Origin: Gossypium raimondii
Taxonomy: Eukaryota > Streptophyta > Magnoliopsida > Malvales > Malvaceae
Assembly: GCF_025698545.1 (NCBI RefSeq)
Contig: NC_068569.1
Location: 15,376,001 to 15,440,000 of the forward strand
Reading direction: 5' to 3'
Length of the DNA stretch: 64,000 nucleotides
Part shown: in pieces, positions 1-64,000 of the stretch
Position numbering within the stretch: the stretch's first letter is position 1
Layout: every line of letters begins with the position of its first letter
Program-made: the position numbers and the translations under genes
The notes under the pieces: model-generated
Told to the model about the DNA's origin: nothing
Seen by the model: only the letters and a program-made list of their open reading frames with translations
Databases searched by the model: none

Positions 1-153
1 TATGGGGAAAAAGTCAAGAGAGAAAGTTTGCAGCTCAAGAAAAGGGTGCAATTCAGTCCACTCCGGAGCACAGCAACATCAGAACCTCAAGCCAAATCAA
101 GGCCTCCCTCACGAAGCCACTTCTCCCTCCTTCAACTGAAAATGTTTAACTAG
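1..153 (+). CDS. Possible C-terminal end of an unidentified gene (cut by window start)
   Basis: Frame 1 is open from the first base to a TAG at 151-153. It encodes about 50 residues rich in Lys, Arg, Ser and Pro, with a basic stretch (KVKRESLQLKKRVQF) and ending LLQLKMFN. The composition looks more like the tail of a real protein than random AT-rich DNA, and gene-free AT-rich sequence follows at once. I do not recognise the family. It could also be a chance open frame; only the upstream sequence would decide. Confidence 0.3.
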   Translation, partial: YGEKVKRESLQLKKRVQFSPLRSTATSEPQAKSRPPSRSHFSLLQLKMFN

Positions 154-540
154 AAGACCCCCCCCCCCCCAAGACTTTTAACCACAATGCTGGCTACCTG
201 GAGACAAAAAGAACAACTATAGCAGCAAAGGAAGGATAAACGAATGGGAAGCACTACGCCACGAGCTATATATATCCGAAAGTTTGTGTGTATGATTTTC
301 TTTAATTTCTTTCTTCTTTCCCTCATTTTTAATTAGTCAAATGGCTTTTTCTCCAAGTAGCTGAGAGGGTTAAATGAGAAGCGTTTTTGAAGGGGTGATG
401 ATGATGATCACTGTCAAACCTGCGTGGCCTATGGGAGCCTGAAACTCTCATATGCTTTCTCTATGGTATAATTATATGGTTTTATTTCAGATAATTATCA
501 GCTAAAAATCATTATCTATGTACGGTGTGATGGGACCCTA
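154..540. other. Gene-free stretch, possible 3' UTR
   Basis: There is a short poly-C run near 160-171 and otherwise mixed-composition sequence. If the open frame before it is a gene end, this would be its 3' untranslated region. No coding signal or repeat is visible. Confidence 0.3.
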
Positions 541-1287
541 AGATTGAATCCATGCTTATCGATACTTATTAATATTAAATTGATAATTGAAAACCTTATT
601 CTAAATGGTATAATAACACATTTACTCCTTAATATTTATATATTCTATCAATTGATCCTAATTCTAAATAATTCAATAAATTTAACCCTTCATATTTACA
701 AATTCTATCAATTTAGTACTCAAATTTTCTAACCAAAGCTCTCAACTTTTAAAGCAGAGGCATGTCACATCTATTAATTGTTTTATTTATGATCGAAATA
801 ATCCAATTTGGTACATAATTATTTTTAAATTAAATGTCATCTTTACCAATAAACTTTCTATGTCAATGTGCGTTCTTTTTTCTCTTTGCTAAAAGTATTA
901 TATTTTTTGTTTTCATATCCTTAAATTCTCATTTTGGGAGGATTTTAACAAATAGATACTTAATTGCTAGGAAACCAGAGTACAATCACTTAAGCTTATT
1001 TTTTCATCATCATTTTTTGGTGCAAGAATTTCAAGATATTTATTTTATATGCCTGAGTTTGAACTTTTAGGCATGTAATTCTGATATATTATTTTCCAAT
1101 CAAAAGTATTTTGCTATTTCATATGACTAATAAATATAGTTGGTAACTAGCTTTAATCATGAGTTTGTTTGTTGAACCTAGAAATTAAATTTTAAAAGCT
1201 TGATAATATTGATTTTTTTTTTGTTTATTTGTTTATGATGTGAAAATAGTATAAAGTTTTGAAGCTTATGATAAAACGACTCTTAAA

Positions 1288-1945
1288 TAGATGTATTTAT
1301 AGGCCGGGCCGGGTCGGGTCTCAATAGAATTTTAGGTTTGTTTTATAGGCACGAGCTCAGGTTAGCTCGAAAAAATGGGCCTAAAATTTTACCCAAGTCC
1401 AACTTGGATAAAAATGCTAAAGCTCAAGCCCGACCTGCCCGTATTAAATTTTTTTATATTATTATTTAAAAACAAATTTAAAAAAATGTAATAAATCAAA
1501 TACACTAAAAACATTGAACTAAATATTTCTCAACAAATTGGAAATAAATTTAAAAAATTATTTATATTTAAAACACTAAGATAGGTGCAACTTAGCAAGC
1601 AAATACCTCTAAACTGATAACAAAATTAACAATAAAACAATAGTTATACATTATCCTAATAATAACAACAAAATAGTAGCAATATCATAGTGAAACAACA
1701 CCAAAACAGTAACAAAAATAGTAAAAAAGCAACAAAAAGCAGCAGGGTTTTTTTGCAAATTCGAGCTAGGCCGGGCAAAAAAAAAGCTTATTCGAAGCCT
1801 AACTCGTTTAGAAAACGAGCCTCAATTTTTTGCCCAAACCCATTTTCCTAGCCAATATGTTTGCCCAAACCCTCTCACTTTTCAGGCGAAACATCGGGGG
1901 CAAACATCGGGTAGGGCTAGGTGACCTAATCCATGACCAACTCTA
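1288..1945. repeat. Small GGCCGGG-rich non-autonomous transposon, hAT-like
   Basis: The left edge carries 'aggccgggccgggtcggg' and the right edge carries a loosely complementary 'gggtagggctaggtgacc' followed by 'ctcta'. Between them are AT-rich spacer and short GC-rich blocks (near 1400-1430 and 1765-1900), with no coding capacity. The same edge style recurs at 19536 and 30000. The hAT assignment is inferred from the GC-rich ends and lack of coding; no target duplication could be fixed. Confidence 0.4.
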
Positions 1946-2246
1946 CCAATAAAGTGGACTAATTTTTTCAACTTTGTGTTTTCTATCTTGGTTTGCATAT
2001 TTTTGAAGTAAAATGTTCAAATTTTGCATTTTTGTTCAGTGAAAATTGCTTGATTTTGCACTGTTTAGCTTTATTTACTATTTGCCTTCTTATTTGTATT
2101 GTTTTCTTGATAAGTATAATATTTCCTTCAAGGTACATAGAAATAGTCTTTGAAGTTGGTTATTGAAATTGAAAAAATTATGAACATTTTATTTTTCATA
2201 AGAAAAAATATGAAAAAAATTAATTCAGTTTTCTTTTGTTACATTG

Positions 2247-2249
<3 letters not shown>

Positions 2250-2294
<45 letters not shown>
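2250..2294. repeat. TA dinucleotide microsatellite
   Basis: An uninterrupted run of about 22 TA units. It makes a spurious poly-Ile/Tyr open frame. Confidence 0.9.
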
Positions 2295-2300
<6 letters not shown>

Positions 2301-2570
2301 TTAAGAGAATATTATTTGTTCTATTTATTTTTAATTATTTGAGAAAAGTAAAACAATTAATAGATATTGAATGCCTGTATTTTAAAAGTTGAAAGCTTTG
2401 GTTAGAAAGTTTGAGTATCAAAATATGAAGTGTTAAATTTATTAAATTATTTAGAACTAGGATCAAATTGATAAAAATGTAAGTATTGATACCAAATGTG
2501 TTATTATACCAGTTAAAAAAGTTTTTCGTTATCAATTTAGCAATTGGTGACCAAAATAGTAATGAATTCA

Positions 2571-4498
2571 AATGTTAGTGCTTAAAATTGAATTTTGTTT
2601 AAAGTTGAATGACCAAAATAGAAACGTAGACATAATTAGGTACACATTTGTATATATATTTTTGTAATTTTGATAATCTTATTTTTTTAATGCCATAATT
2701 GTCACTCTTCTTTTCGGCGTACTGGTTTTTTTCTTATAAAACCCTTATTTCAAAATTAAAATTTCCCCTTGTCTTTTTCATCCGTTCATTTCTCTTTGTT
2801 TTCAGTTTTTGTAACACAACCCTTACAGATGAGAAAAAAAAAATCTGAAAATCAAAAATCCATCAAAAAGATGTTATTTAAAAGGTTTTGCTTCATAAGT
2901 TTAAAATTAGTGTCGAATTTTGTTCAGCCGGGTTGGTAGGGCTCAATGAATTTTTTTCATATTTAAAACTTTTAAAGATTTAAATTAGTAAAGCTAAAAT
3001 TATACTTTAGCCCTTTAAAACTGATAAAATTTAATTTAATTTATTTTTAAAACTTGTAAATATATAAAATATTAAAATAGTGAAATTACATTTTAATATC
3101 GTAAAATTACAATTTAATTTCGACCCTAAAAATATATTTTGGAAATAAAATCCATAAATTTAAAACTCAAAATTATAATAAAAATTTAAAATAAACCGAA
3201 CCAAATTATCATAAAAAAATCTAGTTTACTCAACGCTTTTAAATTATGTACTTGTAAAGCGAAATAGAGGCATAAGATAAAACTTTATGGATGTATAGAT
3301 TAAAATTACGGAATTAAATGAGAAGTAATTTGAAAACAAGGTTTTAGATAAATAAAATAAACGAAGAGTTTTCAAAATTTTGGATAATGTATATAACTAC
3401 GAAGTTCGAAAATCTAAGAAATTAAAATGTTCAGAATATTTGCAATAATTATGGAATATATTGAAAATAATTTATAGTTGCCCATCTTTATCCATCGATT
3501 GAATAAATAAAATGAATTTAAAACTGAGAATCCAAAAAAAAAAAATCAAAAGATAAGTTTCCAGTGCCTTAAAACTATATACTTTAAAATTTACTTTACA
3601 TAATCAAAATGAATGTCAGACATACCATACCATTATAGAGAGAGTAAACCTTTTGTTTAGTAGTTGAAATTTTCTAAGCTATTGAAATGGTTCAAACTAC
3701 ACTAATTTTATGCAAAACTCAAGATTTTAAACTTACAGCTACTTTCTTCCTTGTTCTTAGGATTTACTCTTCAAAAGTCCTTTCCATAAAAATATAACAC
3801 GTAAAATTTCTCTTCTTTTTGTTCTGCAAGTAGAGGCTAGAGATACGAATGAAAGAATAAATTAAAATTCACTCTTATCTTGAACTTTTATTTTATGCAT
3901 GGCAGCGGACCTAGGCTGTGTCGTCTGAGGTTGATAACGTCAGCAAGCTAATACCCTGAGACAACAGGACATCTTTGAGATTACATGGCCAACACTAGCA
4001 GATCCAATATGGGCCAATTAATTTAGGCTGTAGGCCTAATCTGGGTTCTTAACCATGGGAATTAGGCCACCATCCTGACTAGGCTCGAGCGTCTTGCATA
4101 TGGGTTCATTGTGATAGATTTTGTGGTATGTTCGTTTCAAATTCTTAGCAAAAGGATAAAAGGTAAATGGATCTACGCAATGATCAATATATTCGGACCT
4201 AAGGAATGGATATTCCTTTTTGAAGGATTTTAATTGGATGGCTCCGCCTACCAAACCAAACCTTTTTTTTTAATTACAAAACTGACCGAAGAAGTGGAGG
4301 CAAAACAAGCTGTCTCATCTCTGCAAGCGTTGTAACCATTTATATCTTGTAAGAAACTATTCACAAATCAACTACCGGTCTTAGAAACAAAGAAAAAACA
4401 TATCAACTATCGGTCAGTCTTTCGAGTTATAAAAACAAAAGCTGTGCAATTGTTATACGCTTGAAAGGCGGCGCATGGGAAAATAAATGACAAGTACT
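2571..4498. other. AT-rich intergenic DNA upstream of the first phosphatase gene
   Basis: Very AT-rich sequence up to about 3900, with short A/T repeats near 3000-3200 typical of decayed repeats. From about 3900 to 4500 the composition becomes more balanced, as expected for a promoter-proximal region. No gene is visible. Confidence 0.5.
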
Positions 4499-4519
4499 AT
4501 TTAAAAGGCATCAACCTGT

Positions 4520-4527
4520 GAATATTC
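4520..4527 (+). promoter_or_regulatory. P1BS-like PHR1 site upstream of first phosphatase
   Basis: GAATATTC matches the P1BS consensus GNATATNC bound by PHR1-type phosphate-starvation regulators. It lies 109 bp before the chosen ATG, just after a TTTAAAAGG TATA-like stretch at about 4500. The second phosphatase has a P1BS at nearly the same distance. A chance match is possible in AT-rich DNA. Confidence 0.45.
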
Positions 4528-4628
4528 CCTTCGCCATTTTCTTCTTAATATAATTGTGGGAGATCCTTCTAGTTTCCACCGCGAGTGCTTTTGGAGTTGC
4601 TGGTGACACACTGGTTTGGGATTTAAAG

Positions 4629-7213
4629 ATGGTTGCTGCGAGGTGGAACTGTTTTAGTTTTCAGTTGGTTTTTGCGATTAGCTTTATTTTTAGTATAGCT
4701 GAGGTTTGCAATGGAGGAAGAACCAGCAGTTTCGTAAGGAATAGTGACTTGTCTCGTGATATGCCACTGGACAGCGATGTGTTCCGGGTGCCTCCCGGCT
4801 ACAATGCTCCCCAACAGGTATGTTTTCTCTTTTTTCTTTTTTTTTATCTATTTCCTGTTCATATAAATTTTCTGCTTGTTAAATGGTTAATCTTGTGATA
4901 GGCAGCTGAAGTTTCTTGAAGAACCTTTTTCCGTTTCTAAATAATCAGTTTTAGGAATCTATTTCAAAACTGTGAAGCCTTTCTTCCAATTGATTTAGTT
5001 GGGTTAATATTGTTTGATGATACAACTGAAGGTTCATATAACACAAGGGGACCATCTGGGGAATGCTGTGATCGTCTCTTGGGTAACTCCGGATGAACCT
5101 GGTTCAAATTCAGTCTTTTACTGGGCTGAAAACAGTGAACTCAAAAACAGTGCACAAGGCATTGTTCTTACTTACAAGTACTTCAATTACACTTCTGGTT
5201 TCATTCACCATTGCACCGTCAGGGATTTGGAGGTTTGTACTTCCTCTGCTTTGTTTGAAATCTATGACATGAAAATATACTAGATTCTGCTTCTGGTCGG
5301 CCTAATTTTAGTTAGGTTTGTAGTTTGATACCAAGTATTACTATGAGGTTGGGATCGGGAATTCATCGAGACGATTCTGGTTTGTAACTCCCCCTGCAAT
5401 TGGCCCTGACGTACCATACACTTTTGGTCTCATAGGTATTGTTAATGACTTTGTACGGAGGATTTAAGCCATAAAGTAACTTGTTGATGTGATTTTTACA
5501 TTTCAGAATTTATCATGTGGGATGCTACATGTGTATCCTGGTCTTACAATGTTGAGCATTTGAGTAGGTGATCTCGGGCAAACTCATGATTCAAACAGCA
5601 CGCTCACCCACTATGAGTTAAACCCTGCAAAAGGACAGACACTATTGTTCCTGGGAGACCTCTCCTATGCGGATGCCTATCCATTTCATGACAACGCAAG
5701 ATGGGATACTTGGGGAAGGTTTATTGAGCGAAATGCGGCATATCAACCTTGGATATGGACTGCTGGAAATCACGAAATTGATGTTGTTCCCGCAATAGTA
5801 GGCAACTTCCTGCTTTCTCCCTTGTCATTTTCTTATGAGTCGATGCATTAAACTAGTTAACTAAAGTTTTTTTTCCTTTAACTTTCAATTAATGCTTGCC
5901 TTTTATCAGAACCGTAATTAGCATAAGCGTATTAATTAAGCAATTGTGGTTTTGTTTCAGAGGGAAGCTATACCTTTCAAGCCCTACACACACCGTTATC
6001 ATGTACCCTATACAGCATCAGGGAGTACATCTCCTCTTTGGTACTCCATCAAGAGAGCTTCAACATATATCATTGTCTTGTCTTCCTACTCAGCTTATGG
6101 TATTAATTTTACTATTTAACTTATTTGTGTGTTGTCAAACAGGCAATAGCAGTCTATAACACATAATTAAATGATGAGCATATGGGATTCCATTTTAGTG
6201 GACTTTTCACTAGAACTTAGGGTGATTCATCTTATTACATTAGTGGAAAAAAAAGCTTCATGAGGAAAACTTGGTTCATTGTTTTCTGCCTCATGTAAAA
6301 GAACCAAGAAGTTGTATTTAGCTGCCTTTTAAGTTTGAACTGTTTTTATGCATGTAGCTGATGAAGATATCTGGAAATATATCAATTATCTACTGAAAAT
6401 GCCTATTGCAGGGACATCCACACCTCAGTACAAATGGCTTGAAAGGGAGCTTCCAAAAGTGAACCGGACAGAAACACCATGGCTCATTGTCCTTATGCAT
6501 TCTCCTTTTTACAACAGTTATGTACATCATTATATGGAAGGGGAGTCCATGAGAGTAATGTTTGAGCCATGGTTTGTGGAGTACAAGGTTGATGTTGTAT
6601 TCGCTGGACACGTCCATGCATATGAGAGATCCGTAAGTTCACATCCTCTGTTCTAGAATTTTTCTTGGAAAAATAACTTTGCGAGTTATTGCAGTTACAT
6701 AATGGTCCTTTGGCCTTACAATGCAGTATGTTTCTCCCTAATTTGATACTCACATCGCTTTGATATGATAATTTGTGTAACACTGACTGCAGGAACGCAT
6801 ATCGAATATTGCGTATAACATTGCTAATGGATTGTGCACTCCCATAAAGGATCCATCTGCTCCAGTGTACTTGACCATTGGAGATGGAGGAAATCTGGAA
6901 GGATTGGTGACAGAGTATGCAATCTCGTTTTAAGATCCATCTCTCCTTGAATCAAAATTCTCTCTGTTGTGATCATTTATCAGTGTTGGTGTTATTGAAC
7001 AGGATGACAGAGCCACAGCCGAACTACTCGGCGTATCGTGAAGCCAGTTTTGGTCATGGAATACTGGAAATTAAGAACAGGACTCATGCTTACTTTGGTT
7101 GGCATCGAAATCAAGACGGTTATGCTGTGGAAGCGGATTCCCTATGGTTGCACAATAGATATTGGAGCGTTTCAGATTCAGAAGAATTATCTGTAGCCAC
7201 TGCCACCATATGA
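4629..7213 (+). CDS. Purple acid phosphatase, secreted plant high-molecular-weight type, 8 exons
   Basis: Exons by GT-AG borders and family homology: 4629-4817, 5032-5232, 5324-5435, 5568-5797, 5961-6099, 6412-6632, 6793-6914, 7003-7213. Lengths sum to 1425 nt (474 aa) with all phases compatible. The start MVAARWNCF opens a hydrophobic signal peptide ending near EVCNGG; an upstream in-frame ATG at 4554 would put it behind an unlikely extension. The dinuclear Fe(III)-metal site is complete: GDLGQT, GDLSYAD, GNHE, the LMHSPFY histidine and GHVHAYER. The N-terminal DMPLDSDVF and [10 protein letters not shown] motifs place it in the PAP10/PAP12/PAP26 group, which releases phosphate from organic esters in cell wall or vacuole. 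N-glycosylation sequons such as NYTS are present. Which Arabidopsis PAP is the orthologue cannot be settled by eye. Confidence 0.93.
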
Positions 7214-8815
7214 TTTTACATTGTGTCGCTTTAGCTAGCTAGCCAGCCCAATTATATCTGTCAAGGTGTTTTTATTCATTGCAAAACTTACAAGTTTTAC
7301 TTCCAGTAAATGTAAGGTATTGGGAATAAATGGCTAAAACTGGAATAACCATTAACCAAGCACGTGGTGGTTGCCTTGCGACATGGAAAATGGCGCCCCA
7401 GGAATTCTATATTAGACTCGATCTTTGTAAAAACTCTGGAAACAGCCAAAACATTGTAGAATCTCTATACTATTGGGGGCGGGGGGTAAAGTTTTATTAT
7501 AAAGATAATGCATGTGGGTTTGGAAATGTGAGGGAGATCTCTATTAATGAAGTGAGGGAGGGTCCCATGATTGCTTTTCTTTAGACTCATTAGGGAAATT
7601 ATATGTTGGCCGAGTTTTTTTAATCTCCAACTTTTAGTTAAAAGTAAACAAAAAAAATGTCACTTGTCGTTGAATTAGTTAATGTATCATATTAATAATT
7701 TGTTATTGATTAACGACAGTTTGAATAATAAAATTAAAAAAACAATTATTTATAATTCACTATTTATAGATTTGACATTGGTGCTTTTATATGTTAGTTA
7801 GATTATGGTACTTAATCGTGTCATAATTGATGCTTTGTTCCTGTCAAAATACAACAGAAACTATCCGTTCATCTATTTTTGTCCTTTTGTTTCTCTCTTT
7901 GGTTTATTTTAAAATTTAATGTGTCCAACATATATTACATGCATATTGTTGTCTGTTTGTTATTTCACATATTACTTATAAAAAAGTAGTTAATAGATTT
8001 AACCATTATCGTTTGTATCAAGATTAAAATTTTGAAATTAAAAAAGTAAAGCTATTAAGAATGATCCAATTAGTAAACATGAACTAATCTATAACTTTAC
8101 ACATAATACAAGACTAATAACATAATTTAACCAAACAAAGTTAACTGTTACTATTGGTTAGGACTAAAATTTTAAAAATAAAAAAGTACAAGGACTAAAA
8201 TTGATCAAATTAAAGGAGAGGTACTAAATTTACAATTTACACAAAGTATAGGGTTTAATAGCAGAATTTGACTATAAAGTTATGTAGATCAAAGCTAAAG
8301 TTTAACATATTTAAATGAAATTAAAGATTTAAAAGGAAAAAAACGAGGGGACAAATACAGAAAGCAACTAGATTGAAATATTGCAGACATATGTGTTCAA
8401 TGATTGTCTGCACATAACTGCAGGAGGTTGTAGTTCAACCCTCCATCAGTTATTCCATTGGTTACTTTCGGCTTATCACTACGATTTTATCATTTTTTAA
8501 AGAATAATCAGATCATATTTTGGTATTAAATTAATAAACTCACTCATGTCTGAATATAAAAATGGGTGGGCATAAGGTTTAATGAGCAGACCTTCCTCTA
8601 ATTAGCGGCAGTCGACTGTGGTTCATATCATGAAACCACTTAGACAACTCTTTAATCATGGTAAACTTTTTACCTCATAACCCAAACCTCCGAGAATAAT
8701 AAAGAAGATAAGAATATTATTTAATTCTTACTTTTTTGAGGTGTGGCAGATCCATTTTACAATTTCCTCAGTTTTATGTATTGTATTCTTATAGAAGTTA
8801 TTCATTCTATTGAAA
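7214..8815. other. Spacer between the two phosphatase genes
   Basis: The 3' flank of the first gene, then AT-rich DNA. A degenerate direct repeat of about 125 bp lies at roughly 8020-8280: phrases like 'actaaaatttt...aaaaagta' and 'ttacacaaagtata' recur with drift, a common plant transposon-debris motif. An 84-codon open frame at 7330-7584 has no recognisable domain. Confidence 0.45.
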
Positions 8816-8823
8816 GCATATTC
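8816..8823 (+). promoter_or_regulatory. P1BS-like PHR1 site upstream of second phosphatase
   Basis: GCATATTC fits GNATATNC and lies 113 bp before the ATG at 8929, almost the same offset as in the first copy. Shared position suggests common phosphate-starvation control, which is an inference. Confidence 0.42.
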
Positions 8824-8928
8824 TAAAAACAGACACTAGTGAAGGGAATTTTACCAAACAGTCAAAATATACATGAACTAGAAACCAAGGGTCAGTTTCA
8901 GTAGGTATGTTGAAGAGATTCTACAAAG

Positions 8929-11140
8929 ATGGCCTTGCTGAAAGTCTTTGACCCTTGTGCTATTTGTCTCCTCTGTTTGGTATTGAGTGCATCTGAGTTG
9001 TGCAATGGAGGAATAACTGGTAACTTTCTAAGGAAAGAGTATTCTCCAGATATGCCCCTTGACAGTGATGTTTTCCAAGTTCCTCCTGGTTATAACGCAC
9101 CTCAACAGGTAACGCTTATTTCTCTTATTAAACTTCTTCCAATATTTTAATGGGTTGTTTTAAACCTTAGATAGCTGGTTTTCTGAATCATGATAGGTCC
9201 ATATAACACAAGGGATACTGATGGGAGGGGAGTGATCATCTCTTGGATAACTCCTGATGAACCTGGCTCTGACACAGTTCTCTACTGGTCTGAAAATAGT
9301 AAGCATAAGAATCGTGCCGAGGGGATTTTTGTCAGATATAAGTTCTTCAATTACACTTCAGGGTACATCCATCACTGCACCATCAAGAACCTGGAGGTAT
9401 TCTTTCTCTCTTTTTAGTCAGGTTTTTCATCTTAAGAAGCTTAATTTAGTTTATTTATTAGTTAATATGACCATAAGCCAAGTTTAAGAGAAATATCTGG
9501 GTATAATTAGAGCTTCATTTCACATTCTGCAGTATAACACCAAATACATGTATGAGATAGGAATAGGATATACTATCAGACGATTCTGGTTTAAGACTCC
9601 TCCAAGAACTGGCCCTGCTGTTCCTTACACTTTTGGTCTGATAGGTAACATCTATGTCACCGTCTTATTAACTTTTGGTCTTTGTCGCCTCTGATTTGTC
9701 TGATTATACTCTCATAAATTGATTACAGAGTATTGCATGGATTATTTTGATCTGAATCCTAATTGAGCACTTTGGAACAGGGGATCTTGGTCAAACACAT
9801 GATTCAAATGTTACACTCACATATTATGAATCAAATCCAGAGAAAGGGAAAACAGTCTTGTTTTTAGGGGACCTCTCATACTCAAATGACTATCCGTTCC
9901 ATGATAATACTCGGTGGGATACATGGGGAAGATTCCTAGAGAGGAATGCTGCTTATCAGCCTTGGATTTGGACTGCAGGGAATCATGAACTTGATTTTGT
10001 CCTCAACTTGTATGTCGTTTAACTCTTCTTGCACTTACTGGAACTGCATATTATTCATCTTCCATCTATAACCTTTTACCGATTCCACAACCATTTGACT
10101 GTAATCTGCTTCCCTGTACTGTTGCCTATGCACACGAGCAGAATGTCCTAAAACGTCGTTATGTTGCAGGAAGAAACTACACCCTTTAAGCCATATATGC
10201 ACCGTTATTATGTCCCATATGCATCATCGCATAGTACATCTCCATTATGGTATTCGATCAAGAGAGGCTCAGCTTACCTAATTGTTTTATCGTCTTATTC
10301 AGCATACGGTAAGTATTTATGGAAGACAACAATGGTTACAGACATTTTTGTTTCTTGTACAGCTGATTTCCAATTTTGATATCGACAGGAAAATCCACTC
10401 CTCAATACAAATGGCTAAGAGATGAGCTACCTAAAGTGGATAGAAGCACGACCCCATGGTTGATTGTTCTTATGCACTGCCCAATTTATACTAGTAACTG
10501 GCATCATTTTATGGAAGGAGAAACCATGAGAGTGGTGTTTGAGTCATGGTTTGTCAAGTACAAAGTGGATGTTGTATTTTCAGGCCATGTTCATGCCTAT
10601 GAGCGATCCGTTAGTACCATCCATTTTTTAATCCAAGGCGGTTTTTTCCCCTTCCAAGCTCTGTTTTGTGCTTAGCTTAGTACCTCAATGCTTCCATTTG
10701 ACTCCCATTGTTTCGGGTTGCAGAAGCGTATATCAAATATTGCATATAATATTATGAATGGAATGTGTACTCCTGTTGATGACCAGTCTGCACCAGTCTA
10801 CATTACCATTGGAGATGGAGGAAATCATGATGGACCAGCTATAGGGTAAATATTAATGCTTATTAATTTGTAGATATTAATGCTTTTATTATATGATCCT
10901 ACTATGATATTGACTGAGCATTCTGTGTCTGGATTAAGCAGCATGGTGGAACCACAGCCCAGCTTCTCAGCCTATAGGGAGGCTAGTTTTGGTCATGGTA
11001 TATTCGATATCAAGAGCAGGACACATGCCTATTTCAGTTGGCACCGAAATCAAGATGGATATGCTGTCGAAGCTGATTCTTTCTGGTTTCACAACAGTTA
11101 CTGGAATCCCTTAGGGAAATCCTTTGTAGCTCAATACTAA
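8929..11140 (+). pseudogene. Tandem purple acid phosphatase copy with two single-base shortfalls
   Basis: Exons mirror the upstream gene: 8929-9108, 9197-9396, 9533-9644, 9781-10009, 10170-10308, 10389-10609, 10724-10845, 10942-11140. Signal peptide ([19 protein letters not shown]), [28 protein letters not shown] and GHVHAYER are all readable, so the metal site is kept. Exon 2 is 200 nt instead of 201 and exon 4 is 229 instead of 230. The missing base falls in a G run after the ITQ codons near 9212 and in a C run near 10001. Each shifts the frame, and they do not compensate because the exons between are in the normal frame. Both lie in homopolymers, so assembly error is a real alternative; if so, this is an intact gene of about 465 aa. 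It is the nearest relative of its neighbour and clearly a tandem duplicate. Confidence 0.8.
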
Positions 11141-12083
11141 TAAATCATTCATCCAAACTAGTTCTTACAATATAGTAGTAGTTAAACTGTAACGTGCCTC
11201 TGTCTGTCATGAAAGAAAAATATATCTTGGATTTTAAGATCAGTGTGAACATAAATTGTCAGCAGAAAACAAGTGTGTGAACACAATTTAAATTTGTCAT
11301 TTTGTTGGAAAAACATAAAAAACCAAATTAAGAAATATCTTTTCTTTGCACGTATACCAGGAAAAATAAAAACGGATGTTATGTGCACGAAAAAAACTGC
11401 GCTTGCTGACAAGAGAAAATGGAAGACAACAAAGGTTTCATCAATATTAAAGTGCGCAGTCGCAGACGTTTCTTACCAACCATGGATTCTTGGTTTTTTC
11501 TTTTTCACCTTAATTTTTATTGAAAACGTAGTGAATTCTTCAACATCTGCAAATAGTACTTAAGGATGACGAACGCTGATTTATACAAACTTGAGTTGAT
11601 TAAGTTTGGCCCTTCCATTGATGACCGAAATCAAGCAATGATATAGAAGAAGTACTTACTACTAATGGTGGACAATAATAATGTGACATTTTTTTTCTAT
11701 ATAGTTTCCACTAAGTAGTCTTAGAAATTATTCTATGACAAGACATATATTGCACATGTTGATTTTATACAAACGTTATACGCTTCGACACAGAAGCCGG
11801 CTAGAACAGCACGTGACTTATATATATATATATATATACACTTACAGAAACAAAAACGTAAAAAAAAAAAAAAAAAAAACAAAACAAAACAAACCCCTTA
11901 AGCCAGGACAAACCCAGAAAAACCCATGATGTATTCATGGCTATTACTGTATGAGTATAGACTGTAGAGTGTAGACGGTAAGGACACAACATTTATAATA
12001 TCTATATACACACTTATATATGCACCCTATCCCTAAGTATGTATAGTTTCAGATTTCCACGTAAGGTAACATCTAGCTTTGGT
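11141..12083. other. Intergenic region between convergent phosphatase and DREB genes
   Basis: This holds the 3' flanks of both genes. A short TA run (about 11819-11837) and a poly-A tract near 11861-11879 are present. No gene is seen; the 96-codon frame at 11273-11563 has no family features. Confidence 0.5.
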
Positions 12084-12803
12084 TTACATGCACCAGGGGG
12101 TTTGCAAGGCGTCCCAGCCAGTTACATCCACAAGGCTGCTTGCGAAACTGCCAGGATCATCCATCACTGGAAAATCTAATGAGATAGCAGCTTCAGCCCA
12201 AATCGATTCATCTAAGACGGGCAAGTTCACACACATATTTTCCCAAAACCCATCAATTCCATCTTCATTTTGTCCAAATTTTGCATTGTTCTCCGCCGGG
12301 TTCCCTTGAGAATCAATGTTCTCGTTGGGGAAAGAATCGAAAGATATGACCGAGTCATTGTTGTACACAGGTTGTACATCATTGGTCCTGATAATAGTTG
12401 GGCTATTTGATGAACACGTACCTGAATTATTCAGGTTTTGAGGTTGGTTCCCCATTGCAGCAGCCTGAGTATTGGTTGAAGGTGGTGGATACCGAGGGCC
12501 GACACATAACTCTGGTAAGTTGAGCTTGGCTTCAGAGCCGTAGAGTTTGCGAGCGGCAGCATCATAAGCCATTGCAGCTTCATGAGAGGTGTCAAAAGTT
12601 CCAAGCCAAAGACGAGCACCACGGTTGGGTTCACGAATTTCAGCCACCCATTTGCCCCAAGTTCTCTGCCTGACACCTTTGTAAGTGCAGAGAGCATTCT
12701 CTGGACCTCCCTTGCCTCTCATGCACCCTTTTCTCGAGCTAGCTTGAGCAGGCCTCCTTATTTGTTTTCGCTCTCCAAACCCACCCATCACTGATGTTGA
12801 CAT
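12084..12803 (-). CDS. DREB2D: DREB2D-like AP2/ERF transcription factor
   Basis: Single-exon gene of 239 aa from the ATG at 12803 ([13 protein letters not shown]). An ATG ten codons upstream (12833) is possible but adds an unlikely hydrophobic leader. A basic stretch with [13 protein letters not shown] comes first; this is the DREB2 signature block just before the AP2 domain. The AP2 domain ([12 protein letters not shown] ... [14 protein letters not shown], about residues 40-97) has Val and Glu in the WVAEIREP segment, the DREB-type pair for binding DRE/CRT elements. The acidic C-terminus contains [15 protein letters not shown] and DFPVMDD, like the activation region of Arabidopsis DREB2D. 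Expected role: nuclear activator in drought, heat or salt response. It points towards the second phosphatase. Confidence 0.9.
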
Positions 12804-12893
12804 TATTCCAAGAGAGAACCAAAGGGGAAGCAAAATAAAAATGAGGAAAGTGATTTGATAAGCACATTGTCTGAAAGGGAGGGTGAATGATGG

Positions 12894-12902
12894 TATTTAT
12901 AT
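12894..12902 (-). promoter_or_regulatory. TATA box of the DREB2D-like gene
   Basis: On the minus strand this reads ATATAAATA, about 90 bp upstream of the ATG at 12803, the usual spacing for a plant TATA box plus a short leader. Confidence 0.55.
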
Positions 12903-14072
12903 GACAGTAAAGGGAGATAAGAGCTCCAACGGGTGTAATTAAGCTTGACCGAAACGTGTCTTAAGATGGATTTGGGATGAAACTTGGCATGGAGACCCTG
13001 TTTGCTCGTGTCGACAGCAAAGCTCACTGTCATTTCTCCTAGACACACTTGGCCTAGACTCTTGTCTGTACACAAGCTCAGGTGGCAAAGAGGAAGGAGA
13101 ATAAAAAAAACAAAAAAAGGGGGATGGATAATGGTCAATGTAGGGAAATGGAGATCACGGCGTGTTTGGGTGATCGGTTGAAGATAAGAACATGGGGGAG
13201 GGTTCCGAAGAGGAACACATGACAAATGACAAACTAGAAAGGGGGATTTGATACGTGGGGGCTCCCAGGTACATTGAAGTGGTGGGGGCTTTGGCAGTCA
13301 GTGTGAACTGTGAAACCAGGTTCAACAATGGCTTTGCAATGCATTCATGCATCAATCGAGTGGGGCCCATGCTACCATAACTTTTTCCCACAAAGATCCC
13401 TTCGTACACTGAATCATTCCCGAGTCGGAATATGAATATGAACTCAGGGTTACAACTCGGTTGTCTTCATCCTATTTCATCTTGTATCTAGACTAGAAAG
13501 CCCTGCTCCTTTCTCGTGTCTTGTTACTCTTTTGTCAGAAATTCCCGGTATACTATCTCTCTTTCACTTTTTTAGTCGTCGTTCAAACTCAATTTACGTT
13601 TCACTCTTATTATGAAAATACTTCTAAATTGGTTTAACTTATCTAAAACTCTATTGTACTATTTAGAATATATATTCAATATTAAATTTTTTTTATAAAT
13701 TTAAGTAAATATTTTATTAGATAATAATTTACGCTTTCAAAAACCAATTTTCTTTTTCAGAAAAAAGGAAAGTATTTTTCAAAATATGGGAAATAAGAAA
13801 AATGCAAAAGCCAGCGTTGCTATCAATACAAATCTTTCCAAGTAAAGCAAGCTAAAAGTGGAGCATTCCAGTCACATATGGTAAGAACTAAGAAGTCTAG
13901 CATCTTCCTTGACGCGATTAATAAAGAATTGCACTTTCTATCCATTTTTTCATAGAGTTATTACATGCAAAAGCAGCCCACCAAGACCAACTTCGCGGGC
14001 GGACTTCCATTTGAAGCCAAAGAACAAAATTAGTAATTATATTAGATAAGAATGGAAGCAATTGTTCAATAT
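12903..14072. other. DREB promoter region and intergenic DNA
   Basis: From about 12900 to 13500 the composition is balanced, consistent with an upstream regulatory region. From 13550 to 14070 it is AT-rich. Several minus-strand open frames here lack domain features, and I see no gene. Confidence 0.45.
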
Positions 14073-14112
14073 GTTGAGATGGCCGAGTTGGTCCAAGGCG
14101 CCAGATTAAGGT

Positions 14113-14145
<33 letters not shown>

Positions 14146-14153
14146 TCTCAACA
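14073..14153 (+). tRNA. tRNA-Leu (anticodon AAG)
   Basis: The acceptor stem GTTGAGA pairs with TCTCAAC, followed by discriminator A at 14153. The anticodon stem CCAGA/TCTGG encloses loop TTAAGGT, giving anticodon AAG (reads CUU, and CUC after inosine editing). A long variable arm (TCCGAAAGGGCGT region) marks it as a class II tRNA. The A box (TGGCCGAGTTGG) and B box (GGGTTCAAATCCC) are intact. There is no intron, and CCA is not encoded. The upstream CAA at 14067-14069 fits plant tRNA start sites. Confidence 0.96.
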
Positions 14154-14167
14154 TAAATTTGTTCTTA

Positions 14168-14172
14168 TTTTT
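14168..14172 (+). terminator. RNA polymerase III terminator of tRNA-Leu
   Basis: Five T residues begin 15 bases after the mature 3' end, the standard Pol III stop signal. Confidence 0.75.
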
Positions 14173-14922
14173 CAGCTTTTGTTCAAAGCTTATTGGTTTG
14201 CACGGCCATGAGTTTTAGCAAACAAGCAACTGGGCTAAATCGAAGAATGATTAGGAATTTTATAACACCCAACCCAATCATCCCCGAAAAATATATTAGT
14301 TATGCTAAGGACTAAGAAAACATTACTACTAAATATAAATGATTTAAACGCTGCTTCACGAGAAGATGCACACTTCAATAAGGGCATGAACATCCAGATG
14401 CACCCAAAATGAAGGCTACATTCAAAAAAAGTTCAAAGTGTAAGTCCTTATTTTTCTCAAAAGCAAAATGAGAATTTGCTGTTAATTTTTAATATATCAT
14501 TTTTCAATTTGGTACCATCAAAACTTAGGAACGGGCTTTAAGGAGCTTAATACTTGATTCAGATTTCAGGCAAAGATTGGTCTTACGCGGCTTACTCTAT
14601 AGCCCGTCACTTGTTTCAATTTGGACCAATAAATACACGACGTAGTTGAAATTAAAGGAAAGAACCAAGAAGAAACCGACAAAACACAAGCCCGAAGCTT
14701 TGGGAATTCATTTTTAACCTAGTCATCCGATTTTACTTTTTTTTTTTTTCCGACAAGGCGAAGATGATAAAGGAGGGTGTGGTCGTTTCGGACAATTTAC
14801 TTACCCATGTTTTCAATTTCTCTTTGGTTGCCCATATTTCTAGGCAACTTCAGTCAGCTAAAAGGATATAGACCATTTAAAAGACCCAGATCACCCCCCT
14901 TCTTTTTCTCAAACAAAAAATA
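14173..14922. other. Intergenic and promoter region of the cysteine protease gene
   Basis: No coding signal. A T-run near 14738-14750 and a TTTAAAAG TATA-like sequence near 14877 lie before the protease start. Nothing else stands out. Confidence 0.4.
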
Positions 14923-17184
<2,262 letters not shown>

Positions 17185-17732
17185 TCCTTTGTTGACAATT
17201 GGATTCTATAGAATATATTCGGAGTTGTATTAGTAACACATTTTTCATTGGATTTTCCTTTTCATAACGCTGGAAATTTCTAAGTAGAATATCCACTTTT
17301 AACCGATGGATGTAGGCGCCGACGGTAGATATAATAGTCTGTTTATTTTATGGATGTAAAGGCGCAATTTTACGTGAAAAAGAAGGGGAGCTTTTTATTT
17401 TTATTTTAAAAGGAAACAATACATTGAAGATAATTGGTCTGGCAATGCCGGCTACCTTGCTTAACTAGTTGATGTTGCTGCAACTGCACGGTTCAATTGG
17501 TGTTGGTTTATACGTTTCATTGAAATAAGACTGAAATTGCAGCGATAAAGTCTAACTGCATGCTTCAACCATGTTAACATCAATAATTCATTCAAGTGGC
17601 TAACAAGGAGCAATAGCTAATTGAAAAAACAAGCAGAGATTCCATATCCGTAATTTACAGTTCGTGTATAACGAATTACGCATCAAAATATCTATATATT
17701 CACTGAAATTTTTCGCTTGATTAAAGTCCTCA
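17185..17732. other. Spacer between convergent protease and LON-domain genes
   Basis: This holds the 3' flanks of the two genes, which point at each other. No coding signal or repeat is seen. Confidence 0.5.
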
Positions 17733-18578
17733 TCACGAAGAGGGAAACACGTCTTTCACGGCCGAGGCGGCCGACAAGTAATTAAGGGTGTTCCTTAAAG
17801 TTTCCTTCTCTCTTTTTAACCTGGTGGCAGTGTCTTCCAACTCCAGTAAAGCCTGTTGCTCTCTCGGCGCCCCTTCGAATGTGCTCCCCACGAAGAAGGA
17901 AAACGGGGTCGGAAACAGATTCCTCCTCAAATCCAGCGTTTCCTTTTCCGGCTTCCCGTTAAGACGATTCGATAACCGAATCACGTCTTTCATGTAAGTC
18001 TCCACTTCGCTGGCCAATCCTTCCAAATCTTCGTCCCCGGAGGGTCGGTCTTCGAGCCAATTGACTTCTGCGACAAGATAAGGCTTCGTACGGACGACGT
18101 TGGTGATACGGAACCGTTCCTGGCCTTTACATATGAGGAAGAAGCGGTCGTCGACGAGACGCTCATGTTTGACGATCTCACCGACGCAGCCGACGTCGGT
18201 GGTGCCGGTGACGGAGTCGGAGTAAATGACGCCAAAGCGGAGGTCGGTGTGGAGGAGCGTGTGCATCATAATGCGGTAACGGAACTCGAAAATCTGGAGA
18301 GGGAGGATAGCGCCGGGGAAGAGAACCAAGGGGAGAGGAAATATAGGGAGCTCTACGACGTCGTCTGGTTTAGAAGGATCGGTTTGGTGATTATCGGGGA
18401 AGGAAGAGGCCGAAGCTCGAAGAGAGCTGAGCCTGTGAAACCTGCGAGATTGAGAGAGAGAAGATGGCTTCAAAAAGGACTTCAACATGGGGTATGGATT
18501 GGCTGCGTTAGGGTTTATGGAAGGCTGGTGAGTGAGTGAAGAAGAAGAGTGAGAAGGGATTAGCTGAGGGAGAGCCAT
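17733..18578 (-). CDS. LON substrate-binding (Lon N-terminal) domain protein, plastid-targeted
   Basis: Intronless, 281 aa. Residues 1-60 are rich in Ser, Arg and hydroxylated residues and lack acidic residues, a typical chloroplast transit peptide. The LON N-terminal (PUA-like) domain runs from about residue 75 (VVELPIFPLPLVLFPGAILP) through LQIFEFRYRIMM, the FGVIYSD strand, CVGEIVKHERL and the GQERFRI motif to the helical end. The ATPase and protease domains of true Lon are absent, so it is a stand-alone substrate-binding domain protein. The Arabidopsis relatives recalled are At1g19740 and At1g75460. The exact role is not established; substrate or adaptor binding in the plastid is inferred. 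Length fits the family. Confidence 0.9.
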   Translation of the reverse strand: MALPQLIPSHSSSSLTHQPSINPNAANPYPMLKSFLKPSSLSQSRRFHRLSSLRASASSFPDNHQTDPSKPDDVVELPIFPLPLVLFPGAILPLQIFEFRYRIMMHTLLHTDLRFGVIYSDSVTGTTDVGCVGEIVKHERLVDDRFFLICKGQERFRITNVVRTKPYLVAEVNWLEDRPSGDEDLEGLASEVETYMKDVIRLSNRLNGKPEKETLDLRRNLFPTPFSFFVGSTFEGAPREQQALLELEDTATRLKREKETLRNTLNYLSAASAVKDVFPSS

Positions 18579-19535
18579 TGAGGTAAGACCAGAAGCTGTT
18601 TGAAGTTTTGCGTAAACGAAAAGGATAAGAAGAAACTAAAACTGAGAGTACTAGTTTGAGTTCCCCATTGTTGAAGAGAAGGAAAATACTTGCTTACAAG
18701 TAGCTCCGATGTTTGTTTTTAGAAGGGCATTTGATATGTTGAAATGTATTCTGGAAAAGCTTAAGCTAGGGAAGAAAAAAACCAGTGGTATATGTGCCAT
18801 GAAGGAGTGGATAAAATTGTGGGGTAGTGGGAATTCGGGGCTGAAAATGTGGATTGGAGAATCCCACGTGGGAGTTTAGTTATCTGGATTTTTGTGGCCC
18901 ATTTCTTCAACTTTTGGACGTAAATTTTTGCATTGGACAATTGTGGTGCTGCTGCCTGCTGCTTCATCATTTCATCACAAATGCAAGGGGAAAATAATAT
19001 CTTTCTCAAGACTTGGATTTATCATTGATACAAAATTTGGGATAATGACTAAGAATTTTAACTGTTATTGACGACATGTGTCGTGATTTTATTTGTTTCC
19101 AAATTTCCTGAAACTAATGAAAATTTATATATCTATCTACATATATTAATGTCAACAGATTTTTACTTTTTTATATTATATATATAAAATCTAAAAGCTA
19201 CAAGAATTAAAGAAAAAGAGTTGGAGCCCAAAATTACATGACCTTTCATCATTCAACCTTACCCTTGTAGCATTGTGCTAAATCATTATTTCAACCTTAT
19301 AAATCTGTTTGATAATTACTTTCAAGTTATACCCACAATATGAATTTATTATAATCTAATAATATATCATTGTATACAATGGCACGTTCCACGTAAAGCA
19401 AATATGGCCGAAGATGTTATGAAAAAGCTAGCGAGGGACAGACAAGTTGCGCTGCGCTGTGGTGGCAGCATTGATTGAGCAAGACAGGGAAGGTGCCGCT
19501 GCTGATGGCTGTTAGATAATTTGGTTGGGTTTTAT
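18579..19535. other. Upstream region of the LON gene
   Basis: Promoter side of the minus-strand LON gene, then AT-rich DNA with short TA runs near 19125-19190. No gene is seen. Confidence 0.4.
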
Positions 19536-20325
19536 CTAGACTTGTTCATAGGTCGGGCTACCCGTTCAGATTTTAAGGCGCGTTTAAAATTTAGAAGGAT
19601 TTGGAAAAAAATATTAGGCCCCAAAAATGGGTTTGAACAAAAAAATTAAGACTGTTTAAAATATGGGTCGAGCTTGAACATTCAAGGCCAAATCCTGGAA
19701 AGCCTGACCCGACCCGACTCGACTCGATCCATTTTTAAGTTTATAATATTTTATATTATGTTATTTTTATATATTATGTAATTTAAAACACATTAAAAAA
19801 ATTAAACATATACTAAATATATAATACTACTCTAACATAAACGTTAAAATAATTTTAAAATGACTATATAAAAATTTTCAATAAATAAAAAAATATTAAA
19901 TATAAAAATAAAATAAATATTTTTTAAAAAATAATATGAGCGAATTTAAAATGGGCTTGGGTGTAACACCCCCTACCTATATTCGTTGCCGGAATAGGGT
20001 ATGAGGCATTACTGGAGTTTTCCGAATTAATTTTTCCGTTATTACGAGTTAAATATTATTCTTTTATTGAAACATATTATGACGTCCCTTAGATGGGCCT
20101 CCGAAACCCAAAACATACACCGATATCAAACCAAATCAACCAATCCAATTCAACATATTTTCAAGATAGATTTACGCATATCCATAAGATAACCTCGTCA
20201 CATACCAAAAGCATGATTTGATAGCCATACCATACCAATGGCTAACTTTACATTCATCCCACATTAACATTTACTTTATCAACTTATACACGCCATTGAT
20301 TCCAAAATAAAGTTCTTGATATACC

Positions 20326-23267
20326 TGTAATGGCCTAAATTCAAGATTATCGGAACAGTGGTTTCGTAACCACAAATCCGAATTAAAGAGAAATTTATTT
20401 TAATATTTTTGCATGAATATTGATATGATATGAAAATCGTATGAAAATATCGATAGAAAAAAAATTATCGATTTAGTAGTTAGTTAGAAAAAGAAATTAT
20501 TGAAGAAATTGGGTAAAAACAAGGTATCGAGACCTCGATCTCGTAAAACTGAGTCAAAAATATTTTTATAAATATTTATGAAATGTTAGTAATGTGGTAT
20601 TAAAATTTTGTTAGAAAATTTTAATGTTTGGGTAGTAAATTAAATGAAAAGGACTAAATTGGAAAAAGTGTAAAAGTGACTGGGATGATTAAATAGCTTA
20701 AGTGTCTAATGAGAAAGGATTTAAAAGGCAATTAGACCCAAAATTTATTTGGGCTGGACGGCAAGGGCATGAAATCAGCAAGAAAATGGATGATTTAAGG
20801 GCAAAATTGGAATATTGCATAATTAACTAAATAAATTAAGACTAATGTAGAAATATCTAGATTTCTTGTGATTTCTCTTCATTCTCATCAGCCAAAACGC
20901 CATAGGAGGGGTTCTTTAAGCTGGTATTTCATAATTTTTGCACCAAGTGAGTTAATTCTTACCTTTTTCTTTTAATTTTTGTTTTTTTAATACTTTTACA
21001 ACTAGGTTCTACTATTAAATTCATTAGTTTTTGATTTCATGGATGAAATTGAAAGTCACCATGGTTGAGTGCTGTAAGTTTATGATGAAATAGCATGAGA
21101 TTGAAGCTTTAATTTGTTTATGAGATGATTTTATTAGGTAATTTCAATAGAAATTTATTTTTAGGACATAATTGTGAAAAAGATGGAATTAAAGTCTAGT
21201 GCTCAAATTCCGAGTCCCAAAGGTTATAAAGTAGTTTAAAGTGATAGAATAAAGTGTTAATTGAGAAAAATCAGCTCAATTGAGAGATTAATTAAGCAGG
21301 GACGATATTACCATTTATTAAAAGCTTAGGGGAAAATGGTAATAAACATCTTATACTAAAATAGTTTTGGACAGTAGCAGTAGACTAACTTTGAAAAATC
21401 ACCATAAATTATAGAAATCGAATTAGAGGATGAATAAAATATGAAATTAAATATTATTGAGTCTAGTTTTTTATAAAAGAAGCGATGTAAGTAATGAAAT
21501 AGTAAATCATGAGATATAATAAATTTTGCGAGATAAGGTCAGAATGAATTCGGGTTCCCCTGTTCTGACTTTGGAAAATCATTAAAAATTGGAGAAAAAT
21601 AATTAGGGGTTAAAATTTACATGTTTAAATTATTAATGAGTCTATTTTCAATATAAACAAATGGAAACATCATCAAAATTTTGTACTAAGAGATAATTAA
21701 ATTTTGGCAAAGAAAGGTCGAAGCTGTCAGACAGCAGAACAGGGGTAAGTTTTAAAATTTTACTGTACTTATTGGCTAAACCAAAAATTCTGAAAATTTT
21801 ATGGTGGAAAGGTATTTGAGTCTAGTTTCAGAAACACAAAACTTTTTTTAATTTGGAATTCTGTAGCTTGAGATATAAATAATTTAGTGACTACGACTCA
21901 AGTAGACAACTTTGAATGAACTATAAATAATAGTGAAATTATAGAGAATGTTACATATGAACATGAAATGTATTAAATTGATGATTAAGCTTATTTATTT
22001 AGATCCAGAAAATTCAAATCTGAAGCTAGATCGAGGAAAGGAAAAAGTTCGGGATTAGTAGATTTTTATATACGAACAAGTATCAAGGTAAGTTCGTGTA
22101 ACCTGAATTATATTCTTAAATGCTTGAAATGTATGTTATTGATGTGAATATGATTTAAATGTTAATTGTATGAAAATTTATGAAACATTGATATATTTGA
22201 TAAAAAGGGGAAGAAATCCTGATTGAATGAAAGGAAAATTCGATTGATCTTTAAAAAAGAAATTGACAGTAAAAAAAAGATCTAGTCCTGACGGGTGATC
22301 CTATCTTGATATAGCATTCCCGAAGAATGTAAAATGGATTTAGCCTGGACGGGTAATCTGAATTAGGGTCTGAATTTAGCCTGAACTGGTAATTCATATC
22401 CAAACTCATTAGAGTAAATTGTCGTTGAGGATTTGACTGAATCGGTAATCTATTTGTAAGGATGAGGTTCATGAGTGTGCTCTCTGAAATGGAAATGTGC
22501 GCACATGAATATGAATTGACGGACCCAGAATAGTATGCTAAAATTGTACCTTTGAAAATCCATTGAAATTTCGAGAAATTTAACGGGATAAATACGAGAA
22601 ATAATAAGGGTAATAGAAAACATGGAATTGATAAGCTCATCAATCATTAATCTTTATATTGAATTCATATGATGCTATTTGATTAATGTTTTGGTTAAGT
22701 TTGTGTGTGATAAGTAAATGGTAAATTGAATGGATGTATGAAAATTTATTGTATTGTATTGAAAATATTAGGTAAGTATAATTCTTGTTACATGAGCTTA
22801 CTAAGCATAACTTGCTTACCTTGCTTCCTTTTTCCCTGATTTGTAGTATTAAGAGCTCGGAGGTAGGATTCGGTCGGAGACACATCACACTACCAGCTTC
22901 AACATTTTGGTATGTTAAGAACCTTTATTTTGGAATCAATGACGTGTATAAGTTGATAAAGTAAATGTTAATGTGAAATGAATGTAAAGTTAGCCATTGG
23001 TATGGCTATCAAATCCTGGTTTTGGTATGTAATGAGGTTATCTTATGGATATGCCTAAATCTTCTTGAAAATATGTTGAATTGGATTGGTTGATTTGGTT
23101 TGATATCAGTGTATATTTTGGGCTTCGGAGGCCCATCTAAGGGACGTCATAATATGTTTCAATAAAAGAATAGTATTTAACTCGTAATAACAAAAAAATT
23201 AATTCGAAAAACTCTGGTAATGCCTTATACCCTATTCCGGCGACGAATATTGGTAGAGGGTGTTACA
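20326..23267 (+). repeat. Forward LTR of the composite (about 2.9 kb)
   Basis: Begins TGTAATGG and ends GGTGTTACA, and is followed five bases later by a primer-binding site. The matching reverse LTR lies at 26860-29858 (2999 bp). LTRs of 3 kb are long for Ty3/gypsy but seen in plant Tekay/Del-like families; the family name is inferred. Confidence 0.85.
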
Positions 23268-23272
23268 TTTGT

Positions 23273-23284
23273 TGGTATCATAGC
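23273..23284 (+). other. Retroelement primer-binding site
   Basis: A sequence closely resembling TGGTATCAGAGC, the complement of the initiator tRNA-Met 3' end, sits just inside the forward LTR. The mirror copy lies near 26841-26854 in the reverse half. Confidence 0.7.
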
Positions 23285-23402
23285 TACGATTTAGCTGGTT
23301 CTTGGGCTGACATAGCAAATATAGGATTAGCTATATACGTCATTTAAATTATTATTGATAGTGTGATATCTCCTGACCATTTAAATGTGTTTTTTTTAGT
23401 AA

Positions 23403-24990
23403 ATGTCTACTAACCGAGCTCAATCCGAGGAAGCCGGGCGTCATGCTCTGGCCCTAGAAAGGGAACAAAGAGAAGTTGAAGCTACTAGTAGTAGAAGGTC
23501 CGAGACAGGGGACCAAAGTGAAGAGGCTAAACTGGCTTTCTTTCAAATGATGAATGAATAGTTTAATCAATATGTGAGAACTAACCCTGTAATGCAGCAA
23601 ACTCAAGCTCCTCTTTCTCCACCGGTTTTCGAGATTCCACAGGGTACAGGTACTGAATCTATCAAAAAAGGGAAAGCTCCAGTTGATAAAATCAGAAAAT
23701 ATGGGGCAAAAGAATTCAGAGCTGCAGTTGATGATGATCCTGAACGGGCTGAGTTTTGTTTAGAAAATACTACTCGAATTTTGGAAGAATTATCATGCAC
23801 ACCAGAAGAATGTCTGAAATGTGCTATTTCACTGCTAAAAGACACAACTTATCATTGGTGGAACACTAAAGCTTCGGTAGTTCCGAAAGAAGAGATTACC
23901 TGGGAGTTCTTTCAGAACGAATTTAAAAAGAAATATATCAGCCAGAGGTTTCTTGATTAAAAAAGAAAATAATTTTTTGAGTTGAAATAGGGCAATATAT
24001 CGATATCTGAGTATGAAAGAGAACTTGTTCGGTGGAGTAAATATGCTCGGGAATGGGTATAATCAAAAGCTGAGATGTGCAAGCGGATTAAAGAGGGACT
24101 GAATAAAGATATCAAGTTACTGATTGGAATACTTGAAATCCGGGAGTTTGCTACACTGGCTGAGCGAGCTTATAAAATAGAGGAATTGAGTAAAGCGAAG
24201 AAATAAGGTGAAAGGGAAGCTCGGGTTTTCAGCAAAAGACCGATGGGAAAATTTCAGTCATCTTCTGTTACAAAGAAATTAAAGAAGTACTCTGATCGAT
24301 CTATTTCTATGACGGGCTATTTTAGAAAAGAACGAGACTTTCAACGTACTAACCCGAGATCTCTCATTCCGTTTGTGACTATATGGGTAGTGTCAGCAGT
24401 CCTAAGCCGAGATGTCAGTACTGTAATAAAGCTCATTTTGGAGAATGCCGGCTGAAAAGTAGGGTTTGTTACCGATGCGATTCATTTGATCATTTCCTCA
24501 GAGATTGTCCAGAAAGGGGTGAAAAAGAAGCTGAACAGACATCAAAGCCGAGTAATCCAGTTTCGAGGGGTAGACCACCTCGACCATTCGATAATATCAG
24601 TGGTAGCCGAGAAGCTACGAAAGATACTGCAGGCAGGCCTAAGGCACGAGCATCTGCTAGGACATATGCCATTCGTGCCAGAGAAGATGCCTCAGCACTC
24701 AAGTTATTACTGGTACATTTTCTTTACTTGACACTGATATTACTGCATTAATTGATCTCGGTTCTACACATTCATATACATGTATAAAGCTTGCATGTGT
24801 TAAAGATTTATCTATTGAACTTATTAGATTTGGGGTTAAAGTCTCGAATCCCCTGGGTCAATCTGTTTTGGTGGATAAAATTTGTAAAAATAGTCCACTA
24901 ATGGTAAGAGGTTATTGTTTTCTGGCTGATTTGATGTTACTACCATTTGATGAATTTGATTTGATATTGGGCATGAACTGGCTAACCTAG
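23403..24990 (+). pseudogene. Fossil gag and protease start, forward half
   Basis: Recognisable parts are a gag capsid-like region (about 23670-23960), a CCHC zinc knuckle (CYRCDSFDHFLRDC, near 24470) and the beginning of a retroviral-type aspartic protease (about 24740-24990). The assignment is Ty3/gypsy. The frame is broken in more than two places. Nothing of pol beyond the protease remains. Confidence 0.8.
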
Positions 24991-25149
24991 CATGATTATC
25001 ATTTATTAAAAGCTTAGGGGAAAAATGGTAATAAACATCTTACACTAAAACAGTTTTGGACAGCAGCAGTAAGCTAACTTTGAAAAATCACCATAAATTT
25101 TGGAAATCGAATTAGAGGATGAACAAAATATGGAATTAAAGCTTATTGA

Positions 25150-26700
25150 GTCATGCCCAATATCACATCAAATTCGTCAAATGGCAGTAACATCAAATCA
25201 GCTAGGAAATGATAACCTCTTACCATCAGTGGACAATTTTTACAAATTTTATCCATCAAAACAGATTGACCCAAGAGGTTCGAGACTTTAACCACAAATT
25301 CAATAAGTTCAATAGATAAATCTTTAACACATGCAAGCTTTATACATATATATGAATGTGTAGAACCGGGATCAATTAATGTAGTAATATCAGTGTCAAG
25401 TAAAGAAAATGTACCAGTAATAACATCGGGTGCTGAGGCATCTTCTCTGGCACGAATGACATATGTCATACCAGGGCTCGTGCCTCAGGCCTGCCTACAG
25501 TATCTTTCGTAGCTCATCGGCTACCACTGACATTACCGGATGGTCGAGGTGGTCTACCCCTCGAAATTGGATTACTCGGCTTCGATGTCTGTTCAGCTTC
25601 TTTTTCACCCCTTTCTGGACAATCTCTGAGGAAATGATCAAATGAACCGCATCGGTAACAAACCCTACTTTTCAGTCGGCATTCTCCAAAATGAGTTTTA
25701 TTACAGTACTGGCATCTCGGCTTAGGACTGTCGACACTACCCATACTAGTCACAGACGAAATGAGAGATCTCGGGTTAGTGTGTTAGAAGCCTCGTTCTT
25801 TTCCAAAATATCCCGTCATAGAAGTAGATTGATCAAAGTACTTCTTTAATTTTTTTGTAACAGAAGATGACTGAAATTTTCCCATCGGTCTTTTGCTGAA
25901 AACTCGAGCTTCCCTTTCAGCTTGTTTCTTCTCTTTACTCAATTCATCTATTTTATAAGCTCGCACAGCCAGTGTAGCAAACTCCAGGATTTCAAGTATT
26001 CCAATCAGTAACTTGATATCTTCATTCAGTCCCTCTTCAAACCGCTTGCACATCTCGGCTTCTGATTGTACCCATTCCCGAGCATATTTCCTCAACCAAA
26101 TAAATTCTCTTTTATACTCAGATACCGATCTATTGTCCTGTTTCAACTCAAGAAATTCTTTTCTTTTCTGATCAAGGAACCTCTGGTTGATATATTTCTT
26201 TTTAAATTCATTCTGAAAGAACTCCCAGGTAATCTATTCTTTCGGAACTACCGAAGCTTTAGTGTTCCACCAATGATAAGCTGTGTCTTTTAGCAGTGAG
26301 ACGACATATTTCAGACATTCTTCTGGTGTGCATGATAATTCCTTCAGGACCCAAGTAGTATTTTCTAACCAAAACTCAGCCCGTTCGGGATCATCATCAA
26401 CTGCAGCTGTGAATTCTTCTGCCCCATATTTTCTGATTTTATCAACCGGAGCTTTTCCTTTTCTGATAGATCCGGTACCTGTACCCTGTAGAATCTCGAA
26501 AATCGGTGGAGAATGAGGAGCTTGAGCTTGCTGCATTACAAGGTTAGTTCTCACATATTGGTTAAACCATTCATTCATCATTTGAAAGAAAGCCATTTTA
26601 GCCTCTTCACTTTGGTCCCCTGTCTCGGACCTCCTACTACTAGTAGCTTCAATTTCTCTTTGTTCCCTTTCCAAGGCCGGAGCATAACTCTCGGCTTCCT
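25150..26700 (-). pseudogene. Fossil gag and protease start, reverse half
   Basis: The mirror copy of the forward half holds a gag region (about 26234-26674 and 25784-26146), a CCHC zinc knuckle (CYRCGSFDHFLRDC, near 25650) and a protease start with a DPGSTHSYI-type active-site segment at about 25143-25469. It is better preserved than the forward half but still broken in a few places, and lacks reverse transcriptase and integrase. Confidence 0.8.
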
Positions 26701-29700
26701 CGGATTGAGCTCAGTCGGTAGGTATTTACTAAAAAAATATATTTAAATGGTTAGGAGATATCACATTATCAATAATAATTTAAATGACGTATATAGCTAA
26801 TCCCGTATTTGCTATGTCGGTCCGAGAATCGACTAAATCGTAGTTCTGATACCAACAAATGTAACACCCCTTACCTATATGCGTCACTGGAATAGGGTAC
26901 GAGGCATTACCAGAGTTTTTCGAATTATTTTTTTCATTATTACGAGTTAAATACTATTCTTTTATTGAAACATATTATGACGTCCCTTAGATGGGCCTCC
27001 AAAGCCCAAAACATACATCGATATCAAACCAAATCAACCAATCCAATTCAACATATTTTCAAGATAGATTTACGCATATCTATAAGATAACCTCATCACA
27101 TACCAAAACCAGGATTTGATAGCCATACCAATGGCTAACTTTACATTCATTTCACATTAACATTTACTTTATCAACTTATACACTCCATTGATTCCAAAA
27201 TAAAGTTTCTTGATATACCAAAATGTTGAAGTTGATAGTGAGATGATTCTCCGACCGAATCCATCCTCCGAGCTCTTAATACTACGAATTAGGGAAAAAA
27301 GAAACAGGGTAAGCATGTTGTGTTAGTAAGCTCATTAACAAGAATTATACTTACCTAATATTTTCAATACAATACAATAAATATTCATACATCCATTCAA
27401 TTTACCATTTACCTATCACACACAAACTCAACCAAAACATTAATCAAATAGCATCATATGAGTTCAATACAAAGATTAATTATTGATGAGCTCATCAATT
27501 CCATGTTTTTTTTTACCTTTATTATTCCTCATATTTATCCCGTTGAATTTTCTCGAAATTTTGATGGATTTTCAGAGGTACACTTTTAGCGTACTATTCT
27601 GGGTCCGTCAATTCATATTCATGTGTGCACATTTCCATTTCAGAGAGTACACTCCCGCGAACCTCATCCTTACAGCGGGATTACCAGTCCAAGCTAAATC
27701 CCCTATAATATAAACTTATAGAGTATTGTTGGGATTACCAGTCTAGGCTAAATCCCCTCCAACGACAATTTACTCTAATGAGCTTGGATCTGAATTACCA
27801 GTCCAGGCTAAATTTAGACCCTAATTCGAATTACCCGTCCAAGCTAAATCTATTTTACACATATTATTCGGAAGGGCTATATTAGGATAGGATCACCCGT
27901 CCGGGTTAGATTTTTTTTTTTACCGTCAATTCCTTTTTAAAGATCCATCGAATTTTTCTTTCATTCAACCGGGATTTCTTCCCCTTTTTTATCAAACATA
28001 TCAATGTTTCATAAATTTTCATACAATCAACATTTAAATCATATTCACATCAATAACATACACTTCAAGCATTTAAGAATATAATTCAGGTTACACGAAC
28101 TTACCTTGATACTTGTTCATATAAAAAAATCTACTAATCCCGAACTTTTTCCTTTCCTCGATCTAGCTTCGTATTTGAATTTTTTGGATATAAATAAATT
28201 TAATCATCAATTTAATACATTTCATGTTCATATGTAACATTCTCTATAATTCCACTACTATTTATAGTTCATTCAAAGTTATCTACATGAGTCATAGTCA
28301 CTAAATTATTTATATCTCAAGCTACAGAATTCCAAATTAAAAACCGCTTGGTGTTTCTGAAACTAGACTCAAATACCTTTCTACCATAAAATATTTAGAA
28401 TTTTTGGTTCAGTCAATAAGTACAGTAAAATCTTCAAACTTACCCCTATTCTGCTGTCTGATAGCTTCGACCTTTCTTTGCTAAAAATCAATTATCTCTT
28501 AGTAAAAAATTTAGATAATGTTTCCGTTTGTTTCTATTGAAAATAGACTCATTAATAATTTAAAAATATAAATTTTAACCCCTAATCATTTTTTTCCAAT
28601 TTTTAATGATTTTCCAAAGTCAGAACAGGGGAACCCGAATTCATTCTGACCTTTTCTCACAAAATTTATTATATCTCATGATTTATAATTCCATTACTTA
28701 CACCATTTTTCTATGAGAAACTAGACTAAATAAGCTTTAATTCCATTTTTTTATCCTCTAATTCAATTTCCACAATTTATGGTGATTTTTTTAAAGTTAG
28801 CCTATTGCTGCTGTCTAAAACTGCTTTAGTGTAAGATTGTTATTACCATTTTTCCCCTAAGCTTTTAATAAATGATAATTTCATCCCTGCTCAATTAACC
28901 TCTCAATTAAGCTAATTTTTCTCAATTAACACTTTATTCTTCCACTTTAAACTACTTGATAACCTTTGGGAATCAAAATTTCAGCACTAGACTTTAATTC
29001 CAACTTTTCACAATTAGGTCCTAAAAATCAATTTCTATTGAAATTACCTAATAAAATCATCTCATAAACAAATTAAAGCTTAAATTTAATGCTATTTAAT
29101 CATAAACTTACAGCACTCAACCATGGTGACTTTCAATTTCATCCATGAAATAAAAAACTAATGAATTTAATAGTAGAACCTAATTGTAAAAGTCTTAAAA
29201 ACACAAAAATTACAAGAAAAAGGAAAGGATTAACTCACTTGTTGCAAAAATTATGAAATACCAGCTTTAAGAACCCCTCCTATGGCGTTTTGGCTGATGA
29301 GTATGAAGAGAAATCACAAGAAATCTAGATATTTCTACATTAGTCCTAATTTATTTAGTTAATTATGCAATATTCCAATTTTTCCCTTAAATCATCCATT
29401 TTCTCGCAGATTTCATGCCCTTGCCGTCTAGCCCAAATAAATTTTGGGTCTAAGTGCCTTTTAAATCCTTTCTCATTAGACACTTAAGCTATTTAATCAT
29501 CCCAGCCACTTTTACATTTTTTTCAATTTAGTCCTTTTCATTTAATTGACTACCCAAACATTAAAATTTTCTAACGAAATTTTAATACCACATTACTAAC
29601 ATTTCATAAACATTTATAAAAATATTTTCGACTCAGTTGTACGAGATCGAGGTCTCGATACCTTTTTTTACCCAATTTCTTTAATAATTTCTTTTTCTAG

Positions 29701-30000
29701 CTAACCACTAAATCAGTAATTTTTTTTCTATCGGTATTTTCATACTATTTTCCTATCATATCAATATTCATGCAAAAATATTAAAATAAATTCCTCTTTA
29801 ATTTGGATTTGTGGTTACGAAACCACTATTCCGATAACCTTGAATTTAGACCATTACATTGGGTTAGTCTTTTACAAATATAGACAGATTTATATAAAAT
29901 TTTAAACCTATATTTTGGGTCGGGCTGGGCTTGGACAAATATAAAATATGTTAATATCATATTTAATCCCTGCGGGAACCTGGTCCACGGGCACCTCTAG

Positions 30001-30442
30001 TCTTATCTCCTGGTTATCTCATTTATACAAAATATTTATATTTTTAATTATTTATTAGTGAATTTGACCCAATACAAAGAAAATGGATATTGTAAACAAA
30101 AATTCACAAGTTGGGCTTGTAAAGATAAACTCCAATCCATATACAATAGGCCTTCAACAACGCTTGGGCTTGAGCTTTGGCAAAGCAAGATGAGTTTCCA
30201 CGTATAAAACTATTCACTGTGAAACCAAAACAAGCACGTGGGTGCTAGCACCGAGGCAATATGGTTTTTTACCGTCGTGCAACATGTTGGGTGTCAGTGT
30301 GTCGTGCTCTTATCCAAAGTCAAAGGGGAGAGGGCGTTTCACTTTCCCTTTACGCGATACTGGAAAACACAGTACTATCGACAGCCGTTGTAAGGGATAA
30401 GTATGGTAAGTGATTATGGGAGATTGAGAGAAATATTGAAAG
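30001..30442. other. Gene-free spacer between repeat elements
   Basis: Mixed-composition sequence between the composite and the first solo LTR. No coding signal or repeat is recognised. Confidence 0.4.
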
Positions 30443-31879
30443 ATATGTGTAATAGCCCGATTTTTATTTTAATTGGACAAAGTGGTTTTGGGACCACAAA
30501 TCCGAGTTAGAAAAATATTTTAAAATTATTTTTGGCATTTATAATGAGTGAATTACTATGTGTGAAAATTTTGTATAAAAATTTAATTGTTCGAGGGTTC
30601 AATTTGATAAAAAGAGCTTAATCGCGTAAAATAAAATTTAGGGGTTAAATTTAAAAGTACCCAATTGTTGTTGTCTTTTTAAATGGGAGAAGTTAAGAAA
30701 CAATTAGCCCATAAATTAGATAGTGGGTGGCAATGGTCAACATTGCCCTTGTATTATGTGTTTTATAATTTATTCAAATAAGGTTAAAATAGTAAATTAA
30801 AATACATGTTAATATAGGTTAATTAAAACAAAAAAAAATTAAATTCTTCATCATCTTCCTTCTATTGTAAAATTTGAAACAAGAGAAAAAGAGTAAAACC
30901 TAGCTATATTCGGCCATTGATGAGCTCAAATTAAGGTTAGTTCTTTGTTCGGTTTTTGATAATTTTTACATTTTTTGAGATCGTTGCTTTGTGTACTACA
31001 AGACCCATGTTTTAATTTTTGGAATTGGTGTTAATTTTGTGATATGCCATTGATGAGTTCTTGAGCTTTGTGATAGTTGATGATGAAATATGAAAGATAA
31101 GTGAAAGATTAACATGTTTTGTCTTTGAATTTTTGGTGAAATTGAGTAATTAGGACTAATTTGTGAAATTAAATTTTTGAGGGACCAAAATGTGAAATAA
31201 ATGAATTATGTGGACTTGTATGAACACTAGGGATATTCGGCCCTTGTATATTTTAGACAAATTTTGTGTATTTTGTGTTTTATGCAATATGGACTAAATT
31301 GCAAAAGTGTAAATGTCAGAGGCAAAATGGTAATTTATCCATTTATATGTTTTTGGATTAAATTGAATATAATAATATTTAAAATAGCTCATTTTGAATA
31401 TATTTAGATCAAGAACCAAAGAAATCAGAGTTGGATCGGGAAAAAACTAAAGTCGTCGACTAATTGCCCGGTTTCGATTTTTCACTATCCGAGATAAGTC
31501 TACTAGTTATTTAACGTATTTAAATCAATATATATTTATGTATATCTATTGTATTTTCGTTGAGCTATAATTAAAAAAAATTTGATTGAATAAGTTTGAA
31601 ATATAAATGATATATATGTATATACCATATTCGAATATATGAATATATGCCTATATAAGTCTTTAAATTAAATGTAAGTACTTAATGGTATATAGATAAA
31701 TATATATACATTGTTTGAATATTAAATATGTATCTATATGTTTATGTTATTGAAAATATTTGATGTATGAGGATTATAAATGTAAACACAAAATTGAATA
31801 TATATATATATATATGTACATTCATGTATAATCTTTGAGTTTGATTAAATGTATGTATATTGCATTTGCATAGATAATT

Positions 31880-31887
31880 TCGAATAA

Positions 31888-31924
<37 letters not shown>

Positions 31925-32014
31925 AGTTGAAGCATATATGTATATATGTTTAAATAGGTCTTGAACATATTTCGAGGTGTGAATGTTATATATATATATA
32001 TATATATATATATA
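31880..32014. repeat. TA microsatellite runs inside the solo LTR
   Basis: Several TA runs, including about 16 units near 31890-31921 and 13 near 31988-32014. Further runs occur near 31797-31816 and 32932-32964. They are likely expansions within the LTR. Confidence 0.85.
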
Positions 32015-32285
32015 GGTAGTATTGCATATGTACGAATATATATGTAAAAGTTATTTTCTAATAGGTGTATATGTATATATAAATATATGTTAAGTTCTTG
32101 TATTGAATTTAGTTAAGTAATAATATATAAATATATATGTGTGTTTATAAATTTATAAGTGTTTGAATTGAATTGAAGACATGATTTATAAACTTTTATT
32201 TGCTTGGACATGAACTACAATGAACATGTGTTTGTTATAAAGAATTATTTGAGGAAATATTTTGTATATGTGAAATTGAAATTTT

Positions 32286-32490
32286 CAGACTTAAAGTCTA
32301 GCAGGTTTAATGCCGGTGATATAATTCAGACTTAAAGTCTAGCAGGCTTAAGGCCGGTGATATAATTCAGACTTAAAGTCTAGCAGGTTTAAGGCCAGTG
32401 AAATAATTCGGACTTTAAGTCTAGCAGACTAATTGCTGGTGAATTGAATCAGGTTTTTTTTTTTTAAACCTAGCAGGCTAGTTGCCGGTG
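32286..32490 (+). repeat. Tandem array of about five 41-bp units inside the solo LTR
   Basis: The unit has the form 'cagacttaaagtctagcagg' followed by about 21 bases ending in 'gccggtgatataatt'. The first three copies are near-identical; copies four and five drift, and the last contains a T run. The inner 'gacttaaagtc' is a perfect palindrome, so each unit carries a small dyad. Confidence 0.88.
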
Positions 32491-32930
32491 AACTTGTTTA
32501 AAAATGTGTGAGTTGTGCAGACTTAAGTATTTGAAGGAGTTTGTGTTTTTATTCGGCATAAGTAGTTGACAAATTTATGTATATATCTATGCATTTGTTA
32601 ATGTAATTGGAAGTTATATATATACGTGTTAATGTATGTGTATTTGGCATAAGAAATTGAGGAAATATACTATTGCGTATAGGGAACTTAAATATGTATA
32701 GTTATTGTATGCAAGTAATTGTCGATCAAGAAAGCATTGACTTATCATGTTTAAGTATGAGTTAGGTAAAAAAATTTATGATTAATATACAAATACGTGT
32801 GATGGGTTATGAAATGTGATTAATGTATCCATATTTATATTCAAGTATATGTACAGGGTAAGTTCACATATACCTTTAGTTATATGTTTATAATAAATAC
32901 ATGTACCCACTCGGTCTTTATATTTGTTAA

Positions 32931-32967
<37 letters not shown>

Positions 32968-33721
32968 TTTCATATATATAATTATTATTAGGTTTCTATG
33001 AGTTTAGTGATATGTAATTTGACAGGTAAAGAAGTGTTCTATTATATTAGATTGACATTTACATGTATTTGTATAAACACATATGTATATTCGGTATTGA
33101 TAGTTATTGAATATATATGTATATAAATAAGTATTCGGTTATACACCACTTCATGTGTATGTATATTTAATTATAAGTATTACATAATAGGATATGTGAA
33201 GGTTAATTACATTGTATATTTATGGAATCAGAAATTATTTGGTATTTATGTAATGTTTTAATATTAAATTTTTGGTTTACTATAGACTTACTAAGCTATA
33301 AAAGCTTACTTCATTTGTTTATGTCTTTCTGTTTTATAGTTTTAAAGATCAAGCCTCAAATCGTAAGCAAGTTCATCACCCTATCTGCAGTCTCGGTATT
33401 TAAAATGTTTAAATTCTAGCTATGGCATGTACAAACTAGATAAATGTGTTGAAGGTCGTATTTTGTAATAGTGTATATGAATATAATAGCCATACTAATA
33501 TGGTTTATTTACTTATGAATTTGCTAGTTTGTAATGTCTTTGTTTACTTTAAATGGTTAGAAGGGAAAATTTAAAATTTGCATATTTAATTTTAGGCTCT
33601 AATTATCATATGTAACTGTTAAAATTATTGAACTTTAATGAATGTTTGCTCTGTGTTATGCTTAGTAATGCCTCCTAACCCTAACTTGGCGACGGATACG
33701 GGTTAGGGGTGTTACAATATG

Positions 33722-34235
33722 ATTGTTGAGTAAGCTGAGTTTTGAACCATTTATGACTGTGTTAAATTAGTATGGGATGTTAAGTGAAAAGAAGTTATAG
33801 TAGAAATTGATTGTGTTATAATTATTAAAGATATTTTTGGTGGTCTTAAAGGACAAAAGAATAAAAATTTGATCTCAAGAATCAAAAAGTTATATAAGCG
33901 TGATTAGCTTGTGATCATTAAACAGATTCTAAGTAAAATGAATTTTACTTCCTACATTTTGGCAGGATTAATGAAAGAGTTTTCAATTGATCCCCAAGTA
34001 TTCCATGTAGTTCTTGCTAAAATTGTTGATCAGATTCAATTAGATAATCAATCCTTACAATCTAATTCTAATGGCGCTTTTATTAGTTTGTAATTGCTTC
34101 AATCCTATTTTTACTAAAATAAAAAAATATGGTACTATTTTCACTGTTGACGATATAACTATGTGTCATTGGCATATGAGAATACGCACGTGTTTCCATA
34201 ACATTTACTGAGGGCATTCTCGCTACAAGATTATA
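33722..34235. other. Spacer between the two solo LTRs
   Basis: About 510 bp of AT-rich DNA with a 60-codon open frame (33911-34093) of no recognised family. No gene is called. Confidence 0.4.
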
Positions 34236-34240
34236 AATTC

Positions 34241-36522
34241 TGTAACACTCTTATACTCAACCTGATCGCCAAGTTAAGATATCGAAATGCTACATTTGTT
34301 GCCAAAGCAAAGATAATCAAATTCGTTTCATTCTGAATACTTGTTTAATCACATTGATCAATTTAAGCTTTTGATATGCCTTAGTATCATTTTCGAGTCT
34401 GATACAGGTTTATTGCAGCCTTTAAAATAGTCTAAAGAGGAACAGAGACTAGAGTGAAAGGCTTTCAAAATTTAGGGGTGACATCACGATGTTGGGGTGT
34501 TCCTTGCTACGACTTCACAAACTGACTTATGTCGTCGCGATGTGGTTCCTTCGTCATCACGTCAAGAATTCTATTTCCCATGTTTTTATCATATTTTTAA
34601 GTTTTTAACATCCAAGTCCCTTTTCAAAGCTCAAAATTCAATTAATTCGACTCATTTCACATAGCAAATCATTCAGATTTAAGTATTTATATTTTCAAAT
34701 CCACATAATATAACACGATATTCAAACAAAAATAACAATGCTTATAAAATTGACACAATTATCAAAGTTTTACAAGTAAGTCCATTAGAGATTCACACTT
34801 ACAAATACAATTTATTTTTTCTACATACCATGACCCATTAATTTATTAATTAGGACTTCATCAAATCATTTTATGAGAATCACTTGCCTAGTACCATAAC
34901 AAAGCATTTGAATTTATTTTATGTATTTTCAAGTCCATTATTTGCAACAATTCCTTAGTATTATCACTCTTCTATTATTTTGCTTCCTCCTCTCTTCATT
35001 CCACATCCTTAATATATATTTTCTTCTACATAATTTTTTCTCTTAATGATCATGCCTATGTGTGACATTAATTAAGGTTTTTTTAATTACACAATACTCT
35101 TATCAAGGTTGTACATTTGAGTGTCAGTCAATAAAATTATTTATATCTTGGCCTATAGGATTCGAAATTAGAATATGCTTTTTATTCTTGAAACTACACT
35201 CGATGAAATTTTTACCATAAAAATTTCAAAATTTTTACTTATTCCAATTAATACAGTAAATTCTTTAAAATTTTCCCTATTTTGTTGCTAGGCAACTGTG
35301 ACCCTTCTTCACTAAAAATTAAAGTTCTTAAGTTAGAACAGGGGAATCTGAAATCAATCTGAACTTGTCTCACAAAAATTCATATATCTCATAATATAAA
35401 ATTCTTTTACTTACACCGTTTCTTCTATGTAAAACTAGGCTCAATAGGATTTAATTTCATACTTTAATTAACCTCTAATTCGGTTATACAATTTTTGGTA
35501 AAATTTCAAAGTCAAACTACTACTACTGTCCAAAATTGTTTTAGTGCAAAATGTTGGTAACAAAGTTTATAACACCCTCATTTCCTTTCTCTACAATATT
35601 TCCCATCACTTCCTCTTATTTCCCTTCACTAACATATTAAGAACATACAACTTTATATAAGAAAATTCACTTTAACATCATTTTCATGCTTTTTTTAATA
35701 ATATCAAACTTAAAATATATTGAAATCTTGATGTTTTTACATTGTCCTATTGACTTTAAACTTTAACTTGTTTTCTCTTTCCTCCAACTTCTATTTTTTT
35801 GAATTTAAGATAATATTCTTGCTCTCCATAGTCTCTCTATCACTTTTATCTCTTGGTGATTATGGAAATTCCTTGAAATTCTAGGTGAAAATGATGGATT
35901 TTTGGTGGAAGGATCAAATTGTAACGAAAGAAAAGTTTTTTACATCTCTCCCCCTCACTCACATTAGAAAGATGGGAGGATCATCTCTTTTTTTTCATCA
36001 TCTTTCTCTCCTTTTATACTAGCTATTTATAAGAAAATATTAATAAAATATCTTATTAAAATATTAATAAAGTAATATTTATCTAATTAAATAATTATAA
36101 AATATCATCAAAATATCCCTACATCATCATTGCCTTCTAGAGTTCTCTCTCTTTCTAATTGATCATTTTGTCCTTGAATAATCACTTAATTTGGTAAAAT
36201 TACAATTTAGTCCCTTATACTTTTTTGCTTATTCAATTTGGTTCTTATTAATCCATTTTCCTAAATTTCTAGATCTTTCTACCTTTAGCATATTTGCACT
36301 ATTGGCTTTTCACTTTAACTTTTCCATATTTATACTTATGCCACAAAACTTTTTGCATATATACAATTTAGTCCCTTCCTTAATTTAATACATTATGTTT
36401 TGCTTCTTGATTTAACTTTCTTTTGATATCTTGCAACTTTCGTTTTCTTTGATTTTATAGATTTTTTTGCTAAGATTTTATCTCATATTATTTACTACAA
36501 ATGGAATTTTGAAGATGTTACA
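34241..36522 (-). mobile_element. Solo LTR of a Ty3/gypsy element (about 2.28 kb), reverse orientation
   Basis: Bounded by TGTAACACTC and GATGTTACA with a perfect 5-bp target duplication AATTC at 34236-34240 and 36523-36527. Reverse orientation is inferred because the left end, read on the minus strand, gives 'acttggcgatcagg...gagtgttaca', matching the 3' end style of the other solo LTR. The stretch at about 35150-35550 is diverged kin of the composite LTR at 28310-28800, so the families are related. No internal region remains. Confidence 0.88.
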
Positions 36523-36650
36523 AATTCCCTATATAAAGGAATTGCAAGCAGTAAACCTCTCTCGCAGAAATCAACAAGCAAAGGAAAGGAATCCAATTTT
36601 GCCGATTTACCAACTTTGACTTTGGGAGGAAGGAATCAGAGGGAAAAACA

Positions 36651-37819
36651 ACGGTGGAAGAGGGACAAGTAATCAGCTGCCACACTGTTGAGTCATGGAA
36701 AGAGCAGCTTCAGTTGGCTGAAGAGTCCAAGAAACTGGTAAAAATCCATGTTTTGTTTGTTTATTTGATCATCATGTTTTGACTTTTAAGACCCTCAATT
36801 GACTTGAATTTGGATTTTGATTTTCAATAATTAAGTAATTTTCTGTCCTGTCTCATTAAAGGGGACAATTGAATATTTATATACATTGTTACTATTCGTG
36901 GAATTGACGTTCTTAGTAGACTCTATGCATGTTGGACACGTATACTGTTTTGGGATGCCAGTTGGATTTTGTGGTCCCTACATGCGAACTCCTTAGGTAT
37001 ATGCCAGCTGAGACCGCGAGCTCCCCTTGCGAGCACCTCGTGGCATGTGTGAGCTGAGACAGTGAATTCCCGTTGCTGACTTCTCACTGTAAAGCTTGCG
37101 CATATCCATCTGGTAGGGCTTAACCGTGTGTCCAAGCTATGTGGAATGGTCCAGCCCGTGTGACTCCTGTACCTTGCTCCAATTTTCCGTTTTTCACTCC
37201 TTTTGCTCCCAAATGCTCTCTAAGTATAAAAACATGAATTTAAAGGATTATGAGCATAAAATTCACCATTAACATCGAATAATCACCCAAAAACGCATTA
37301 AGAATGAGACTAAAACATGTTATTTTTAACACCTATCAATGATATTTTAAAAGCTTTATCATACTCAAGCTAAGATTTTCTTGGGTTGGACGTGGTGCAT
37401 TTTACAGCTTCATGGAGCGGGACATGTCATGTTATTGCACCAGTCCTGGCAGATCTTGCTAAGAAGCTGCCTAATGTAACATACTTGAAGGTGGATGTGG
37501 ATGAATTGAAGGTAGCGTTATGTAATTAGATTTTGATTTGTATTAAACTTTGACTGAATAAAAGGATGGTAGAAGTAGTTATTGTTTTCTTGACGAATTC
37601 ATTGTTTTATTTATCTCTCAGACCGTGGCGGAGGAATGGAATGTGGAGGCCATGCCAACTTTTATCTATCTCAAAGAAGGCAATTTGATTGACAAAGTTG
37701 TGGGGGCAAAGAAAGATGAGTTGCAACAGAGAATAGTCTTGACCAACTTGGTGCACAAGTATGAAATAGAACTTGTATTCTACTGCTTCAACTTTGTTTC
37801 TGAAACTAGAATATCATAA
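36651..37819 (+). pseudogene. Thioredoxin h relic with altered active site
   Basis: Three homologous exons are visible: 36651-36737 (EEGQVISCHTVESWKEQL), about 37393-37511 ([12 protein letters not shown] ... KVDVDELK) and 37622-37819 ([20 protein letters not shown]). They cover most of the 110-120 aa thioredoxin h fold. The first active-site Cys is replaced: WCGPC reads WSGTC. The codon where the start ATG belongs is ACG. I see no acceptor that joins exon 2 in phase, and the C-terminus runs into unrelated sequence before its stop. Intron 1 is enlarged to about 650 bp by repeat-like DNA. Disulfide reductase activity could not be expected even if translated. Neighbour order matches Arabidopsis thioredoxin h loci, so this is probably the decayed local orthologue. 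Confidence 0.75.
36890..37350. repeat. Repeat-like, GC-richer insert in the thioredoxin relic intron
   Basis: This segment is less AT-rich than its surroundings and ends with phrases such as 'aagtataaaaacatgaattt' that recall transposon or LTR tails in plant genomes. No ends or target duplication were found, so the assignment is tentative. Confidence 0.3.
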
Positions 37820-38290
37820 AGATCTGTCTTTGGACAGATACGAAATAATATGCCGTTCTTGTGTTCTGCTACTATTTGCTTCAGTATATTAAAATTGCTT
37901 GTTTTTCTGAGCTCAGGAATTGACTTCCCTGTTAATAGCAAATAAAATCTGGAAACAATAATGATCCATTTCTTGAAATCAATGTTGAACAATACTGTTA
38001 ACTGCTTTGCATTTTGAGAATGAATTTGGCGCTCCTCTCAGTAGAAAGAGATGGCCAAAAATGGGATTTCAAACTCAGATATTAACAGGCTAGCTTGCCA
38101 TCAGCCCCCATTTCTTTACAGAGCATTCTTTTCATGCATGGTGAGTTTAATGACGGCTGCCTAAGTAACACAAATAAAACAATAGTGAAATAGAATTTAG
38201 ACAGTGAAACTGGGATGTCTTCTCCACCTATTTTCTTGCACCTTGTTTTCCTTCCCAGCTCTCGGACTTGTGGTGTTGTCTAGGCAATGT
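37820..38290. other. Spacer between thioredoxin relic and beta-galactosidase
   Basis: 3' flank of both loci, which converge. No coding signal is seen. Confidence 0.4.
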
Positions 38291-41200
38291 TTATAAAACT
38301 GATCTCCTCACAAGAGATATTTTTGATACATCTCCACCAAGTTCTTCAAAGACTACCAACAAATTTTTTGTTGGCTTTAGCCATGATCTTGGAACGTGGT
38401 ACCTAAAAGGAATCCAGAAGATGAGGAGTTTAGAAGTATTCAAATATAATCGTATTTTATGCTAACTGCATAATGAGAATTTCACTGAGCTTAGACGTAT
38501 ATGGAGTTTGAGGATATACCATCTTTGGGTTGGCTGGTCACAACCACTCTGGCACTTTGTAGTTCGGAATGTCCCCAAGTAACTACAAGTACCGCAGTTA
38601 CCCTTTGCATAAGCCATCCAATATCTTCCTAAGCTTTGTCCATTAATCCATACTTGACCCTTTCCCATACTCCGCATATCCAAAGCCAATGGTTCATTAC
38701 CTCCTGGGGCATTGAAATACGTCTGCAATTTCCAGGACACGGTTTAGCTTCTAACGTAAGGCCAACAAAAAATAATGACAAAATGCCTTATTCACCCCTT
38801 ACCTTATACCATGTCATAGACTGCCGGCTCCGTGCAGCTAGTGAACCTCGAATCCATTCACCTCGAATCCATTCAACAGACGAGGCTCCATGGGGAGAGA
38901 CCAAATTCATTGCTTCTCCTCTTAAGCCAACCTGTTTGAGAGTGGTTATGTGAGCCTAAGCAACTTTTTCCTGGAATTTAATAAAGCATTATCGAAACAG
39001 GCCAATTTTAGTTTGTGCAGACCAATGCAAGTTGTCAAACCTGGTATGACCATTTCTGCCACGTCAAATCCTTCTTTCCTTGGTTAAGGCCATGCAACAA
39101 TACACTTTGGATTCCAGTTTTCCATGTCTCGAAATGCAGTCCATCATTCTTCACACCACCATAAATTCGTGTCAATAATTGTAAAACTTTATAGTGTATT
39201 GAGTTTAAAGTGTTGATTGGGACAAATTCAGTTCACTTTCTCTGCCCCATCCCATCCTAATGGACCCGGATGTAAAGGAAATGTCTGAATTATGTGATAG
39301 CTAACATTTGCATCCAGATAAGCATGGTCAAGAGCAACTAACCGGCAATCCAACAGCTACGCTGAGGAGTGCAATGTGATTTGTTCCAGCATGTAGGTTC
39401 ACTGGTCCTGTATATGTGAATCTCCTGTTTTCCCTAGTTCCATATGCTGACCCTGTAATGTACTATACGCCTTAGTATGACTTAAGCAGATACAAGGCAC
39501 AGTGCCCTTAGTATGTAATGTAGGTCAATCATATTTCTTGCGAGTAAATCTACAACCAACCTGAAAACTGTCCGTTGACAAAAACATGAAGAGCATGGCC
39601 AGCTGAATCCACATTGAGAGTGGGTTTTTGTCCTCCTCGCAGAAACGATTCTGATGGACTAATGTCAACACTGGGGTGACATTTAACCAAGAAGAAATTA
39701 TTCATTAGCTAATCACCTCGATCAATTTAAATTAAATATTAAACCTCAAGTGTCTTGAAATGCAGTGCCTCACCTGGTTGTGTACCACAGGTAGTCACTA
39801 TTATCTCTGGTAACATTCATTTGCTCCAAGAGTCCAGGAGCTGTGATTCTTGAACTTGCTCCTAGAGAAGAAATGTCTTCATCATAAGCCTCCCATGGGA
39901 ACATCTTGGTGTTTGCTGGCAGCATTTGAATCCGTGAGGTTTTAACTCCAACCTTGATGCACATAGGATAGTTATATAAGGATTTCCGTAGGAAAATCGA
40001 AAGGTTTAAAGAAAAAAGCCTTAAACTACGCTAAAAAGATCTGAATTCACTTACTAATGCAGTGTTAAACGCCACATTTTTGCAATCCGGAAGAATGCTA
40101 ATAGACCAAGGGGGCAAATCGTAGTGCCTGTTATTAAACGTCACCCTTGCAGCAGATTTCATATGGAAATTTGAGAGAAAAGCAGCACAGCCTCCTTGCC
40201 TTGAAGAGAATACATGGGCCTGAAAAGTAATCATGATTAACATTATCAGTTGAAAGTTCTTTTTGCAAATCATCCTACTATCAACATATAATAAGAGTAA
40301 TCATTGACCAAAGAAAGCTTACTTGATGATAGGTTCCTAAGGAAGTAACAGTAGGATCTGAGGAAACTAAAGCATGTTCACATAGCTTAATAGCCCTATG
40401 AAGCTCCTTCAGATGATCGTATTTAGGCTGTCGGATTAAACCTAAACGAGGAAAACTTGTCAGTCATATCCATAACTCAGAGTTCAAAGACAAAACCCCT
40501 AAATTATTTCGTTATATGTACAAAAGTCAGATCTAACTGCTCCTGTAAAACTAAGATAAGGCTCGCTTAGGTTGTGAAAGATTAAGAGAACTTCACAAGT
40601 CGTGGTTTTAACTGCAATGAGATTTAACTCAGTTTCTCACCATATTCATCGATTGGAGCATCATAGTCGTAACTGGTTGTAATAAACGGTCCTCCAGCAG
40701 TCCGTCCAAAGTTGGTTCCTCCATGGTACTATCAAAAACAAAAGGAGCTAAACTGGTAAGCTTAAACTTGTTGCTATTACCGTGAGTATTTTTGAATTAA
40801 AACCAAAATGAACATGGTAACTAACCATGTAATAATTAACATATGAGCCACCCTTTTGTATGAAACGAGCAACGCCAAACGCCAGGTCTTGAACCGGGCG
40901 GTGGTGAATTGGGCCACCAAATTCTGTAAACCTTTTCAGTATCGGGGGAACAAATATCAGATAAAGGAATGGAGAAATCAGCATTTCTAACGTTAATCCA
41001 CTATCAATTCCAAACATCAGCCTAAAAGATCGGCAAAGAAAGTACTAACCAGCCACTCCAAGCCTCGGTCCACATGGTGGGCTTGTAAGGTTTGTTGGGT
41101 GAGAATCCATCACAGTAAAAGCCATTACACGCATTTATCTGGAATCAAGATACGAGGGTAAACAGAGTCAAGGGCTTTTGAGATGACATTAAACTCGGTA

Positions 41201-42459
41201 AGGATGAAAAGTAAAAATGATTGAAGTAGATCATTGCCTACCACAGGGTCTGGGGCGTCATCTTCCTTGCACATTACCCATGGGACCCCTGTATTAAGTT
41301 CAACAGCCATTTTTGCAGCCCAATTAATGTATGCATGACCAGCTGCTCCAAGTGCCCTACTCTCAGGTCCATATTCATTTTCAATCTGCACAAAAATGAA
41401 TTAGTGTAAAAGAGATTAACAAGCTTAAACATAGTCAGTCAGTTCGTTGCTGATTTAAGCAATATACAAAGCCCCTAAAACTAGAAACCATAAATGCCAC
41501 AAATAGCAAGAATCTCATACCTGAGACAAGATGATGGGGCCACCTTGCGACGCAAAAAGTTTTTCATTCTTCATCATTTGTACAATTTTCTGGGTAAATC
41601 CTTGCATCGCCCTCTGTAAATAAAATGAAAAAAGTTTTCCATTTTAGTAAGTAACAGAAAGAAAACAAAAAGGTATAAATTAAAGGGAGAAAAAGAATAC
41701 CTTGAAGGGCTCATTATCAGTTCTGAAGCTGATACCAGGAACATACTTTAGCCAAACAGGAAATCCTCTGTAGCAGAGCGAGAATGTAAATTGCAAAGCA
41801 CTCAATTAAACAAAATAAATAAAAATACATTAAAATATAAAAAATCTTTTTATCTAGCCAAACGATATAATAAAAATAGTAACTACCCAAAATTCCATTC
41901 TGCACAAATATAAGGTCCAATGCGAAGATGAACATATAGTCCGAGTTTTTGCACTGTCTTGATAAACCGTACAAGATCATATCTTCCCTCGAAATTATAC
42001 TGAAAAAAAAACAGAACTCCAAATGAAATGTTAAAAGAAGTTACACTAAAAAAAACATAGAATTCAAAGATAAGATGAGCCATTTGAGATCTAAGGTAGT
42101 ACATTGCCAGGAGAAGGTTCATGGCCATTCCAAAAGACATATGTGTCTATGACATCCAAGCCTCCATCTTTAGCTTTCTTAATAAGATCCTCCCACATCT
42201 AAATACAGGGGGGAAAACACCCAAAAAATCAGTCCTTTGCTTCTAAAAGTTTTCAGCGATTGTTTTTTTAAAAGTGAAGAGACTATACCTCAGGAGTGCT
42301 TCTGGGATAATGAATGGAGCCGGAGATGAGGATTCTCCTTTGTCCATTGATGAGAATGGCTTTCTTATCATAGGTAATGCTGCACTGGATTAGCTTAGAA
42401 CTCGCTAAAAAGGCTGTGAAGAAGAAAATCAACAGCTTGGAAACTGAGCTAGTTTCCAT
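38291..42459 (-). CDS. BGAL5: Beta-galactosidase, glycoside hydrolase family 35 (BGAL5-like)
   Basis: Eighteen exons on the minus strand. Exon 1 is 42289-42459, exon 2 42103-42198, exon 3 41887-41999; exon 17 ends at 38520 and exon 18 is 38291-38402. The start [10 protein letters not shown] opens a signal peptide ending near SKLIQCS. The GH35 catalytic domain follows ([19 protein letters not shown], then CAEWNFGGFPVWL). The acid/base Glu is in IENEYGPES and the nucleophile Glu in [22 protein letters not shown] and the C-terminal beta domain with [16 protein letters not shown] follow, ending [15 protein letters not shown]. No C-terminal lectin domain is present, as in BGAL5. Expected role: trimming galactosyl side chains of wall polysaccharides in the apoplast. 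Oddity: a 15-nt in-frame tandem duplication repeats EWIRG in exon 16. The gene looks intact. A TATA-like motif lies about 165 bp upstream. Confidence 0.92.
38845..38874 (-). repeat. 15-bp in-frame tandem duplication within BGAL5-like exon 16
   Basis: The unit 'acctcgaatccattc' occurs twice back to back (38845-38859, 38860-38874) with no difference. On the coding strand it repeats five residues, EWIRG, before SLAARSRQ. Arabidopsis BGAL5, as recalled, has a single such unit here. Confidence 0.9.
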
Positions 42460-42622
42460 TTCTCTTCAATGCAAAGTCAACTTGGAGGGAAATTTTGAAA
42501 CCAAAAAAAAAAAAAACTTGAATTGGTTGAGCAGAGGGAAGTTGGTAAAGACACTGATCTGCTACTCTGAAACTAGCATTGTTCTTTTCACAGTTCACAT
42601 AAAAGCTCTGAACTCTGCTTGT

Positions 42623-42630
42623 CTTTATAT
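42623..42630 (-). promoter_or_regulatory. TATA-like box of the beta-galactosidase gene
   Basis: Minus strand reads ATATAAAG about 165 bp upstream of the ATG at 42459, within a pyrimidine-rich, less AT-rich stretch suited to a promoter and leader. Confidence 0.4.
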
Positions 42631-42659
42631 GTACTTGGGATATGTTAGTCGCAGTTAAA

Positions 42660-44430
42660 AAGTAATGGAAGAATCCTCTACATTAAAATAATGGAGAAGC
42701 AAACAGTAGCAAAGAAAAAAAAAGTTTGTATAATTATGTTTCCATCCCTGGAGTTCAGTTTAAAAACTTAAAATGTTTTGGGAATTTATTAAAAATAAAG
42801 TGTAAAAATCATTTCTATGTATTGATAATTGGATATATATTTATAGGAGTTACTATCATTGAATGTGATGATGAATAAAACTTGAAGTTCAAGTGAAGTA
42901 TAGTAATTTAGGAAATGCTAATAAATGAAATCCTCCATTCAAAATCATTAGTACAAAAGAAAGACAAATCTCGAAAAAAGTTACTATCCCCAGTTTCTTC
43001 TAATATGTAGCTTAAAGCAGAACATTTTAAATTTGTTTTATGATGGATTCATTGCAAATTTTTATTAAAGTCATATGGTTTGAAATTCAAATCCTTGAAC
43101 TACTTTAACTTTTCACTTATTTCGAGTTAAAAGTTGTTATTTTCTTAATACTCTTAATTATTCATTTTATATTGAAACAATAATTAAAATTCTCCTTCTC
43201 TAATATTAAAAAAAATTATTTATGAAGGAAATATCTAGCTTAATCAGTGAAATATCACAAATCTAATTTACCGTCCATATCCCAAATACAAAGTTGCAAT
43301 AATATTGTACAGCATGTATTGCTCAAACTTTTATGTGTGGTGTTTGCATGTGCAAATCATTTCTTTGTGTCGTTTCATTTCATTTTCATTAGAGTCCCTT
43401 TTTCGGATAATGCAATTCCTCAACCACACCCTCAAAAAATTATAAATGAAATTAAATACTATGATCGCGACGGTGGCATGCGACATACTATCGTGTTTTT
43501 TGTCACTTCATGTGCTGCAGACTCTCTTCTATCCCATCTGGCATGTGATGTGTTTTGTTGCCATTTGATCATTCATATTAATTACTCCAACAGTGAAAAT
43601 TTTAGCTTTAGGGTTTTCATGTCTTTTGTTAACCCATTTCGTAAATAGCTTTCGTTTTCCAAGTTAAAAGATAGTATTGTGCGGATTTGAGCTGTACTGT
43701 ATGGAAGCAGATTAGTTGCAGAATCAAGAAAAGTTTGTTGTCTTCTGCTTTACTTCATCTTGATGTTCTGTCTGTGTGTGTTATCCCTATTGGTTCCCTT
43801 AAAGAAGAATCTTGACCAAAAGAAAAAACACAGTTGGCTGGCTTAGAACATAAGGTACTTAATTAATGTTTTAGGTTGAAAATTGGTTTAGAGCCAATGT
43901 GGATTGGTTGAGCATGTTCACCTTCCTTGCCCATGTGCACCATGCAATTATATATACAACAAAATCTGACCCATTTCACTTCTGTCGTTTACAATGTTCC
44001 ATAGGAAATTAGGAAGATCTTAGGTGACCAAAAACATAACCCTAAGACATCGGGCTCTTATTTTTTATTTTTCTAGTGCAATCACAACTTTTCTTGCACT
44101 TTAAGTTGGGAGGAGGGGTGTGAGGTTACATACAATGTCGAATATTGGTCATAATGTCCGCGCATTATTTATCACTAAACCAAGTTAATGTTTAATATTA
44201 TTATTATTATTTTATATAAAAATGTCACAATCTGAAAAAGCAAAATAGGCACTGAGATTCAAACTCATAATTTTTAAATATCATGATTGATTATAAAAAT
44301 CAATTTATGATTAAACTTTATTTTAAACCACCTCTTCCCTATTGGTATTTTTTATTTAAAATATTAAATAGCAGTACACAGTAATTAAGATAAAATTGTA
44401 TTCGAATTTGTATATTACTTTCATTATTAC
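42660..44430. other. Upstream region of the beta-galactosidase gene
   Basis: AT-rich intergenic DNA. A 133-codon frame at 43247-43648 lacks any family feature. No gene or clear repeat is seen. Confidence 0.4.
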
Positions 44431-44459
44431 GTCTACTCAAGCTTCTATAAAATATTTGT

Positions 44460-45290
44460 TAAAAGGGTGTTTTTACTTTCAATAACCTTTTTAATCATTT
44501 TGTATTAATCACTTTTCGTTAAATAGTTATGAAAAATATAACGCGACTTTTTCTACTTAGTATAATAACATAATTAGTCTTCAATATCTACTCACTCTAT
44601 CAATTTGATCTTAATTCTAAATAATTTAATAAATTTAACCTTTTACATTTATAAATTCTATCAATTTGATCCTCAAACACATAAATAAATATAAATATAA
44701 TTAAATTTATAATTAAAACCTTAATGACCGAAAACATTAAAAGGAAAAAGAATTGAATGAATCCCGGGAAATATAGTCGGTGACCCAGCAACCCTTCCTG
44801 GGGTCTCCAAAAATAATGGAAAAGGAGACCCAAAGAGATTAATGCAATGCAATTTTCTTCACTGCTCTCAACATTTTGTCAAAACAGAGCAGATCAATTA
44901 CATGCCATTCATGCAGTAGTGGAGTCGGGTGATGATGATGATGCAGCCCTCTTCTTGGCAAAGTATTCCTTAGCTCGAGCAAGGTTCTTCGCAACCGATG
45001 GCTTAACCCACTTCTTTCGTCCCGGCAGTTCAGTGTGAGAGCAACCGGCAGCCTCAAGCTTTTCCCTTAGCAGATGTTGGGAAAATCATAATTACATGTG
45101 TTTGAGAATCAAAATTCATAAAATTTGTAAATGTGGAGGGTTAAATTTATTGAATTATTTAGAATTATGATCAAATTGATAGAATGTATGAGTATTGAGG
45201 AATAAATGTGTTATTATATTAGTTAGAAAAAAAATCACATCATCATTTTCGTTCACCGTTTAACAAATAGTAACCAAAATAGAAACAATC
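44460..45290. mobile_element. Pack-MULE-like inverted-repeat element carrying a gene 3' end
   Basis: Sequence at about 44470-44690 returns in reverse complement at about 45105-45280; both arms share 'tagaattatgatcaaattga'-type sequence and the outer 'gtttaacaaatagtaacc' block. The arms match those of the 545-2570 element. The inner 400 bp is not AT-rich and holds the end of a minus-strand gene. No transposase is present. Element ends and target duplication could not be fixed exactly. Capture of a host gene fragment between arms is the Pack-MULE pattern; the class is inferred. Confidence 0.5.
44909..45066 (-). pseudogene. Captured 3' fragment of an unidentified gene
   Basis: On the minus strand a frame reads QHLLREKLEAAGC, then ELPGRKKWVKPSVAK, then LARAKEYFAKKRA, and ends SSSSPDSTTA before a TGA at 44911-44909. 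The basic, codon-like composition contrasts with the AT-rich arms. The frame is cut at its 5' side by the repeat arm; a possible splice acceptor (ctaag) lies at its start. Sequence below 44909 looks like a 3' UTR. I do not recognise the family. Confidence 0.4.
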
Positions 45291-45299
45291 TAAAATGCT

Positions 45300-47499
45300 A
45301 GTGACGAAATTAAATTTTTTATAATTTGATAATCAATGCAGAAACATTGTAATAATTGGGTGACTAACTGTACAATTTTCCAAATAAAACTTTTATAAAA
45401 TATTTGAACCAAATTACAAGGCTCTTTAAAGAAAACCTCTATGTTCAAATCAAACCTCTTAGGTAAGGGCATTAACTCACCCTTACACCTTGAGATAATT
45501 TAGGCAGCTTAACAATTCAAAACCAAACCCTGTCTTTATATAATTAAATTTCAGTTTTTTATATATATATATATATATAGGGGGATTCTGAAGTTAAGTT
45601 TTAGGCAACTAATAAAAATTTCAATTTTTTTTCTTTAATTTAGATGTCTAATTGAAAATTTTATGAGATAAATGAGAATTTTTTTTAAAAAATTTAAAAA
45701 CTTCAAAAAGAAGAAAATATTTTAAAAAATATTGGAGGACCGAAGCCCCCATAAAGGTCGACCTCTGTGCTTATATCATGTGTTAATTAAATTGGAGTTA
45801 CAATTTGACACAAGCTCAATTAAAAATTTTATTTAAAATTGATTTTAATAAAATAATAAATATTAATAAAATAATGTTTTCATCTTTTACTATTTAATAA
45901 AAAATAAAGTTAAAAGATTACTTTAAAACCTCAATTTTAGGTTTCAATCAAAATGTCATTGACAACTAAATAAATTTAATAAAAAAAATTGAAGTAGGGA
46001 GTTTTGGGTTATTAGTTAATAGTTAATAGTAGTGTTTAAGAGATGCACATATTCGCCTCCTCATGTGGATCCTGACAGTTACCTAATATTTGTAATCTTG
46101 TGTATGGTTGTTGCATGATTAATTAAAGTAGCAGTACTTAAGGAACAATTATATACAACTCAGCAATAAAGCATGCATATGCAGACATACAACCCCGATG
46201 CTCATTTCTCTTTGCTTTTCTTTCTTCAAAATCACTATATTTAATTCTTCATGTTTTTTTTTCCAAACCCAAATTAACATTTTCACTTGGTGTTCTGTTT
46301 TAACCTCAACAGATCCGATACGTATATATATTTTAAAGTGTGAAAAAAATAGCAAGTAAATCAAGCTAATAATAACTTGATTGTCTTTGTTGACCTTTAT
46401 AGAGTGAGATGGCTTCATCTTATATAACGGCAAATTGAAGATAATATAAAGTGAAGATTGAGGATGCTATCAATCCGGTGACGACTATGGCGAATGAATT
46501 AGGCAATAAAGTTGATAAGGGATTTGGGACCTTTATGTACTTGTGTGGATGTAGGGGGCACCGTTAGTTAGCCGTTTGTTTCTTTCCATTTTTCAAGTGA
46601 CGTTGTGTCCCGCTAGACCTCCGTTCCGTTAACGTCGGTGAAAGCAACATATTCAAAGAAACATGCCTTTTCTATTTTGGTATGATTTAAAATATTTGTC
46701 CACTTTTGATAATAACAAATCTAACAACCTCTTAAACTATTGTTTACAGCTTAACGTGATCTTTGGATCACATCACATGAAGTTTAATAACTAATAAACA
46801 CTCGTTTCTATCTCGGTCCTCCTCACCATCATCATGCACTTAGAAATGAAGGGCCTTATTAGTCCCACATACAGTTGGAAAACCTTTCATAACAACATTA
46901 ATTCAAACTAACTCAACTCTATATTTTTTTAGTGTAGTTATTTTTGCGTTAGTTTAGTCAAACTCTATGCTTTTTAGTTTGCCCCATTAAGTTAGAGTAA
47001 TAATGTTTGAACCGAATTAAATTGGCTGATTAAACAGATTGAAATAGAAATCGATTAGAGGATTGGTCCGGAAAATAATTTTAAACTAATTAGATCGAGA
47101 ACCAGTTGAATTGAGGGTTGAACTGAAATTTTTAAAAATTTTTAATTTGTAATAATTTTTTAATTAGATTGATGAATCAGTAACCTAACTGGTTCGACCA
47201 CTGATCCGATTTAAAAAAACATTGAGCTAACGTCATCTGGTTTATACATAGACTATGGTCATATGTTATATATCTGATTATTAATATTCATTATACATTT
47301 AGTCGATTAAGTTTTAATTTGCTTATTATTATTGTTATCACAACATTTTAAAGATACAAGTTTAAAGGTACTAAATGCATAATATCGATAAGACTGAATT
47401 CAATTTAAAAAAATTTAATGGTTCGTGATAATTGTTTTTGGTTTTTTAACATTAATTTTGAAATTTCAAACATAGAATGAGTTTTTGTTTAGATAAGTA
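45300..47499. other. Gene-free AT-rich DNA
   Basis: Contains a TA run near 45560-45580 and a short 'gaccgaagcccccataaagg' remnant at about 45740. At 46990-47215 there is a repeat with GGTTCGACC-style phrases, loosely matched again at about 50060-50200 and probably a small transposon family. No coding gene is seen. Confidence 0.4.
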
Positions 47500-48785
47500 A
47501 ATTTCTTATTCATCTAAAAAGAGCAATATTTTGCTTAAAAAACAAATAAAAACTTCAGCCAATTGCATAACCAATCCCGATTTTTTGCCTCTCATATTTA
47601 AGTTATTTACAGCAGTACAAGTTTTAGTAAGCCTATCCCTAACTAGATTCTTCAACTGAACAAACAGCGACTCCACAGTTTTCCCCGTATAACCATGAGA
47701 TCTCCTATTTCTCTCTTGCCAAACCAGGTAGATCTTTGCATTCCAAGCAATCTTTAGTATAGCTGCAAACAAGCTTTTACCCTTAACAGCTTTTTGAATC
47801 CATTCCAGTTCATCCTGCCAAGAAGCAAACATACAAGCTTGCAATTCACAAGACAGCATTATCAAGCCCCATAATTCTCTTAAATAGGATCAACGCACAA
47901 AAAGGTGTTCCTTTCTCTAAACTATCATGACAGAGAACACAAACTGAATCAACTTGTAGACCCCATGCCAACATTCTGCTCTTTGTAGCCAGCCTATCAT
48001 GCATCGCTAACCATGCGATAAAAAGAATGTCGTGGAATTGAAAAGGTTCCCCATATTAATTTATGCTAGGAAACGTTATTCTGCTTAGTAACTTCCCCCA
48101 CGACCAACTATGATATTGCTTGGCCTGAACTTGAAAAACATTTTCTCCTTTAAGAACATATGCTTCAATCCCGGCAACCCAAAGAGTCCCTGCCTTCATC
48201 CAAACTGCCCACAGATTTTGCAGCATACACACTTTGTTCCAAAGATGTAAATCCCTCACCCCAAGTCCTCCTACTTTGGGATGACATATCTTCTCCCAAC
48301 TTACTTTTACACCTTTAGCTTGCCCTTCATAACCTCTCCAAAGAAAAGCATTGCATAATTGAGTGACTTCTTTTACCACACTTGAGGAAATGAGCAGTAC
48401 CCTGAACCAGAAGTTCTGAATGCTAAAAACAACCGACTGCAAAAGCTGCAGTCTTCCTGCAAAAGAAAGGTGTTTAGCTGCCCAACATTTAATACTCCTT
48501 GTTATCTTATCCACCAAATTTTAAATTTTTACAATCCATACTCTTCAACCCTTTTGCAATCAAGGGCACTCCCAAGTACCTTACAGGCAGATTGCCTAGT
48601 TTGACCCCAGAAAGCCCTACAATTCTTTATGATTGTTGAACACATAACAGAAAAGTTCACTCTTGGCCTTATTCATCTGCAATCCAGAAATGCTATAGAA
48701 AAAATCCAGAATATTGTTCATAGCAAAAACAGTCAGCTGATCCCTTTGCAAACACAAGCAAATCATCATCAAAACATAAATGTGT
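47500..48785 (-). mobile_element. LINE (L1-type) retrotransposon remnant, 5'-truncated
   Basis: Minus-strand frames show the C-terminal half of a plant LINE reverse transcriptase: a stretch near 48640-48770 with ISGLQMNKAKSELF, then LPVRYLGVPLIAKGLKS (about 48540-48600), then 48056-48517 with AAKHLSFAGRLQLLQSVV and HPKVGGLGVRDLHLWNK. A zinc-binding RVT segment (DRLATKSRMLAWGLQ ... VCVLCHDSLEKGT) lies near 47890-48010. The endonuclease and the start of the reverse transcriptase are missing, and the frame is broken at several points, including beside the FADD catalytic position. It is an old dead copy. Confidence 0.85.
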
Positions 48786-50406
48786 TAGCTGGATTTCCCT
48801 ACATTTGGGATGATATTGAAAGACTCTCTTCTGCAGCAATATTCAATAACTTACATTAGACATTTATGGCTTTATTTTATTACTTTTGGAGTGAAGTTCA
48901 ACGCCTTTGTTTTTTAAATATTTATAAAAAACGCTATCTTTTCAAGTAAATGGAAAATATAAATTAATGAATAACTTTATAAACTTTTAGGTAGTTTTTA
49001 AAATTATTTTCTCTATTTCAAATATAAAATTCTTATTTTACACCATAAAAATTAAATTAATTATAAATTAAATAATAATTAAAATTCGATTGTGTTCATA
49101 TAACCACAACTTTTTAACTTGTAAATCAAAACTATTAAAACATCATCGGGTTAGATTGGTTTTTATTTTTCAATATTTTTGTAAGTCCTACTTTAGGAAT
49201 TTTCATGACAAAGACGAAGTTAGTAAAATTGCAAATGAAGAGGACGCCCGATGAACAGTTTGATTCTTGTTTATTTATTAAGCTAAACAAATGAACATTA
49301 ACAAGATTTTGAGGTTTATTTATTAAATGAATCGAACACAAATAAAGCTTATTTAATTCATTTATGTTTATAAACAAACTTGTTTGTGTTCGTTTAAAGC
49401 TTGTTTACTGTTCCATTAGTATATATTAATAAAATTATTTATAGTTTGTGTGCTTGATTTTATTTACAATATAATTATTAATATTAATATTTAAATATTT
49501 TAATCTAAAAACAATATATATGTATATATGCTTATGTTTATTTATTTATTGTTTGTTAATTGTTAGTTATTTATGAACATTGTTAGTAAATATATTCAAT
49601 TATATGTTCATGTACATGCTCGTTTAATTTAAACGAATGAATATGAACACACATAATTTTAAATAAATGAACATGAATAAATATTTTGAAATTCATAATA
49701 AACTCGAACAATCTTAAAAATAAACAACCAAACATAAACAAAAATTCACTCATTTCAAACTCGGTTGATTTATTACCCTAGAAGTTAACAGCAAGCAAAG
49801 GTCTTGATTCTGGTAAAATAAGATGATTGTAATTGTAGCTTCTCCCAATAATTAATCAGTAAACTTAAAGTCTTTTTAACTCTTTGATTAATGGAAAAAA
49901 TACATGTTTGACCTCTCCAAAATTACGAAATCAATTTAAGTTTTTTTAACAATTTTTTAATTTTAATCCTTTAGAATTTTATATTTTCTCTCAGCTTTTT
50001 TAAATTTCCGACTTCATCTAAATAGGCAATTTAAAATTTGTGTTAATTCATTTAATTAATTATGTAAGTGAAAAGAGGTTTGAACTGGATTGAATTGGTC
50101 GATTGAATTAAGAATTGAATCAACAATTAAATTGTTTTTTATTTATTTTAATTAGATTGGCGGACCAACGAATCAATTGCTTGATCGATTTGATTACCAA
50201 TCAAAATTTTTTAAAAAAGGGATTGAATTTAACAATTTAACACTATTCAATATAGAAAGGAACAATTAAAATATGACATAAAATAATACATAGATATAGA
50301 TGTAAAATATTAAAAACTATATAATATAAGGATATAAATCTATAGTATTTTAAACATCGTTGTAACATAAAAGTAAATTAAATACTGCACAAATATGTGG
50401 ATTATT
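48786..50406. other. Gene-free DNA with a small GTTCGTTTA-rich repeat
   Basis: At about 49230-49790 phrases such as 'tgtttgtgttcgtttaaagc' and 'gctcgtttaatttaaacga' recur in both directions, resembling a small non-autonomous hAT-type element common in plants. The rest is AT-rich without coding signal. Confidence 0.4.
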
Positions 50407-50824
50407 ACATTTTTTTTTAAGAAAAGAAACAAGTTCAAGGAACTAGCTACAATAAGGCTCTATATTAATCATTGTTCGATGAGCATCTTCTTCAAATAAA
50501 TATCAAGTATGACCAGATAGGTCTTCAAAAGCCGATAACCTGTTAAGATAATTAGGAACAACTTTGGCCATGTAATTTGTCAGTTTATTATGCTCTCGTG
50601 GGACATGTCGAAACTTAAGTTGTCAGATTTGCTTGCATAAATCATGTATTAAACGAAGTTCAGAAAGATTATTGTCAGCCGCATAATCGTTCCCAATTAT
50701 GTCAATCAACAATGCATTGTCACTTTTGATCACAACCTTACGAAACCCTTTTTTCCAAGCTAGAGTGAGTCCTCTATATATAGCTCGTGGTTTAATCTGA
50801 AAAATGTCAGATACATAGACCTTC

Positions 50825-53500
50825 TAATACATGCACGGATGGGGTGAAATTTATTAAATTTCAATCACCAAAGATACCAATTTTTAAGCTTGAGAAATCA
50901 GTAGACTTGCGATGACTTTTTGAATGAGATTCTGGCATTTTTGAGTCGAGATGTCACATGGAGTTTGAAGATCTATCTCTTAGCTTCGAAGCGTATTTTG
51001 AATCACTCGATTTTGAGTTCGGGAGCTCAAGTTATGACCGTTTTAGTGAAGACTGCGTGAGCAGAATTTCTGAACGGGATTATGACAGGAATTATGAATT
51101 TCGGGCTTTTAATTCGAGTTTAAATCATATTGGGTTCAGGTTTTAGGCTTAATTTTTATTATATATGAACCCAATATTGTATTTATCAGCTATTTTAAGT
51201 TATTTAAGAGTTTTTTTTAGAAGAGTTTTAACAATCTTTTTAGATTGTGGAGATCATTTTTAAACTTTTTCTTGCCAAGGTATTTATCTTGGAGGGGAAT
51301 TAGAGCCGCTTGAAGGGAGTTGTGAATTTTTCGTGTTTCCAATGCTTCTTAGGACTTCTATACGACATGTTCTATCTTTCCATTTATCTTCTGTATTCGC
51401 TTCCTTAATTTTTGATTTATTATTTTATTTTAGTTAATTATTTTAATTATTTTATCTGACTTGGATTCAATTTCGTTTCAGGTTGTGTCAAAATCCAAGT
51501 TTCTTTCCAAATGTCTAGAGTCCTAAGTCAAATCCGCGACTTTGACAAACTTTACAATCCACTATCGCGTTCATCCTTCTCATCCTTTATCATTTGGAAT
51601 CAGATTTGGGCGTTTTAGGTATTCTTTTTATTTTTATAAACTGATTTTTAGCAAACAGCCTCAAAATAATTTTTTTTACCCCGACAGTTTTCGGAAAAAA
51701 TATTTTTCAGTGGGTAAACAATTTTCAAACGATTTAAAATTTTAGAAACTATTTTTTGGCACTATTTTAGAGTATAAAAAAATATTTCTCACAAAAAAAA
51801 GTGATCGAAAAGTAAAAAAAATACGAAAAAAATAAAAAAAATATTATGTGGGTTGAATTTTGTGCTGAAAATTTCCAGATCAGATCTACATTATTTGAGA
51901 AGGCTCCAGTTTAAATTTTGTAATTTTTGGAAATTGGGAACACCTCGAACGAAGTTTGTTAAGTTATTTTGCAATTTTTCGGGTTTTTGGGTTTCAACAA
52001 CTTTCATTGACTCTTAGCCTTAGGTTTTCATTTGTTTTTTTCTTTTTATTGTTCCGTTATGCATTCTAACACTTTATTGTTTCTTGTGTTAGTAGGTTAA
52101 AGCACGTTGCACATTCTTTCCTCCGTGCAATAAAATTATTTGATGTCTAGCTGATTTTGGACTCATAATGCTCTTAGGTTTGCTTTGTTAGTTTGATTCT
52201 AATACATTCTAATTGATTGATATCGACACTTTTTAAAAGACTCACAAGATTAATTCTTACCTCATTGAGAATTTGATTTTTATTTCTGAGTGCATAACAA
52301 TGACATTTGCTTAAATTTTCTTTTCTTGAGTGTTGTGTTCTTTTCAGGCTTTCATAATGATTCGCAATACTATGATGGGGAAGTTGAGAAGGGATCAAGA
52401 GGTTCGAAATGCTCGAGATCAGCAATGTGACACTATTTTAAACACGATCAACAAAAATTTAGAATGTCTAAGTACAAAAATTAAGCTTCGAAATCGTAAT
52501 TGGGGAGATAAATTGATTAACCTCGTCTTCGTGCAAATAATGCTCGACATGTCTCTTGTGCAAATGATGAGACTTTGGTTAATAATGACCATAGACAACA
52601 TTTTTTAGCCAAACCAAAGTTCAACATTCCACCATTTCGAGGGAAGTATGATCCCGAAGCATTTTGTGATTGGGAATTAAAAATTGAACTTATGTTTCGT
52701 TACTATAAATGCCAGGAAGAGGAAAAAGTCCAATTGGCAATCCTTGAATTTTCAGATTATGCATTGAGTTGGTGGATTCAACTTGGAATTGATCGTTAAA
52801 GAAACCGTGAAACGGTAATTGAAACATGGGACGAGTTTAAGCAAATGATGCAAAAGCGTTACATTTCTTCTCATTACTATAGAGAGGTCTCAACGAGACT
52901 TCAATGCATTGTTCAAGGTAATCAATCTATTGATGAATACTTTTTGTTTAGATTAAATTATAATTCTAGTATACTTAAGAGTTTTATTTAGATATATTTA
53001 GCTAGCCTATATATTGGCCTTTGCATTGTACACAATTTAGACAAATTCATTATTATTCTATTTCTCTTTTGAGTTAATAAATTTTCTCTAGGTTTTTCTT
53101 TTCAAGAATTTCTCAAGTTTCTTTTAGAAGAGTTTTAATAATCTTTTTAAATTGTGGGGATCATCTTCAAACTTTTTCTTGCCAAGGTTTCTATCTTGGA
53201 GGGAAAATTAGAGCCGCTTGAAGGGGGTTGTAGATTCTTCGTATTTTCAAGGCTTCTTAAGACTTCTACACGCCAGATTCTATCTTTCCATTTATCTTCT
53301 TTATTCGCTTCCTTAATCTTTGATTTATTATTTTATTTTAGTTATTTATTTTAATTATTTTATCTGACTTAGATTCAATTTCGTTTCAAGTTGTGTCAAA
53401 ATCTAAGTTTCTTTCCAAACGTCTAGAGCCCTAAGTCAAATTCGCGACTTTGACAAATTTTACGATCCGCTTTAGCGTTCATCCTTCTCATCCTTTATCA
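50825..53500 (+). mobile_element. Small gag-only LTR retroelement inserted in the LINE (fossil)
   Basis: Flanked by the 5-bp target duplication CCTTC (50820-50824 and 53501-53505). About 390 bp near its left side (51205-51592) repeats at its right end (53116-53500), both ending 'ctcatcctttatca'; these are LTR parts. The left LTR appears to span 50825-51592, but the sequence before the right-hand copy differs, so the two LTRs do not match over their 5' parts. The inside holds a Ty3/gypsy-type gag piece (about 52600-52960) and no pol. It is broken, with a few breaks in gag. Age is moderate, since the shared LTR parts differ by roughly 8-10% by eye. Confidence 0.8.
52600..52960 (+). pseudogene. 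Fossil gag fragment in the LTR element
   Basis: The retrotransposon gag signature is readable: FNIPPFRGKYDPEAFCDW, then YALSWWIQL, then a basic RYISSHYYREV segment. Family Ty3/gypsy. The gene is broken and stops at the right-hand LTR region; no zinc knuckle, protease or pol follows. Confidence 0.75.
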
Positions 53501-55199
53501 CCTTCATAGCAAACCCAAACAACCAGCCTCATGATGAATCTCGAAGAACACCACCAATAGTAGGATTAGAGTACTGTAACGATAGTGCGCCATCTGTATT
53601 AAACTTAACCCATCCTTACTCAGATGGATACCAATTATCACGAGTGATTGTGCTGCACATAAGTTGATCCATACATTTATAATTAATGATATTTCTTATC
53701 CAAGCCATGTATTTCGAAATCAGATTGCTACTGTTACTACTTGCTTGTTGGAAAATGAATTCATTTCAACCCTTCCAAAAGTAGCCAATACATGATTATT
53801 AAGAAAGATGGCCATTCGCCATCAATTTTCGTGATGCCTTCCCTCATTCATGATGTTCCATTTCAATCAAGTTTCTAACAGATAATTAAATAAAGAAGTC
53901 TAAATATTTTTAGGCACAATAGTCTTCCAAACCGTGATAGAAAATTGGCAATCTTGCACAACGTGAATTGGTGTTTTCACAAGTCCACCACACTGCACAT
54001 AGTGAGCATCATCAACCATTCCACGTCTCACTCTCTCCCCATTAGTAAGCAGCCATAAGAAGACCCTTACTCGTTGGAGAGTATTAACTTTCTAAATCGA
54101 GTTATCCTTTTGTGGTAGCAAATCTCTTCTCTCAACAAGTTTGTAAGTTTCAGAAGAAGAGAAACATCCTCCATACAAGTTGATCAGGATCTGCAGCTTG
54201 GTGTAGGCGGTAAAATTGTTGCAATACAAGCTAAAATGTGTCGAGGAAGAAGCAATTCAAGTCGATGCCAATTCCAAGTTCCACCAGCTTTGACCAAATC
54301 ATAAACATGGAGAGTTTCATCGATATATACTCTGCTTATATGATGCATTTAAAGAGAGCCAATATCTTTTACCCAATGATCATTCTAGAAATTTGCTAGC
54401 CGTCTTGATTAAGAAGAAGAATTCATAATGGAAATTCGTTCTATATTTTTATTGAACAAGTGGAGAGCTGGAATTCTATTCTTTGTGTAAAAATCTTAGA
54501 TTTTGCTAAGTTGCAATAACAATTAACTATGAAACATTTTGTGATTTTTAGGTTAGATTTTGAAAAGGGAATATATTCAATTAGCTTGGGTTGTATGGCT
54601 TAGGCCTAAAATGAGGTTTTTTACGCAAATAGGGTAAGAAAAAAAAATCCACTGAAATAGGGTGTCAGAAAAAATATTTATCAAAATGGGTTACTTTTTT
54701 CATTGGTGCCTATTAGATAGGCGCCAATGAATAAAAAAATAATATTTTTTGAATAAAATATATTTTTATATTTTTTTAATAATTTTTAAAAAAATACGGG
54801 TCAAAATACGGTCAACGGGACGGGTCGGGTGGCGCCTATCAAGTAAGCGCCAATGAAGGTGCCTCATAGAGAGGCGCCAATGGTGGCCTCTACCCATGCA
54901 TTGCAGGCTACTCCAAAGACATGGTCTTATCCCCTCATGTTTGTTTTTTTTTTTGCCTATAAGTAAATGGTCCCAACATGCAATGGGCACGGTAAAGAAA
55001 AAAAAAAGAGAGAAAGGAGAAAAGAAGAAGAAGAAAGAAAGAAAAAAAAGGTAATGTATTATTTTAGTAAATAAATTTGTTTATAATTTAAAAAGTTTAT
55101 AGTTTGTGAATTTTTTAGAAGATATTTTAGAAGATATTGTGAATTTTTTTATTAATTACTAATTATAAATTATCTATATTTAGTGTTTATAGTTTGGAT

Positions 55200-55510
55200 T
55201 AGAATTTTGTATGAATATTCTAATTTTTTGTATGAATATTGTAATTTTTATGAATATTATAATTATTTTATAATTAAATTTGTATTTATAATTTTGCATT
55301 AGTATTTTGTATGAATATTGTAATTTTTGTATGAATTTGTAATTTTGTATGAATATTGTAATTTTTTGTATGAATATTGTAATATTATAATTTTATATGA
55401 ATATTGCAATTTTTTTGTATGAATATTGTAATATTGTAATTTTGTATGAATATTGTAATGTCGAGATATATTGTAATATTGTATTTTTTGTATGAATATT
55501 GTAATTATTT
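55200..55510. repeat. Minisatellite-like TATGAATATTGTAATTTTT units in the left arm
   Basis: An imperfect tandem array of about 20-bp units, mirrored in the right arm at about 57000-57330. It accounts for the IFIQKLQYSYK-like spurious open frame on the plus strand at 57121. Confidence 0.8.
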
Positions 55511-55888
55511 TATAATTAATTTGTTAGTAATTTAGGATTATGTTATAAATTTTGTGTTTGTAATTATTTAAAATTTAATTTATTAGTAATTTAGGATTAA
55601 GCTATAAATTGTTGAGTTTAGTTTAGTATTTGGTGAGTTTAACATATAAAGTTTATAAAAAATTAAAATCATTTTATTAAAAGTTTAATTATAAAAATTA
55701 AAATCATTTTATTAAAAGTTTAATTATAACTGACTTTTTAATCATATAGTTGTTGTTAACTCATTTAATTTTTATATAATGTAACTTTTATATAATTTAA
55801 TTTTATTTGATTTTGTATTTATTTAACAAGAATTATTAATTTTTGAAACAAATTAATGAATTCATTTTTTGATTGCGATTTGTAGGAA

Positions 55889-56717
55889 ATGAGTTTTCTA
55901 ATTAATAATAATAATCACATATCAAGTACTATTAATGAGATGGTAATAAAATTTTTATTTGATATTCATGTTATTTGCTAAATTAAATTATATTGCATTA
56001 ACTATTTTGCTAATTTAATAATGTCAGGGTCCGTACCGCGTACTGAGGGGCCGTGTTAATTGTGTAGGGTTTCAGCCAGATGAACGCCTAATACCATACT
56101 TAGAGTTAGCCAGGTTCGGATCAGCGGCATTGATCCGGACTTTTGATCTGCGATATGACTTGATTTTCACTTTATTCGAGCGATGGCGTCCGGAGACCCA
56201 CACATTTCATTTGCCGTGCGAAGAGTGTACCGTCACTTTAGAGGATGTCGCAGTACAGCTCAGGCTTCCCATAGACGGGAATGCGGTCACGGGCGTAAGT
56301 TCAATCTCTAGGCCGGCTACCCTTTGCAATGAATTACTTGGACGCTCGCCAAGTCAGGGGAAATTTACCAGTTTCAGATTTTCATGGCTAAAGGCCAATT
56401 TTGAGTATTTGTCAAGTACTGCTAATGAATGGGAGGTGATGCAAGCTGTTCGAGCTTACATTATGCACCTTATAGGGGGTGTACTCATGCCGGATGCAAA
56501 CGGTAGTAAGGTCCACTTGATGTACTTACCCCTATTATCCAATTTGCATAACACTCGTTCATACAGTTGGGGGTCCGCAGTTTTAGCCATGTCAGATCGC
56601 GAACTTTGTTTGACGACGCCTCCTTCTGCGGTTGACATATGCGGATGCCTCATCATCATGCGATCGTGGACACTTTACCTTAATTTGTTTCAAAAATCAA
56701 TAATTATTGTTAAATAA
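55889..56717 (+). CDS. Plant mobile domain (MAIL1/MAIN-like) protein, C-terminally truncated
   Basis: Exon 1 is 55889-55942 (MSFLINNNNHISSTINEM), with an 85-nt GT-AG intron; exon 2 is 56028-56717. Together they give 247 aa without a stop. The plant mobile domain start is clear: GPYRVLRGR, then YLELARFGSAALI, then LPCEECTVTLEDVAVQL, LRLPIDGNAVTG and SYSWGSAVLAMSDRELC. Full proteins of this family (MAIN, MAIL1, PP7-long-form) go on well beyond this point. Here the frame runs into the right arm at about 56680 and stops about a dozen codons later, so the second half of the domain is lost. MAIN/MAIL1 act in gene expression and transposon silencing; whether this piece is expressed is unknown. It sits wholly inside the foldback element. 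Confidence 0.75.
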
Positions 56718-57489
56718 ATACAAAATCAAATAAAATTAAATTATATAAAAGTTACATTATATAAAAATTAAATGAGTTAACAACAACTATATGATTAAAA
56801 AAGTCATTATAATTAAACTTTTAATAAAATGATTTTTAATTTTTTATAAACTTTATATGTTAAACTCACCAAATACTAAACTAAACTCAACAACTTATAG
56901 CTTAATCCTAAATTACTAATAAATTAAATTTTAAATAATTACAAACACAAAAATTTATAACATAATCCTAAATTACTAACAAATTAATTATAAAATAATT
57001 ACAATATTCATACAAAAATTACAATATTACAATATATCCCGACATTACAATATTCATACAAAATTACAAAATTACAATATTCATACAAAATTACAAAATT
57101 ACAATATTCATTACAAAAAATTGCAATATTCATATAAAATTATAATATTACAATATTCATACAAAAAATTACAATATTCATACAAAATTACAATATTCAT
57201 ACAAAAATTACAATATTCATACAAAATACTAATCCAAAACTATAAATACAAATTTAATTATAAAATAATTACAATATTCATAAAAATTACAATATTCATA
57301 CAAAAATTAGAATATTCATACAAAATTCTAATCCAAACTATAAACACTAAATATAGATAATTTATAATTAGTAATTAATAATAAAAATTCACAATATCTT
57401 CTAAAATATCTTCTAAAAATTCACAAACTATAAACTTTTTAAATTATAAGCAAAATTATTTACTAAAATAATACATTACCTTTTTCTTT

Positions 57490-57525
57490 TCTTTCTTCTT
57501 CTTCTTCTTCTTCTTCTTCTCCTTT
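57490..57525. repeat. CTT/TTC microsatellite in the right arm
   Basis: A run of about eight TTC units with flanking T/C tracts. The left arm has the matching 'aagaagaagaag' at about 55023-55050. Confidence 0.8.
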
Positions 57526-57930
57526 CTTTTTTTTTTTCCTCTACTGCGTGCTGTTGCATGTTGGGACCATTTACTTATAGGCAAAAAAAAAAACATGAGG
57601 GACAAGACCATGTCATTGGTGCAGCTGCAAATGATGGGCGAAGGCCACCATTGGCGCCTCTCTATGAGGCACCTTCATTGGCGCCTACCTGATAGGCGCC
57701 ACCCGACTCGACCCGACCCGTTAACCGTATTTTGACCCGTATTTTTTTTAATTTATTAAAAAAATATAAAAATATATTTTATTCAAAAAAATATTATTTT
57801 TTATTTATTGGCGCCTATCTAATTGCCACCAATGAAAAAAGTAACCTATTTTGGTAAATATTTTTTTTGACACCCTATTTCAGTAGAATTTTTTTTTCTT
57901 ACCCTATTTGTGTAAAAAACCCCTAAAATG

Positions 57931-58258
57931 TATTGGATTGAGGCAGGCTTGAATTGGGTCCATTTGATTTCGGATTCGATATCTATTCCGACGTGGCAAC
58001 TTACATCCAGAGTCTGCTTCTACGTGGCTTTATTCAATTGGAGGTCACATTAATCACAAAGAAGCCAGTTGCGGAGGATTACACCCACTGCCCAGCAAGG
58101 CATAGCCTTCCTCTTCCACACACGGCTCTGGAAATTGTTATCTTTCAATCCATCCCATTATCTTTTAACCTCTAAAAACACACTGCAAAAAATGAAAAAT
58201 TAACAGAGAAAAAAAGGACATAGAGAGGCAGAGATTATTCAGAAATTAGTTTTAAAAA
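57931..58258. other. Upstream region of the DYW-type PPR gene
   Basis: About 330 bp between the foldback element and the PPR start. A 73-codon open frame (57954-58175) has no family match. It probably holds promoter and 5' UTR, so the transposon sits very close to the promoter. Confidence 0.5.
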
Positions 58259-60931
58259 ATGGAGAATCTGATGATTACTTGTATTTCAAAACCTCCTGTA
58301 ATAATCCCAACAAAACATGACAACTTATCTGAATTTTCTCAACCCCAAACCAAGCTCTCCTTTACTTACACAAAAAACAACAAAAACCCAAAAATCACCG
58401 ACAACCATGTAAAGTACCTCGCACGAAGCGGCCGCCTAGCTGAAGCTGTAGCCGCTCTTGATTCAATTGCTCTCAGTGGGTCTCAGGTAAGACCCAATAC
58501 CTTCATTAGTTTACTTCAGGCTTGCATTGATTTCGGGTCTCTCGACTTGGGTCGAAAACTCCATGCCCGAATCCATTTAGTTAAAGAAAGTGACCCGTTC
58601 GTTGAAACCAAACTTGTCAGCATGTATGCGAAATGTGGGTCCTTTGCTGATGCTCGTAAGGTGTTCGATGAAATGATTCAAAAGAATTTGTACACTTGGT
58701 CTGCTATGATTGGTGCCTATTCCAGAGTGTCGAGGTGGAAGGAAGTTGTGGAACTTTTCTTTTTGATGATGGAAGATGGTGTTTTGCCTGATGAATTTTT
58801 GTTTCCGAGAATTTTGCAAGCTTGTGCTAATTGTGGGGATGTTAGGACCGGGAGATTGCTGCATTCTTTAGTAATTAGATTGGGGATGGTTTGTTATACA
58901 CGTGTTAGTAATTCGGTTTTAGCTGTTTATGCAAAGTGTGGGAAATTGAGGTCTGCGAGGAGGTTTTTCGATTACATGAACGAGAGGGATAGAGTGACTT
59001 GGAATTCAATGTTATTGGCGTATTGTCAGAAGGGCGAGAATGATGAAGCTTATAAATTGTTTAATGGGATGTGGGGTGAAGGAATAGAACCGTGTATTGT
59101 TTCATGGAATATATTGATTAATAGTTATAATCAGTTAGGGCGATGTGATGTGGCTTTGGGGTTGATGAAGGAGATGGAGAGTTCTAGGGTAAGTCCTGAC
59201 GTCTTTACTTGGACCTCAATGATCTCGGGGCTTGCACAAAATGGTAGGAGGTGGCAGGCCTTGTTTTTGTTTAAGGAGATGCTTTTGGCTGGGATCAAGC
59301 CTAATGGTGTTACTATCACAAGTGCAGTTTCCGCTTGTGCATCCTTGAAAGTATTAAAGCTGGGGCTTGAAATTCATTCAATTGCCCTTAGGATGGGAAT
59401 AACTGATAATGTGCTTGTTGGAAACTCCCTTATTGACATGTATGCTAAGTGCGGGGAACTGGAAGCTGCGAGGCAAGTCTTTGATATGATTGAAGAAAAA
59501 GATGTTTATACTTGGAATTCAATGATTGCTGGATATTGCCAAGCTGGGTACTGTGGGAAGGCTTATGAACTCTTTATCAAAATGCAAGAATCTGATGTGA
59601 AGCCCAATGTGATTACATGGAATACAATGATCTCAGGATACATACAAAATGGAGATGAAGATCGAGCCATGGATCTTTTTCAACGAATTGAACAGGATGG
59701 AAAGATTAGGAGAAATACAGCATCTTGGAATGCTCTTATCGCTGGTTATGTGCAACTTGGGGCTATAGATAAGGCATTTGGAGTTTTCCGACAAATGCAA
59801 TCATGCTCCATTAGTCCAAATTCAGTAACTATATTGAGTATCTTGCCTGGTTGTGCGAATTTAATTGCTACGAAAAAGGTGAAAGAGATCCATGGTTGTA
59901 TTTTGCGGAGGGATTTAGAGTTTGTAATCTCTATTTCAAATTCTCTAATAGACACTTATGCAAAGTCAGGTAATATATTATATTCTAGAAACATATTTGA
60001 TGGAATGTCGACTCGAGATATTATTTCCTGGAACTCAATAATAGGCGGTTATGTTTTACATGGTTGTTTTGATGCTGCCCTGGATCTCTTCGATCAGATG
60101 AGAAAGTTGGGGATTAAACCTAATAGAGGTACCTTTTTAAGTATTATCCTTGCACGTGGTATTGCCAAAATGGTGGATGAGGGAAAACAGATTTTTTCTA
60201 GCATCAGTGACAACTATGAGATTATACCAGCCATAGAACATTACTCAGCTATGATAGATCTCTATGGCCGCTCTGGTCGGCTTGGAGAAGCAATGGAGTT
60301 TATTGAAGACATGCCTATAGAGCCCGACTCCTCTGTTTGGACTTCCTTGTTAACTGCCTCTAGGATTCATAAGGATATTGCTTTGGCTGTCCTTGCAGGG
60401 GAACGGTTACTTGATTTGGAACCAGGAAATATTGTGGTTAACCAATTAATGTATCAGATATATAGCTTGTGTGGGAAATTGGATGACTCTTCAAAAGTGA
60501 GAAAGCTTGAAAAAGAGAGCACATTACGAAGATCTCTTGGGCACAGCTGGATTGAAGTCAGGAATACGGTGCATGCATTTGTCACTGGTGATCAATCTAA
60601 GCCATCCTCAAACCTTCTGCATTCATGGGTTCAAAACATCACTAGAGAAGTGAACATAGATGACCATCATGGTGGATTTTTCATCGAGGAAGAAAAGAAA
60701 GAGGAAATTGGCGGCATTCATAGTGAAAAACTTGCAATAGCTTTTGCCTTGATCAGCTCACCTTCTTCCCCTCAAAGTATAAGGATTGTTAAAAACATCA
60801 GAATGTGTAGGAACTGCCATTTAACTGCCAAGTATGTTTCCTTGAGATTTGGGTGTGAGATATATCTGAGTGATACAAAGTTCTTCCACCATTTTAAGAA
60901 TGGGCGCTGTTCTTGTGGAGATTATTGGTAG
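58259..60931 (+). CDS. DYW-class pentatricopeptide repeat protein (DYW7/At1g19720-like)
   Basis: Intronless, 890 aa. A short basic N-terminus precedes PLS-type PPR motifs from about residue 45 to 700. Repeats such as LVSMYAKCGSFADARKVF, TWSAMIGAYSRVSRWKEV and TWNSMIAGYCQAGYCGKAY are easy to see. An E/E+ region follows with a GHSWIEVRN motif (family PG box) near residue 762. The DYW deaminase-like domain carries the HSE zinc and catalytic motif in IHSEKLAIAFALI (about residue 822), the metal CxxC in CRNCHLTAKY (about 851) and the terminal GDYW. Such proteins bind organelle RNA and often carry out C-to-U editing. Wording and length closely resemble Arabidopsis At1g19720 (DYW7, about 894 aa). 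The target site and whether it acts in mitochondria or plastids are unknown. Confidence 0.93.
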   Translation: MENLMITCISKPPVIIPTKHDNLSEFSQPQTKLSFTYTKNNKNPKITDNHVKYLARSGRLAEAVAALDSIALSGSQVRPNTFISLLQACIDFGSLDLGRKLHARIHLVKESDPFVETKLVSMYAKCGSFADARKVFDEMIQKNLYTWSAMIGAYSRVSRWKEVVELFFLMMEDGVLPDEFLFPRILQACANCGDVRTGRLLHSLVIRLGMVCYTRVSNSVLAVYAKCGKLRSARRFFDYMNERDRVTWNSMLLAYCQKGENDEAYKLFNGMWGEGIEPCIVSWNILINSYNQLGRCDVALGLMKEMESSRVSPDVFTWTSMISGLAQNGRRWQALFLFKEMLLAGIKPNGVTITSAVSACASLKVLKLGLEIHSIALRMGITDNVLVGNSLIDMYAKCGELEAARQVFDMIEEKDVYTWNSMIAGYCQAGYCGKAYELFIKMQESDVKPNVITWNTMISGYIQNGDEDRAMDLFQRIEQDGKIRRNTASWNALIAGYVQLGAIDKAFGVFRQMQSCSISPNSVTILSILPGCANLIATKKVKEIHGCILRRDLEFVISISNSLIDTYAKSGNILYSRNIFDGMSTRDIISWNSIIGGYVLHGCFDAALDLFDQMRKLGIKPNRGTFLSIILARGIAKMVDEGKQIFSSISDNYEIIPAIEHYSAMIDLYGRSGRLGEAMEFIEDMPIEPDSSVWTSLLTASRIHKDIALAVLAGERLLDLEPGNIVVNQLMYQIYSLCGKLDDSSKVRKLEKESTLRRSLGHSWIEVRNTVHAFVTGDQSKPSSNLLHSWVQNITREVNIDDHHGGFFIEEEKKEEIGGIHSEKLAIAFALISSPSSPQSIRIVKNIRMCRNCHLTAKYVSLRFGCEIYLSDTKFFHHFKNGRCSCGDYW

Positions 60932-62942
60932 AGTACTTATGCTAAACGTAAGAATTATTTGCATGGATTTGTCATATCCAAATGCAAAGAAATTATCATG
61001 GAAGCTACAGCAATCTTCTATGCTAGAGCGCATATGTAAAAAAGGTGCACTCATATGACTTTTGGTTATTTACTTTGCTTTACCGCATATCTTGAGAACT
61101 TTGCGTATCATGTTTATTCTTCTGGCAATTAATTTGTATAATCATTATTTATATTATATAAATTATTTGTGTAGCTTTTGTGAGAAGCTTAAGCTGATGA
61201 TTTGATGGGACGCTGGTCGCTGAAGAATTAAATTTATTTACACTCATGAGTGGCTAATGGGATATTCTTCTATCCCATCCAAGTCCTGCTTTTGACAGAG
61301 AAAGATGTAGAGCATTTGCAAGGATTTTTACTTTTTTGCCGGTATGCATAACATCTTTTATATTATCCCATTATTAGTTGAGATCCTTTTCATGCCCTTC
61401 TCACTTAAAAATCATTTAAGCCTACTGCATTTGCTTAAAACTTAGTTGTTACTTTTGCAGAAGCTTCAGGAAGTCCTGCAAGGACTTGGAACTTGAATTC
61501 GTCCAGTTTAATTACTGCAGTGGATCATGTCTTCTTTCGAGGACTCTTGGCTAGACCTACTAAATAGATCTTAAAAGGTACTCTAATTACAGGCATATTG
61601 CATTCAGAAGTGGGCTTACGGCGTCTTGTTACAAGAAACTTCCGATTGTCCCTTGCGATAGGCCTTGCCAATTGTAGAGCATCACGGTCATAAAGCACGG
61701 CGTATTTTCCATCCGTGCTTAAATCAACAAGGAATAATATACTTCGCTGAATGAAGGGTACTTGTCAAGATGATGTGAAATATATCTTTGTCGAGATTCA
61801 ATTTAAACCTGGAAATTCCAGTGAAACATATATTCCAAGGTTGTGCTGCCTGCATTTGGCTTTGAATTTCACCTATCCTGTATGAAACCTCACGTTTTTC
61901 TTTTCCATTATAAATGATGAATTTACAATTCTAATTTCCTGAGTTGATCTTTTACGGCGTCCTAATTGTTGATGAAATATCCTCCATCGAAAATCTTAAT
62001 TTGCGATCCAATGCAAAAGGAACAGAGGCGGTAATTGGGACTGTTTCCATTGGCTCATCTAATGATGACAAATTTTCTCCCGTCTGTCAAACAAAAATAT
62101 TCGAAGAATATTTGCTGCTGCAGAGATTAGAAAGAAAGCCCTGATAGACTTGGAATTTGACGAGAGTGGCTGTTTGAGTGGATACTAAGATGCTGAATTC
62201 CACATTATCTAGCAATGCAATCTGGCAGAAGATGCGGCTGCAAAATAACTTTATCAACAACGACCAGGACACAAAAATGTTAAAGCTGATTTGCCTCATT
62301 TCTAATATCACTCTCAAAAGGTGCTTACATAACATAAAAGAGCAAGCTTATCAGTTACCATCGAGTGTACCAGAAACTACATTGGCAGAAAGTTTTCTTT
62401 GCATCAAATCACTGTCAGAATCGCTGCCAATTCGGTATATTGGTTATACTATCTCCTGAAATGGAAAGAAGAAAAGAAACGGAAAAAATGTTCCATGAAT
62501 TGGATGCAGTTGCTTGACAAAGCAGAAACCCGCTGCTTAACCATTAATAATAAGCAATAATCAACGTTTCAGTTAAGGTTCTTGACATGACTGACAAAGG
62601 AGAAAGTTAATTTGAAATCGATTTTAATTGCTGACGAGGGGGGAAGAACGCATCTTCAAATTCAGGGAATTCATGATTTATGATTCTCCCCCATGTCCGT
62701 GCACAGTTTCCCGAAATTTCGCATCTCAATATCCTGACCGTCAAAAAGGGTGGAACATTTCTTGGCAGAAGATAAGAGCTCTTTTCATCAAGACACTGCT
62801 TTTGGTGCATCTGATTCCTTTCCTTTGAATTGTTTCCCTTCAAAGTGGAAAACAGAATAAGCTTCTTCAGCAGTATGCAGGCTTTGAAAACTATATTTTT
62901 AGTCCATAATATTCAACTCAAAAATACCCCCTCTTTTCTGCT
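60932..62942. other. Intergenic region between PPR and lectin genes
   Basis: The first few hundred bases are probably the PPR 3' UTR. The rest (61400-62460) is less AT-rich than most spacers here and carries small open frames (61944-62144, 62178-62459) with no recognised domain. It may hold an unrecognised non-coding transcript or decayed gene; I cannot support a call. Confidence 0.4.
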
Positions 62943-62950
62943 TATAAATA
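62943..62950 (+). promoter_or_regulatory. TATA box of the jacalin-lectin gene
   Basis: TATAAATA lies about 100 bp upstream of the inferred ATG at 63050, the usual plant spacing. Confidence 0.6.
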
Positions 62951-63049
62951 CATATCATATATCTCAGCCACTTACTCAGTGCCGTTCTAAACCAACTTCT
63001 TACGCCTGTACTGGTCACCTTAACCTGCCAAGTCTTTGCTCCTTCAGAA

Positions 63050-64000
63050 ATGGTAACCAACAGTATTTAAGTTTTACCATTGGTTTTCGATTGATTGATT
63101 GGTTTTCTGGTTAATTAAATTCTCCTCCACGATGTTGGCAGAGTACTGAGGATGATAAGAAGCCTGTATCAGTTGGACCATGGGGAGGCCAAGGCGGCAC
63201 TTCTTGGGATGATGGAGTTTACTGCACGATAAGGCAATTGGTGATAGCTCATGGATCCGGCATTGACTCGGTCCAGATTGAGTATGATACTAAAGGGAAC
63301 TCTCTTTGGTCAAGGAAGCATGGAGGAAATGGAGGCTCTAAGACAGATAAGGTCAGTGTTTCATCTCTTGATTTGGCTAACAAGTTCTTAAGCACTTTTT
63401 AAGCTTTTCATATGAAGCAAGTTTACAATTTTCCATGCATTGAAATTCCTCAAAACAACTACTGACTACTGTACTTAATATCAAGTTTACATTAAATGGT
63501 AATTTAACAAACTTTAGTAAGTGTTCTTTAGTCATCTCAAGCTTAGGTTGATCGAAAAAGGTATGGTTCTTTTAGATTTTCCTTCAAATTTTCTGGAGAT
63601 GTTTAAAATACATAGCATTCATTGAATTCTGTATTGAGTTTTGAGGTTCAGCATGAAGTGGCAGATCTTTCTTAATTCTTATAGATTGCTATATATATAG
63701 TTCACAGCAAAATTCAGTTGGCTGATATTCGTTGTGCAATATAAATTCCTTTAGGTCAAACTTGATTTTCCAGATGAGTTTCTTACTTCAATCCATGGGT
63801 ACTATGGGAGCCTGAACCAACGAGGACCAATTATTGTTCGTTCGCTAACTTTCCATAGCAACAGGAAAGCATATGGACCCTTTGGTATTGAACAAGGAAC
63901 TAGTTTCTCAATGAACAAAGGCAAGATTGTTGGATTCCGTGGGAGGAGTGGTTGGTATTTGGATGCAATTGGAGTGTATTCAAAGCCAGTCCTAAAACTA
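63050..64000 (+). CDS. Jacalin-related lectin, 5' part (cut by window end)
   Basis: Exon 1 contributes only the ATG (63050-63052), followed by a GT donor. Exon 2 is 63142-63351 and exon 3 runs from 63755 past the window edge. The protein starts M-STEDDKKPVSVGPWGGQGG and continues TSWDDGVYCTIRQLVIAHG, VQIEYDTKGNSLWSRKHGG, then SLTFHSNRKAYGPFG and GWYLDAIGVYSKP, covering one whole jacalin fold (about 150 residues). The GPWGG start and GWYLDAIGVY carbohydrate-loop segment are diagnostic. Family members of this type often have two or three such domains in tandem; more may follow outside the window. The mannose-specific subgroup and the Arabidopsis At1g19715 resemblance are inferred. It is next to the DYW7-like gene, as in Arabidopsis. 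Confidence 0.88.

Follow-up and report, generated by a model that had tools for sequence, protein, structure and literature searches.

The mirror-image block of about 9.9 kb at positions 19962-29858 of the window (by which we mean the whole 64,000-nucleotide stretch of Gossypium raimondii DNA analysed here, G000:C5:15376001-15440000) most likely represents an old autoinsertion in antisense whose centre has collapsed, an arrangement of a known kind. One long terminal repeat (LTR) retrotransposon, P, would have inserted antisense in the 3' LTR of a relative, M, and the centre of the resulting palindrome would later have been lost, a reading to which we give a probability of about 0.75. The block lies between two TTGGG words and consists of two opposite-facing Ty3/gypsy-type copies, P (+) at 20326-24994 and M (-) at 25153-29858, with the following parts:

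19957-19961, no strand: TTGGG, left 5-bp target-site duplication of M; the target repeat is uninterrupted elsewhere
19962-20325, minus strand: last 364 bp of M's 3' LTR; inverted match to the end of P's LTR, direct match to the end of M's 5' LTR
20326-23267, plus strand: complete 5' LTR of P; its first base directly abuts M's LTR
23268-24994, plus strand: primer-binding site region, degraded gag with CCHC zinc knuckle (PF00098) and start of the protease of P
24995-25152, plus strand: central LTR fragment of 158 bp, in P's orientation, with overlaps of about 2 bp at both joints
25153-26859, minus strand: start of the protease, degraded gag (Retrotrans_gag, PF03732) and primer-binding site region of M
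26860-29858, minus strand: complete 5' LTR of M
29859-29863, no strand: TTGGG, right copy

Self-comparison returned the block as one inverted pair, 20326-24976 against 29858-25151, 90.6% alike over 4723 alignment columns, and a primer-binding site region is present in both P and M, in keeping with the initial annotation, which had described facing copies of LTR, primer-binding site, gag and protease start. The LTR fragment that it placed at the centre, at about 150 bp, measures 158 bp and matches P's LTR at 21307-21463; the protease stops that it called almost coincident are about 18 bp apart (P at ~24994, M earlier, at the equivalent of ~24976); and the single outer TTGGG pair proposed for the whole block is indeed there. 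That layout stands with one refinement: the sequence at 19962-20325 is not P but the 3' terminal part of an LTR oriented as in M, with a proper LTR terminus at 19962 and a truncation at 20325 where P starts, and the outer TTGGG pair therefore belongs to M.

Both P and M have LTRs with TG...CA ends (TGTAATGG...GGGTGTTACA), and a 5-bp target duplication flanks the block, as is diagnostic of LTR retrotransposons; in both P and M a TTGGTATCA-type sequence, a putative match to initiator Met tRNA, lies a few bases past the LTR. Pfam searches found PF03732 (E 4.6e-11) in one ORF of M and PF00098 (E 1.4e-4) in one ORF of P, which identify a gag with zinc knuckle, and gave no match for two further ORF pieces of P and M. 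Since P and M are without pol, domain order was read in the relative C1, where a weak RVP_2 match (E 0.0013, below the cut-off) is followed downstream on the same strand by RVT_1 (E 2.6e-10), with no domain match in the ORF between them; protease followed by reverse transcriptase, not by integrase, is the Ty3/gypsy order.

M inserted on the minus strand into an older genomic repeat, duplicating TTGGG. When the flanks of the block were joined with one TTGGG and searched against the genome (750,779,957 bases in 281 contigs, contigs C1-C13 being 48-63 Mb each), the 39 non-window matches among those listed (40 of 1016 candidates scored) all ran across the joint, the fortieth scored match being the window's own right flank. 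All eight copies of the target repeat that were fetched are uninterrupted at the insertion site, the five-base word being exactly TTGGG in three of them and a variant in five. Given that the target repeat is uninterrupted elsewhere, one integration produced the outer borders. Given further that both of these carry M-type termini (on the right M's LTR starts, and on the left an LTR oriented as in M ends), the block is best read as M interrupted by P, with the ends and the duplication of the host element M lying outside its guest. At the inner left joint the exact first base of P's LTR, 20326, is joined to the interior of another LTR, and such an exact terminus is a mark of integrase-mediated insertion, which supports nesting. 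ATACC at 20321-20325 would be the remaining left-side target word of P, whose right side is deleted; that P's right-hand target duplication is gone, leaving the insertion visible on one side only, counts against nesting. These borders also bear on a different origin, in which two elements inserted side by side, not nested, and were then joined by deletion or inversion. Opposite-facing neighbours do occur in the family (at a C12 locus described below), yet adjacent insertion does not give M's 3' LTR end with TTGGG outside P, and the order M-end, P, M-start is contrary to it, so that we consider this origin quite improbable.

Antisense nesting followed by loss of the centre would have proceeded from M's integration as follows. 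P, a member of the same burst, would have integrated on the plus strand inside M's 3' LTR, 364 bp short of its end, with the U3 terminus of P at 20326, as is read from the joint on the one surviving side. The product would have been a palindrome in which almost two full elements lay around a spacer of about 370 bp. Loss of its centre, with the two pol genes and the greater part of two 3' LTRs, would have followed, a process suggested by the joints left in the DNA, where the protease stubs are connected through the 158-bp LTR piece with the short overlaps listed above (read by eye). If the arms were paired, as a hairpin or cruciform, while the centre was cut, resected or copied across, symmetric ends would result, and the near-coincidence of the two stops would have its explanation. 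In the relative C1 the internal region measures about 7.95 kb (15670950 to 15678901); over such a length, two ends placed independently would lie no more than 18 bp apart in about 0.5% of cases, a post hoc figure that assumes uniform ends, and a link between the arms is accordingly likely.

The 158-bp piece is probably either what is left of P's 3' LTR or filler from DNA repair, joints with filler DNA resembling one that has such a piece and such overlaps. At one site it has an A, in common with P, with M and with 2 of the 10 further burst loci, both C12 LTRs having G; this shared A and P's orientation make P's own 3' LTR a possible source, and the piece perhaps came from there. The idea that it is far less mutated than P was weakened on counting, as it has 0 private substitutions against 3 in P, with 7 in M and 1-7 in the ten other burst loci, a marginally low value.

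The initial annotation had pointed to the central junction as something to be looked for elsewhere in the genome; its joints were found whole in the window only, on the matches listed and on pattern searches with up to 3 mismatches whose further hits are given below. A 381-bp stretch over the centre had a whole match in the window only among the matches listed (40 of 4932 candidates scored), the other 41 matches being either confined to the LTR piece (39) or the window's own opposite arms (2). The second central joint had a single match in the 751-Mb genome at up to 3 mismatches; the first had one exact match and 70 further matches with 2-3 mismatches, the reversed control pattern giving 31, and P-type LTR or gag-protease was absent from all 7 of those 70 that were fetched. 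Likewise, the left joint at 20325/20326 was matched whole in the window only among the matches listed (40 of 2713 candidates scored), and matches extended left of 20326 by at most 6 bases, except in two loci, L033 and L035, which have no LTR left of the joint. Inverted duplications are a recognised product of amplification and of long-read library chemistry, and a fold-back arising in sequencing or assembly could in principle produce a block of this shape. Such an artefact should have near-identical arms, yet here 365 of the 4636 ungapped sites compared differ between the arms (7.9%), 269 by a transition and 96 by a transversion, and the block has its 5-bp duplication, intact, in a repeat that is continuous elsewhere; a fold-back artefact is therefore very unlikely, to the point of having scarcely any probability. 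With 1.3e-8 substitutions per site and year the arms would have parted, as a rough estimate, about three million years ago.

Two origins had been offered at the outset, nested insertion with deletions and a single event that copied the element inverted, of which the first is favoured by structure (M-type LTR ends at both borders, the exact terminus at 20326, and a C6 locus with both duplications, described below) and the second is allowed by phylogeny. In the second, nascent cDNA in one aberrant reverse transcription would have turned back in the protease, either on itself or onto a second co-packaged template, and been copied outward as far as the exact LTR end; the palindrome so made, which still carried a 3' LTR end, would have integrated once and acquired one TTGGG. 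We regard this as unlikely, with a modest share of the probability. It would suit the one duplication for the whole block, the near-identical protease stops and the exact LTR end at 20326, as well as several aspects of kinship. Over gag-protease, each of P and M has the other as its best match, at 92%, among the matches listed (40 of 3880 and 40 of 3828 candidates scored), followed among those listed by C12 (90-91%), C1 (89%), C6a (88-89%) and others at 87% or less. In a gag tree of 14 sequences, which took in 9 other loci fetched from longer match lists of P and M, the two are sisters (89.4/90), with branch lengths of 0.0064 (internal), 0.050 and 0.043 (terminal). The pairing of P with M is the best topology in both the LTR and the gag data sets. 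Over the 364 bp of LTR end, finally, M's own two LTRs are no closer to each other than P is to either (M5-M3 23/359, P-M5 23/365, P-M3 24/358), the three ends being equally distant. The reciprocal matches, the gag sisterhood and these equal distances count against nesting as well as for a single event. Also unfavourable to nesting are the LTR states that P and M alone share, 4 in number and all transversions, the gag p values of no more than 0.07-0.08 for trees that pair P or M elsewhere (both given below), and the marginally low substitution count of the central piece.

Against a single event, the P-M distance over the LTRs equals that of other pairs from the burst. It is 7.8%, inside the 6.2-8.7% range of other burst pairs, P-C1 being 7.2%, M-C1 6.9% and other members similar in a star-like pattern, whereas C12m and C12p, a pair of shared origin, are 4.4% apart. 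In the LTR tree itself (22 loci, the other 34 of 56 having failed a length filter) the P+M node is weak, at 67.2/62. Shared states were compared within the burst on 10 of those 22 loci together with P, M, C12m, C12p and C1. Among the 105 pairs of these 15 LTRs, P and M share 4 exclusive states, all transversions, which places them fourth in the list, and the C12 pair shares 29. The AU test rejects none of the topologies in which P or M is joined to a different member (p 0.14-0.61 for LTR, 0.07-0.08 for gag), one gag alternative failing two weaker measures, and a control topology pairing C12m with L002 is rejected. Of the 201 differences between P and M, 50 are common to at least two other loci on each side, as are 22 of 116 in the C12 pair; the fraction in other pairs is 0.20-0.33, and this count does not separate nesting from a single event. 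Aligned with each other over 2384 columns, the two LTRs of C1 show 140 mismatches, of which 88 are gaps. On the star-like LTR distances and the equal distances of the LTR ends, P and M are products of one burst, with a split of about the burst's age; by the same measures the kinship data cannot date P after M, and would neither prove nor refute a single event. Structure adds to what speaks against it, in that a turned-back cDNA does not of itself explain either the sense-oriented LTR end of 364 bp that lies outside the inverted LTR or the 158-bp LTR piece. Those 364 bp start upstream of the TATA-like word (22947), unlike strong-stop R-U5, and strong-stop DNA as their source found no support from the TATA-like and AATAAA words, a weak test in either case.

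Other loci of the family are instructive on both origins. At C6:45583600-45598500 (L075, L084, L085, L086) the 3' LTR of a relative contains a reversed copy flanked left and right by ATATG, the word and the joint having been read by eye; the locus belongs to the same family and another subfamily, its LTR being 82% like P's. Its guest has an internal deletion from gag position ~990 to about the last dozen bases of the 3' LTR, its outer LTR pair differs at 40 of 1996 sites (2.0%), and inner and outer LTRs differ by 6.1-6.3%. A similar loss, from pol to the end of the 3' LTR, is seen in C6a at 36.76 Mb, and with the former locus it establishes that reverse nesting in the 3' LTR and inner loss both occur in the family. 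The locus C12:6375374-6383448 (L003, L004, L070), of the same subfamily as the block, is of another kind: a minus-strand series of LTR, gag, protease and pol stub meets an inverted LTR that is without its ~60 last bases. Both outer ends are LTR starts. The two inverted LTRs, 4.4% apart, are strongly supported sisters (100/100), and the locus looks like one element with an inverted LTR. Nesting of unrelated copies does not explain this sisterhood, which is the main reason for keeping an origin in reverse transcription under consideration. Telling the other way, the C12 locus has no 5-bp duplication and its joint lies elsewhere in pol; a search for its empty site gave no spanning copy, the flank on the LTR side being matched only over its outer ~340 bases. 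That subfamily might repeatedly make fold-back cDNA, the block and the C12 locus being two integrated products of template turning, is a doubtful proposition with a slender chance of being right; if true, fold-back cDNA would provide built-in hairpin loci against its own family.

Several other candidates were set aside. The C12 locus is not the same palindrome, since its joint lies ~135-160 bases deeper in pol and involves an inverted LTR end. A short non-autonomous family sharing the protease stop is contradicted by C1, C12 and C6a, which continue into pol, and by the protease-LTR joint, which among the matches listed or fetched was found in the window only. The pairs L032/L041 (5.9%) and L045/L052 (3.8%) were rejected for dating, as they belong to another subfamily, 16-17% from P and M where compared. 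L032 and L041 (C1:37588871-37599998) are same-strand LTR starts ~8 kb apart with identical 20 preceding bases, as in a tandem or repeated arrangement and not a plain LTR pair.

The orientation of the block has potential consequences for silencing. The 5' LTRs of P and M both point to its centre, and read-through from either across the centre would yield a self-complementary transcript. The sequence bears out the view that a transcript crossing the centre could form a hairpin of several kilobases: within the mirrored stretch of ~4.7 kb, pairing is perfect in 61 runs of 21 nt or longer, 2130 nt in total, and 48 of these runs reach at least 24 nt. By analogy with two known systems, Mu killer of maize and the nesting of EVD in Arabidopsis, it is plausible that the block is a source of small RNAs. 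EVD is a Ty1/copia element, the block being of Ty3/gypsy type, and MuDR is a DNA transposon. In an rdr6-EVD Arabidopsis line EVD inserted antisense in a copy of itself, as P would have done in M, and the authors propose, without testing it, that LTR hairpins or convergent transcription from the two 5' LTRs may trigger silencing (PMC11624286); that insertion is recent and belongs to an experimental line, whereas the block is old and has lost its centre. Mu killer is a partial inverted duplication of a transposon whose arms end inside a gene and meet centrally, and the locus silences, a hairpin being proposed from read-through of a flanking gene (PMC3440606). The block is likewise an inverted duplication of element sequence; it differs from Mu killer in that its own LTRs face the centre. 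Autoinsertion of plant Ty3/gypsy elements is reported in a survey that names G. raimondii among its species and, like the block, includes insertions in older same-family copies, with 5 bp as the commonest duplication; by contrast, nested elements there do not commonly target LTRs, which counts against nesting, and the survey's excerpted text does not describe collapsed palindromes (PMC6911290). Among the papers listed by one literature search, none was on LTR-element palindromes by title. More broadly, the block would be an example from nature, with an age of some millions of years, of self-nesting in antisense with a lost centre, and two questions can be tested on it: do long element palindromes in plants become stable through central deletion while the arms are paired, and do loci with facing 5' LTRs feed siRNAs against their family, as has been proposed for EVD and Mu killer?

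The window holds further repeats and one gene-like frame to the right of the block. About 5 kb from it, 35103-35563 is 71-79% like the family LTR, an LTR fragment that is older or of another subfamily. Two direct repeats of ~385 bp, 51209-51592 and 53116-53500, are 90.6% alike and ~1.5 kb apart, and are possibly a small LTR-type element. The interval 54605-57930 is probably a Mutator-like element, given its inverted repeats (~54615-55856 and 56680-57921, 89.5% alike) and its 9-bp duplication CCTAAAATG at 54605-54613 and 57922-57930; an ORF at 56022-56717 encodes a plant mobile domain (PF10536, E 2.2e-40). Finally, an open frame of 891 aa at 58256-60931, with PPR repeats and a DYW deaminase domain, is probably a gene of the organelle RNA-editing type.
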